Assembly: GCA_020152595.1 (NCBI GenBank)
Contig: JAIGNY010000466.1
Coordinates: 825,001-889,000 of the forward strand
Direction of reading: 5' to 3'
Source of the DNA: Chiridota heheva
Taxonomy: Eukaryota; Echinodermata; Holothuroidea; Apodida; Chiridotidae
DNA: 64,000 nucleotides
The first letter of the stretch is position 1. Every line of letters begins with the position of its first letter. A program made the translations under genes and the position numbers. The notes beneath the pieces were generated by a model. The model ran no database searches. It saw only the letters and a list, made by a program, of their open reading frames with translations, and was not told the DNA's origin. This document shows positions 1-64,000 of this stretch, piece after piece.

Positions 1-314
1 AATACCCATGGATTATATTATGGTACAGGAACTTGTGCAAAAATGGCTCTATTATTTGAAAATATTAAAGAAATAGGGCAGGTCCCTGCATCCCCTTAAA
101 ATGTCAAAAAATTTACACAGATTGTGTTAACCTTATATTATTTCAATTACTTTTCAAAACATTATCCCAGAAGTGGGCTAAATTTGAACACTTTGTCTTG
201 GGAGGGGTTCTAGGACCAATTAGTGCCATGGGTCCGCCCCTTAGTGCCCCTTCAAAGTTGTACCCCCCCTCCCCCCAAACCCACACACACTTTTTAAAAT
301 CTTTCTACCCCTCT

Positions 315-480
315 GATCTTATATGAAAGGGGACTTCAAAAGAAACAAAATGTTGAAGAAAGCGTTCAAAAATCTTAATCCATTAAGGAGATTTTCAAGT
401 TTAAATCTGTTTTATCTGTGTAGAAATGTCTGGTGTAGTAAGTCTACTGTGGAAAGATTGTGTCTTCATCCTCACATTCT
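315..480 (+). mobile_element. MITE family B, fragment
   Basis: This stretch shares TCTTATATGAAAG, GGACTTCAAAAGAAACAAAA and AAATCTTAATCCATTAAGGAG with the left arm of family B elements; its GTGTAGAAATG and CTGGTGTAGTAA motifs match the copy at 43294. The terminal TTAAAGG end is absent, so it is a broken copy. Confidence 0.7.
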
Positions 481-810
481 TTACAGTTGTAAAACTCCCC
501 CTCTCCCCCCTTCCTTTCAATGTTGAATTTGATCTTTCTTAACATCATTTCTCAAAACAAACAGTAACAACGGCCAACATTGAATGGGGGGGGAGGACAA
601 TTAATATAGTGAGGAAGGGAGGGGACACTAACGGCGTCATTACAATTACAAAAAATATTCCTAAAATTCTAAAATATTAATTACAATTGAAAGAGTAGGG
701 ATTGAAGAGGCAATGGAAAAATTTCCAGCATTTTTTTCTGATTTCCAAATGTGGAGTAATTTACAATAGAAATGTAAATTAATGAAAAACATCACATATT
801 TTCACTTAAT

Positions 811-1133
811 GTTCTTGTCAATTGCATGACTCACCCCTACACTTCTAGACAAGGTGAGTCATTGCACCAAAGTGAGTGGACAAAACATGTACATTGACGT
901 ACCCTTTAGTCACTTAGGTGACTGACATTTTTTGTGAAATGACTTGCCCCAAATCAATCACCTCTGTACAAAGTCAATGGGTCTTCAATCAATTGACCCA
1001 CCCCAGCCAGAGTCACTCTGGTGACTGAAAATTTGGGACAATGACGCACATATGAGTCACTATTTCATGTCAGTGATTAACCTTGACTGACATTGGCAAG
1101 GAGTAAGTGGAAATCATGCAACTGACAAGTGCA
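811..1133 (-). mobile_element. MITE family A, copy 1
   Basis: A ~323-bp non-autonomous element with inverted ends (TTGTCAATTGCATGACTC at left, ACTGACAAGTGCA at right). Internal motifs such as ACATGTACATTGACG, TAGTCACTTAGGTGACTGAC and CCTCTGTACAAAGTCAATGG appear reverse-complemented in the copies at 20743, 33418 and 37988. It has no coding capacity. The superfamily is not assigned. Confidence 0.85.
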
Positions 1134-1455
1134 TAAGTGTTTCAATAAGTTTTATCCAAGCAGGGATACTATAACGGTGTTCCCTGGTCCAAGATTGTAG
1201 ATGTAATGCATGTACATTGACTGTTAAAGGATGGCTTTGTTCTTTGTTGATTTTTATCGCCATTGCAATGTTCTGATTTCACCCTGTCATTCAAAATTTC
1301 AATAAGCCTGGGATAATGTAAGTTAAGAATCTTTAAAGTATAATTTAAAAAAATGATGATTCTGTCTTTATCTTTCTGTAAGATTAAATTATCTCAAACA
1401 GTACAGCATGAAGAACCTGCAATAAAATAACTGATTAAAAAGATTAAGTCTAGCC

Positions 1456-2160
1456 TTAAAGGATTAATTTAGGGGTCATGCAAGTCTATCTTATATGACT
1501 AGAGGACTTTAAAAGAAACAAAATAGTAAAGAAAGCATTTGAAAATCTTATTCTGTTATTAAAAGATATTCAAGTTTAAAGTTTGGTATTATTTGTATAG
1601 AAATGACTAAAATCAGACTGATTCTATCACTCCCCAAAGTCTTTGTATTCTATCATATTTTGTCCTGCAATTTTGTGGCTTATAAACCATGGGAAATGTC
1701 AAAAGAGTAGTAAAACTGACTATAGGAGGGGTATTTATGATATTTTCTGAAGAAAATTTGAAGAAGAAAAATTTAAACAGTGAAAAATTTAACTATCTCT
1801 AAAATACATAAAGACTTTGAGGAATCTGAGGCTGTGACATCACAACTAGTCTGATTTCAGTTGTTTCTACAGAAATGATACCAAACTTCAAAAGAAGTTT
1901 TCTGAAGAAAATTTAGGGGAAAATAATTTAAATAGTGACAAATTTAAATAAACTTTCTTTAAAATACATAAAGACTTTGAAAAATCTGAGGCTGTGACAT
2001 CCATCATGTTGTTTCAGTTTTTTCTACAGAAATGATACCAACCTTAAACTTGAATTATTCCTAATGGAATAAGATTTTGAATGTTTTCTTCATCCATCAT
2101 GTTGTTTCTTTTGAAGTCCTCAAGTTGATAGAGAAGACCTTGACTGAATTAATCCTTTAA
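1456..2160 (+). mobile_element. MITE family B, full copy with long inverted repeats
   Basis: A 705-bp element bounded by TTAAAGGATTAATT at left and AATTAATCCTTTAA at right. The terminal inverted repeats extend over roughly 150 bp (imperfect), including the motif GGACTTYAAAAGAAACAA and a TTCAAGTTTAA block. The interior contains two direct copies of ACATAAAGACTTTGARRAAT (1807-1826 and 1966-1985). No coding frame. It is a foldback-like MITE with TTAA or TA at the ends. Confidence 0.85.
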
Positions 2161-3401
2161 GATTACAAAAGATAAAATGTATGATAAACTCAACAATATA
2201 CTCAATTTTAGATAGGGTGTGTATTAAAGAATGTCTAAAGAACATCTGCAAAATTATTATATTTTTATTTTAAAAAATAATTTTTGATTTATTAGCATTT
2301 TTAATCGTCTATTGTCATATTGTCTTAATTTAATTCAAGCAGTCATAATTTATTTGTTTAGTTTGTGATGATGTCAAACAGTTCAAACCTCAGACTAATA
2401 TTTCTTTTCTTTAAAACCATCTTTGAAATCAGACCACATTTATTTTATCTATTTGAAGAAATCAACTCAATTGATTTGAAGTTACTCTTAAGATCCCCTA
2501 TCTGTTGATAAGAATATAAAACTGCCAAAACTAAACATAAAGATCCTTAAATAGTGACTGCATGACGAAAATTTTATACGGTATACCTCCCCAATTGATT
2601 TTCTGCCCCATTGTAAAGTCCTTCCATTCAGGTTGCTTGTAGGTTTCACCCCAGACCAAACACCCCTATTGTCCACAAATGAATAAGTACACACACTTAC
2701 CCCCAGTGGAGTAGATTAACAATCTAAACTCTGATAAATAGCACTTTACTAAGAACTTGCACCAAAGAAAAACACCGCTCCTACCTAAGCTGTGGAAACA
2801 TGTGGATAGAGTTGCAGTCTGTGACCTTAGTCATTTGTTTGTACTTGGTGCTGTTTTTTGAACTTCTCTGGGAGTCCAGGATGTTCTGAGGCATTCAACT
2901 CCATTTATACACACATATATTTACACTGACACACGTGTGTGGTGTGCATGCAGAGAGAAACAAGTAGATAAAAGATATTGAGAGATGATTTAGTTTTGAG
3001 CGATGCAAAGATATCCGCGGCAGATGAGAGGACACTATTTTAATGGGAAATAATTTAATATATGCTCTTTGCGTGAAGGACAATTTTTTTGTAATTTCTT
3101 TGTAATAAGAAAAGAATGTGATTCATTGCAAAAAGGATAAAGCAGACATTTGTGCCTTAAAACTTTTGATGAGTGGAATCAAACAATTGAATGTGAAAAT
3201 TACTTTTATATGTAATAAAGAAATAAGTTCATCAAGTTTGACTTTGAGTGTTTTACAGTATCAAAAGTGGAACATAAAATTACTAAAGGAAGAAAATTAT
3301 GAAATAATAGCCATCAGTTGTGAAAGAGTGTTTTTAGTTTCGTCGTTTGCTTGATATTTCTTTGTGTTTGTTCATGACTTGATGTTTGCTTTTGATTAAA
3401 G
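2161..3401. other. AT-rich non-coding stretch
   Basis: Nothing recognisable apart from short CA/TG tracts near 2915-2950. Short open frames have no splice sites or family resemblance. Confidence 0.6.
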
Positions 3402-3470
3402 CTCCTTGTTACAATGCCAGTGGAAGTAGAAATAGATCTCAATGACACTTGCATAGATGACTCTACCATG
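3402..3470 (+). CDS. Candidate small exon, possibly an alternative first exon
   Basis: A 69-nt open segment ends at ACCATG|GTAAGT, a perfect donor, in phase 0. From the ATG at 3414 it encodes MPVEVEIDLNDTCIDDSTM, an acidic peptide. An in-frame stop TGA lies at 3393, so it is either a first exon with 5' UTR or an internal exon starting after ATTAAAG at 3401. Joined directly to the exon at 38947 the frame is kept, whereas joining to 33172 is not in phase. No family match is recalled. Small size makes chance possible. Confidence 0.35.
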
Positions 3471-6400
3471 GTAAGTCACTCATTTTCCGAGTCCATTTTA
3501 CAGGAAAAGGCCCTAAAATCCTGCCAAAAGCAAAGTCTTTCAAGTGGTGTATGACTTGCATTAATTACCTTGGTTTTTATCAAAGCTCAACCAAATTTGT
3601 GGCTAATTACATTTTCATTTAAATACATAATAAAAACTGCTCATTTTGCATATTGCTTAAACTACTACAATTTCATTTTAGCACCAACTGCTTCATGTTT
3701 CATAATGGCTCGTACTTGCAGGTTGAACTTTTTTTTGTGATATTAACAACCTGTGCTCACGAGACCAGATCACATTAAAGAATAATTCATTAGCGCTAAT
3801 CAGCTAAGAACAATGATCTCACCAGTGACAGCCATAGGGGGTCAAATTGTGATCATCTTTGTTGTTTATTTCTTGATTTTCAAAAACAAAATTGCCTTTA
3901 GAAGTGGGCTAAATTTGTGAGGGGGTCTAGAAAAGTGAGGGGGTCTAGGACCTCCTCACCTTTTGAATGCTGGCTATATGACACTGGTCTTCACATTTTG
4001 GCCGAGTGGTCCTTTGATGGATAAGTTTTTTGAAGATTTGACAAATACATACTATGTAATTTTAAGTATATATCAAATTATTACACAGTTGATGTGAACT
4101 TTGAAGAGATTATAGCATCATGTGCAAGAAATGTATTTTTAGACTTCTAGGAACCCACTCCTCCTCTCCCCTTTCTTATTCCCCAACAACAACAACCTTA
4201 CATTGGCCAGTGTTTCTTAACTCTCAAAAACATGCATCAGAGAAACAGACAAATCCATTTTCGTTATGTTCAAGTATTGTTTAGTACATTTGTATCCTGC
4301 ATTGCCTCATGCACTTACCCCGTTCATTCTTGTGTGTTTTAGGATAAGTAAATATATTTTTAGCAGTTATTGGTACAAAATATTTTCAATAATGTAATAA
4401 AGATATTTGATTGATTTTCCTTCTTGGCGCCGCTCTCATTATGTCAGACATGTCAATGATTCAAGGTCTGAGCTATTAATTAACAAAATGGTTCCTTTAT
4501 GTCATTTTTGCAGTTTTATTAATTTGGATATTTGCTTTACACAGTTAGTCATCTAAGTGAGTCATGTTTGCTAAGATTTTGGGTTATATTTTGGTTTTTC
4601 ATGACTAATACTAGCTGCTATGTTATATCAGTTTGTGAAACAATGACCAACAGTCCAAAGGTATTCTCGATAGATTCACATTTTGATACACCAAAGTATT
4701 TGGAACCAAATGTAGCCTGATGGAATGCAATTTTGTCGATAACATGTCCAGAGCAGTAAATTTATTCATAACATGTTTAGATGGGCGGTGGAGCATTTAA
4801 AATATTGGGGTGGGGCGGGGGCTAATGAGATCATGTGATAACAATATTGGAGGAAGGGGGCTAATTAGGTCGGGGGTAAGGTGTTAATATATGTTTACTT
4901 AGTATTATTGGGGGACTGAAGCCCAGCCCCTCGGCTCCGCTACCCCTGCTATAGCAGGTATAGACGACTGTTATAGATTTTAGTTGGAAGGGGCAAAACA
5001 TCATTGGGAGGGGAAAATATGAACATCTTTTTAAGTGACGTTGGCAGCACAGCGGTGTTTGCTTTTTAATTTATAGAACGATACCTTTCCTTTAATGTTT
5101 CTTAGCATTATATAGTGTGCAACACGTATTACCTACAAATTTGATAGAGTGTTTAACATAAGGGTGGTCGTTGTTTGATTGACCCTTTAATTTTGGTTCA
5201 GCGTCTTATCATTTGAATAATGCCTGTGATACTAAGAGAAAATGAAGACAGACGTCTTGTGTAAATTAGAAGAAGGATTTAGTTGTTATATTTAGCATCT
5301 CAGCTTGATTTCTTGTTTTGTAGTCATTGTTTTCTTTTTATTTGTGGTCATTTGAAAGATGTTTATTATGTTATGTCAATGGTAGCAAATGGTGTTAAAG
5401 GAGTGAAATCTTGATATTTCATGACTTGCAAGTCACATAGACTGGACTGAAGTTTTTTATTCTCCGCCTGCATGTTCTTATATTTAACAATTTCAGATTG
5501 CATTTAATTCAAAATACCAACCATAATTTGCTTTTAAATTAGTAATTGCATTTTATTTTTTCAAATTGACACAAAGCTACCTACAAAACTGCATTTGCCT
5601 ACGCTATATATATGTTCACATTTTCTAACAGCAAAAGTTTCAGAACCATCTCACTTATCATTTTCCTCAAAACTGCTGACATTTTCTGAAAATTTCTTTG
5701 TAACTTAAAAAAGGGCAATCATTACAATGAAATCAAATTAAACCTGAACAAACAGCTTCACCTGCGTCCATTGCATAAGCAACCTATCACCTTTTTGTAT
5801 TCCTTTAACACCATTCAAGAAAAACCTATCTCCAAATTGTTAATCAAATTCTCACTCACGATCCTCATTTTAAAAATCAATAAGGGCCCTTCAATTAATT
5901 AGCATATTTTTTCAAGGCAAAGACATAGTTTTTGAAGGTAGATAAACTGGTGCATGTAGTGTCCATACCTATATTCTTTGTTTATGCCATTTTGAAGGTG
6001 TGTTTTAAGAATGACTCAGTGCCTCAGTTGTTTGTAATTTGTCTGTGCATAAAATTAATGAGTGGGTTGATTTATACAAATTTAGATTTCTCAAAGTAAA
6101 GATGAGCTTTTTACCTGTTGAGTTGACCCAGTAATCCGGCCACTAGTACCATACCCAGGTAAGTCAACCTGTCAGCGAAGTGTTAATGAATAAGATGGCG
6201 GCTGTTTAAATATGAGAATTAAGATGAGGTGAGTTACCTGAAGGGACAGGAGTTGTAAGGTGGTTAAATTCAAGGTGTTGCCTGAATATATTTATAGGTC
6301 AGCTATCGTGTTAACGTGAAGGTAAGAAATATATTATAGTCCAATATTTTCGGCAGATCATATTTACACGAATACGGACTAGCCAATCAAATAATGCGGA

Positions 6401-9400
6401 AGTGACGTCAATGGAGATTTACCGGTGCTATGTCAAGCAATTTTCTTGTGATGAAATTCCCTCTTTAAAAGTCCATTGAACTGCACTAGAGAGTGCGGAA
6501 CTAAATATAATATTCAATTAAAGAGGTTGTTTTTTTAAGCTTCAGATTGGTATTATTTTTAGAAAGTTTGCAAAATCAGTGATGAAAGCTTTTTAAACAT
6601 ACAGCCTATAGTGTTGGCCATATCTGATGCCCTTGTTACTATTAGGTTTAGAGATGTACACACACCATTCAGTTTCCAGGCATCACATTTTTGAGGTGTT
6701 GATTTCAAATAATATAAAAAAGCCACAAGAAGTGCTGATCAAAAAATATGAGATATAATGAGGGCAAAATCAATTCATTCATTGTGTCATTTCATTTGTC
6801 TCACTATAAAACTATATCCTTTTGATTTTGCACTTGACCTGAGTATTTATATACAGCCTTTTTTGTGTCAAACATGCAAAACTTTGTCAATAATTGAAGC
6901 AGAAGTAATATTCAATCAATAGCCAGGTGTATGGAGGTTTTCACTCTGGTCTGTTTTTTTTATAGTTTTATTAGCTTAGATAAAACCTTGCTAAACTTAT
7001 CTTGGGCAAAAATATCAATTTGTTGTTCTAGTTATACTGCTTCAAGAATACTTGCCATCTCCTATTTGAATTATCCAAATTTAAAACCTATTCTTTGCCA
7101 AGTTGAGCGTTATGTTGATTCCATAGTTATTATAATCATAATTACAAAAGGATCTATGAATAAAAGGGTTTTCCATAGAGACCATCAAAGCCTTCTTCTG
7201 GTGCAGTGCAATGAATTGTCTATTTATTTGATTTATTTATTTTTTCTATGCAGTATTTGTGTTTCCTTATTTTATGTGTATTATGAAGCTCTGTTCAATG
7301 AAAAACAAACACTCACAGTGTTTAGTCAATTTAAATTGATACAATATTCTGATCATTGAAAATACTGTTAAACTTTACAGTTTTTATATTGCAACTAGTT
7401 TTGCATTACTTTTAGATTTAGGTGGGATATACTGACAGAGTTGTTAGGAGCTGAAAACAATTGTGAGCAGGACGCTTCACTCTGTTTGTGCATATTTAAT
7501 TTCATTCTTTCTTAAAATGGTTTTTAGACAAAATAGTTTTTTTAGACGAAATCTTGTCTTCAGAAAATTGCTTGACCTTAACTAATAAATGTGATTGTCC
7601 TAGTGATATTATTTCCGCAGTGGTAATTTATTGGCTTGTCAGTGAATGTGTAAATATTTGGACCAATCAGAAACATTTGTTGCATTGTATTAACATGATA
7701 CCTGGCCTTTGACCCAAAATGAGTCTCGTCTTTTAAATGATACATCTTTTCCTGATAACTAACTCCTCTCCTGATAAGCATTTTATTGAGGTAAAAAAAG
7801 TAAGCACTTCCTCGTGATCTCTGATTTTACCTCCTTTTCTTTTATGTCTGTAAAAATTATGGGACACTCAAAACCTATTTACTCTCCAAACAACCCAAAG
7901 AATAACCTCAATTCAAGAGTACTTTGTTCAAGCTCTAGATGACTAATATACGGTCCTAAAGTGGAGGAATAAAAATTTATGGGAAAAAAAATAAAGTTGC
8001 TTATACATAAATGGAGAACTGTCTTTCCCATATGTCCCAGATCCCCAGGGCACTGCAGTGTGTACATACAATCCTCACATTCCTTATAAGATTTGAGAGT
8101 TTGCTCAGTCACGTTGAAAAAAGCGTCCTAATTAATAGTTGCCCCGAGGGAACCTCTCGAGTTGCAAGTTTTTTTGCCAGTTCGTATCGTGACGTTTTCA
8201 GAGCAGATCGCTGGTGACAGGCATGATTTATAGTTCATTCAGTTTATAGATATGGTTGTCACTAATTTTTCTACCAAGAATTCAATAATAAAACTACTAA
8301 CGGGCAATCTCTTTTGGTGAAATTGTGATAATTCCATTATGGTCTTAAAATTATTGGAAGATTCTTTAAATTAGATTGGAATTTCCATTGCAATTCATCA
8401 GCAGAATGTTCTTACTCGTATAGGAAATGTTTCACTGATGTTTTTGTGCAACACGTGTATGTCGTGGTTCATCTTTTGTTTTGTACGTTGTTTAATCATC
8501 AGAGCCCCTCCCTTCCATCAAGCCTAGCTTTACACATATTTACATTCAAATTTTCCGTCAATACAGATTCACTATGTTTGATTTCCTCCTTTGTCCCTAG
8601 TCTCTCAGCTCCAAGCTATTTAATTGAAAGCCTGTTTTTTGTGCCATTTTCAGCCTCTTTGGAATCATCTGAAGCATTTGTGAATGTGTTTGTTTTCAAG
8701 TTCAAGTGCCTCATCAAATAAGGAGACTCCTCTTTATAATAAACTAGATTCTGAGGTCAAGGTGAATTTCATAAAGACTGTTCAATAAATAGGGATTGTA
8801 CATCTGGTTAAATTTGTTTCCCTCCAGGCATGATATTGTACTTTCAGCATTTTGGGCTGTTTTTATTTTTTCACTTTTTTACAGGCCGATCTCATTGTCT
8901 GTTGTTGATGTAAGTCTTCACAATTATAAGTTTATTTTTATAAATTTTTAGTTACATGAAGAGTAATATTTACAAATGTACAAAGTAAAATGCATTGAGT
9001 AAAGGAATAAGTTGATATTATCCCCAAATAGTAGAAAATAACATTTACAGTTGAATTTCACATGAAGATGTACAGACGTCACATTTTTGCCAATGTATTT
9101 TGATGTCTTAGATGACTTTTGTCTGAGTTAGATGATTGACAGCTTTTTCAACCAATCACCGCATGAATTTGCCTAGCAACAAAATCTGCGTAACTAAGTG
9201 GGGCAAACATCCTACGCAGTACTGGTACAGAACAACTAGCTAGCGGCGTGCTTATTTTAGTCAATGCAATTTACTGTACAAAACAAATTTCTGCACACAG
9301 AATGAGTGACGTCAAAATGGTGAACAAAAATTGTGCTTATGGGCCTGCTTGTAAATCTGATTGCTGTTACCCAGAACAACTTGGCAATCTGGATTTTGTT

Positions 9401-10787
9401 TATCCCTTTTGCTAAAAACTCTTAAATATCCGGAGAAGTACTATAAATGAATCAAAGCTTGTGGCAAGCCTTGCGAACATCTAAATGTCAATGCGCGATT
9501 GCGGATTTGAGATTTTTGCCCTCACCTAGTTACCACATTGCCTATGGTGGGTGTGGCTTATTTTGTCACTTGGTGACGTTAATTGTTCTTTAGCTTCAAA
9601 AAAATGATGTATATACAGGGTATTTATATCTATCACAGTGGGTCTTTGTCCCTATGGGGAATTAGATATTCAGGCCCCATGAAAACTATTTTATTCTTTA
9701 TTGCTCATGGGCCCCAAAATCTTTATTTTGTTCAAGGCTCATGTACATAGTGAGATTTAGAAGAAGAAAAATAAATTAACTTGTTATCTGACAAATTATG
9801 ATAGGTCGGAACTGATGCTCTGCATGGATTGCAATAGTAAGTGGAACCGGAAGGTTACCATGAGAACCCACAATGACGTCAGTATAAAAGAAACAACAAT
9901 TGCCTTTAGTTAGTATCGAGTTCAGTGTCCTCATTTGCACCATGACATGATACAATTTGTAACTCATAAAAAATGTACAAAATGGTTTTGTGATGAGAAA
10001 TTCATCTCATGTTCCAAAAGCACCCCTGCAGTGCATTGATACACCTTTCATGCCTCTCTTGTTAATACCAGTCACGGTAATCATTGGGGGTGTGTTATTT
10101 ATGTCTTCTGTTGTTGTAACATGGGAGATCCGCTTTCCTCAGAAATCAATATAAAATTGACTCCTGTTATAGGTGGGAGAATAGAAGAATAAATTTGTGG
10201 AAAGGAAAGTAAGCCAGGCGGTGCAGTTCAGAATCAAAAGTTCTGCAAACTTTGTCTTGTATGAAATTTGGGAGGCACGATACCAAGGGGTCACTGACCG
10301 TAGATTTAATGGCGAGAAAAAATGCTTTGAGTCACTTTAATTTAAAAAATTATATTTGATATTTTTGTTCCTTTACATCTTACGGTTCTGACAATTTTAT
10401 AGATATGCTCTCAATAACCCTTCGAGGCTTGACAATGAATAAACAAAATAATACAATTCACAAATAAAAAAACCTATCCCTTTTAACAAGAAATAATATA
10501 GTTCTACAAAGAGGAGAAAAAATGGCATCTTTAAATAATATCAAGATAGCTACTTTTTATTTTGACCTTTTTTTTCTTTCATTGTTACAGCAATATACTT
10601 TTGGCTCTGTAAAGTCAGAACCTGTACATTATAAACCTGATTTGTATTTATTCCATATCAGATTTTATTAAGATTTTTGTTAAGATTTTGTTGTACTCCG
10701 GCCTGGTATATATTTAGGTAATTGCCAACTCAATTTTGTGATTTATGTGATTAATCGGCTGGTTGTTGGCTTTCTGATGATCTTGGA
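3471..10787. other. AT-rich intron or intergenic stretch
   Basis: No convincing exon. AGAAGTGGGCTAAATTTG at 3900 also occurs near 169, a dispersed repeat remnant. The G-rich part ending CGGCTCCGCTACCCCTG (about 4790-4957) resembles one end of a hAT-type MITE. The frame at 6931-7359 is AT-driven and hydrophobic at random. Confidence 0.55.
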
Positions 10788-11299
10788 TATATCAGCTCCA
10801 TGGATGTGTCAGCTCCGTGGATGTGTCAGCTCCGTGGATGTGTCAGCTCCGTGGATGTGTCAGCTCCGTGGATGTGTCAGCTCCGTGGATATGTCAGCTC
10901 CATGGATATGTCAGCTCCATGGATATGTCAGCTCCATTGATATGTCAGCTCCATTGATATGTCAGCTCCATGGATATGTCAGCTCCATGAATATGTCAGC
11001 TCCATGGGTATGTCAGCTCCATGGATATGTCAGCTCCATGGATATGTCAGCTCCATGGATATGTCAGCTCCATGGATATGTCAGCTCCATGAATATGTCA
11101 GCTCCATGGGTATGTCAGCTCCATGGGTATGTCAGCTCCATGGATATGTCAGCTCCATGGATATGTCAGCTCCATGGATATGTCAGCTCCATGGATATGT
11201 CAGCTCCATGGATATGTCAGCTCCATGGATATGTCAGCTCCATGGATATGTCAGCTCCATGGATATGTCAGCTCCATGGATATGTCAGCTCCATGGATA
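10788..11299 (+). repeat. 17-bp minisatellite, ~30 units
   Basis: Unit TATGTCAGCTCCATGGA, with GTGTCAGCTCCGTGGAT variants in the first units. As 17 is not a multiple of 3 and the unit lacks stops in all + frames, every + frame is open across the array and reads a 17-residue cycle. This is not a gene. Confidence 0.96.
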
Positions 11300-13280
11300 C
11301 TAAACCCATATATTGTCAATATGAGCAGCTGCCTTAGTGAACCTCTAATTAAAAATAAAGAGAGCCATAAGTCGCACTACCGGTAAGTCTGTAATGAAAG
11401 TATTCAAGACATGTTAATACATTTGTTACCTGGGATTTCCTACAAGTGTCATCATCAGACGGAGCAGCTCAAAACAATGTCTAATTTGCTTTAAGGGAGG
11501 CGTAAATTGGAATTACCTCAAAGCTGGGCCACTGAGAAATGCAGGTCACCGACCTACATGTAGGATAACATTTGATTGTATTTTGCTTTCGATAACAAGT
11601 TTGACCCCTTTTCAATTGTAGGCAGTAACACACAACCTGTGCGTCACTTTCCCTAAAGTCAGATAAGAGCTGGTATTTTGGGTATTGATATATCCCCACA
11701 AAATGTTTTCGGAACTGCCATTGCTGACTGGGTATGTCTCAGAGTTGTCCAAAACAATGTCCATGTGTGATAACAAATCATTCTGCAGGGGACTTGGGTT
11801 TTCCACACCTGAAATGTATTAGAAGTATTGTGCACAGTGGGGGAAGGTCCATTTCAACTTTGTTTCTGTGGGGTATTTTGAAAGAAGATTTTTATCATGA
11901 AGGTTTGCAGATTGCAAAGAGAAATTGGCTACATGCTGTTAAACCTTGGGCATTTTACCAGTCAGATCAGAAAATTACACTCCTTGGTCAGATTAGGAAA
12001 AGCCAAGGAGTGGGCATTGTATTATAATCACATTATGGATTTAATCAAAATGGGCAAGGTATTTTCAATGAGAAATTCTTTTAGAGGTATATTTGTTTAA
12101 TGCCTCATTAGTAGTCTATTTGTTTCAGTGAAATATTTATTGACCCAGCCTTGACAGGCCACTGCAGGTTCAGTATGTACCCTCATAGTGGTCAGAAAAT
12201 TTGTGCGAGGTGGGGGTTCACCCACCCCCTCCCCTCAAAAAAAAAAAAAAAGTGGTATAGCCCCCCAAATGAAGAGAGGCAGGCGGGGAAGGATTAATAT
12301 ATAGGAATGAAGTAAATGTTATAACTTTGATTAACCTCTAGACACACATATATAAAACAAGTGAGTTTGAATGACTTTCAGACACATTTGCCTGTTTTCA
12401 GAGCAATTCTGAAACAAAACGGGCAAGTATTGTTCTTGCAAGTTGTTGCGTATAAACAACCTGCTGATATGGGCTTTCCTTTATTATGAATTCTTCGGGA
12501 CAATAATGTAACAGAGGTCACAATTTTTTGATGCCTGTTTCATTTTAAAATGGATAAGAAGTATTCACTGTAGCAATGATTACGGTTGAGTTGCTCAATT
12601 ATATGAAATGTTAACCAGTACCATAATGTACAAGAATAGTGTGTCAGAATATTCTAAAGACTTTAAAATAATACACTCCCACATTTCGGCTGAGTACTTC
12701 TTTAATCCTTTCTTGCACTGACACCCATTCATCGCTGCCAAAACCTCAAAGAAAGCTTCCAGGCCTAAGAATTAAGGTAATGCAGCTTTTGGATGGCTAT
12801 CTCGAAGCACTGTCCCACAGAGTCACTTTAGCCATGAACTTACCGCTTTGAAGCAGATATCATTTCTAATTAATAACTTAAACCATTTTAGTGAGAATTG
12901 AAAATATCTACCAGTGTTTATTCCTGCGACCTTTCACAGTCTGTGAAACCGCAGCATCTATTGAATTAATGAAACGCATAAATTGGTATCATGCTGATCA
13001 TGTGACCCTCAGTAGTTATTTAGAGGCAGAGAACCAAGTGATGCAGAAAAGATTAAGTATATTTCAATTATTGATGCTGGTTGAAAAGTGTGTGTTGGGA
13101 GCAAACTAACAAAATAATGTTGTAAAAGTGCGGGAAGCAGAGACACAAAACAACATATGTTTTGAGTTGTAAATCAGATTACAAATGGTGTGCACTGTAA
13201 GAAATTACTTATATAACATGATAGCCTTCGTTACTCTATAGACTACATATCGTGCCTTTATTTTGTGATTGTTAGATCAG
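11300..13280. other. Non-coding stretch
   Basis: No gene seen. Several short overlapping frames on both strands near 11480-12100 lack splice context. A poly-A run lies at about 12238-12251. Confidence 0.5.
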
Positions 13281-14205
13281 GGCTGTTAGCTCTCAAGTTT
13301 GCTGTTGGCTCTCAAGTTTGCTGTTGGCTCTCAAATTGCTATTAGCTCTCAAGTTTGCTTTTAGCTTTTAAGTTTGCTGTTAACTCTCATTTGCTGTTAA
13401 CTCAAGTTTGCAGTTAACTCTCAAGTTTGGTGTTAGCTCTCATGTTTGCTGTTAGCTAAACATTAGCTCTCAAGTTTGCTATTAGCTCTCAAGTTTGCTG
13501 TTAGCTCTCAAGAATGCTGTTAGCTCTCTCAGGTTTGCTGAACATTAGCTCTCGAGTTTGCTGTTAGCTCTCGAGTTTGCTGTTAGCTCTCGAGTTTGCT
13601 GTTTGCTCTCGATTTTGCTGTCAGCTCTCGAGATTGCTGTTAGCTCTCGAGATTAGCTCTCAAGATCCCTATTACCTCTCAAGATTGAACATTGGCTCTC
13701 GAGTTTGCTGAACATTGGCTCTCGAGTTTGCTGTTAGCTCTCGAGATTGCTGTTAGCTCTCGAGATTGCTGTTAGCTCTCGAGATTGCTATTAGCTCTCA
13801 AGATCGCTATTACCTCTCAAGATTGAACATTGGCTCTCGAGTTTGCTGTTAGCTCTCGAGATTGCTGTTAGCTCTCGAGATTGCTGTTAGCTCTCGAGAT
13901 TGCTGTTAGCTCTCGAGATTGCTGTTAGCTCTCGAGATTGCTATTACCTCTCGAGATTAAACATTGGCTCTCGAGTTTGCTAAACATTGGCTCTCGAGTT
14001 TGCTGAACATTAGCTCTCGAGTTTGCTGAACATTGGCTCTTGAGTTTGTTGAACATTAGCTCTTGAGTTTGCTGTTAGCTCTCAAGTTTGCTGTTAGCTC
14101 TCAAGATTGCTGTTAGCCCTCAGGTTTGCTGTTAGCCCTTAGGTTTGCTGTTAGTTACAAGTTTAAGTTCAAGTTTTCTGTTACAGTAGCTCTCAAGTTT
14201 GCTTA
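13281..14205 (+). repeat. 19-bp minisatellite with CTCGAG core, ~45 units
   Basis: Unit GCTGTTAGCTCTCGAGATT with longer variants containing GAACATTGG. Outer units carry CTCAAG, inner ones CTCGAG, as if the centre has been homogenised. Confidence 0.95.
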
Positions 14206-14894
14206 TTACCTCATACAAACTCACTGTTAGTTTGTATCTGCTTGCAGTGACCTCGTTATAGCTTCAAACTGGCTTGTTTTTATATTGCACGCTCCTAATG
14301 GTTTAAAGTGTGCATGAGCTTGTGGACAAGCTTACAGCAGGGACCTTGTATTTAGAAGCTCGAGTGATTACTCCTCCTCGGACTCAATATATTAAGCAAG
14401 TTTTGTTACAGCAAGCAAACAATGTCATAATAATCACTTACGGCGCCAGGGTTAAGTTATTCTCAGCTTTTATGAAGACAATTTCAGCCCTGCTCAAATG
14501 CACAACATAACAATGAAAATTCCATTTAAATTTGTTATGTCAAAGAAATTGTTATCTTGCTATTATAAATTTGATCAGAGAGGCAGTAATTAACGTGAAT
14601 TCTTGTTAGTAGTTATCTGTTAGTCGAGGGAGTGATTTAATTGTATCATCCTAATTCCGTCTGATGTGTGGAATTTATTTCAGCCATTTTGCAAATTGCG
14701 TCCAGATGTGCATTTTTAATAGATTTCCAAGTTGATTTTGTTTGCTGGAAACCATCAATTGAGGACAATTATTCTTGAAATGGTTCAAGTTCACAGGATT
14801 CTTCAAATGCAAGAAAATGTTTGAATTAAGGAAAGGGTGGTCCCTGGCAAAAACTGATGATATATTGGTTAGTTTACCATCCCAACAAACCTCC

Positions 14895-15032
14895 ATTGGC
14901 GTATTTACGTCAAGACGCCCACAGCCATTTTATTAACCAGTCGTGGAGCACTGGTTGGAGATCCACCAGGAATTGAACGCGGGACGCTAGATTAGAAAGC
15001 TGAAGCTTTACAGTACTGCTACGGAGGTCTCT
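14895..15032 (-). mobile_element. tRNA-derived SINE, diverged copy on the - strand
   Basis: Read on the - strand it begins GACCTCCGTAGCAGTACTGT, has a B-box relative GCGTTCAATTCC (14969-14980), then GGTGGATCTCCAACCAGTG, the ACTGGTTAAT hairpin arm and GGCTGTGGGCGTCTTGACGT. These line up in order with the SINE at 25919. The tail is lost, so it is an old copy. Confidence 0.75.
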
Positions 15033-18000
15033 TTGGTCCGTTGCCCTGGGGGTTTCCCTTTAGTTACTTTTCAACTTGTAAAATATCAATACACATTTAG
15101 TATCTAGATGGTTTGTGATCATCTACATACAAACAATCTTGGACAAAGTTGAAGAGTATTTCAATGTTTTTTGTTGTTTTTTTAAATCAGATTCCAGCAT
15201 GTAAAAAAAAAAAAAGTAGTTTTGACTTGTCTATATTGCTTGTCTAATCTTATTATGTAAAATACCTTACAAGAACTAAGGGAAGGTAATTGATAAAAAA
15301 GTAACAGTTTAATAACATTTGATAAAATATATTTAAAAAATGATACAATTTTGTAAATAACAAAAACTGTTAGATTCCATGTTTAAATTAGACATGCGCC
15401 ACACTCTGGCCTTCGCTAACCGATTTACCAAATTTGTAGTCAGTAATTTTGTCTTTTATTTTAGTTAAACAAAGTAAAGCAAATTTATGTTTCCCGTGTT
15501 GAAGATGTAGTGACTAGAAATTGACAAAGTGAAAATAATCGTATAGTCCATACACAAATTAAAAAGGACTTTTTTCTTAAGATAAAAATATTGTCAAACG
15601 TTTTACCACAGATTATAGAAATTCTCATTAAGTACAGTGATATTTACTCGATTTTCATGGTAAAACGTTGGGTGGCGCTGGTTCAGTGATAAAATTCAGC
15701 TTGATATTTAGTTCCAAGTTCTTACCTTGCCTCCCTCTTATCAATGGACCCAAACTTTCATAACAAAGTAAAACACACTATCCACATACTTTAAAAAGCC
15801 CCTCATGTTCAGAAAAAAATGCTTGTGTTTGCTACACATTTTTTTCAGATAAGCTTGGACAAAACTTGTTGGGACCCCCCCCCCCCCCCTTCCCCTCTCC
15901 CATTCTATGATGGTGGAATGAGTGAAAATTGCTTTCCATGTCTCTGTATTTCCTAGTGAAATATTTTGACAACATTGAAAGGGGGAGGGTTGGGGTGCTG
16001 AAGATAGCTGTACATAAATATTTGAAATAACATGCAACCTTTCCCGTACAGCTGATTTTGTCCCAGATTGTAGTCTTCATAATCTCATTAATGACAAGAT
16101 TGGCCAAATTAACTTTCCTGGCAGTCCATGCATTCAAGCAGAGATATTTAATGATGAGTCTTGTGGTCTGTAGATTCAGGTTGGTGGTTGGCTTGTCTCA
16201 TCTGTAACTCCTTTTGATGGGTGGAATTTATGACATTCTTTCTTTCAAATTGATGCCATGTGTGCTGGTGATGTATATATTGGGAACAAGTTTGGAAGCT
16301 TGTGGCATTTTGGTAGAACAACTGGGGTGGAACAGAATGTTTGATTGAGAGGAATTTTGAGGATTATAATCAGAAATGTGAATTGGTGGCATTCAAACTT
16401 TGATTTTAGTTCTGTTTACAAATTTTTGCAAGCATTATGGTACAAGACGTGAAGTTTAATTTTGTTGATATGTTCGTGGGGCAGATTTCTTTGAAGCAAT
16501 CATTCAAACTTCCATGGATGTGATCCTGTCAAAACATGGATGGATTTACAAGTTCTACTTTTTTGAAATTTTGATGGATGTTCCAGTTCCAACCATCTGG
16601 TGTGTTGAAATTAATTTTAGTAAGTAAATGTGTGCACTCTGTGACTGAGTCCCCTGTTGTCAGCAATCAAGGCACATCTCCATTGAGAAAATATACTGTA
16701 GGCTTCTACTGCAAACGGATATCAATATTTTAAAAATGAATGCTTGAGACATTTTGCATTAATTGTCTAATATTCATTACTTGTATTTTAAACAATGGTG
16801 TTGATGAATCTTATCATAAGGATGGCTGTTTGAATTTTATCCTTTTTTTTTAATGTGAAAAATGTTTTGTTGACACGCATTTATCATTTCAACTGTGGAT
16901 CTTTGTCTAATATTGTAATCGTAATGGATCATAAAGGTTTTTAGTTTGAAGTCTATTTTCAGGTGAGTTTTTGAAATTTTGCCAGAGAAACTTTTCAGAT
17001 TTAAAAACGACAGCTAGGTTAATTGGGTGAAAGGTGAATTTTAAAGTTGATTTGCAAGTTGCAACACGCATCAGTTAAACATAACCAGGTCTTTGTGACT
17101 TGTGGAGAATTTTGTATCTGGTGTCCCCTTAATATCACATAGGACACCAAAATCTAGAATTTTGTTGGAAACTTGGAGTTAACCTACCCTCTTGTCACCC
17201 CCCCCCTCCCTATCTCTGTTCTTTTGGGGATATCATGGGTATGACCTATTGCAAGTCATGTGCTATTTTCATTAAAACAGCCCTTTTGTCAGTTTCAGGA
17301 ATTGCAGTTTTAAAAAAATTGTATTCTATTTTCAGATCTTTTTTGAAAGATATGACAATGCAATTTACAAATCAAATTCAATTTAAAACGAGAGATATTA
17401 ATTCATGCAACTGTTTATTCCCTAATGCATTTCCCCCCGAGATTTGTATGATGATGCATAGAATTCCTACACACTCTCATCTTCTCGGTTAGACAAGCGA
17501 TTTTGTGACTAACAAAGATAGAAAGGGGAACCAGCTAAGCTTCTTAAGATGAAAACCAATCACAGATATCCATCTGTTAATAGCCCACGACATAGTATCC
17601 CTTCATTAGCAAGAAATTTAAAACTTAATTTTTCTACCAGTGCATGAGAGATTTCATTTAGTTACAAGATGAATCATATACTCGTCTTCTGTAACATCAT
17701 CCTGCATCCTGCAGGGCCTGTAAATATCTGATCATACATGCATATTAAGATTACTATAACAGGAATGAACTTGTTTTTTGGAGTGTTGATCAAATATGAT
17801 AAAAAATAAAAAATATATACAAAAATTAGAATGATAGTCAGCTGAGGGAAATTGGCATGCAATGTGGATGAAGAAAGATGAGATTAATGTTAAGGTTTTA
17901 AAGTCTCGGGAACTTGCTAAGGACAATCAATATAGGTTGAGGTTATAAGGGCAAGTATATTCTAATTGTAGTTTAGTATGATATGTAGGTCATGTGAGAA

Positions 18001-19618
18001 CGTTTTCTTGGGCTCCAAACGGTGTATATTACACTAAGAGCCTCACTAAGATTAAGTGTAACGTATATACTTCAATTGATAAGTTAGGAGACTATTTCTT
18101 TGGAAAAATGGTCGTTTTTGTTCTTTAATTCTGAGACTTTTTGTTTGACTTGATTAATGCATTCGAGCATTCTGGAAAATGTGTTCAATTTCCTACACGA
18201 TTTGGTATTGTTGTTCTTTGTTCAATATCTCCTTTTTGTGCTCCATGTTGTATGGACAAAGAAAACATTTCAAACATCAAACCACAGAACCCAAGTTTTG
18301 TATTTTCAGTTCTAAGCTGATTTCATCACCTTTGTGTAGACTGTGGAGTTCTTCTTAAGTTCATTCCAAAGTCCAACCCATCCACCTGTCTCCATAACAA
18401 AGACCTAGTACCATAATCAAGGGTTATTTTCAGTTTCTTAGAGACACCAAAATCATACATTGTTACTGTAATGAACATCCTTTTCTGTGCACCCATAATT
18501 ACCAAAGCATTTCAAAGTGTTGAGCAAATCATTGGTTTGAGCTAATCTTAAGGGAGCAAAGAGAATGGATTAAGATATGAAATGTTTACATTAAGCAGTA
18601 ATTGCTAAGCCAGCTTCTCAGAGCATTTTATAATTGTTGTGTGCAGTGATGATTACACTGCAAAGAGTGGCATGCAGACTGGACTAATTAAATTAGGTTT
18701 TCTTTTTATTGTGGTCTCAACTACAACTGTGTAGTTTCTTTGTAAAACTTGAGTCATTCTGTTTGTTGTTCATGTTGGTAGGAGATTGGAATGAATTACC
18801 TCAAGTCTTTTACTCTTCTATACATTGCGATCTTTGTGTCAAAAGGAAAGTTGCTTGTTTGTACATAATATATTTTAAGAGTTTTGGCTTCAAGCAACAA
18901 CTTGTGTGGCATGTGGGGACATCTTTACAAAGTTGCAGCTTTATAAATGTTCGTTGGTAAACTTGCGTCTCTGACAGTGGTTCCCGAGATATTTTAATAC
19001 TGGAGGATGTCATTGGACGACATATTAAAGGATTTGTGCATCAATGACAAGAGGAACATGCATGGCTCTGGAATACTCCCAACTGACCAAAAGGTGAAGC
19101 TATGGTCTAGACCAGGAGTTGGTAATTAGGCCCTGTGTTGTGTTTATCAAACATAAGTTTGTTATGTGTTTTAACTAATTAAACTCTTCATTTTTATTTT
19201 AGGTCTAAAGATTTTAAAAGCAATGTTGTTCTTCTTCCAAGGGTATTACTAACCAACCGTTTGTTTATTACTAATGATGGTACTATAGCTCCATGGTACT
19301 ACCAAACAGTTTTGAAACATTAAGATATCTTAGGGTAAAGGGGAAGTGAAAACGCTCCCCACAACTTAATTGCTGAGTTCTTCCAGAAAAATCCTTCAGA
19401 TAAAATTATCTCCTTCCTTCATTATGCTTCCCTCTACAAGCATTTTTAATTCTCCTCTTCCACCCCCTCTCTACTTTGTTTTTGTTTTACCCATGCACCT
19501 CCTCTCTCGATAACAGCTTTCTGACTTTTGTTCTTGAATTTCTCTCATTCTCCCCCTGGTTTATTTTATTCCTACCTCTAAAATGATCTGACCTCTCAGG
19601 CACAATTTGACCCTTGTT
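15033..19618. other. AT-rich intron or intergenic stretch
   Basis: No supported feature. A C run at 15877-15889 and another at 17199-17207 are simple sequence. A short open stretch near 18978-19047 was considered and rejected. Confidence 0.5.
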
Positions 19619-19667
19619 GTCGTGGTGCCGTTAAGACCTCATCAAACAAACAAACAAACAAACACAA
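19619..19667 (+). mobile_element. Retroposon 3' tail fragment
   Basis: GTCGTGGTGCCGTTAAGACC followed by TCATC and (AAAC)n. The same tail occurs at 21985. The CT-rich stretch before it (about 19430-19618) may be the end of a LINE 3' UTR, but no reverse transcriptase frame is seen. Confidence 0.65.
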
Positions 19668-20742
19668 ATTTTAGAGGAATTGTTTACAACATTTGTACAA
19701 AATTGCAATAAACCTTTCCCTGTATTTCTATAACTACTGAACAACGAGTTTAAAATTTAAGCTGGTTTTTGTCCGTAATGTCATTAACCTCCAGCAAGGT
19801 AACCTATGTGAGACGATGCGCTAAAACTCCCCTGAGTGTAAATAGGCACCCTGGTATACATCTCCCATTTTCTTTATCCAAGAAGAAGTGGTATGTTTGT
19901 GTGTATCTTTTTTGTAAACACTGTCCTCAGAACCTTTTCAATACTTCTGGTTTTAGTGTCCCCCAATTGGGGGTCCTCTTGAATTCCAGCCTGCAAGTAG
20001 CATTGATTATCCCCAGAGGGTTAGACCTATGATGTCATTGTCTTGCAATCAGAGCTGACTGCCTAAACAATTGTGGGCTGTAACCTTGGACAGTTTCTAC
20101 CGACCGTTTTATCTGATAATGTAAAGAATAGCTGTTTTATTGATCATTCTTTTGTTCGTGTTGGAACACAATATTTGCCGGGTTTTTTTTTTGTTTATTT
20201 CGACGACGGTTAGTTTAAGTCTAACCAAATACAGCAGCCTCTGTATAAACCAGAGAGTTGCAACTCACTGTATAATTAAATATGAGTGTTTGCAGTATGT
20301 GTTCCTACACTGAGTTTTGTCTGGAATGAAATGTATGTGTGTGAGGAATATATTCAAACATTCAGGTAGGGAATTTCTTTCTTATATGCAACAGAGTAAT
20401 GCAAACTTTTTCAGTTTTGTCTCAGAAGTTAATGATTTACAATTTGTGAATTTTCTCATCAGTTTTTCATCTTTCATTAAGTGTCATCTTGTGACATGGA
20501 ATGTTTAGATGTGATAGAATGGTGTGGAATGCTAGCAATTACCAAACATATTTTCATATAAATAGAGATTTTATTGTATGTGTTGAGTTTTAGTCTACAA
20601 CTGATGAGTAGAATAGCTAGGTCATTCGGGTATTGCTATTTGTAGAGCAATCCTGTCGACACTTGAAAACTAAAAAATGATATTTCTCACACTTCTCTTT
20701 CATCAAGAAAATACTGGAATAGATGTGTGATGTGGTAATTAA

Positions 20743-21050
20743 TGCACTTGTCAGCTATATGACTCACCCCTACTACCCCCGACAATGTGAGTCATTGACA
20801 TGTGAATTAGTGGCTCACATGTGCATCATTGTATCAATTTGTCAGTCACCAGAGTGACTCTGGGGTGGGTCCATGTACTTTAGACCCATTGACTTTGTAC
20901 AGAGGAGATTGATTTGGGGTTAGTCATTTTCACAAAAAATTGTCAGTCACCTGAGTGACTGAGGAGTGCATCAATGTACATGTTTTGTCCACCCACTAAG
21001 ACTCGCCTTTTCCGCGGGTGCAGAGGTGAGTCACACAATTGACAAGTGTA
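20743..21050 (+). mobile_element. MITE family A, copy 2
   Basis: A ~308-bp element. The left end TGCACTTGTCAGCTATATGA and the right end TCACACAATTGACAAGTGTA are imperfect inverted repeats. Internal GTCAGTCACCAGAGTGACTC and GTCAGTCACCTGAGTGACTG are themselves small palindromes shared by all four copies. No open frame of note. Confidence 0.88.
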
Positions 21051-21984
21051 AAAGTTCTAATATCAGTGAGTTGCTGTACTTGAATGCCAGCATGAAATCT
21101 TAAATCAATTCTTGGGGATGGAGATTAATTTTACAATTGATTTCCAGTAGATAAAATGACATCACCCCTCTATTGATGACTTTCTACACCTACCAATTTT
21201 AAGCCAACTTCTTGAATCTTTAGGTTCTACATCTCCAGAATGGAGCAAGCTATCATAGGGGTAGCCAGGCAGGGTAAATTTGCTCCCCCTCCCCACCAAT
21301 GGCTCCCTAAAAGTAAAAAGGTCCAGAAACTGCTAAATGTTCTGGCATCGACCTTTGTTATTTGCTCTTCATTAGAATTTTAGCTTCTGAACAGTTTAAA
21401 AACCGCTATAGACCTAATCTACCAAATGCAAAATAACGTCATCCGATGGCAATTTTGTAAACAAACCAAATTTTGGTAGACAAAGCGCAGCGCAAACGAT
21501 CAATGCAGCTTATCAGTAAAAACTTAAACAAACAGGCCTAGTAACTTTAGAATCTCAGTGATTATTCCAAATTTTACCTATAAAATGCTTTTTTACTTAT
21601 CGAAAACCATACATATTTCACTCAAAAGAAATTGTTATTTATTCTGGAATCCTAATTTGGCATTAAAGCTGCAATTTTTAAATCAATTCTTACAAGATAA
21701 TGATTAATAACATTAGGCCTTACTTTAAAATGTTAGCAACTTTTGCCTAATGACAGAGGCCGAACTTCTTAGTCTTACCTTACAAGTTACATGTCTTAAT
21801 TAGGCTTACTGTAATGTTAGTGTACTTCATTTTTGCTGAAAAAAGAAACCAAACAAATTAAAAGAACAACATGTGTAGATTTTGTTCATAGATTTTGACT
21901 AAATTCGTCTCAAAGGTTTAATAACAGGCCTTAGTCTACACAGTATTCAGTTTGTGTATGGCATAACTTCAACACAAACGTAAT

Positions 21985-22015
21985 CGTGGTGCCGTTAAAC
22001 CCTCATCAAACAAAC
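21985..22015 (+). mobile_element. 31-bp retroposed tail with target duplication
   Basis: CGTGGTGCCGTTAAACCC plus TCATCAAACAAAC is flanked by AAACGTAAT on both sides (21976-21984 and 22016-22024). It looks like an extreme 5'-truncated insertion of the same retroposon tail as at 19619. Confidence 0.7.
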
Positions 22016-22024
22016 AAACGTAAT

Positions 22025-25000
22025 ACTAAACACTAACAAATACAAAGTTAGGTAAGAAATTAGAATAGAAGATAGACAGGGCAGAAGTATTTAGGCCTCG
22101 AAGTTAGATAAATATATGCCTTAATAGTAATATATTAAAAGGTTTTGGTTACTGTGTGATTTTGGTATGAGCTTCCATGCTACAAATTACAATTCAATTC
22201 AAACTAACGTTAGGCCCAGTGAATAAATTAAACAACACAATGCAAATATGGTGCTGCATTATTGGCCCTTCATTTAAGTTATAAAACTTAGCTTACTGCA
22301 ACTTAAGAATTGTTTTTTGCATGGTACCCTCTCATTTCTTGACTACATTTAGGCCTATCTCATTAACATGTTTATGTGCCTAGCCCACTGTATTATTTTT
22401 TAACTTTAAAGATCAGTACCATCTAACCTTTGTAAGTTGTAACATGTACTACATGTAGCCTCTCATTTGACAAGCAGTACTAAAGTGCTCATATTTAACT
22501 ATTTATTGACCGACCACATTTGGGATGCAATGAAATTATGTTTGAACTGAGCTTGATGATCTTTTCATATATAAGATCATTGGTAATTAATATTCTGTTT
22601 AAATGAAGTTTAGTCCAAGTTAGTTGATATAGGCACATGATATACAAATATTAGCAATGGGTGTGGCAAAGGTTATTCTTATTAGTAATAAGACCAGTAG
22701 TTTTGCCAACTACATTGGAAACAGCTTATACAATTTTCTGCCACGATTGAGAATTGTGGGCGCATTTTATTCCTAATAAATAAAAACAAAATAGTGATTG
22801 CTTAATGTTATATATCATATGTGATGAAAACACTTCTTAGTATTCCTTTGAGTGAATATAAAGATTAACCATGGGAAATTTTATATAGGCCTACATTCAT
22901 TTCACTTCATCAGAAAAAGTGTTCGCATGACTGTAAGTTATTCAAGAAATTTTGATTTTCTCATTTGATAATATTCCATGAAGATAGAGCTTTAATGCAT
23001 ACAGGTACACAATAAGCATATTTTAATATATCAATATTTGGCGGCTTCTTACATAGATAATAATTAATAATTTTCCTGAAAGTGTTTCACATTTTTGATA
23101 AAAATTTGGTCTTCAAGCATACACAAAGCTCACCTATTAAGTTAATTACTAGTGTAGGCAAAGAAAAGTATGCAAAGATGCAATGTTTTTATGTATTTTT
23201 ATGTACACATTTCATATACTCCCATTTAACAAACAAAAGTGTATGTACACATCTACAATATCAAGTTGCATAGTATATGGCCTAATTCAAGCATTAAGAA
23301 AAATTACATTTGGATGATCATGCATATAGTCTGAGATTATGATCTGATGATGAGATGAATAGACCATGTCTGTTTTTATTATTTTTTATTCATATCATTC
23401 ATCATTGAACTGAAAGCTGGTTAAGGTGTAGTCAGGTAACATCTGACTGTACTACACGCTATAGCCCCGCATGGCTGCTATACACAAGAATATGCAAGGA
23501 TTGCTTTGCAAGTAGCGCCTACTGAGGTGTTTATCTCACTAGTTAAGATGAGGCCTTGTGAAAATATATAATAGCAAATACAAAATCAAACATCAGTAAA
23601 AAATTGGCAAAAAGACATTAGAGCAAAAGTAACAAACCATACATTATAATTGTATGATAAAATCTAAGACATCTAAAAGATGATGTCAACTTTTCAAGTT
23701 TTGATGATAGTACTGTGTGTGTGTATGATATCAACATACAGTACTTCATTTCAATCTTATCTCCTCATTAAGCTTGATGTTTAAAGTACTTTCGGTGGTG
23801 ATATGGAATGACAAAATGTATGAACTTGGTTAATACATCATCAGGTATTTGCAGTCATTCAAATGACCAATTTAGCATTGTGTAACATTGCCTTCAAAAC
23901 CATTCCCTTCATGTAGCCTAGCATGAATATCAAACTTTTTAAAAGGTACAACAATTTTTGGTATTTATATCTACAATGTATGGCCATCCTATAGAGGTAG
24001 TATCTTATATCGTTCAAAATGGTGTAAAAAGAACCTTAATTCAGTGGCCCTTGCTTAGTTTAGAAAACACCCATAAGATACAGACCACTCTAAACCAAAA
24101 AGTATATATAAATCCCAGAAATAAATTCCCTATCAAATCCACATCTAGATTTGATATAATTCACATGCATATTAACCAGATAAAGACATCAAATGTATTT
24201 GTATATGAACATTTGATCAATTTGATATCTACCTGGGCCTATATGTAATTAGCTATTAGTCAGCGCAGTGCAAGTGATGCTTTCTTTGATTTTGTATGGT
24301 CCTTGAACTTCAGTGGGTTATGCTTCAAATTAGTATGTAGTATACTGGCTGAAAATATCAATCATATCTGCGGGTTTTTTTGGTTTTTTTTCTACTGATA
24401 CTGGTCCTTCTCGCATTTACGGCTTACATCTTTTTAAGTTGGACAAAATTTAAATAAAATGTTTATTTAGGCCTAATTACAATCGCCGAAAGAGTTTTCC
24501 AGCAATTAATAACTGTTTATCAAAATCCATATTTCCATACGTTAATGCTAATACTGGCCTTGGTTAAAAGACTCGTGCAAAGTTGGAGCTTTGTTTACTT
24601 GCAAAACAAATTTTCAGTCAATATCACAAGCAACTGTGTGGATTACTCCCCACTACTATTCTGCATTGAAATTATTGACTAAATTCAAGCGTTTTATGCA
24701 AGATTAATGATGAAATAGGTTAAAATAGCCCATTTAAAATTGATGTAACTGATAAGTAATCGAGCACAATATGCGTAGTTTGCATACGTATTTCCCAGGC
24801 CCGCACTGTGCTTACCAATTTGCTTGCCTTTATAAAGTTTCCAGATGGTAAACAACTTTTGGATTAGGTCTATTTTGACACAATTTTGGAGAGTGCAATA
24901 TGCTGGCTACACCCCCTGTAATTCTTAGTTCACTGCTCTGTTTGTCATCTAAGATGGCCATGTCCAGCCCCTAAACTAACATTTAAAACTTGCACCTGGC

Positions 25001-25918
25001 TGCCCCAAGAAACCAGGCTCAACATTTGAAGAGCAATGTACCGACCATGAGGTATGTTTCCCCCCAAATAGCTGTGGAATACCATCCACAGATTTCATTC
25101 AACTGTATAAATACCACAACTGAATTCCTTTTATGATGTGAAAATAAAAGGCTAATTCAAGGTTTAAATGTTGTTTTTTAGGTCTATTTAAGGCTGTGTA
25201 CATTAACCTTTGCCCTCAGGATGACTAATCTGAGGTTTGTTAATTACCTATTATATACCACAGAAAACTAATATTGAACTTGATCAAAAGAAATTGGCTA
25301 TGCACCCACCCTTTGGTATATCATACAGGGCATGCCCTCCTTGGTTGAGCAGTTGAGAACGTGAATTGAGTGCGTTGACAAGATTCTTTGATTCATTAAC
25401 CCGTACCTTTAGAATACCAATTTGGTTGCATATACTTTTCTTTGGCAAAAGTTTATGTTCTGGTATTATTGGGTCGTGCTATTTATAGAAACAGACAAAA
25501 TTTGAATTTTTTATTTTTTATTCCGTCAATATCGTGTGCTGGAATTGAACCTACCATTATTTATTTGATTCTGAAGGAGAGTTCATTGGTATGTAAGTTT
25601 CTTCGCTTTTTAGGGTTTTTTGTGTATGGTTGGGGAGGGGGGAGAAATGTAGTTCATTCATTAAAATTATTACTAGTTAAACAATGGTGGCATATGACCT
25701 CATTTGTATTCCTACTTCCTGCAATTTTCTTTGTTATAAATTCTGCTTCTAATCTAGGAAGGAGCTGTTTCTGAGTCAAACTTTCTTTAGATCAGTCTCA
25801 ACCTCATTTATTCTCATTTTTAAAGCTGACCTATTTTGACTAATTGTTTTGTTGAAAATAAAGTTTCATATACATTTTTGTTAGAAGTAAAATTAATTAA
25901 CCCTTGTTACAATAATAC
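22025..25918. other. AT-rich intron or intergenic stretch
   Basis: Nothing recognisable on either strand; frames at 23958-24248 and 25442-25774 have no family resemblance or splice context. Confidence 0.5.
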
Positions 25919-26094
25919 AGACCTCTGTGGGGTAGTGGTTAGTGCTTTGTCCTCTCACCTGCACGTCCCAGGTTCAAATCCCGGTGGGTCTACAACCAGT
26001 GAGCTCACAACTGGTTATCAAAGGCCGTGGCCATCTTGATATAATGTCCAGCACAGGATGCTTTCGGGCGTTAAACCTTGCTATGCTATGCTAT
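25919..26094 (+). mobile_element. tRNA-derived SINE
   Basis: A ~175-bp element. The head resembles a tRNA gene: GGGGTAGTGGTTAG in the A-box position and GGTTCAAATCCC (25971-25982) as B box. It is followed by a hairpin AACCAGT...ACTGGTT, a body GGCCGTGGCCATCTTGATAT, a CGGGCGTTAAACC motif and a (CTATG)n tail. RNA polymerase III would drive it. It has no CCA-stem or cloverleaf completeness expected of a working tRNA. Confidence 0.88.
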
Positions 26095-26478
26095 AAATAG
26101 AATGAAGAATAAAAGATAGTTTCACAATAACTTGAAATGAAAAGTTGTGTCAGAAATAGCAGGCACCCTTTTGTCCCTGAAACATCTGATGCCTGTCTGC
26201 AATTTTGTGCTGTTATGTTTGTTTTTGTCACGTATACATTCAGGATCAGGCATTTAAATTTGTAAGGGACTGCAATTGGATGGATGTTGTGTACTTGTTT
26301 AGGACGTGTGTTGTTCCTTTTAATTTGTTACTTGCAAACCTATCAGTGAAATGCACACATATCTCAGTATAGCACTTTCTTAATATTTTCTATTGTGAAA
26401 GTTTTCAATGTAAACCAATATCATTCATCATCATAATGTTTCTGATAAAAGTGCAAACAATGTAGGTGAAATAGGGGT

Positions 26479-26484
<6 letters not shown>

Positions 26485-26554
<70 letters not shown>
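26485..26554. repeat. (TA)n microsatellite
   Basis: About 35 TA dinucleotides. The flank TACAATGTAGGTGAAATAGG with TTCTATTTATATATA is repeated ~138 bp downstream (about 26597-26640), so the locus itself was locally duplicated. Confidence 0.95.
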
Positions 26555-26557
<3 letters not shown>

Positions 26558-26640
26558 GTTAATGAGATTTGTTGGGATTTTTGTCAACTTGGCTACAATG
26601 TAGGTGAAATAGGGGGTTCTATTTATATATATACATATTT

Positions 26641-27244
26641 ATATATATCTCCATTTTGCGAGAATCAAGTAATGAGTTCTCACAATCTCGCACAAAATTA
26701 GAAACAATGCGCACAGCTTCCGGGAGCTGCAAGTGTTGAAATCCGCGCTAAGCATTCAGTGATAACATTAGGCCTCTAGTTAATGATATGAATTTGAGCA
26801 ATTAGACATGAAATCTCTTAGTACCAAAGATACCTCAAATAAACCGTAAGCTTCTTTTAAATTTGTATGCATGGGTGTCGCACACGATATTCCTCACCAA
26901 TTGTGTTGTCATTTTTGTAACAAAAGAATCATTAAGTTTTCGACCGCATTGGATCAAAGTTATTTAGGCCATCAAAAAACTTCTGGGTTTAGTCTCATCT
27001 GGGAACTTCATTTCAATTCTGGAATGTTCTGAGCGATATATAAGGGGGCTATCACGAAACTATTTACAGTCAGTTTCTTCAACATGGTAGCTGCTAGTAA
27101 TAAGAACTCAGCCATGTCCAACAATGGTCTTGTGCAGTCGAGGGTATGGGAATTTGCGTAGATTGCAAGGGAGGGGGAAAGGGTGGAGAACTCGGGGGTA
27201 GTTGAATAAGTACAGTTTTAGGTATCGTGGCATATAAAAACAAG

Positions 27245-27276
<32 letters not shown>

Positions 27277-27836
27277 TTCTTATTTATTGCACTAAAGAGC
27301 CTGGTTATGATAGCACAGCATGTTGCTAAGTGTCATAGGGACTTATTTAGTATTTCAACATTTTCCTGATTTTTTGCGAAACTCGAGGTCAAAGGTTTAA
27401 GGGAACGAAAAATCCGCAGTTTAAATGTCTAGATAGCTAAACGTAAATGCAAAGCCCTAAAATTTCTGCAATTTACGGAACTAAATATAATTTAAGAAGA
27501 GTTCTACCTTTAAGTATACAACAACAACAAAAAAGTCAAAGGGTAATTTTATCGGTAGGATAATTTTCATAACTTGTGGAAATTTCCCACCAAAATTATG
27601 AATTCCCTACCAAAATTATGAATTTCCTACCAAAATTCTGAAATCCTTACCATTTTTTTTTTTTTTTAAAGGGTAATTTTCCTCTCAAAAATCTGAAGCT
27701 AGTGCAAACCCTGACAAGTATCAAAAATCAGACATGGTCTTATTTCAAAATTTCCATGATAAAAATGACACCCTCACATTGCAACCAAGAGCTCCTTGAT
27801 CCTTCGACAGCATTTAGGGCTAGTTTGTCCAGAGCA
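26641..27836. other. Non-coding stretch with poly-T
   Basis: Contains a T run at 27245-27269 and a 3-fold CCTACCAAAATTATGAAT-type short repeat at about 27586-27645. No gene. Confidence 0.55.
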
Positions 27837-28146
27837 TCAATTACTCATATGAACAGCATATATATGATGCTCATATTAGCATCATATTGCTTATATGAAC
27901 AACAATTGATGCTCATATGAGTAATATCATGCTCATATGAATAGCAATTGATTGCTCATATGAACAGCAATTGATTGCTCATATGAACAGCAATTAATGT
28001 TCATATGATCAGCAATATGATGCTCATAGGAGCATTATATTGCTCATATGAACAGCAATTGATTGCTCGTATGAACAGCAATTGATTGCTCATATGATCA
28101 GCAATATGATGCCCATAGGAGCATTATATTGCTCATATGAACAGCG
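27837..28146 (+). repeat. ~22-bp repeat with CATATG palindromes
   Basis: Unit GCTCATATGAACAGCAATTGA with changes; units also include GCTCATAGGAGCATTATATT. CATATG and CAATTG palindromes recur, and a higher-order block near 28000-28060 is repeated at about 28085-28145. Confidence 0.9.
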
Positions 28147-28791
28147 CCCTTATGGGGAATAACTGGTGCCATTGTAAATAATGAAGCTGTTTGGCGGTTG
28201 TCTAATCTTTATTCGTTGATGGTGTAATTGATTTTGAACTGTGCCATTTGACTTTTAAAAAGCAATTCAGTAGATTGGTTTCATGCCTTTAGGCAGTCTA
28301 ATCTTTTGTATAGCTCATCCAAAAGCTTATAGCTTTTTCAAAAGGGAATCATGGTGATTATTGTTTAACACTCAGAGATGCATTCATTTACCAGCTTTCA
28401 GGTGGACTTGTTATTCCAAGATTAAATACAGTCATCTCCTCTTCTCTTGGTGCAAGAATTTTAAGTTGTTTATTGCAAGAGGTACTTCATAAAGATGACT
28501 TTCGTGAGATGACTTTCGTGAGATTGTGGTCATAGTGAAACCGTACAATTTTATTCTATTGCCATTCTGTGATCGATAAAAGATCAATTGATGCATTAAA
28601 CCTGGCATACAAATTTGAAGGAAAAAAAGATACAAGCGGTGAAAAGGCATGGGGAAAAAGTAATGATCTGTTTGTAATGATGATAATAGTTTTAAATCAA
28701 CTTTATCCACATAAAGTGGCCACTGTTCCAATTTGAATAGGATTATTATTGCAGTTGGTTTTTTATGAGAGGGTGAATAGGACCAGTCACT

Positions 28792-29222
28792 TTAAAGGAT
28801 TAGTTCAGGGGTCAAGCAAGTCCATCTTATATAAAAGAGGACTTCAAAAGTAACAAAATAGGGAAGAAAGCATTCAAAAATCTTATTCCATTAAGAAGAT
28901 ATTTAAGTTTAAAAGTTTGGTATAATTTCTGTAGAAACGACTGAAATTAGACTAGTTGTGATGTCACAGCCTCAGATTCCTCAAAGTCTTTATGTATTTT
29001 AAAGAAAGTTTATTTAATCTTTTCACTATTTAGATTATTTTCCCTCAAAGTTTCTTCAGGTGGTATATTATAAATACACTTCCTTGATTCAGTTTTACTA
29101 CTTTTTTTTACATATCTCATGGTTTTTAAGCTACAAAATCGCAGGATGAAATATGAGAGAATACATAAAGACTTTCAGGAATCTGAGGGTATGACATCAC
29201 AAAACTAGTCTGATTTTTAATG
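28792..29222 (+). mobile_element. MITE family B, partial copy
   Basis: Starts TTAAAGGATTAGTTCAGGGG and continues with GAGGACTTCAAAAGTAACAA, TTTCTGTAGAAACGACTGAA and the TGACATCACA motif. The right inverted arm is missing or too diverged to see, so the element appears truncated. Confidence 0.75.
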
Positions 29223-29329
29223 TTATTGTACAATGGGCTCAACATAACAATAACAATTAACTCACTCACAATTCTCACAAGAATGGAATTTCACAATTAA
29301 TTAAATTCAACCATTTTTATGCTAGAAAA

Positions 29330-30135
29330 ATAAATATGAAACAAAACAGACATACGTTTGTTAGAATATGAGCATTTTAAGATTTTAACTTTAAGCCTCG
29401 TCTACTCATATATATGCATGACCTTGCTGCCAAAAACGATGGGGCTTATTGCAGTCCATGGGCTATCTGTGTACCACATATGACCTGAATCCCACGTATC
29501 GTTCTTGAGATACCATGTTTACAAGCTCTTTTCAACAAAATTATGTTAAGCCCTACCCACTGCATATTAATGAAATTCAACATATTTGAACCAGAACATG
29601 TATACACTAGCTAACAACAGTTATACCAAATTTGAAACAAATCAGTCATGCTGTTGTTAAAATATGAACATTTAAAGATTTTAACATAAAGCCCCGCCTA
29701 CTCTTTAATATGCATGACATTGCCACTAATAACAATAGGGCACATGTGCGGACCATGGGCTATTTGTGTTCCACATATGAACTGAATCACATGTATCGTT
29801 CTTGAGATACTGTGTTTACAAGTTCTTTTCAACAAGATCATGTTAAGCCCCACCCACTATGCATATTAATTAAATGTAACATTTTGGTACCATGAAGATG
29901 TACTAACATGTAGCTAACAACATAATTACACCAAATCTGAAACAAAACAGACATGGGATTGTCAAAATATGATCATTTTCAGATTTTATCATTAAGACCT
30001 GCCTACTCATTAATATGCATGACATCTCCACCAAAAACAATAGGGCACATCTACAGACCATGGGCTTTCAGTGTACCACATATGACAGGAATCCAGTGTA
30101 TCGTCGTTCCTCAGATAACATGTTTACGAGCTAGC
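29330..30135 (+). repeat. ~300-bp unit, three tandem copies
   Basis: Landmarks ATATGCATGAC (about 29412, 29709, 30014), CCATGGGCTAT or CCATGGGCTTT, GTATCGTTCTTGAGATAC and TTAAGCCCYACCCAC recur in order at about 300-bp spacing. Copies are roughly 80-85% alike by eye. No coding frame is kept. Confidence 0.88.
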
Positions 30136-30470
30136 GTCACACACAGACACATACACCTGTTATCATGACCGCTTAGGTTCCTGATGCTATTGCATAAAAA
30201 ATCCTTTACATGTTATTCTTCTGTTGTATTTGCGTTTATTTTCAATTTCTTGTTTTTGAAAAGAATAATTTTTTTGCTGAATCCATGTCAATAATGAGTA
30301 ATCACAACCATTGAAATCAATATTGATTATAATTAAAAATCAATATTACTATTTAAAATCAATATAAATTATTGTTTACATTCTAATCGTGAATCAACAT
30401 TTCCTTCTGTTAGTCGGAAAACACTGAATCAAACTACTGTATATGGAAAGGGGCCTGAACATCAATTTTT

Positions 30471-30886
30471 ACCCTTAAAAAGTGTATCAACTGGCCAACC
30501 ATAAAAAGTTATCAACTGGTCAACCTTAAAAAGTTATCAACCAGTCAACCTTGAAAGGTTATCAACTGGTCAACCTTAAAAAATTATCAACCGGTCAACC
30601 TTAAAAAGTTATCAACTGTTTAACCTTAAAAAGTTTTTAAGTGGTCAACCTTTAAAAGTTATCAACCGCGTCAACCTTAAAAGGTTATCAACAAGTCAAC
30701 CTTAAAAGGTTATCAACTGGTCAACCTTAAAGAAGTATCAACTGGTCAACCTTACAAAGTTATCAACTGGTCAACCTTAAAAGTTATCAACTTGTCAACC
30801 TTAACAAGTTTATCAACTGGTCAACCTTAAAAAGTTATCATCCAGTCAACTCTAAAAAGTTATCAACTGGTCAACCTTAAAAAGTT
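30471..30886 (+). repeat. 25-bp minisatellite, ~16 units
   Basis: Unit core TTATCAACTGGTCAACCTTA with A runs between units; variants include CCAGTCAAC and CAAGTCAACC. Confidence 0.95.
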
Positions 30887-33171
30887 AACTTTGAAATGGT
30901 TGAAAGGGAAGTGAAATTATTGTAACTTTGTGCAAGAATGCATTCATTCATCACTAAGCAAATATATACAAATGAAAAGTATGCCAACCTATCCAATGCT
31001 TGAGCCATGATCATCTCTATTATGCAGAGATTTGATGACATCACAAGTTCTTTCTCTTGCCTCTTGTATGCTCCTTCATCCATTGGTTACGCTTCCTTTC
31101 ATCCAATCCTCTTTGACCAGCCTTGTAAAGTGAATAAACCGCTTAGGGGCACTTGTAGGGTGCAAGGTACCAAAAGGACACCCTCTGTGAAAGAATAGGC
31201 CACTGATATGCAAATACACTTAAAGAATTGCTCATGCTTTTACAAGGCTTTCATGTTTGAGGTTGGATGTGATTTTTTTCTTTCTTCCTTTCATTTCGTT
31301 TGTTCCTTTTGAAATACCTAGTCATCTATCCCAAATACCCCATAAAGAAGGATTACGGGTTACTTTGAAGAAGATCTCAGTGCACACTAAGAGTATATGC
31401 TTTGGGAAATACAACAAGTCTTTTTGGTGTCATTTGTTTCCCTCAAAAGGTTGAAAGAAGTATAAAAAATTCTCTGATTTTAACTCAGGATTTTGTGAAT
31501 AGGAATACTGTTCTTAAAATATTTGATATGGAAGAGGAAATACAGGGATTTGGAAATAGTTTATAGTACTTAGTGAATTCTTGTTGGATTTTAGAATGCA
31601 TATAACAGTACTTGCTTATCTCAGGCTTTAGCAAGCGAGGAGGGATTCAGATAGCGCCAGTTGTTTTGGGTTTGTTGTGGAGGAGGATGAACGTAAACAG
31701 ATTCTTTAAATGATACATCGACAAGTGTACTTTCACAGGGAAAACTTTTCCTTAAAAATCTTCATATGAGAGTCATCCTGCTGCCACTTTGTTCTTTGTT
31801 TAACTTTGCCTCTTTAATTCCATTGGAGGGATACCATTGTTTATCAATTTATTGGTGTTTGGTTTTGCTAATGAGAGGATTATGACTGCAATCTCTTGTG
31901 TGCATATTGAATCATCTTAATAGTGTCTCTTGCTAGTACCTCTCTGCCTTGTTCTTACACCAACATCTTAAAAAAGATTTAATTGCTTAGTATTTGATTT
32001 CTTCGAATACTCCGTGGAAAAACCTTTTCTGAGACGTGATGTTAGTTCTAACAAGGTCATTATCACAGATGTTTTTGTTGTCACAGGGCAAACTTCTATA
32101 TATCACGTCTTTATACTTCACAGTGTTTTTTGTTGTTTTTTGGTTCCCAGCAAACATTGTTCAATGCCGGAGAGCAAATAACAGATGTAAACGAACCACC
32201 TCGCTTCCCACTAAAACAGATTAGTTGCTATCCTTGGTTTGGTTTTTACTTTATTCATTCTAAAACTTCTTGCTGGTTATTTTTGGTGGAGATGCTTGTC
32301 TTTTTCTTCTGGGAGTTAAATCTTTACCTGATCTGGGCCATGTAATAATAGATTAATTGGAGTATTTATAGCATTTTATCCATCCTGCTTGTGCATCAGA
32401 TGATAAGCTACAGGTGTATGTTTCTAGGAACTCTGCTTTCATGTTAGATACACACCTACCTTTTTAAAAAGCATCTTCAGTTATCCATCATTCCAGAGAA
32501 AATTTTCACCATCAGAGCGAGACATCTGTCATCATCAGGGAAGAAGATGCACGACCATCTTGTCCCTTATTTCCACCTCTTGAAACAACAGTTTTGAATT
32601 CTCATGATACCATTACTGATAAGTTGATAATATCCTAGACTTGTTATATTTCATCCTGCTGGCTGCTAAACAATAACCCCAAAATGACCCACTTGACAGA
32701 GTTGGGTATAAATCATGACAAGGAGAGAGATATGGTAGCCTAGCAGTGAGGGTATTGTTATTATTTACATGTCAGAAAATCATAATTGGAGTTGATTTAT
32801 GTTATTCTTGATTTCAAGGAATGAGCTGCAGATAAAATGTTAACATTACTGTAAGGAGAAATGTGTTAGACATCACTGTATCATTCAGTAATCAGTGGCG
32901 TCTGTAAGCCATACCTCATGTCCAGACGGGGGCTTGTAATTAAAATTTCACAGTCCATTTGAAAGCCATCGTAGGGGATCCAAACACTCGTTATCATCCA
33001 CTGGCGACAAATAACACACAAGAAAGCACTCATGAATCCAAGCACACCATCTTGTGAAAGTTCGTTGTCCTTTATGAAGTGAAAATTATTAGCCCATATT
33101 CATTTGTATATGGTACACTCATACACACATAAAAACTTAGTGGTCAATTAGTGATTCAATTTACCAACCAG
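30887..33171. other. Non-coding stretch before candidate exon
   Basis: No supported exon. An open segment near 32492-32635 has coding-like composition but no usable donor. Confidence 0.5.
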
Positions 33172-33374
33172 GAGACTCCAAAAGGAATTTGAAAATGCAT
33201 GACACTTATGAGGTATCGGGAGGCTATTGCCGAGGGTATTCGCCACATCCTCCTCGATCATCATCCCAGCCTTTTATCTCCTCACATTACACACAGCAGC
33301 GGCACAACCCGTGGAATTCGTTTTATGCTTATAGGAATTACTCACTAGATTCCATCACGGAGGAAAGGGAGCAT
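33172..33374 (+). CDS. Candidate NAV exon upstream of the coiled coil (or alternative first exon)
   Basis: An open frame of 67 codons after 2 carried nt sits between acceptor ACCAACCAG and a perfect donor CAT|GTAAGT. It leaves in phase 0, which fits the next confident exon at 38947. The product is rich in Pro, Ser, Tyr and His (YCRGYSPHPPRSSSQPF) and ends NYSLDSITEEREH. The end faintly resembles vertebrate SSTYSSAEER, which also lies just before the coiled coil, but no strong family match is recalled. It could instead be a first exon starting at the ATG at 33195, since an in-frame stop lies at 33138. Composition and the donor argue for coding; RNA evidence would settle it. Confidence 0.55.
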
Positions 33375-33417
33375 GTAAGTGCATATCTCTCAACTTGTAA
33401 CTTTTGTATTGGTATCA

Positions 33418-33733
33418 TGCACTTGTTAGTTGTGTGACTCACCCCTACTACCCCGGCAATGTCAGCCAAAGGTGAGCCATTGACTTATGAAAAAGTGGCT
33501 CACATGTGCGTCATTGTACTAAATTGTCAGTCACGAGAGTGACTCTGGGGTGGGGTAATTTACTTCAGACCCATTGACTTTGTACAGAGGTGATTGATTT
33601 GGGTAAGTCACCCCCAAAAAAAAAAAAATGTTAGTCACCTAAGTGACTGAGGGGTGCGTCAATGTACATGCTTTGTCCACCCACTTTAATGCAATGACTC
33701 ACCTTGTCCTGGGGTACACAATTGACAAGTACA
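33418..33733 (+). mobile_element. MITE family A, copy 3, next to candidate exon
   Basis: A ~316-bp copy starting TGCACTTGTTAGTTGTGTGA and ending CACAATTGACAAGTACA. It lies only 43 bp after the donor of the candidate exon at 33172-33374. Same internal palindromes as copy 2, same orientation. Confidence 0.88.
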
Positions 33734-33784
33734 TTACTTTTGTAGTTACTATGTGTTTTGATTAAAGGGTTGTGTTTGTTTGCT

Positions 33785-34066
33785 TGTTTGGAAAACAATT
33801 CTTCCTCCAACATCATCATCTTCCTCCGCAACAACAACCTCTTCCACCACATTTAACTCCCCCCTCCCCTCCCTTTCTATACCTAACCTTACATACCCCT
33901 TTCTTTTCACCAATTTTTTGTTTTCCTCTTTTGCTTTTCCCCCCTTAACTCCCTTACAAACCTTATTTCTCCTCACTATCCTAACTCTTACTCCGTACTT
34001 TATTAACACCCTCTTGGCACATTTGACTCTGACTGGTTGGTGCCATTAAACATCAACAAACCAAAC
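33785..34066 (+). mobile_element. Possible retroposon 3' end, pyrimidine-rich
   Basis: A C/T-rich stretch (33800-34000) is followed by GGTTGGTGCCATTAAACATC and AACAAACCAAACC, a diverged form of the GTGGTGCCGTTAAAC tail seen at 19619 and 21985. Opposed open frames here (33749-34049) follow from the skewed composition and are not genes. Confidence 0.45.
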
Positions 34067-35583
34067 CTTGTGCTTGTTTATTTTCTTTTATGATAGCGAA
34101 TGTAGTTTTTACACATAAATTTGAGTGAAAATTTCAAAGTTAAATGCAATTTCAAATGAATAAACACACTTCTCTCGTAATAAGTATCACAGTACCATTC
34201 CTGTTTCTTCTAAATCTACATATTCCATTTGATTTCTATCCTCTTCTTTATTTCAAACTATGAGCATAAACCACGATTTCAACTTTTTACATTGGCACAT
34301 TTATATCCAGATACTTAAATTGTTTAACTGCAGACATTGAGTAAATACATGTATGTATTTGGTTGCTAGGCCAAATTTAAGGATGACGGCAGGTAATTAA
34401 CATAGTATGGATCACTGAAATATCAACTAGTCAGAGAGATAAACACCAGACCCTACTTGTGTTGTTTTAGCATGGTTTTAAAGTGATCTCTAAACAATGT
34501 TCTTAGTAAGTCTCATATATTTTGCAGATATTTCAGAATTACCCCCAAAATTACCAAAGCAACTACTTGGCACATTTATTTCAAACCTGTTCACTTCATA
34601 TTAATATTCTACCATAAGCCATCATCCAAGACTCCCAGAACTTAAGTATTCTTCATCTATATACAAACTTATTTATTCTTTCCACTTTATATCCTTCTGT
34701 GATGCATTGTTGTCTAAAGATAAAAAGAAAGAAAAGAAATTCTCTGAGGAAAAATAATGAAATGCAGACTGGCTCATTTATCATGAGAATAAAAACCTTA
34801 ACTTCCAGTATTATTATAAGTCTCTTTTGTTATTTTCCAGAGATTTTCATCCTGTCATCATCCTAGTTTCCTATCAAATCATAGGACCTGCTCTTTCTTT
34901 AAGCAACATCTGCAATTTTTTGCACCATTTAATTGGAATTTCTGACAGCTTCCGCCAACATTTTATTTGAAATCTCTGATAAAGAAGAACTAGGTTCTTC
35001 GTAGATTGTGACAGTGAATAGATACCTCCTTTTCATCACCATTACCCTCGGCTGAACAAATTTAATAACAGTGTCAACTCTTATTATTGACATCTGGAAT
35101 AACGTCTTTGTCCACATTTTCACATGTGGAAGAAAGTAGCATTTGTTATATTATAGAAGTGCTTTGTGATTTGGTTTGAGGCCAAAACAAAAAAAGGGAC
35201 TTTTTTTTAACTTTTAGTGCCAGAGATTTGCAAAAAATGAAAGAGCTAAGACTCAAAAAATTTCTACTTTGAAAAGAAACAAAATATTGGCTTGATCTCT
35301 CTTGAAGAATTGTCAGTTATTCTTTTAAGGATATTTTTTAAACCTTTTTTTTTCATTTCATGTTATAAAGTTAGTGTTTACATCTCTTTTAATCTATCTG
35401 ATTCAATTAATTTGGGAAAATTTCCCATAAGAAAACATGTCCCTCTCAAAATCACTCCCCTTATGAATTTTGCAAGGGCAGCATTTGTCTGGTTCATGTT
35501 GCTGACAATAATAATGTTTGATAGTTTGGCCCCTATGTGATAGCTTTTTAACCTCCCCCAAGCAGCAACAATGTTTTGGCATC
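34067..35583. other. AT-rich intron
   Basis: Nothing recognisable; searched for the missing NAV coiled-coil exon without success. Confidence 0.5.
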
Positions 35584-36110
35584 ACTGATCTGGTTATAAC
35601 TAATCCACTGATCTGGTTTTGACTAATCCACTGATCTGGTTATGACTAATCCACTGATCTAATTTTGGCTAATGCACTGATGTGGTTATGACTAATCCAC
35701 TGATCTGGTTTTGACTAATCCACTGATCTGGTTTTGACTAATCTACTGATCTGGTTTTGACTAATCCACTGATCTGGCTTTGACTAATCCACTGATCTGG
35801 TTATGACTAATCCACTGATCTAATTTTGACTAATGCACTGATCTGGTTTTGACTAATGCACTGATCTGGTTATGACTAATGCACTGATCTGGTTATAATT
35901 AATCCACTGATCTGGTTATGACTAATTCACTGATCTGGTTTTGACTAATTCACTGATCTGGTTTTGACTAATCCACTGATCTGCTTATGACTAATCCACT
36001 GATCTGCTTATGACTAATGCACTGATCTGGTTATGACTAATGCACTGATCTGGTTATGACTAATCCACTGATCTGGTTTTGACTAATCCACTGATCTGGT
36101 TTTGACTAAT
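35584..36110 (+). repeat. 23-bp minisatellite, ~23 units
   Basis: Unit ACTGATCTGGTTTTGACTAA plus TCC; TTTTGAC alternates with TATGAC, and a few units have TAATTTTG. Highly regular. Confidence 0.96.
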
Positions 36111-37299
36111 TGTACTCCAGTGTAGTAATGCCAGTATGCCAAGGTCTTTCTATGTAGAAGTCATCACAAGTTAGGAGTTGTTTGCTCAAAATCGTGCATA
36201 AGCTTCATATTTCTCTTCCCACGCCAGTCAGCTTGTCAATCACCATCTTTCACTACCAAATATTTACCTGTTAAATCCTCCAACAAATATCCTTACCCCT
36301 CTTGGTACTTTTGACTTGTTGTTACAAAGGACCATTGCCACTTTAACTTATCCAAGTCATTAGTGGTGACTCCACAATCCCTTACTCGAAGTCATGTGCT
36401 AAAGAAAACCAAGGGTTCTTCACTGAGCACATGGTTTGCTAAGGGTTCTTAAGATATAATGTTTTAGTATCTTACGACTCAAAAACATTCCTTGAGTTTA
36501 TCCTAATCCTTTAAAAGTATAACGAACTGTCATGTTGTGTTTGTGTAGAGAGTGAAATTGATGGAAAGGAATTAGGTTAGTAAGGGGTGGAATGAAAATA
36601 GGTTATCAGCACTGTAGGTCTTGGTTTCTGTGAATTGTTGGCTTCTCTGCTGAAGCTGTGCCTTGGAAAATGCCATTAGTGTATATATTTATATTGTACA
36701 CTGTAGGGCCGCACGGAAGATTAGCTCTTGCTGAGTGGGCTACCCTGTTGAAATACTGTATGTGATTAATCAAAAGATAACAGGCCTTAGTACCTTACAT
36801 TATTGTTTCTAGTAGGGCTGTCACGATATATAGATTATTCTGCTCCTTCCATGATATCAAAAATACCCTGACCAGCAAATTCATAATGTGTCAATTTCAC
36901 AATTAAGCAAAACAAAATTCAATTTCAGAAATATTTCAAATGGATGGGATTTTAACATAATATTTGTGGCAAATCTGATTCATTTATGCTGCCCTCTTAA
37001 ATTTTATGGAAAAATTGAGATCTGCTTCAAATAATCATGACAGATATCACAATATGGTGATAATATTGATGATTAATATTTTATTAATATTGACATGGTA
37101 ATAACATTGTAATATAATTAATATGTTATATCATGACAGCACTAATTCTTAGGTAGAAAGAAGAACAATGGAATGGTAGATTTGTCTTAATCGTCTTACA
37201 CATGTACTAAATGCAGCACCTGATCAAAATGCAAAGATCTCTTTCTGCATGGGATAAACACTGGTTCGATTATTGATACTCATATCATTGAAACAGGAC
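36111..37299. other. AT-rich intron
   Basis: No exon found. ATATTAATATT-like AT palindromes at 37060-37130. Confidence 0.5.
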
Positions 37300-37551
37300 T
37301 TAAAGGAGCACTAGCTAAAAAGTGAGGGTGCTCATTTCTGCAAATTTCACAGATATATTATCCAGAACAGATCAATAAACTTCATGCCTCCATAACCCAC
37401 AGACGACTCAAAGGTCACTTGGATACACAAAAGTCACTTGAATATTCATATTACCCAGAAAATTACTATACTGTTGCATGATAGATAAGCATTCAAATTT
37501 TGAGGGGATCCTAAAAATACACCCTCATTTTATGGTTTAGTGCTCCTTTAA
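37300..37551 (+). mobile_element. MITE family C, copy 1
   Basis: A 252-bp element with inverted ends TTAAAGGAGCACTAG at left and TTAGTGCTCCTTTAA at right. The interior has TTTCACAGATATATTATCCA, ATGCCTCCATAACCCACAGA and TTGAATATTCATATTACCCA, shared with the copy at 56564. The ends resemble family B (TTAAAGG), possibly the same transposase group. Confidence 0.9.
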
Positions 37552-37987
37552 GTATTCATTAAAAGTAATTACAAGTGGTGTGAACATTTACATCAAAGCT
37601 TATCGCATGCTGTAAAAGTATGTTTGATTATTATAGAGACTCGAGCATACCTGTTCTCCAAAGAGAATTAATGCCAAACTATATATATTTCTTTAATCTT
37701 CGAACCAGCTATTTTTCATGAATAGTATGTTCGAGCCTCAGAAATAAATGTTTGTTTAATGATTTTTCCATTGCTTTTGGGACTGTCTGATTGGTTTTCC
37801 TTTTATAGAAACTTTGGATCAATTTTTGATATTTTTGTGAACATATTTTAGAATGTCTCTGCCCTGAGGCAGATTAACCTCTCATAATTGTCTGGCTGTG
37901 ATTTATTCATGGAGTTAATTTTGTGAGTAAGCTTTTTGAGGTATTTCAAGAGGCCTTGGTGCTTGGTGGCAGTATTCCATTGTGTTA

Positions 37988-38320
37988 TGCACTTGTCAGT
38001 TGTATGACTCATGCCTACTTTCCCCTGGCAATGTCAGTCAAAGGGGAGTCATTCACATATGAAACAGTGACTCACATATGTGTCATTACACCAAATTTGT
38101 CAGTCACCAGAGTGACTCTGGGGTGAGTCAATTTACTTCAGGCCCATTGACTTTGTACAGAGGTGAGTAATTTTGGGTATTGCACAAGAAATGTCAGTCA
38201 CCCAAGTGACTGAGGGGTGCGTCAATGTACATGTTTTGACCGCTCTCCTTGGTGCAATGACTCCCCTTGTCCGGGGGTGTAGGGATGGGGGGGGGGTGAG
38301 TTACACACTTTATAAGTGCA
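37988..38320 (+). mobile_element. MITE family A, copy 4
   Basis: A ~333-bp copy starting TGCACTTGTCAGTTGTATGA and ending TTATAAGTGCA. TTA on both sides is a possible 3-bp target duplication, not seen cleanly in the other copies. An added G run (38286-38296) accounts for the extra length. Confidence 0.88.
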
Positions 38321-38946
38321 TTACATTCAGTGAATTCTGCATGGGCGATAAATGTTCCAGCAAGAAATTGTTTTGTCATTGAATTAAATGTAGAGCTTAT
38401 TATTGAACAGGCAGTGGGGCACTTCCTTGTTTATTGCCATAGCAACATACTGACAATGCTCTCTGGGTATTATATTTTTCTATTGTCCCTACCAAGGTAA
38501 TATAATTCAATGTACTGGTATAATTCTTGAACAAAGTTCACAACCACATTTACAGTTATTTGCAAACTGATAGATAACATTTAGAAGGATATCAAAAGAT
38601 TGATTTTGGCATATCTTTGCCTGAAGGTTATGGGGTTTTCTTTGCAGTTTTATTTCTGTAGAAGTTTTGTACGTTTATAATAAAAAGGCCTTTCATATTT
38701 ACACACAGTAGCTTCAAACTTTTAACTTTTCACCTTGTTTACTTTTGCCATAAAAGATGTGAGTGACAACTTCGTCACATGATTACATTCTGGATTTAAA
38801 ACTTTGATAAAGACTTGACTTTTGTCAAATAAGTCGGGAACCAGAGTTTGGAGGAAGTATTTTATTCACAAGAAGAGGAGCGATAGGACTTCTGCCATTT
38901 TTGCTCTGGATGATAATTAAACATTGATTTTCCTTTCCTTATTCAG

Positions 38947-39175
38947 GCGCACGTGGTGGCAGCATTTGAACAGAGCCTTTCTGGTATGACCAATCGTCTT
39001 CAACAGCTTACATCAAGCACCGAACAGAAGGACAGCGAACTCCAGGACCTCCGAGAGAAAATAGAGCAGTTGAAAGTGGCCCACAGTGATGGTAGGAATG
39101 GCACACTGCATAGGAACGGATCAGTGGACGGTTTGATAAGAAAACATTCTCTGGGGAACATAGTTAAAGATACAG
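38947..39175 (+). CDS. NAV: NAV exon: first coiled coil (residues 1-76)
   Basis: The exon starts after TATTCAG and reads AHVVAAFEQSLSGMTNRL, almost the same as the vertebrate NAV segment AHVVAAFEQSL. The first ~47 residues form a charged helix with heptad-like Leu spacing (DLREKIEQLK), a predicted coiled coil likely used for dimerisation. The last ~30 residues are polar and basic, with little recalled similarity. The exon begins in phase 0 and ends in phase 1 at ACAG|GTAAGA, so a Gly codon is split with the next exon. Failure to splice would append 13 residues and a stop at 39220. The upstream vertebrate coiled-coil segment (QIRKLRRELESSQEKV-like) was not found in the preceding intron. Confidence 0.96.
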
Positions 39176-39388
39176 GTAAGATTTTAGAGTACGAAAAGTA
39201 TTTGATCGAGAAGTTTATCTAGTGTGTGATGTTTTCCTTCCTATTGTGTGGATTATGTTGCAATGTCCTGATCTAAATTTGGACTTCTTATTGGATGGGT
39301 AGGAGTGTAAAGGCATATGGGTGTTGCCATGGTTGGGAAAGAGGGTGGAGGGGGGGGAGGGTCGACTGGTTTGTTTGACAACAGCTCC

Positions 39389-39516
39389 AGGTCCAGAAAT
39401 ATTGCTTAAAGGTCAACAAATATTGTTAAAAGGTCCACAAATATTGTTGAAAGGTTCACAAATGTTGTTGAAAGGTCCAAAAATGTTGCTGGAAGGTCCA
39501 CAAATTTTGGTAAAAT
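39389..39516 (+). repeat. 21-bp repeat, ~6 units, just after a NAV exon
   Basis: Unit AAAGGTCCACAAATATTGTT with changes, 214 bp after the donor at 39175. As 21 is a multiple of 3, one frame stays open (LLKGPQI cycle), but it has no splice context. Confidence 0.85.
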
Positions 39517-39714
39517 ATCCATTTTCTGAGGCAATGACATTTTCATATGCGCTTCAGTAAAATTTAGCCTCCGAACAGTTTAAAGACTTACTGCATTTTG
39601 AACACAATTTTGGATAACATTTTACGCCATCAGCAATTTCTTCGTTCTACGAACTCACATCCCAAACTTAAAAAGGCTGACTATACTGGTATATTCATAA
39701 ACCTCTCCACATGT

Positions 39715-40487
39715 AAATACAAGATTTGCACCAGTATGGTATGAAATTATGTGCACAACACCTTTCCTACACCTATTGAAAAAGATTAAGTGAACAAAAA
39801 AGGTATCTGAATTTTGGGCATAATGACTAGCAATTGGAAATTTTAACATATTGCTGTAAATCAGTTTGATATTGGGCTACTATAACAATGTGTGTCACAA
39901 ATCATCTGTTGTGCCAGCATGTAATCAGTTTAGGAGGTGCTTGCTCTAATAAATTAATGTATGTATTACTCTGTCATTGTAATGACATCAAGTTTGATTA
40001 TAAATCTCCCCCTCCCTCCCCCTTCATCCTTCCAATCCAAAAGGCTGGCTATACCCCTGAATGGTGGACAGTTAACGTGTGCAATTTAGGGGGCTTTTAC
40101 TTGATATGCCAAAGATTCATATACCCCTGCATCAGGATGTAAGTAAAATACAAGATTTGCGCTATGGTATGTAATTGTGCCCACAATACGCCTGGTACAC
40201 AACTATAACAAATAATAATGTGAAGAAATTCTGAACAAATATCTGAATTCTGGCATAATGACAGAGCCATTGGAATTTTGAACATAAGCACTGTAAATCA
40301 GTTTGATTGATAAGCCATAGGGCTACTGTAACAATGTTATTTAAATAGACATATACCTTTGAACTCCATGTGTCACAAATCATTGGTTGTGCCAGCATGT
40401 GATCAGTTTGGGAGGTTCTTGCTCTAGTTCATAAATCAATGTATGTATTACTCTGTCATTGTAATGACATCAAGTTTGATTACGAAT
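39715..40487 (+). repeat. Tandem duplication, two ~300-bp diverged copies
   Basis: Copy 1 (about 39715-40006) and copy 2 (about 40146-40487) share ATACAAGATTTGC, CATAATGAC, GTAAATCAGTTTGAT, TGTGTCACAAATCAT and the near-identical end TGTATGTATTACTCTGTCAT. They are separated by ~140 bp of unrelated sequence. Confidence 0.85.
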
Positions 40488-41391
40488 CTGATCTATTGAA
40501 CAAAGTACAGCTAGGAGGTTTTGAGTCTAGACACTATTTTAAGTTTTGCATGTATTCATGTCAGATAAGTGTTCTGAGTGGTAATTGGTTGAGTGGATTT
40601 AGCGGTAGTTTTGGAGGTGTAATTTAAACCTTGTATGTTGAGGTGCATCATATGCCAGCAATTATCAAGTGTTCCGATTAATCATCAAATAACTTGATTA
40701 GGGAAGAAAGTGATTCAAGAGGAATTCTTTGAAAAATCAATTTGATGTGCAGGTAGTATTGATGAAACGAAAGCCAAATGATATTGATTGCTGTTAGCCA
40801 TACACACCGTGCTTACCAGTGCATATAAGGATTTCTTTTGTCATGAAGATGATGTCTTGCTCTGAGGTGTGGCAAGAAATTGTAAGAGATTGTTACTTTT
40901 AAGAAAGTGTGTCATAATTAAAAGGAATTTATTGAAAAAAAGGAAAGCTATGCACAGTTTGTTCGTTAATGTGAGGGGGTTGTGGAGGGGTCTGAGGGGG
41001 GTGGGGGTGGGATACTGCCACACAGGTATAAGGCATTTTGGTGCATGGTTCTTTGTGCCAACCAAATTTGGATTAATATCGGATATATATCTTAGGATAA
41101 AACGAGATCCTAAGTTTTTGAGGAAATCATTCCAATATGCCCAAAATTTGGTTTTGGCTGAACCCTAGAATCCTGCCCTGCCCAGCCCTGCTCTGCCACA
41201 CATTTGTAAGTTATACAAAAAAGCCCAAATTCAACAAGCACTTATGTACTTGTACAAGTTGGTTCTTTCTACCATATGCAAAACTAAGGGAAAGAAGTGA
41301 AATGACAACTCTTGGAAGGCTGTTTTTGTCCCTCTTTTCAAAAAATCATCAAATCCTATTTAATTCACTTTAAAGAGAAATAGCCTATTGA

Positions 41392-41994
41392 TTAATAGGG
41401 CACTAGACCAAAAAGTGAATGAACCTTAAAGGGGCACATTAAGACAGAAAAGTGAATAAATCTTAAAGGGGCACATTAGACAGAAAAGTGAAAGAATTTT
41501 AAAGGGGCAGATTAGACAGAAAAGTGAATAAATCTTAAAGGGGCACATTAGACAGAAATGTGAATAAATCTTAAAGGGCACATTAGACAGAAATGTGAAT
41601 AAAAAAGGGCACATTGAATGAATCTTAAAGGGGCACATTAGACAGAAAAAGTGAATGAATCTTAAAGGGGCACATTAGACAGAAAAGTGAATGATTCTTA
41701 AAGGGGCACATTAGACAGAAAAGTGAATGAATTTTAAAGGGGCACATTAGACAGAAAAGTGAATAAATCTTAAAGGGGCACATTAGACAGAAATGTGAAT
41801 AAATCTTAAAGGGCACATTGGACAGAAAAGTGAATGAATCTTAAAGGGGCACATTAGACAGAAAAGTGAATGAATCTTAAAGGGGCACATTAGACAGAAA
41901 AGTGAATGAATCTTAAAGGGGCACATTAGACAGAAAAAGTGAATAAATCTTAAAGGGCACATTAGACAGAAAAGTGAATGAATCTTCAAGAGGC
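41392..41994 (+). repeat. 36-bp minisatellite, ~16 units
   Basis: Unit TTAAAGGGGCACATTAGACA followed by GAAAAGTGAATGAATC. The first unit, TAGGGCACTAGACCAAAAAG, resembles the end of MITE family C (GGAGCACTAGACTGAAAAAA). A few units are shortened (41590-41640). Confidence 0.95.
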
Positions 41995-42247
41995 GTTAAA
42001 AAAAAAAGTAGGAGTGCAATTTTCTAGATACTGAAAAATATGCAGCTAAGTTTTTAGCCCACGTGGAGATCTTAAAAACTTCTCTAACATAAATTTTTAT
42101 GCCAAGTAGCTTTCTAATATTCATAAACAGTGATTTTAATACTTTTCTAAGCAAAACTGGTCAATGGATAGTTGAAAAATCGAACAACAAAAAAAGATTT
42201 GTCTTTAATACATAGATAGCTAAACTTCTGAACCTTTTTTTCTCCAG

Positions 42248-42384
42248 GTGAAGCCAGAATCAGTCGCCAAACCTCCTGCGAGTCTATGTCAAGCTTGGCA
42301 AGCATGACTAGTATGTCAAGCGCTGGATCGGCAATGACAGATACAGAAGGACTTGACTCAAACAAAAAGAAGAAGAAGAATTGG
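42248..42384 (+). CDS. NAV: NAV exon: Ser-rich linker ending in a Lys cluster (residues 77-122)
   Basis: Acceptor TTTTTTTCTCCAG; donor TTGG|GTAGGT. The frame, entered with 2 nt, gives GEARISRQTSCESMSSLASM and ends in KKKKKNW. The vertebrate counterpart is RIRRQHSSDSVSSINS followed by KKKKRKNW, so both the Arg-X-X-Arg-Gln-x-Ser start and the terminal basic-Trp cluster are kept. In the family this disordered Ser/Thr-rich part is a phosphorylation and cytoskeleton-binding region; that role is inferred here. It ends in phase 0, matching the next exon 7.8 kb away. An A+G-rich purine run at the 3' end could act as an exonic enhancer, but that is speculation. Confidence 0.95.
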
Positions 42385-43293
42385 GTAGGTGCTTTAAGAA
42401 TCACAAAAAAAAAGGGTTTTTATCCTGTACGTTCATACTAATTAAGCCATAGACAGGGGTGTAAATAATGTGGGATGTAGAGGGGGGTTAACCCCCTCCC
42501 CCCTATTAAGACTGCAGTAAAATTTAAGATTAGTAGGTAAATCTGGTAACAAGTCGGTAAAAATAACAAATTTGATTATTAACATTTTTAAAGGGAGGCA
42601 TTTTTTAATTTTATTTTGTTAAATGGGATTGGTCAATCTTATACCTCCCCCCCCCCCCCCTATCCTTTCCAGTCAAAATGGTCACTAACACGACTGACCA
42701 AGCAGAAGGCAAAGAAATAAAACACATGGAAGTGTTATTGCCTAGGATTCAAACTGCAGTCTTAGATATGAGTAACGCGAAGAACAACCAGGAGGTATGG
42801 TGGCATTAATTAGTTTCCTTCTTGAAACATTTGCTGGTCAAATGAACCTTAGATTCAAAGAATGATACATTATTCTAACAAGATCAATGAGTGCATATCA
42901 GGAAGTAAAATGAGTTATGATGTGGCATAAAGAATTCTTGAATTTTTGTGTTCAGTGGTCACTTTACAAAAATGAAGGCTTGAAAAATATCAGAATTCTG
43001 TGATAGTATTGCAAGCAAGTGTAAGTCACGTTTTGAATTTGGGTTATAAAATCATTCAGTTTTCTGTTATGTGAATTTCATAACTGATTTTATTGAAATG
43101 AAAATAAATTTGTTTGTTAAAACTGTTAGTTGATGTCAAGAAAATGTAGGGATTGTTAAGACCTGTGACTCTGCATTTTATATCAGTAGGATGAATTGAA
43201 TTTACAAGGCTATAAATATATTCTTGCGATATTCAGTGTGGGAAATTAACTTCAAAGGGCCTTTGTTGTATTAGAACAACTGTTATAAAATTC

Positions 43294-43750
43294 ACTAAAG
43301 GTTTAGTTTAGGTGTCAAGCATGTCCATTTTATATGAAAGAGGACTTCAAAAGAAACAAAGTGATAAAGAAAGCATTCAAAAATCGTATTTCATTGCGGA
43401 GATATTCAAGTTTAAAGCTCTTGTCTTATCTGTGTAGAAATGACTGGTGTAGTAATTCTACTATGGAAAGTTGGCATCTTCATTCTCAACAATAGTTTAT
43501 GTATTTTAAATAAAGTTTATTTAATGTTTTCACTATTTAAATTATTTTTCCTTTACCTTTCTTCAGGTGATATAGTATCAATACCCTTCCTAGATTCAGT
43601 TTTATTACTTTTCTGACATATTCCATGGTTTTTAAGCCACAAAATCGCAAGACAAATTATGATAGAATATATCAAGACTGCGGAATCCGTGGCTATGACA
43701 TCACAACTAGTCTGATTTATTCGTTTCTACACAAATGATACCAAACTTTT
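43294..43750 (+). mobile_element. MITE family B, partial copy in NAV intron
   Basis: Starts near ACTAAAGGTTTAGTTTAGG and carries GAGGACTTCAAAAGAAACAA, then CTGTGTAGAAATGACTGGTG, and ends near TTTCTACACAAATGATACCA. The right end with TTAATCCTTT is absent. It lies in the 7.8-kb NAV intron. Confidence 0.75.
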
Positions 43751-46067
43751 TATGTCAAGATTTATAAATCCACGTAATATTTGACATATATATATGTGCT
43801 GTAATACCTCCTTTTTTGGAAGTTTTTTATGTTTTATTATATATATATTTTTCAAAAATGTTCATGTATGCTTGCTGCATTGTATACCTTAAAAATTTCT
43901 TGCTCTAAACCAAAAAACTTATTGTCTGTTTTGAGCATGAAATGATCTGAATTCGTAAAAAAGCTTCATTTCAATGGACTAATGCAGCAATCAAATAGCA
44001 TCTTCACATACCCCCTCCCCACTTCCCCCCAAAGCGTTCAGTTTTTTCTCACCTTTTTCATTTTTTTTTTTTTTTTTTTTTTTAGGTCAAGATTTACCCA
44101 CCTGCATTAATTTTTTGGCAAAGATTTACCTGCCTTAAAAAAATGTAGGTGAAGATTCACCATTAAAAAAAACATGTTTTTTCGTAACCTTTTTTTATAG
44201 CGCATGTACTTAAAAGAGGCCACCCTTTTGTTCTATTGTATTGTACCACAATTTTATTATTCACTTTTATCTTCTTGTATGATACATGTTTGCATTATAG
44301 AAATTGATGACAGCAATAAAGTGTAGCCAGAGCAAATCTTTCCTTATCTTTGAACTGCAACATTCATCCCACAATACTCCCTACATATGACAAACATTTA
44401 CAACAGTGATCAGTTTCTTTTGCAATTTTAAACATTTTATCAAATTAAATTTTCTCCCTTGTAGGCCTTTAACTTTTTTTTTTTTTTTTTTTTTATGGAA
44501 AAACATGCGTTTATGCATTTAAAACAAATTGCATAGGTAGGCCCTAAAAATATTTCACATTGTTTTCGTTGTGAAGACATAATTCAACCTGAAAATCAGT
44601 ACATTTACATGCTCTTAGCGAACCGCGAATGACCACACAGTGACAACAAATTAGTATTTCCACCAATTGAAACGCATAAATAATTATTGACATAATTTGA
44701 GTGCAAATTAGCCAGTTCTTTGAGCGCATGATGTAGGGACATAAATACGGGGGGTGGGGTGATACATCCCCCGCCCCCCACTTTCAGTAAAGCTGTTGCC
44801 AAAATTGAAGACCTGTCAGTAGTAAATCAAGGTCCGCTTCAGTAAAACTTCCATCACAACTTTATCAAACGGATTGTAAATTGAAATATTATGGCACACG
44901 TTCTGCGATTTTGAACCGATGACCTTTTTTTGTCGGTAGGGTCCAACTCTTTTCTTTGTAAATTTGTCATTTTACACCCCCTTCCTCCTTCTCCTTTTCC
45001 TCCCTAATTAAAAGGGTTTACTGATGCCACTGGCATGATGGCACCACTGTGTGTTATGATAATGGACATCAGGGTACGTGGTCCAACTGATCTTCCATGA
45101 AAAGCTATTTATGCAAGGTACAATAGGTACGTGCTAGCACAGGGAGGATGAAACGTCTTCAACCTGTCAATACGTGAAGGAAAAATAGGAGGAAATTATC
45201 ATTTTTCAGTTCAATACTGATTCGATGTTAATGATTTGGATTTGACACATTTCCATAGTTTAAATTAAAGAATTTCAACAAGGATTCACCCACCTGCAAT
45301 AGTTTTTAGGCAAAGATTAACCTGAATTCGTTCAAGATGCACACCACCCAAAATATCTTTCATTCAAGATTCACACCACCCAAAAATATTTTTGATCAAG
45401 ATTCACCCAACCTTTCATTTTATGACCTGAGGATTCGACATTGTAACGACGCCAAATCTTGAACGTGCCTTGAGAGGTGGTCTGTGAAAATGCTGTTTAA
45501 GCGCTGCATAAAAGAAACGAAAACTTTATTGTGCTTCATGCTTGAAAATTTCTACTTCACAAAATGTTTTGTTGTACTGTTGACCGCTAGAATAGCATGC
45601 TCGATCATTTTCAGAGGTCATTTCCATTTTCAAAAGACTTTCTGACTATTTGTTGTTTTCCATTTTCTTTGCGGGAATGCATTTAATTCAGATGGCTTCA
45701 AGTGAAAAGGTAAAGATATGATTTTCTGCATCTTGGTTGCGTGCCTCCTAGTCCTCATGTTCTTAGATTGGTTGTTTCATTTTGAGAGTGAATTGATTTT
45801 CTCCGACATTAATCCCTTTTGTGTTTACTGTAAGATGATTTGTTTGTACCGGACCTACCAGTGTGTATTCATAACATTGTATTTTTCCTGTAGTTATTTA
45901 TTTGAATTATAAGTACTGTAATGAAGATTAATGATTAAGTTAGTGTGTGTATATATCTAACCATTTTTCTTTGAATTGACTTTCAAATATTTTTTTACCC
46001 CTCTTGTGTTATTTTCCTTTTTTGTGAAGTACATTTTCTTAGCTTTAGTTCCTTTTGGTAGACATAG
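43751..46067. other. NAV intron, homopolymer-rich
   Basis: T runs at 44062-44083 and 44469-44494. Motifs AAGATTCACC and CACCYACCTGCA recur at 44090-44165 and 45280-45420, a small diverged repeat. No exon. Confidence 0.55.
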
Positions 46068-46075
46068 TGGATGGT

Positions 46076-46226
46076 CAGTGGCGCAACAATAAGGTGGGTA
46101 AACCCCACTGGTCCTGAGCAAAAATGCAGATTTGGGGGCATTGAGCAATGACAATGCGATATGTTTATTAAAGGGCCCAACCCTCTATATTCTCCACGGG
46201 TCCCCAGAACATGAGTTACGCCACTG
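46076..46226. mobile_element. hAT-like MITE with 8-bp target duplication
   Basis: A 151-bp element with inverted ends CAGTGGCGCAAC and GTTACGCCACTG (one mismatch in 12). It is flanked on both sides by TGGATGGT (46068-46075 and 46227-46234), an exact 8-bp target site duplication. Length of duplication and CAG...CTG ends fit the hAT superfamily. Confidence 0.88.
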
Positions 46227-46616
46227 TGGATGGTGTTTGCATGAACTTGTTCTGTTAAATTTGGCAAAACATTGATCTAACAAATCAAAACTGAGCTGTA
46301 TTAAGCATGTTCAAGGTGCTTTAGTCTCATTTTTACACCCCTTAGCCCGGGGAGACAGTGACAGAACCAAGAGGACATCTAGTTCCCAATATATTGATGG
46401 AAATACTTTTTGTCAGGGATCTATAGCAAGAGTATTAAACCTGACTAACAGTTAATTTGCATTTTACCCCCTATCTTCAGTGCAAATTTTGGCACAATCC
46501 AGATTCAAGTGAAAATAAAGGACTAAAAAATGATATGAAATTTTGGCACAACCTAGATTCAGTAAAAAAAAAAAGACTGAAAAATAATATGAAAAAATTC
46601 CTCTAGGCATTTAGAA

Positions 46617-46717
46617 CTTAATCTACCAGCACTATTTTAAATTAAGCCTGGCAGGCGGAGTCAAAGACGGGCACCCGAAATGGCGATAATATCGCCGCAT
46701 GGTAGAGTAAGGGTTAA
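46617..46717 (+). mobile_element. MITE family D (piggyBac-like), copy 1
   Basis: A ~100-bp GC-richer element with core GGCAGGCGGAGTCAAAGACG and GGCGATAATATCGCC. The right end is GGTAGAGTAAGGGTTAA; the left end CTTAATCTACCAGC is eroded. Confidence 0.85.
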
Positions 46718-46852
46718 GCACAGGCTGATTATTGAAGGGTCCTCTGTCTTCTGAGCAGCAAAGTTGGGCTCATTCCACTTCAGTGACCTGGTGGTCGCCC
46801 ATCGGGACCATGCTGCATATATTTTTGAGTTGGCACACTTGTCGCGGGTTGA

Positions 46853-46961
46853 TTAACCCTTACTCTACCAGCACTGTATTGAAAATGCGCCTGGCAGGCG
46901 GAGTCAAAGACGGGGAACTCGAAACGGCGATAATATTGCCTTGTGGTAGAGCAAAGGTTAA
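46853..46961 (+). mobile_element. MITE family D (piggyBac-like), copy 2
   Basis: A 109-bp copy starting TTAACCCTTACTCTACCAGC and ending GGTAGAGCAAAGGTTAA. TTAA target duplications with CCCTT-type inverted ends are typical of piggyBac-derived MITEs. It sits 135 bp from copy 1 in the same orientation. Confidence 0.88.
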
Positions 46962-47275
46962 AGAATGTATCTTAAATTCTTGAAAAAAGCTGCTATTGCA
47001 TGAACTTGAAGCATATTTTAAGTGTTCACTAAAAAAAAGGTGGGCACCACCTTCTTCTGCTAGATGCACTGCACCGCATGCCACCACTGTCCCCAGAGGG
47101 GCACTTCATGCTAAAAGTGGTAGGGGTGTCCAATCCACCAACCAAAAAACATACACGCAGTATGACAGATTTTTAGACAACTGCAGTATGAATTGATATA
47201 ATTTTGATACCCGTAGTATGAAAGAAGTCCATTTTAATATCTACAGTATGAGCATTCACAGGTTGCATATATTAT

Positions 47276-47479
47276 ACATCTGTCGTGTTTGATATGCCGC
47301 GCACACATCTGACGTGTTTGATATGCCGCGCACACATCTGACGTGTTTGATATGCCACGCACACATCTAACGTGTTTGATATGCCGCGCACACATCTGAC
47401 GTGTTTAATGCAACGCACACATCTGACGTGTTTGATATGCCGCGCACACATCTGACGTGTTTAATATGCCGCGCACATT
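47276..47479 (+). repeat. 29-bp CG-containing minisatellite, 7 units
   Basis: Unit GCGCACACATCTGACGTGTT followed by TGATATGCC. It is richer in CpG than anything around it. Confidence 0.93.
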
Positions 47480-50158
47480 GTTACTATTTGCTGTCCGTAG
47501 ACTTAGTCTGTGTGTATTCTCTAAAGTGGAGGCTACCCCCTTGGGAGTTATGGTCATCACAGGTTTATCTAACCTCTGTAATATTTTATGAGCCATTTAT
47601 CAAAGGGTTTAGCATTTACATAAGATACAATGTACACAACTTTAAGCATACTCAAATATACATACATTTTCTTCAAACTTTAGATGTAAAAGAGGGTTTG
47701 AGATAATAATATTCATCCCTCCAACTAATGAGTATTTTGAGTAGACCAATTAACATCTGTTTCTGTTTCACAGATATGAACAACAAATTGCATGACAATA
47801 TCAACATTATATGTTAATTGTGGTTTATATTTGGATATAGTTTCTTCATAGCCAAGTCTTGATTTCTGGCAAAGGACTTTGGTTCCTTAGGTTAAAAGAT
47901 GGACACAATGTTAAAAATAAATAATCTATGCATTTTACTATCAGATGTAAGGAGAAGATATTTATTTAGGCCCTTCATGTTGTATTGAATTTTTAGAGTG
48001 TAATTCCACCTCCCACATCTCCTTTTCCCATAGAGATGCTGAATTTGTTTTTTTTTTTTTTATTATAGATTTTTGTTCTTCGACAATGTACTTCCTTGCT
48101 GCTGTACAATCCTCTTTGTTTTTTTACAACCTTTTTGATTTTCTTCACTGAAACAAAGATATTACCTTCAGGTGCCACTGTCTGGTTTCCCAAATATCAA
48201 AATATGATCATATCCATGTATGTCTGTATACCTGGGGCATGCTTGCTATCTGTATGTATGATGAGTACCTCTGTGAATCATCATAGCCTAAAACTGATCA
48301 CAGTGACTGAAATGGTCCTACATTGAAGCTCATGTGACTATGCCAGGTGTTTGCTTTTGATTGTTTTCCATGTAACTGGTTATATTGGTCAAAGGGATAG
48401 AAAAATATTGAAAGAACTTTTTTTTTTATGTTATCACAAAATTCCTTCAGAATTGGTTGATTTTTGTGGTCACATATTAGAGATGTGCAATTGCCAGGCC
48501 TGATTAATTGGTTGATTTTTGTGTGTTGTGTCAAATCTGTCTTTAGATGTGTTTTTATGCGGATCATATTCAAAGTCCATAATGAAGCAAAATTGAACCA
48601 GAGTATCATAAACTTAATATGAAGTGAGTATATCTAGGGCTGTCAACACTTGCACATCCGTGTATTTTGATCAAATTAAAGTTCCTTAATTTGTCATAGA
48701 TGATTGGGTGTCTGTTTTAAATCGGGGAGGGGGGGGCATAACCAGCTAAGAGCAAGTGAAATGATTAAAGGGCTTGCTATTTATTTTCGTTGTATTTTGA
48801 TTTCCGATTTTTTTTTTTTTTTTTTTTTGTATTTTGGGAATGTTTGGATATTTCATTGACAATTTTCCTCGATTTTCGAAACAATTTTTTTCTGTCAAAC
48901 ATCGTTGAACTTTGAATCTGTTGGAAAATTCCTTGCACCAGTATGCTTTTTAACGAATTTAAAAGGTTTGTTCAGTATGTGTGATTTAATTAAATTATAG
49001 GGCTATTACAAATTGTTATGCACGTTTAAATTTTTGGTTACATTATTTTTTGGGGGGCAAAATAATTTTGGTGGCCCCCCCAAATACCCCCTGTGGCTAT
49101 GAGCGGGTCAAAAGTATTATATGTCTAAAAATGAATAGCACCTTCTAGATATGAGAACAAGATTTGCAGAGCCAGCTTGTTCCCCACCCAGATCCCACCA
49201 GTGCATGACTTTGATGTTTTAATGCCAAAATAGTTCACTGTCAAAAGTTGGTAGGAGGAAGATTATTATTATTAGTAGTCAGTAGTAGTAGTAGTAGTAT
49301 TGATATTATTATTATTAGTAGTTAGTATAAGTATTTTTTTTATATATATTTTTTTTAATTATTAAATATGTCACATTAAAACTCATTAGTCAATTCATAA
49401 ACTTTTATGGACAAAACCTATTTGGATAATATAACCCTGTTGAGCTGCAACATCATTGCCATCTAAATAGTACGCATTTAATGGAAGTCAACAAGTAGTC
49501 CCTGAAATTGGAGTAAGATATGTGTGTGGCTACAAAATTCAGAATTATTATTGGTAGTAGTAGGTCACATTTAGAGTTTGTGTCACATAGCTAATTTTAC
49601 TGTACAGGAATGCCTTGCAAGAAAGCCTCAACCCAAACAATACCATTCTTTTGAAGAGAAGCTTGTTTATAGGTGTCATGTATTGTGGTTTCTTTCAAGT
49701 TGGGTGTCAGAACCATGCACTGGAATGTTGTTTTGAAAGTCAAATCACCTAGGAAAATCTTGTTTTTCAACTTTGGTTTTGATTGCAGTAGTCGTACCTT
49801 TGTTTTCATTGATTGAAAAATAACACGAAAGGGGAAAAACATCAAATTTGTACAGGTACAGATTTGATCAAAGTCTTCTCCTTCCCATGGACAGAATTAA
49901 ACAGAACTTCGTAAGATGTTGACGACGAAAGAGGTACCTTGTTATTTTTTGTTTAGATTTTAAGATCCTTCCGAGACCTGCTGTACTAAGTTTCTATCAT
50001 GTTTTTCAAACTTTCTTTCAGTCACAGTTAAAAGTGGCATTGTGGAACAGTTTGAAAGTTAGTCTACAAAGTTTCTAGAATATTTCTTTCATTGATATTT
50101 GATTCCGCTTCTTTTGACATTAGGAGTCTCAAGAAAGTATCATTTCTTTTCTGTGCAG
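47480..50158. other. NAV intron, AT-rich with short tandem tracts
   Basis: T run at 48808-48828 and ATTATTATTAGTAGT tracts at 49264-49330. No gene or transposon end recognised. Confidence 0.55.
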
Positions 50159-50316
50159 ATAAGAAGCTCTTTCAGATCAGCATTTGGACGCAATAAGAAG
50201 AAGGCGAGCGGTACCACCACAGACACAGAGGATCTAGAATCAAGTATGACGTTTTCCAACGGCACAATTCACAGCCAAGGCCAGTCGCAGTTGAAACAGT
50301 CTGCCTCCACATCTGC
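50159..50316 (+). CDS. NAV: NAV exon: basic amphipathic segment and Ser/Gln linker (residues 123-174)
   Basis: Acceptor TTTTCTGTGCAG. The product begins IRSSFRSAFGRNKKK, matching vertebrate LRSSFKQAFGKKK, a conserved basic amphipathic stretch, followed by a Thr/Ser/Gln-rich linker with the acidic TDTEDLESS corresponding to SHSDIEEM. The exon must end at 50316 (TCTGC|GTACGT), because the next exon supplies one base to make GCT (Ala175); this leaves phase 2. The last bases and the donor are perfectly duplicated 46 bp downstream (see the repeat at 50302-50393). Use of the second donor would meet an in-frame TAA at 50336. Confidence 0.94.
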
Positions 50317-50393
50317 GTACGTATCCTGGTATTCATAAGTAGTCTTATGCCTCCACATCTGCGTACGTATCCTGGTATTCATAAGTAGTCTTA
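50302..50393 (+). repeat. Perfect 46-bp tandem duplication of exon end and splice donor
   Basis: Bases 50302-50347 are repeated exactly at 50348-50393. The unit holds the last 15 coding bases of the NAV exon and the donor GTACGT plus early intron. The second copy therefore offers an identical donor at 50363. Perfect identity points to a recent event or an assembly artefact. Confidence 0.95.
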
Positions 50394-50503
50394 TGGGATG
50401 GGGAGCTGGAAGTATCTCCTAACATTGAAAAATCCTTGAAATTTAGGATGATTAAATGAGTTTAGTCAAAATGCAATCTAGTGAGTGGTAGGTTGTTAAC
50501 TTT

Positions 50504-50870
50504 CTCTTTCAACATCTAATAAACAAATTCAGACAAAAAAATTACAATTATGAAAATAATTATCAGGGCAAAACTGCTTGTTATGGGTGGGGATCAACAC
50601 GCCTGTTAAGGATGTTGACTGTCTTTCAACATTTAATAAACAATAAGCAAACAATAGGGCTTAAATTTTACAAATAAGAAAACAATTATTCTGGCAAAAC
50701 TTTGTTATGGGTGGGGGATCAACTTGCCCCTAGGTTTGCTGGCTGTCTTTCAACATTTCATATAAAATCGGGAAATATTTTTACAGATATGAAAATAAGT
50801 ATTAGGACAAAACATTTATGGGTGGGGACAGGTCTGACAAACCTCCTTGTTGAAAGTTGTGCTCACTAGT
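50504..50870 (+). repeat. ~120-bp unit, three diverged copies
   Basis: Landmarks TCTTTCAACATTTAATAAAC or a variant (about 50505, 50624, 50747), GGCAAAAC and TTATGGGTGGGG recur at ~120-bp spacing, in the 635-bp NAV intron. Confidence 0.82.
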
Positions 50871-50951
50871 TTAAAAAAATCAGTGAAATTGTACTGATTA
50901 ATGTGTATTGAAAGTAAAATAAATATCTAGTCTTTTATTTTTCTGTTTTAG

Positions 50952-51102
50952 TTTGTATGATGCTGAGGAGAGTCTAGAGACAATCACAGACCTGAAACGA
51001 CAGTTGAGGGACAAAGAAGGCAAATTGACTGACATCAAGCTGGAAGCGTTAAGTTCACAACACCAGCTAGACCAGATGCAGGAGTGTATGAATAAAATGA
51101 AG
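50952..51102 (+). CDS. NAV: NAV exon: second coiled coil (residues 175-225)
   Basis: Acceptor TTTTCTGTTTTAG. After one carried base the product reads LYDAEESLETITDLKRQLRD and continues through KEGKLTDIKLEALSSQHQLDQM. Vertebrate NAV2 has LRNELRDKEMKLTDIRLEALSSAHQLDQL at this point, one of the best conserved non-ATPase segments. It is a strong coiled coil with heptad Leu, Ile and Met. It ends in phase 0 at ATGAAG|GTTGGT, an unusual donor with T at +3. The exon lies 635 bp after the previous one and shortly before a 470-bp TA microsatellite in the next intron. Confidence 0.96.
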
Positions 51103-51382
51103 GTTGGTGCATAAAAAGATAACTTTCAGTTTTTTTTTTTTTATTTCTGACCTCCACTTTTCAGAAATTCATAACATTATCAAGGTCCCTTGTACACTTT
51201 CCTCCACTTTTGGACATTGACGTCAAAAGTTATAGTTAGAACCCCCGACACGCAAGGCTGGCTATGCCACTGCACTCTGCTGAAAGGTGGATGTGTGCTT
51301 CTTGGGGTCTCTACAATAATACAAAACATTACTCCCACTCACAGGCGTAAACACTGCGGAGGTGTGGGCCCCTTCCAATATT

Positions 51383-51860
<478 letters not shown>

Positions 51861-52474
51861 ATAACTCGTTAGTAAAATGTACGATTAGTCGGTATATCAG
51901 GTTGGTAAAATTACTAATTTTAATTATTAACTTTTTTACAGGGAGGCATTTGTTTTTTTTTTGTTTTTTTTGGGATGCTAATTTAAAGCTATCAGTAAAT
52001 CTTATATTTTACACCCCCACAATGAAAATGTCAACTAACGCACCTGCTCCCACTCAATGGTAGTTATTATCTTCTCTACAAGAATATTCAAAGCAGCTTT
52101 CATTATCATGAAATAAATCTAAATGTAATTTCAACAGCACAACATGATCAACAAGGCACGCAAGATAGAATTCTGCTTTTTACTAATTGCTTGATGGGCA
52201 AAAAACAACACCTTCACATATATAGCTAAGTGCTCTTTGACCTGTTTGTATTTTGTGAAGAGGCCAAAAAAAAAAAAAAAATAGTACTTTGTTAATTAAT
52301 TATAAAGAGGGCCCCCATCCTACAAGGACAAGGATGTGTTAAATAGGAAATTTTTATGATTTGAAGGATTTATGCACAAATGTTCTGTCAAAATTTAAGT
52401 TTTTGTGATGAATAAACTATGGATGATCTTATCAACCTTCCATTATTTCAGTCTTGTTTTCCTTGTTTTTTTAG

Positions 52475-52613
52475 ACGGAAATGATGCAATTAAAACAAGA
52501 GAATGAGAGGTTACAGAGGCAGGTGCAAACAAACAGGAAATCACTGGAGAACTCCTCCTTGAATTCACTCAACTCCAACGGTTCATCCAAGAGGCTAAGC
52601 AGAGATTCATTGG
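52475..52613 (+). CDS. NAV: NAV exon: end of coiled coil and Ser/Asn linker (residues 226-271)
   Basis: Acceptor TTTTTTTAG. The product begins TEMMQLKQENERLQRQVQ, corresponding to vertebrate SEIEKLKAENDRLK, and so completes the second coiled coil. It is followed by a linker rich in Ser, Asn and Leu (SSLNSLNSNGSSKR) and SRDSL. The donor is TTGG|GTGAGT, phase 1. The linker is poorly conserved in the family and probably disordered. Reading into the intron would hit a stop at 52667. Confidence 0.94.
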
Positions 52614-53436
52614 GTGAGTTTTTACACCCGGGGACTAAGGTTGCATGGTTAACAGGTTTTGTATCTTAAACTGGGGAGGGGATAAGGTTGCAAGGTTAAC
52701 ACGTTTTGTAATTTAAAACTGGTTCCTTATTTTACAAAAAAACACAAGAATTATTATTATTTTTTTAATTAATGAAATCTGGATAGATTTAGATACATTC
52801 GAAAAGTTAGATAAATTTAGATAAACTTAGACCTATCTATACAAACTTAGACCCCCAAAAAAACTGCACCGTCAGATGCAGTGGTTCATCATTTTGTTTT
52901 TCATTTTGGTTCATAAATGAAAAGATAAAAATTTGTTTATATTTTTTTGATTACGGTAAAAATCTGTTTTTTGGTCAAAACCGTTTTGTATTTTCAAAAC
53001 TGACCTGTTTCATGTCGAAGCAAAACCATGCAAGCTTACTGGAACCTCCTTCCTTCTCCTTAAATACACAGTGGTTCAACTGGTGTCTTTGGTACCTCCA
53101 GCAAATTAGGTTGCTCCATTATTTCTATGGGGTCTCAAAAATTTAAAAAAATTTCGGTCATAAAGGTTTACCCACCTTATTTTTGCCAGTCTGTCAGTAG
53201 GATGAAATATATCACAGCATGCTTATATTTATGATCTGGTATTTTTACTTACTCAGATGCTCCATGTTAGGTTCCTATGAAATGGGTAAACAAAGATTTC
53301 AGGACTGTGTTAGCAGAACATTGATACATACGATATATATACTATTATTGTTTATTTCATTTTATTGTTATGTTCTTAAAGATCTACGGATAGGTAGCAA
53401 GACCTTAGCTTACTTGGAAGAAAATATGCTGTGAGC

Positions 53437-53704
53437 CAGGGGTAGAGCTTGTGATGTTTATTGAGGAGGGGGACTACCAGGTTCTTACTTTGTTTAACAA
53501 CTTTACCCACCCTCTACCTGAAAGGAATATAACATCTTTTGTAAAATTGTGATAGTCTTATGATTGATTGGGAAGGAAGAAGGTGGGAAGGGAAGGGGGG
53601 GGAAGAAGGGGCAAACACTAGATTTTTGTTGATTTAGGGGGCAAGTAACACTAATAAACACTATTGGGGGCACTTGCTCCTCCCCCTCCCTACCCCCGCC
53701 ACTG
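53437..53704. mobile_element. Probable hAT-like MITE, GC-rich
   Basis: A 268-bp G-rich then C-rich segment starting CAGGGGTAGAGC and ending CCCCGCCACTG. It is flanked by CTGTGAGC (53429-53436) and CTGTAAGC (53705-53712), an 8-bp duplication with one change. The inverted ends are weak (CAGGGG versus CAGTGG). Confidence 0.5.
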
Positions 53705-53867
53705 CTGTAAGCCATGAATGTAGCAAAAGGTTCCATCGAAATTGATTACAAATTGACCATTTTACAGTCCTTTGACGTTTAAAGCCGTATAATAAATTAT
53801 TTACTGGAAAATGTTATTTTCTTATTAAACTTTGTAAAATAATTTCCCCTCATTTTTTTCTTTGCAG

Positions 53868-53915
53868 ATCGACATCGATTAAGTGCGAATTCTGACCACG
53901 GTAGTGGAAGTCTAG
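53868..53915 (+). CDS. NAV: NAV 48-nt microexon (residues 272-287)
   Basis: A 48-nt exon between TTCTTTGCAG and CTAG|GTAAGT. It encodes DRHRLSANSDHGSGSL once the carried G is added. It enters and leaves in phase 1 and its length is divisible by three, so it could be skipped without shifting the frame. Family linkers at this position vary and are alternatively spliced; cassette use here is an inference. Its reality rests on the two strong splice sites, exact phase fit with both neighbours and an open frame. Confidence 0.85.
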
Positions 53916-53997
53916 GTAAGTAGGAAATAATTAAGAAATTAGTTGTTTATTTAATTATAAATTAGTTGTTTATATCATTAAAAAATGATATCAGCAT

Positions 53998-54071
53998 TGG
54001 ATATCTGGATGTGGCAATAATTGTTTTGATAATGGATATCTGGATGTGGCAATAATTGTTTTGATAATTGT
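53998..54071 (+). repeat. 36-bp perfect tandem duplication
   Basis: GGATATCTGGATGTGGCAAT through TTGTTTTGATAAT occurs twice in a row, in the intron before the exon at 54383. Confidence 0.9.
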
Positions 54072-54382
54072 TTAGTTACAATAGAGAACAGGTTTGTCAT
54101 TGACGAAATACTGTGACATACCTTGGTGCCAGTATCGTTTTCTTCAAACTTACTTTTAATATATATATATATAGAAACAAGTGAAATGTTGGTCATTTGT
54201 TTAATATGTATAAAATTGCTGCAGACTGCTATGATTTATACCTGAAGGTCACCCCCCCCACCCCACTCCATAAAAGTAGAATGTGTTTTTAGAACTTGTT
54301 TCCCAAATGCATAGTGGTTTTAGCTTATCCATATGTTTGCTTGGAGGCAGATTTCTTATCAATGCCAAATGTTTATTTTCAG

Positions 54383-54477
54383 ACATTCTTATAGATGACA
54401 ACTCAGGTATGACCAATAACAGCCAGAGGATTGTGGTCACCGTTACCACTAACAACCAGTTAGATACTGACAAAGAG
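54383..54477 (+). CDS. NAV: NAV exon: linker into pre-ATPase domain (residues 288-319)
   Basis: Acceptor TTTATTTTCAG, donor AAAGAG|GTAAGT, phase 1 to phase 0. The product reads DILIDDNSGMTNNSQRIVV, then TVTTNNQLDTDKE. Vertebrate NAV2 has SLDMLLDDTGE followed by HVKIVVS, so the acidic (L/I)DD motif and the hydrophobic beta strand are both recognisable. This strand is the start of the compact domain preceding the AAA+ module, which family annotation treats as ubiquitin-like (recalled, not checked). A 5.8-kb intron follows. Confidence 0.93.
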
Positions 54478-55003
54478 GTAAGTCACACAGTGGGCACATC
54501 TTTCCCTATCAAAGTTTCTCATATTTCTAATTTTTTTGGGGAAAAAATAAAATCATGGAGTAAAACAAAGAAGGTTTTTACTTTTAAAATATATAAAGAA
54601 GAAAAAGAACCTGACACCTTATTATCTTGGTAAGGAATACCAATTAGTCTTCCTATAACATTTCTAATGTAGTTGCCACAATATATTCGCAATGACCTTT
54701 TTGGGATCATTGACCCTGTCAATGTGTCAAACAAATCAACAGTTTATCAATGTGATTGATCATATTGCTATGTGGATTATTGCTTACCCTGCTGATCAAT
54801 CAATCATTATTACACCCAATCAATTGATCCCTTTTTCCTGATCAATCAATCCATTGATCACGTTCTATTATTTTTGATCACTTAATCAGCATTGAAGAGT
54901 TGGTTGCTTTGCCAGTCAATGTTTCTGTCAACTGATTGCCATGTTAATCTTGTTATTTGTCACTAACTGAATTTCACTCATTTTGGAATCCAGCTGACAA
55001 ACC

Positions 55004-55071
55004 TGTTAATCAATAGATCAATTAATATTGGAATAAACCCCTTAATCAATAGATCAATTAATATTGGAATC
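55004..55071 (+). repeat. ~29-bp direct repeat in a GATCAAT-rich tract
   Basis: TTAATCAATAGATCAATTAA plus TATTGGAAT occurs at 55004 and 55043. The surrounding 54740-55090 is dense in TGATCAATCA-like short palindromes. Confidence 0.8.
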
Positions 55072-56563
55072 AATTTGATCAATGGCTGTTTTTCTTATCT
55101 ATACAGTCGTGACCCCTTTAACCTTGTCTTCTTAACAATTTTTAAGTGCTTAAATTTTTTCAAGGATTATTTTGTGTGCTTCAACTGCAAAATTGTTACT
55201 CAAGTCTCTTCCATTTTTAAGGAAACTCTGTAAACTGTTAACTGACTTTGTGATGACATCATCATCTAAGAGAAATTTTGTAAACAATTCTTCCAAGTCA
55301 CATGGGTCTTCAAGCATCCCAACTTACAATACAATTTTTAATGTTTGTTTATTTAAAAATGTCTCCTAGGATAAGAAAATACCATAAACTGTTTGATGCC
55401 AAACACATGGTGAACTTTGACCCTGGGTGCTATGAAATATTAGTCATCTCAACTGGGACCTCTTTTCAGTTGTATTTATAAATCTTTTGGATTGGTATCA
55501 ATATATTGTATGAATAGTATCAATCAATTGCATGAATGGTATCAATAAAAGTTATAATACCTATTTATGGGGAGTTTTTGTTTATAGAAATATCACTTAA
55601 AAAGACATTGTTGATGCCTGTCAGATTGATTACACCACAACTGTATGTCAGAAGGAACATCTAAAAGTGAATGTTTTCTTTCAATCAAGTCGTTCCATCT
55701 TGTTAAAGAAATATTCCCTAGAATGTTTATTTTAATATATTTGATAGAGGACAATAAAAGAAACAGATTGCAAGTTAATATCTTATTCCCACAAGAGGTT
55801 ATTGAATTTAAAAAAAAATTCTTGTCTGCTAAAAAGAGATTGTTCGTTTAAGCCCAAGTACTCTTGATGATGTCATTACAGCACTTCTGTACTATTGTTT
55901 ATGTATATCTTTGAAAATTAATTTTGTATTTTCTAAATGATTGGGAACATTTTATCTTCAAAAATGATTAAGAATAGCGCAGAATGAAATGTACAATAAT
56001 ATTTTCTAATCTTTTCTTGTAATTTATATTTGAATAATGAAAAATTTGGTGATTAATTTTCAAAGAAATACATAAAGCTGAGGATAGGAAGTGCTGTGGT
56101 GACATCATAATGATGATTTAGACTCGGTTCGAAAGTCTTTTTAAGCAGGCAAGAAAAATCTTTATAAGTTCAATAACTTCCTCTAGGAATGAGATAGCAA
56201 CATGGTCTTTAACCAATCTGTTGCTTAAGTTTTTCTATCAGATACATAAAAATAAAATTTCATTCCTTATTCGTTTGAATGGCCAGGCACTTGTTGCCTG
56301 CTTTCATGTGTGAATATTTGTAGCAAGGATTGTTTTCATTGGGTGTGAAGAAGATCGATTTCCTTGCAGTAGTTTTTTTGTAGTACATAGATAGGTAGAT
56401 ATGAGAATAGATTGTTCAAAAGTAGCAAAAGATTGCATGAAATTCATTTTCCGTGTGTAAACCCATTCTCTCACAATATCTTATCCAAATTCTGGCAGTG
56501 AGTGAATGTTTTAACCATACATACCCAAATTTGGGAATGATTTTGTCGCTGTTTAAATAATTT

Positions 56564-56804
56564 TTAAGGAGCACTAGACTGAAAAAAGCATGAATTTCGT
56601 TTTGGCAAATTTCACAGATATAGTATCCACAACAGATTATAAACTTTATGCCTCCATAGCCCACAGATGACATGAGGGCAAAGGTCACTTGAATATTCAT
56701 ATTACCCAGAAAATTGCTATACCGTTGCATGCTAGATAAGCATTTGATTGTGAGGAGGGGGGCCTAAAAGTACACCCTAACTTATCAGTCTAGTGCTCTT
56801 TTAA
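56564..56804 (+). mobile_element. MITE family C, copy 2
   Basis: A 241-bp copy, TTAAGGAGCACTAGACTG at left, CAGTCTAGTGCTCTTTTAA at right; the inverted repeats match over about 18 bp. It lies in the 5.8-kb NAV intron in the same orientation as copy 1. Confidence 0.9.
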
Positions 56805-57137
56805 AATTTGATTAGCTATAAGTTCAAAATTAGACATGCTTTTTTTTTCTTCAGAATATAAGGTCTTTTTGAAGAACATAATCTGACTCACTAGTGATTG
56901 TTTCCATTGTGACTCATTTAATCAGTTCCTCCTGAGTTTGTTTTATGATCAAGGAGCCACTAGTTTGTTATCAGAGAATAACTTGATTGATTGTTTATTT
57001 TTATGACCTGTTAGATTATAAATCAATGCTCTTAATGATTGATCAGATCAGGGGCTTGGATAAATTGATTTGATATGTTTCTTGGAATCATCTTGATGGT
57101 GACTTAGCTCTTCTTGTAAGATCTTGAATGAAAGTGA

Positions 57138-57417
<280 letters not shown>

Positions 57418-60249
57418 ATGTTGCAGTGGCCTATATTGTAGGGGCAGGGGGCACGTGATGTTGCAGTAACCTACATGGTGCCCTCCCCCCTCAATTAAGT
57501 CAATTTTTACCATTGAACTAGTGTTAAAGCATATCTTTGTGCCCCTCCCTACATTTAAGAACATGTTCCTTCGTCAATGGACTCGTATGGCATTATTTCT
57601 CGGTGTTTAACCCATTCTAATGTAGCTGTAGATATCCCTTCAAATTGGGAGTTTTGAAGTTTTGCTTTATTTCTTTCCAATGTTGTTTACAATCTTGTGA
57701 ACACTTCTTGGGCAAGCAGAAACAGAACCAAATATAACAAAAAGGCAAAGCTTTTTATGTGAAATGAATAATAACTTTTTATATTGGAAATCATGTGCTC
57801 TGTTGCTTCCTTGCCTAATGGCGTTACTGGTAGTCCCTAAAAGGATAGCAGATTCTTTGTGTGGGCTGTTAAGTTTGCCACTTTAACTAAGCATCACAAT
57901 TTGTTTTGATGAGACAAGTTTCTGATTCCCAGAACAATTTGTGTTTTGATTTGTCTGGAGGGTTTGGGGAACTTCAAAAGCGGGACAAACAGAAGAAATA
58001 TATCAGAGAATAGCGAAAAAGTGGGCTTTGATGGGAAGAATTGCGGCATTTTTATCACATCTTACTCTAAGCGAGACATATTTGTGACCTGGGTTTTTCA
58101 GCTGGGAGGGCAATGAACCAGTTTGTAGACAAAATGGGGTATAGCATAATGAAGGATAAACTAGTGAATGATTCGATTCATTCACCTCTCCTTTGGGAAT
58201 GAATATTGTGACTGGTTGTGATTATGACCTATAACAGTTCTCAATTTCACCTTAAATGCCCTCGCAGGATTGATTTTTTTTATTATATTTATTGGGAATT
58301 GCAATTCCGGGTGATATTTGTTGTTTTGTGATGGTAAATGTATTGCATTATAGTGCAGAATCAAATTTAATTCCAAATTTTTACTGTCTGTTTTCATTTT
58401 AACTTGAAATGTGGGTTCTTAGAACATAGTTTGAATAAAAATATGATTCTGAAAATGTGTCTTGAACTGTCAAAAAAAAATCCATTATTTTATTCTTTTA
58501 TTAATTATTAATTAATTATTTATGATAACAATGAAGGTCCCCTAATGTTAGTTGTTCAGTTGAAATGTACCATCAAAAAGCCACAACTTCCAACAACAAA
58601 ACAAATAATACTTCACTTATTATGTACAGTACCCTTAAATTGTTACTCCCTATTAATTGTGAACATAGTAGTAATACATCTGTTCACCAGACTCCCACAC
58701 CAATTTAATTTGGTAATTAACAAGGGAATGTTTACATTTGTAAAATAACTATTTGGGATTTGAAATAAGCATTTGCTCTGCATGTGTGCTTTTGATTGGT
58801 CATTGAGAGTAAAATTAGGAGCTTGTTGAAATATCTGACAGAAGATAAACAATCCTGACAATTCTGGCCTTTTCATAGATTCCTTTATCATTACTCATCT
58901 ATGTTTGCAGTCCTTAAATTGGTATGACCTTAAGTTTATGTTCTGTCTAAATTGTTATGACTGAAAATAATTAAAGGCAATTTCTTTTGAGCAGTGTAAA
59001 GGCAGTGTATAATAATGAACTATTGTCTGGTCTCTATGGCAAGCATATAGAATTGTGGTAGTTTTTTGTGGCTGAGAAATTAGTAATATTTTGATGACCT
59101 TTGGTGGCAATAAGTCAATATTATTGCTCTGTTGGGGTTAAGAAAAACAAATTTAGGACTTCAGTTAGCAGTTCCAGAAATAAAGTAGATTAATTTGGTT
59201 AATGAGAAATAGTTTTGTTGAATGTGGGAAACCTCAGAGAGGAATTTAGTCTGATGTTGATCAAATTTCAAGCAGAAAAGGTTTTTTTTTAGGAATGTCA
59301 CCCTGGATTTGGGCGAGTAATCTTTGTTATTGTTGACTTTATAATTACTTGAAGATTACCTGGAAAAGTTACATCCTGGTTTTGATAAGGTTCAGATTTA
59401 TGATTAAACAGGATTTTTTTAATTTGTTATCTTTTGAAATGGCAGTCAAGTGCAACTGAATAAATCAAAGGAACACACTCTTGTAATAAATTTGTGAAGA
59501 AAAATGGTATGGAATGATCAAATGTTGAAAGAAAGTTAGACCCATAGCTTGATTTAAAAAGGAGCAGGGTGCTAGATTTGTTGGGGGGCACATTAATGCG
59601 TTTATGAAGCACTGTGACTTTTCAGCATGGAGGGTCTACCCGTGACTTTTCAGTATGGGGTGTTCCCCCCCCCCCCCCTCCCCTCTCCCTTATGGCTTAA
59701 GTCCCCGGTGAACTTCTGGGATTTTAGCTTTAATCATACCTCTGAAGGAAACTATTTCTGACTCATGAGGACCATTCATAGCCAAACAAGGCAATTTCTT
59801 GCTATGATATAATTCCATATTCTGTATCCATGTAACGTATTTTATTTATAAGTTTAATTAAGATTATCAAATTTAAAAAAATATTTTTTGAAGAAAAAGA
59901 CCACGAGAGGGGGCGGGGTGGGCCGCCCCTCTGAAACAGCAAAGCTTGGGCACTGAAAGAAATTTTAACTTTAACTTTAGTAGTGATTCCATTATTATGG
60001 ATGGAAAGAGTCTCTTAGAATGAAGATTTTCAGGGGATGTATAGACAAATGAAAATTGCACATTAAGAGGTGCACAACCTGATGTTCTATTCTTTTACTA
60101 ATTTTCATTTAAGGAATTAAAGAAAATTATTTAATTTTGCTTAATATCCAAGACTTAATTTCTACGATTAGTTGTTTCTTATGTGGAATATTTTGTTGTT
60201 AAATGTTTTTTTTCTTATCTCTCCATTTTTTTAATTATTTTATATTCAG
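57418..60249. other. NAV intron, AT-rich
   Basis: No exon between 54477 and 60250. A C run lies at 59666-59680. Short open frames lack splice sites. Confidence 0.6.
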
Positions 60250-60351
60250 GTTTTGCAAGGTAAGCTGACAGAGGTGATGATTGGTACTATAGGCATCAGC
60301 AGTAAAACAAACTGGGATGCTCTAGATAGCGTCATCAGAAGAATATTTAAG
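60250..60351 (+). CDS. NAV: NAV exon: pre-ATPase domain, part 2 (residues 320-353)
   Basis: Acceptor TATATTCAG, donor TTTAAG|GTAGGT, phase 0 to 0. The product VLQGKLTEVMIGTIGISSK continues TNWDALDSVIRRIFK. Vertebrate NAV2 has LFLIGCIGVSGKTKWDVLDGVVRRLFK, so the IG-x-IG-(I/V)S-x-K-T-x-W-D-x-LD core is shared. This is part of the conserved region between the coiled coil and the ATPase. The exon is 102 nt, a multiple of three, but it encodes a folded core and is unlikely to be optional. Confidence 0.97.
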
Positions 60352-60626
60352 GTAGGTTAAAACCACAGAAGATCATTTTATTCTTGCTTTGGAGTCCACT
60401 AAATACTACTTTGAAGACGGGAATATAAAGACTACAAATAGTATAAAGCATTAGCCTAGCGAAGATGGTGGTGAAAGTAGTATTAGAATGTCCCTTATGT
60501 GTGTTCCAGGAAGTGACAACAGAATACAAACTTTTGTCAATGAAATTTTACAACCACTGAATACTGTATGTCAGCAGAGCAAAGGTCGTTATCATAGAAA
60601 AAGTATGAAATGATTTTCCTACCACC

Positions 60627-60734
60627 TTAATCCTTACTCTACCACGCGGCGATATTATATTCGTTTTGGGTGCCCCATCTTTGGCCCCGCCTCCCGAGCG
60701 CATTTTCAAAAAAGTGCTGGTAGAGTAAGGGTAA
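60627..60734 (-). mobile_element. MITE family D (piggyBac-like), copy 3
   Basis: A 108-bp inverted copy: TTAATCCTTACTCTACCACG at left and TGGTAGAGTAAGGGTAAA at right, with the GGCGATATTAT and GGCCCCGCCTCC core reversed relative to copies 1 and 2. It lies between two NAV exons. Confidence 0.87.
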
Positions 60735-61016
60735 ACAGAGTAGCCTTATTTCGAGGATTATGTTATTTTTTATCATATTTTCTGCTGTCGTCTTTTGTTA
60801 CATAAGCATAGGGGAAAATACCCTCCCAATTCTTTTAATACTTAGAAATTCACTTTAAATGATATTTAAAAAAATGTTGGCGAGAAGCAAGGTCACCAGC
60901 ATGAAAATTTCCCATAGTTTGCAAATTACTTTTCACCAGATTCTTGAGTCTGCACACTTATATTTGTGACAAGTGCAACCAAACTTTTTTACATTTATTA
61001 TTATTTTGTTTTTTAG

Positions 61017-61185
61017 GAGTATGTATTAAGGATAGACCCGATGACCAACCTTGGCCTTAGTGCAGAGAGCGTGCACCACTATGTGGTGGGTGAAATTACA
61101 AGGTCCAAAGACTCTGATAACCCGGAGCTTCTTCCTTGCGGCTACCTGGTTGGAGAGAACACCTCTATACACATATCACTCAAAG
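61017..61185 (+). CDS. NAV: NAV exon: pre-ATPase domain, part 3 (residues 354-409)
   Basis: Acceptor TTTTTTAG, donor CTCAAAG|GTAAGA, phase 0 to 1. The product starts EYVLRIDPMTNLGLSAESV and ends LLPCGYLVGENTSIHISLK. Vertebrate NAV2 reads EYIIHVDPVSQLGLNSDSV and LLPCGYLVGENTTISVTVK, which makes the family call very firm and closer to NAV2/NAV3 than NAV1 (NAV1 has a different PCRRGVNN-type sequence here). Coding base composition is clearly richer in G+C than the surrounding introns. Confidence 0.97.
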
Positions 61186-61478
61186 GTAAGATTGCACAAG
61201 CATAACAAAACTTGCTCTTTTGGAGGTCTGGGAATGGTTGAAGACCAAGAGGGACATTTGTACTGTTTAGGGCAGAGACTCTGCTTGTCTTTTAGGGTGT
61301 GGTATGATGTGATAAATGTTTAACCCATTTTCATCTCTTGTTGGATGAAAATTTTGTATCTCACAATAAGCCACCAAAGAAATCCTGCTTGAACAGGAAT
61401 GTTGACAATGTTACGTAGCATAAAGGAAGTTTTAAAAGAACAAGAAATAATAAAAGTTACTTACCTTTTTTCCCACAG

Positions 61479-61650
61479 GTTTCCAGCACAACAGCTGTGA
61501 TTCTTTAGTATTTGAAACGTTAGTTCCCAAACCTATACTACAGAGGTATATCTCGCTCCTCCTGGAGCACAAACGAATCATCTTGTGCGGCCCAAGTGGC
61601 ACGGGGAAGACATATCTTGCTCAGAAGCTGGCGGGACACATTGTACAAAG
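61479..61650 (+). CDS. NAV: NAV exon: start of AAA+ domain with Walker A (residues 410-466)
   Basis: Acceptor TTTTTTCCCACAG; ends CAAAG|GTACTG in phase 2. The product includes DSLVFETLVPKPILQRYISL, then the P-loop CGPSGTGKTYLAQKLAGH. Walker A is GPSGTGKT, residues 447-454, coded from 61589; the Lys453 and Thr454 pair that binds ATP phosphate and Mg is intact. Vertebrate NAV2 has SGPSGTGKTYLANRL in the same place. NAV ATPases belong to the AAA+ class, and the domain probably remodels or signals to cytoskeletal partners. Confidence 0.98.
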
Positions 61651-62252
61651 GTACTGTTTGAATATTCATGATTTACTGCTGGTGGGTGTGGCTTGTTGTA
61701 AAGTTTGTCAGTTTCCACAGAATGTGGGAATACAAATTATTCTGTTTACAGTAGTAAATACACAATATGCGGTAATTACCCTGCTAGATAGCTTTCTTCC
61801 TTCTCATTTCTTACCTCACACAGTCGCTTTCCCACCCCACCCCCATGCCATTCACATTCACATTTTTCTCAAACTCTTTTTATCTTCCTTCAGACTGGCA
61901 TTTCCCCAACTCCCGTTCAAATTGCTTATTTACTTGTCTGTTTGTTTGTTTGTTTAATTCTCAAATCAATTTTACAGGGGTATACAGAAATTACAACAAA
62001 AAGTTTGTACAAACAAATATTTTGATATATAAAATGAGCATATACAACACTAAGAAATTAAAAAACCCCATTAAATTCATGAGTTATAAAGATGTAGTGT
62101 AGAAACTAGAAGTAGATGAAAGATAAGAAATAAGATAGGGATGCCTTTGTATTCCTTAAGAGACTATCTGATGGTGGATAATAAGGATACCTTTGATGCT
62201 GACTTTGTATGGTAGTTTCTAATTAATTGTTTTGCTTTAATTTCCTTCACAG

Positions 62253-62363
62253 AAATGGAAAGGAACCCAGTGAGGGATGTATAGCAACATTTAATGTGGA
62301 CCACAAGTCCGGGAAAGAGTTAAGACAATACTTAACACACATCGCAGACCAATGTGAAGCTAA
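62253..62363 (+). CDS. NAV: NAV exon: AAA+ domain between Walker A and B (residues 467-503)
   Basis: Acceptor TTTCCTTCACAG, donor GCTAA|GTAAGT, phase 2 to 2. The product RNGKEPSEGCIATFNVDHK continues SGKELRQYLTHIADQCEA. Vertebrate NAV2 has GRELTDGVIATFNVDHKSSKELRQYLSNLADQC, a near match across the whole exon. It carries the beta strand and helix that lie between the P-loop helix and Walker B in AAA+ folds. The length is a multiple of three (111 nt), but removal would break the ATPase fold. Confidence 0.97.
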
Positions 62364-62909
62364 GTAAGTACTTCATCAGTATTTTAATCTTTTTGTGATA
62401 TTCTTCTTCTTCTTGGCACACAAATGTCACAAATAATAGGGGTTTGTTTAATGTGGTTTAATAATAGGTATAAAGATATACTGCTACTTAGTTACAAATC
62501 ATTAAATAGTAGACTGTGGGTCAGGTTGGTCATTGTGAGGCATACTTGTGTCCCATCGGGCATAGACAGTAGGTTATTAGACATGGACAATAGCATATTA
62601 AGCATAGATTATGCTGGTGAACCCAAACAACAACTAATCATAGATAGTATGTTAAGAGATATAGAAGTACTATGAGGCATAAATCAGGTTTAAATTTGTT
62701 ATAAATTTTGAGTTGTACCATTTCACTAAAAGAAAATAGTCTCTGGAAAAACGGTGATGTCATTCGTATCATAGAAATATGTTCAGGCGGGTACTCCTTC
62801 ATGTTGTGATCACCTAGAAGAAAAAGTTCTCAAAATAACGAAACCCTGGTCAAGGATCCAGTATATTCTGAGGGCGATGCTTGACAATATGTTTTCACTT
62901 TCTTTGCAG

Positions 62910-63083
62910 TGCCTTAGATTTGCCAACAGTAATCATCCTGGATAACCTCCACAATGCTGGTTCTCTAGGAGAAATCTTTACAGGGTTCCTTAGCTATAAG
63001 TACAACAAATGCCCCTACATCATCGGCACCATGAACCAGGCCACTTGCCAGTCCACCAACCTTCAGCTGCACCACAATTTCAG
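62910..63083 (+). CDS. NAV: NAV exon: Walker B and sensor 1 region (residues 504-561)
   Basis: Acceptor TTTCTTTGCAG, donor TTTCAG|GTAAAT, phase 2. The product includes LPTVIILDNLHNAGSLGEIF, then KYNKCPYIIGTMNQAT and LQLHHNF. The Walker B strand VIILDN has Asp515 but Asn516 where most AAA+ ATPases carry the catalytic Glu; recalled vertebrate NAV2 has the same LDN. Asn546 in GTMNQ fits sensor 1. This is the last exon in the window; the next should begin with the base completing Arg and a Trp-x-Leu-Cys-Ala-Asn-like sequence, and lies past 64000. Confidence 0.97.
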
Positions 63084-63365
63084 GTAAATATGGAACATAG
63101 ATTGCATAATTCAATGTGGTACTGTCTTGTCTTGAACCTTCCAACTTCAATGCTAGATAGGCAAGATTATGTTATCTTTGAATGAGAGGGCTATTGAATC
63201 AACTGACCAAATATGGGTTTTATGAATGTGTATTTCCCATTTTGGTTCTAAAGCTATTTATTCTTGGACCATCTACATCATTTATTTACCAACAGATTAC
63301 AATTCTAACTAACTATTGTATGTTTTTGATCTTTTCTGGCTGCTGTACACTGTGTGGTATCAGAA

Positions 63366-64000
63366 AATAATCCTACTTAGCAGATTCATTTCCATTATCA
63401 CCAGTAAATGTCTAAAAGATGTAAGAATCCTACTTAGCAGATTCATTTCCATTATCACCAGTAAATGTCTAAAAGATGTAAGAATCCTACTTAGCAGATT
63501 CATTTCCATTATCACCAGTAAATGTCTAAAAGATGTAAGAATCCTACTTAGCGGATTCATTTCCATTATCACCAGTGAATGTCCAAAAGATGTACAAATC
63601 CTTTTTAGCGAATTCAATTCCATTATCACCAGTAAATGTCTAAAAGATATACGAATCCTTTTTAGCGGATTCATTTCCATTATCACCAGTAAATGTCTAA
63701 AAGATGTAAGAATCCTACTAGGCGGATTCATTTCCATTATCACCAGTAAATGTCCAAAAGATGTATGAATCCTTCTTAGCGGATTCAATTCCATTATCAC
63801 CAGTAAATGTCTAAAAGATGTATGAATCCTACTTAGCGGATTCATTTCCATTATCACCAGTAAATGTCTAAAAGATGTACGAATCCTTCTTAGCGGATTC
63901 AATTTCATTATCACCAGTAAATGTCTAAAAGATGTACAAATCCTTCTTAGCGGATTCATTTCCATTATCACCAGTAAATGTCTAAAAGATGTACGAATCC
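63366..64000 (+). repeat. 57-bp minisatellite running off the window, ~11 units
   Basis: Unit contains CATTTCCATTATCACCAGTA, then AATGTCTAAAAGATGTA and GAATCCTACTTAGCGGATT. As 57 is 19 codons and stop-free in one frame on each strand, long opposed open frames arise (150 and 203 codons). It lies in the intron after the Walker B exon and ends beyond 64000. Confidence 0.95.

Follow-up and report, generated by a model that had tools for sequence, protein, structure and literature searches.

In the holothurian Chiridota heheva, the end of one exon of a NAV-like gene stands twice in the genome assembly together with its splice donor, and the question is what the second donor does there. A preliminary description offered a very recent mutation, a regulated unproductive-splicing switch, or an assembly error as possible answers. 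We analyzed the window, the whole stretch of 64,000 nucleotides taken from contig JAIGNY010000466.1, and conclude that the locus is probably an ordinary small tandem duplication over the NAV-like exon end and its donor, in which the upstream donor is expected to stay productive and which would not be a dedicated switch.

The duplicated exon end and the gene that carries it

The plus strand of the window carries a series of exons that resembles a neuron navigator gene (Table 1). Exon boundaries were placed by eye at AG and GT, and the exon list is partial. Since the name rests on a likeness to human NAV sequence and on a published order of domains, the label "NAV-like" is used throughout. In the available text of PMC9877351, the C-terminal AAA+ NTPase domain of neuron navigators (NAV/unc-53/sickie) is preceded by two coiled coils. 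Pfam domain analysis revealed weak matches to coiled-coil families, below cut-off, at 38917-39222 and 50923-51114, and AAA-type matches in the P-loop exon, all of them below the curated cut-offs among the matches listed. The PDB matches listed (60 of 356) are AAA and other P-loop proteins, e.g., midasin and dynein, and there is no navigator-named chain among these 60. A scan of viral_contigs with a pattern from exon 50952 gave 24 pattern matches, none of which was confirmed, and revealed no relative.

Direct comparison of the two 46-mers revealed that 50302-50347 and 50348-50393 are identical letter for letter, and TRF reports 50302-50395 as a repeat of period 46 with 2.0 copies and 100% matches. 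This bears out the perfect 46-bp duplication at 50302..50393 of the preliminary description, and the two GTACGT donors that it placed 46 bp apart were found. The sequence likewise supports its statement that a NAV exon end was copied along with the donor, with the gene name kept as NAV-like. The two copies are adjacent, and each carries the same donor, as expected of a tandem duplication of a donor. Chance similarity of the two 46-mers is ruled out by their length. The run of matches at an offset of 46 is 48 bases long, with no extension leftward, which leaves an uncertainty of 2 bp (TG) in the placement of the breakpoints.

Table 1. Features of the NAV-like gene and of the duplicated donor region (positions in the window)
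Feature	Position	Strand	Remark
NAV-like exon, middle part	38947-39175	+	AG/GT by eye
Upstream NAV-like exon (..RISRQTSCESMSS..NKKKKKNW)	42248..42384	+	phase 0 end; donor GTAGGT at 42385
NAV-like exon, 158 nt (IRSSFRSAFGRNKKK..QSASTSA)	50159..50316	+	productive end 50316; AG ends at 50158
Copy 1	50302..50347	+	15 nt of exon end and 31 nt of intron
Predicted stem, 5' arm (UGCGUACGUA)	50314..50323	+	pairs donor 1 with donor 2
Donor 1, TGC-GTACGT, in frame	50317..50322	+	U1 duplex -3.4 kcal/mol
Other GT in copy 1, CTG-GTATTC, frame kept, +12 nt	50329..50334	+	U1 duplex -4.2 kcal/mol; without G at +5
Inverted repeat CATAAG-TAGT-CTTATG	50334..50349	+	end of copy 1 inside 3' arm; recurs at 50380
TAA, in frame if a donor 3' of it is used	50336..50338	+	frame table
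Copy 2	50348..50393	+	intronic if donor 50317 is used
Predicted stem, 3' arm	50360..50369	+	RNA folding
Donor 2, identical to donor 1	50363..50368	+	204-nt exon with premature stop
Diverged three-copy tandem array, spacing 111-126 bp	50496..50827	+	in intron after duplication
Next NAV-like exon (LYDAEESLETITDLKRQLRDKEGKLTDIKLEALSSQHQLDQM..)	50952..51102	+	its first T completes codon
NAV-like exon, middle part	52475-52613	+	AG/GT by eye
P-loop exon (GPSGTGKT), NTPase part	61480-61650	+	AG/GT by eye
NAV-like exon, NTPase part	62910-63083	+	AG/GT by eye

Origin and age of the duplication

Two features at the breakpoints were considered and set aside. Breakpoint microhomology was rejected as proof of a mechanism because 2 bp is expected by chance in about 1 in 5 cases (hand estimate). 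The hairpin CATAAG-TAGT-CTTATG was rejected as the cause of a break because 295 comparable hairpins occur in the window, and any causal role for it in the break would be speculative.

The age of the duplication is only loosely bounded. The absence of differences over 46 bp (0 differences) places divergence below about 6.5% (95% bound), and this does not force the very recent mutation proposed earlier; judged from the sequence, the duplication may or may not be recent.

In order to place the duplication against its background, other tandem repeats of the window were compared with it. The TRF output for the window comprises 41 rows, and some of these are overlapping descriptions of one array. 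In a looser scan (units of 20-200, minimum identity 72%), which included arrays and microsatellites, the hits merged into 41 places with identities of 73-100%. An exact scan, carried out on the window for periods of 12-600, revealed three perfect two-copy duplications outside microsatellites and longer arrays: 14 bp at 28493, 35 bp at 53998, and 46 bp at 50302. The other two-copy duplications in the window have units of 14, 35, 36, and 47 bp, with identities of 100%, 100%, 94%, and 77-86%, respectively. Since tandem duplications are common in the window, it is not very surprising that one of them hit a splice junction.

These other duplications also bear on the possibility that the genome holds one copy and that the second was introduced by an overlap left unmerged, by gap closing, or by the joining of haplotypes. 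Perfect identity over 46 bp would be in keeping with such an artefact, and the 2-bp breakpoint homology could be chance. Against it, there is no N in the window, and the varied unit sizes and graded identities of the other duplications argue mildly against an artefact of fixed length; on the sequence, they appear to fit natural duplication better than assembly error. We regard an assembly artefact as fairly unlikely.

Further repeats were noted in the window. The three-copy array in the intron after the duplication carries TTATGGGTGGGG, and the sequence right after copy 2 (TTATGGGATGGGG) resembles that motif by eye. The perfect two-copy 35-bp duplication (53998-54068) lies away from the placed splice junctions. 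On the plus strand, 317-526 and 43307-43495 contain open stretches that are similar by eye (..MKGDFKRNKMLKKAFKNLNPLRRFSSL.. and ..MKEDFKRNKVIKKAFKNRISLRRYSSL..) and are probably copies of one dispersed repeat. On the minus strand, 33631-33852 and 38194-38430 end in the same terminal peptide (..MYIDAPLSHLGD) after a similar stretch (by eye), and probably represent another dispersed repeat family. TRF also identified a 57-bp satellite of about 11 copies that runs up to the window end (63369-64000) and, at 10784-11299, a minisatellite with a 17-bp unit in about 30 copies (96%); the latter has long open stretches in all three plus-strand frames.

Reading frame and choice of donor

Splicing from donor 50317 gives a 158-nt exon that is joined in frame to 50952 (..QSASTSA-LYDAEESLET..). 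As the preliminary description stated, the leftover bases at this donor join the T at 50952, which completes the codon, and use of the second donor includes the TAA at 50336, since the resulting 204-nt exon reads 50336-50338 in frame. Its further claim, that only the first donor keeps the frame, holds for the two GTACGT sites and fails for GTs generally. The frame is open at two of the 10 GT positions tested between 50317 and 50412, namely, 50317 and 50329, and the extension to 50329 adds 12 nt without a stop. Skipping of exon 50159-50316 also meets a stop. Exons 50952, 52475, 61480, and 62910 all lie 3' of the TAA at 50336, and the alternative site gives a premature stop 5' of later exon junctions, the arrangement looked for in decay-coupled splicing.

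This arrangement raises the possibility that the downstream donor is used on purpose and that its transcripts are sent to decay. With donor 50363, as with the four GTs tested after it, codon 60 of the exon is a stop, as such regulation would need. However, an out-of-frame duplication would give such a stop by accident, no positive sign of the previously suggested regulated switch was seen, and upstream use is predicted by exon definition in the available text of PMC9225289. Regulation of this kind is, in our judgment, highly improbable.

The strength of the donors was assessed by U1 duplex energy, which does not force the splice register and is a rough guide. On this measure, donor 50317 is the weakest of the seven scored in the gene, its copy uncounted (-3.4 versus -5.6 to -11.1 kcal/mol), and exon skipping is therefore a likely cost. 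Nearby GTs beat it slightly (50329 and 50375, -4.2; 50339 and 50385, -4.0; 50412, -3.7 kcal/mol).

The introns flanking exon 50159-50316 are 7,774 and 635 nt long, assuming no unseen exon in 42385-50158, and from these long introns we infer that the exon is recognized by exon definition. The available text of PMC9225289 describes five minigenes in which an exon between introns of 365 nt carries the CAG/guaagu donor twice, at a spacing of 52 nt; all five were spliced only from the upstream copy. After weakening of both donors, minigenes M and S still preferred the upstream one, whereas exon skipping was preferred in L and XL. The same text gives a human survey in which the downstream donor was preferred in ~60% of all alternative donor pairs taken without a strength filter and the upstream donor was preferred in 60% of pairs of near-equal strength. 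The exon studied here is like the minigenes of PMC9225289, as described in that part of the paper, in its identical donors, nearly the same spacing, and long flanking introns. Unlike it, the minigenes are engineered constructs in transfected cells, and their donors are CAG/guaagu or GAG/guguca, whereas the donor here is the near-palindrome TGC/guacgu.

Natural duplications of donors have also been described. Human SLC22A1 (OCT1) rs35854239 is an 8-bp duplication of the exon 7 donor; splicing was altered in 38-52% of minigene transcripts versus 0.3-0.6% altered transcript in liver, and homozygotes for the duplication had a median drop in protein of 35% (PMC8137991, available text). There, as here, the donor is duplicated at the exon-intron border, the original donor is productive, and the new donor leads to a longer transcript, a frameshift, and a premature stop. 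The two cases differ in that the OCT1 unit is 8 bp and the present one 46 bp, and in that OCT1 is a human polymorphism with expression data; in addition, a donor-donor stem goes unmentioned in the available text of PMC8137991, whereas a 10-bp stem is predicted here. For a SUN5 variant in acephalic spermatozoa syndrome, a duplicated donor that adds two nucleotides is one of two hypotheses of the authors (PMC7927044, available text). That hypothesis is like the present case in that a duplicated donor lengthens the mRNA and shifts the frame, and it differs in the two nucleotides added, versus a unit of 46 bp here. Both the minigene and the OCT1 precedents are human, and the expectation for the donors here is carried over from human systems. 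By analogy, these two precedents would agree with a leaky duplication more than with a switch.

The duplication was also considered as a first step of intron gain. An intron of the potato RdRp gene was made by tandem duplication over an intron-exon border (PMC4974935, available text), and the duplication here likewise crosses an exon-intron border. In potato, as described in that text, the duplicated segment covers the acceptor border and a new intron results; in contrast, the present duplication spans the donor border with no evident acceptor. Reading of the whole 46-bp unit revealed a donor but neither AGGT nor a usable acceptor (no pyrimidine-rich acceptor by eye), and intron gain by the AGGT model was rejected on these grounds. 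Moreover, the distance between the copies leaves no room for a new intron, and we give this route almost no credence. Copy 2 as a microexon was also rejected, as the space after donor 50317 is too short for an intron.

Predicted pairing of the donors and expected consequences of the duplication

The donor sequence UGCGUACGUA is near its own reverse complement (a quasi-palindrome), and two copies of it can therefore pair. RNA folding predicts a stem of 10 bp between donors 1 and 2, two of them G-U. The 141-nt fold has a predicted energy of -44.2 kcal/mol versus a shuffle mean of -34.3 (z, -2.99), with 0 of 200 shuffles as good; under a stricter control, in which the unit was shuffled and then duplicated, z was -2.4 and 8 of 500 folds were at least as good. 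The predicted mean unpaired probability of the donors is 0.02 with the duplication versus 0.34-0.43 in the single-copy comparison. Opening of the 9-nt donors is predicted to cost 11.5 and 10.1 kcal/mol versus 2.7 kcal/mol in the single copy at 37°C. The gap between duplicated and single copy is similar at 25 and 15°C, and over four flank lengths the cost is 9.3-11.6 kcal/mol duplicated versus 2.5-3.6 kcal/mol single copy.

To judge these values, 200 random GTR sites were duplicated in silico, after prior exclusion of those within 50200-50500 or close to long AT repeats. One of them gained at least 6.7 kcal/mol, and the largest gain was 7.15 versus 7.4 kcal/mol at the actual donor. Six other donors of the gene, duplicated in the same way, all gained less. 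The level of 9.84 kcal/mol was reached by 4 of 200 control sites when duplicated and by 4 of 200 already in single copy. Of the donors of the gene, 52614 and 42385 natively cost 9.9 and 8.8 kcal/mol to open, and both pair far better with U1 than does donor 50317.

Local folding gave a different picture. The values for donors 1 and 2 versus the single copy were 2.0e-2 and 1.8e-2 versus 3.2e-2 at W120/L80, 3.7e-4 and 2.1e-2 versus 2.1e-2 at W150/L100, and 5.2e-3 and 4.1e-2 versus 2.3e-2 at W80/L60. At W70/L40, where the stem cannot form, they were 0.12 and 0.14 versus 0.074. In this window-averaged folding, the predicted masking effect is small, one-sided, or reversed, which weakens the case for the stem.

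If the stem forms in the pre-mRNA, the two donors would be hidden from U1 and exon inclusion would be lowered; the locus would then act as an allele with partial loss of function or as a switch that depends on RNA structure. The predicted stem, the low unpaired probability, and an opening-energy gain that exceeds 200 of 200 controls and 6 of 6 other donors point in this direction. The shuffled-then-duplicated units that fold at least as well overall, the control sites and native donors that are closed to a similar degree, and the local folding point away from it, and folding predictions leave out helicases and proteins. We treat the donor-donor stem as a prediction, not a finding, and consider masking of this kind quite improbable. 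No published donor-donor stem made by duplication was found in a limited, blunt literature search of sources available in part. In its general form, the idea is that a self-complementary donor, once duplicated in tandem, automatically yields an RNA stem in which both copies are hidden. For donors of the GTACGT type, duplication would then entail an inherent penalty or provide a structural switch from the outset, and the NAV-like allele would exemplify this in nature, its exon inclusion being lowered or condition dependent. We give this idea a slender chance.

An ordinary small tandem duplication agrees with the identical units and their 2-bp breakpoint homology, with the reading frames that result from each donor and from skipping, with the flanking intron lengths, and with the varied other duplications of the window and the diverged array in the same intron. 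The minigenes and OCT1 (PMC9225289 and PMC8137991, available text) would serve it as precedents by analogy. Against it are the weak donor 50317 and the slightly better GTs nearby, as cryptic sites may compete. Given the skipping seen in the weakened L and XL minigenes (PMC9225289, same text), output could fall by more than a nearly neutral duplication would imply. An upstream choice would also be disfavored, by analogy, by the ~60% downstream preference in unfiltered human pairs (PMC9225289, same text) and by the substantial downstream use in OCT1 minigenes, though at 8-bp spacing (PMC8137991, available text).

In such an ordinary duplication, a small tandem event would have chanced to span the 3' end of the NAV-like exon and its donor. 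Exon definition would then favor the upstream, protein-making donor, and use of the downstream donor or skipping of the exon would yield premature-stop transcripts, which would be expected to be degraded. The effect would be nearly neutral or a mildly lower output, perhaps lowered further by the predicted donor-donor stem.

At present, the locus is simply a further case of a duplicated donor in an animal gene. Should the stem between the donors prove important, a simple rule would follow, namely, that the tolerance of a duplicated donor is set by its self-complementarity. The locus would be useful mainly as a natural setting in which to test the choice that the spliceosome makes between two identical donors about 50 nt apart.
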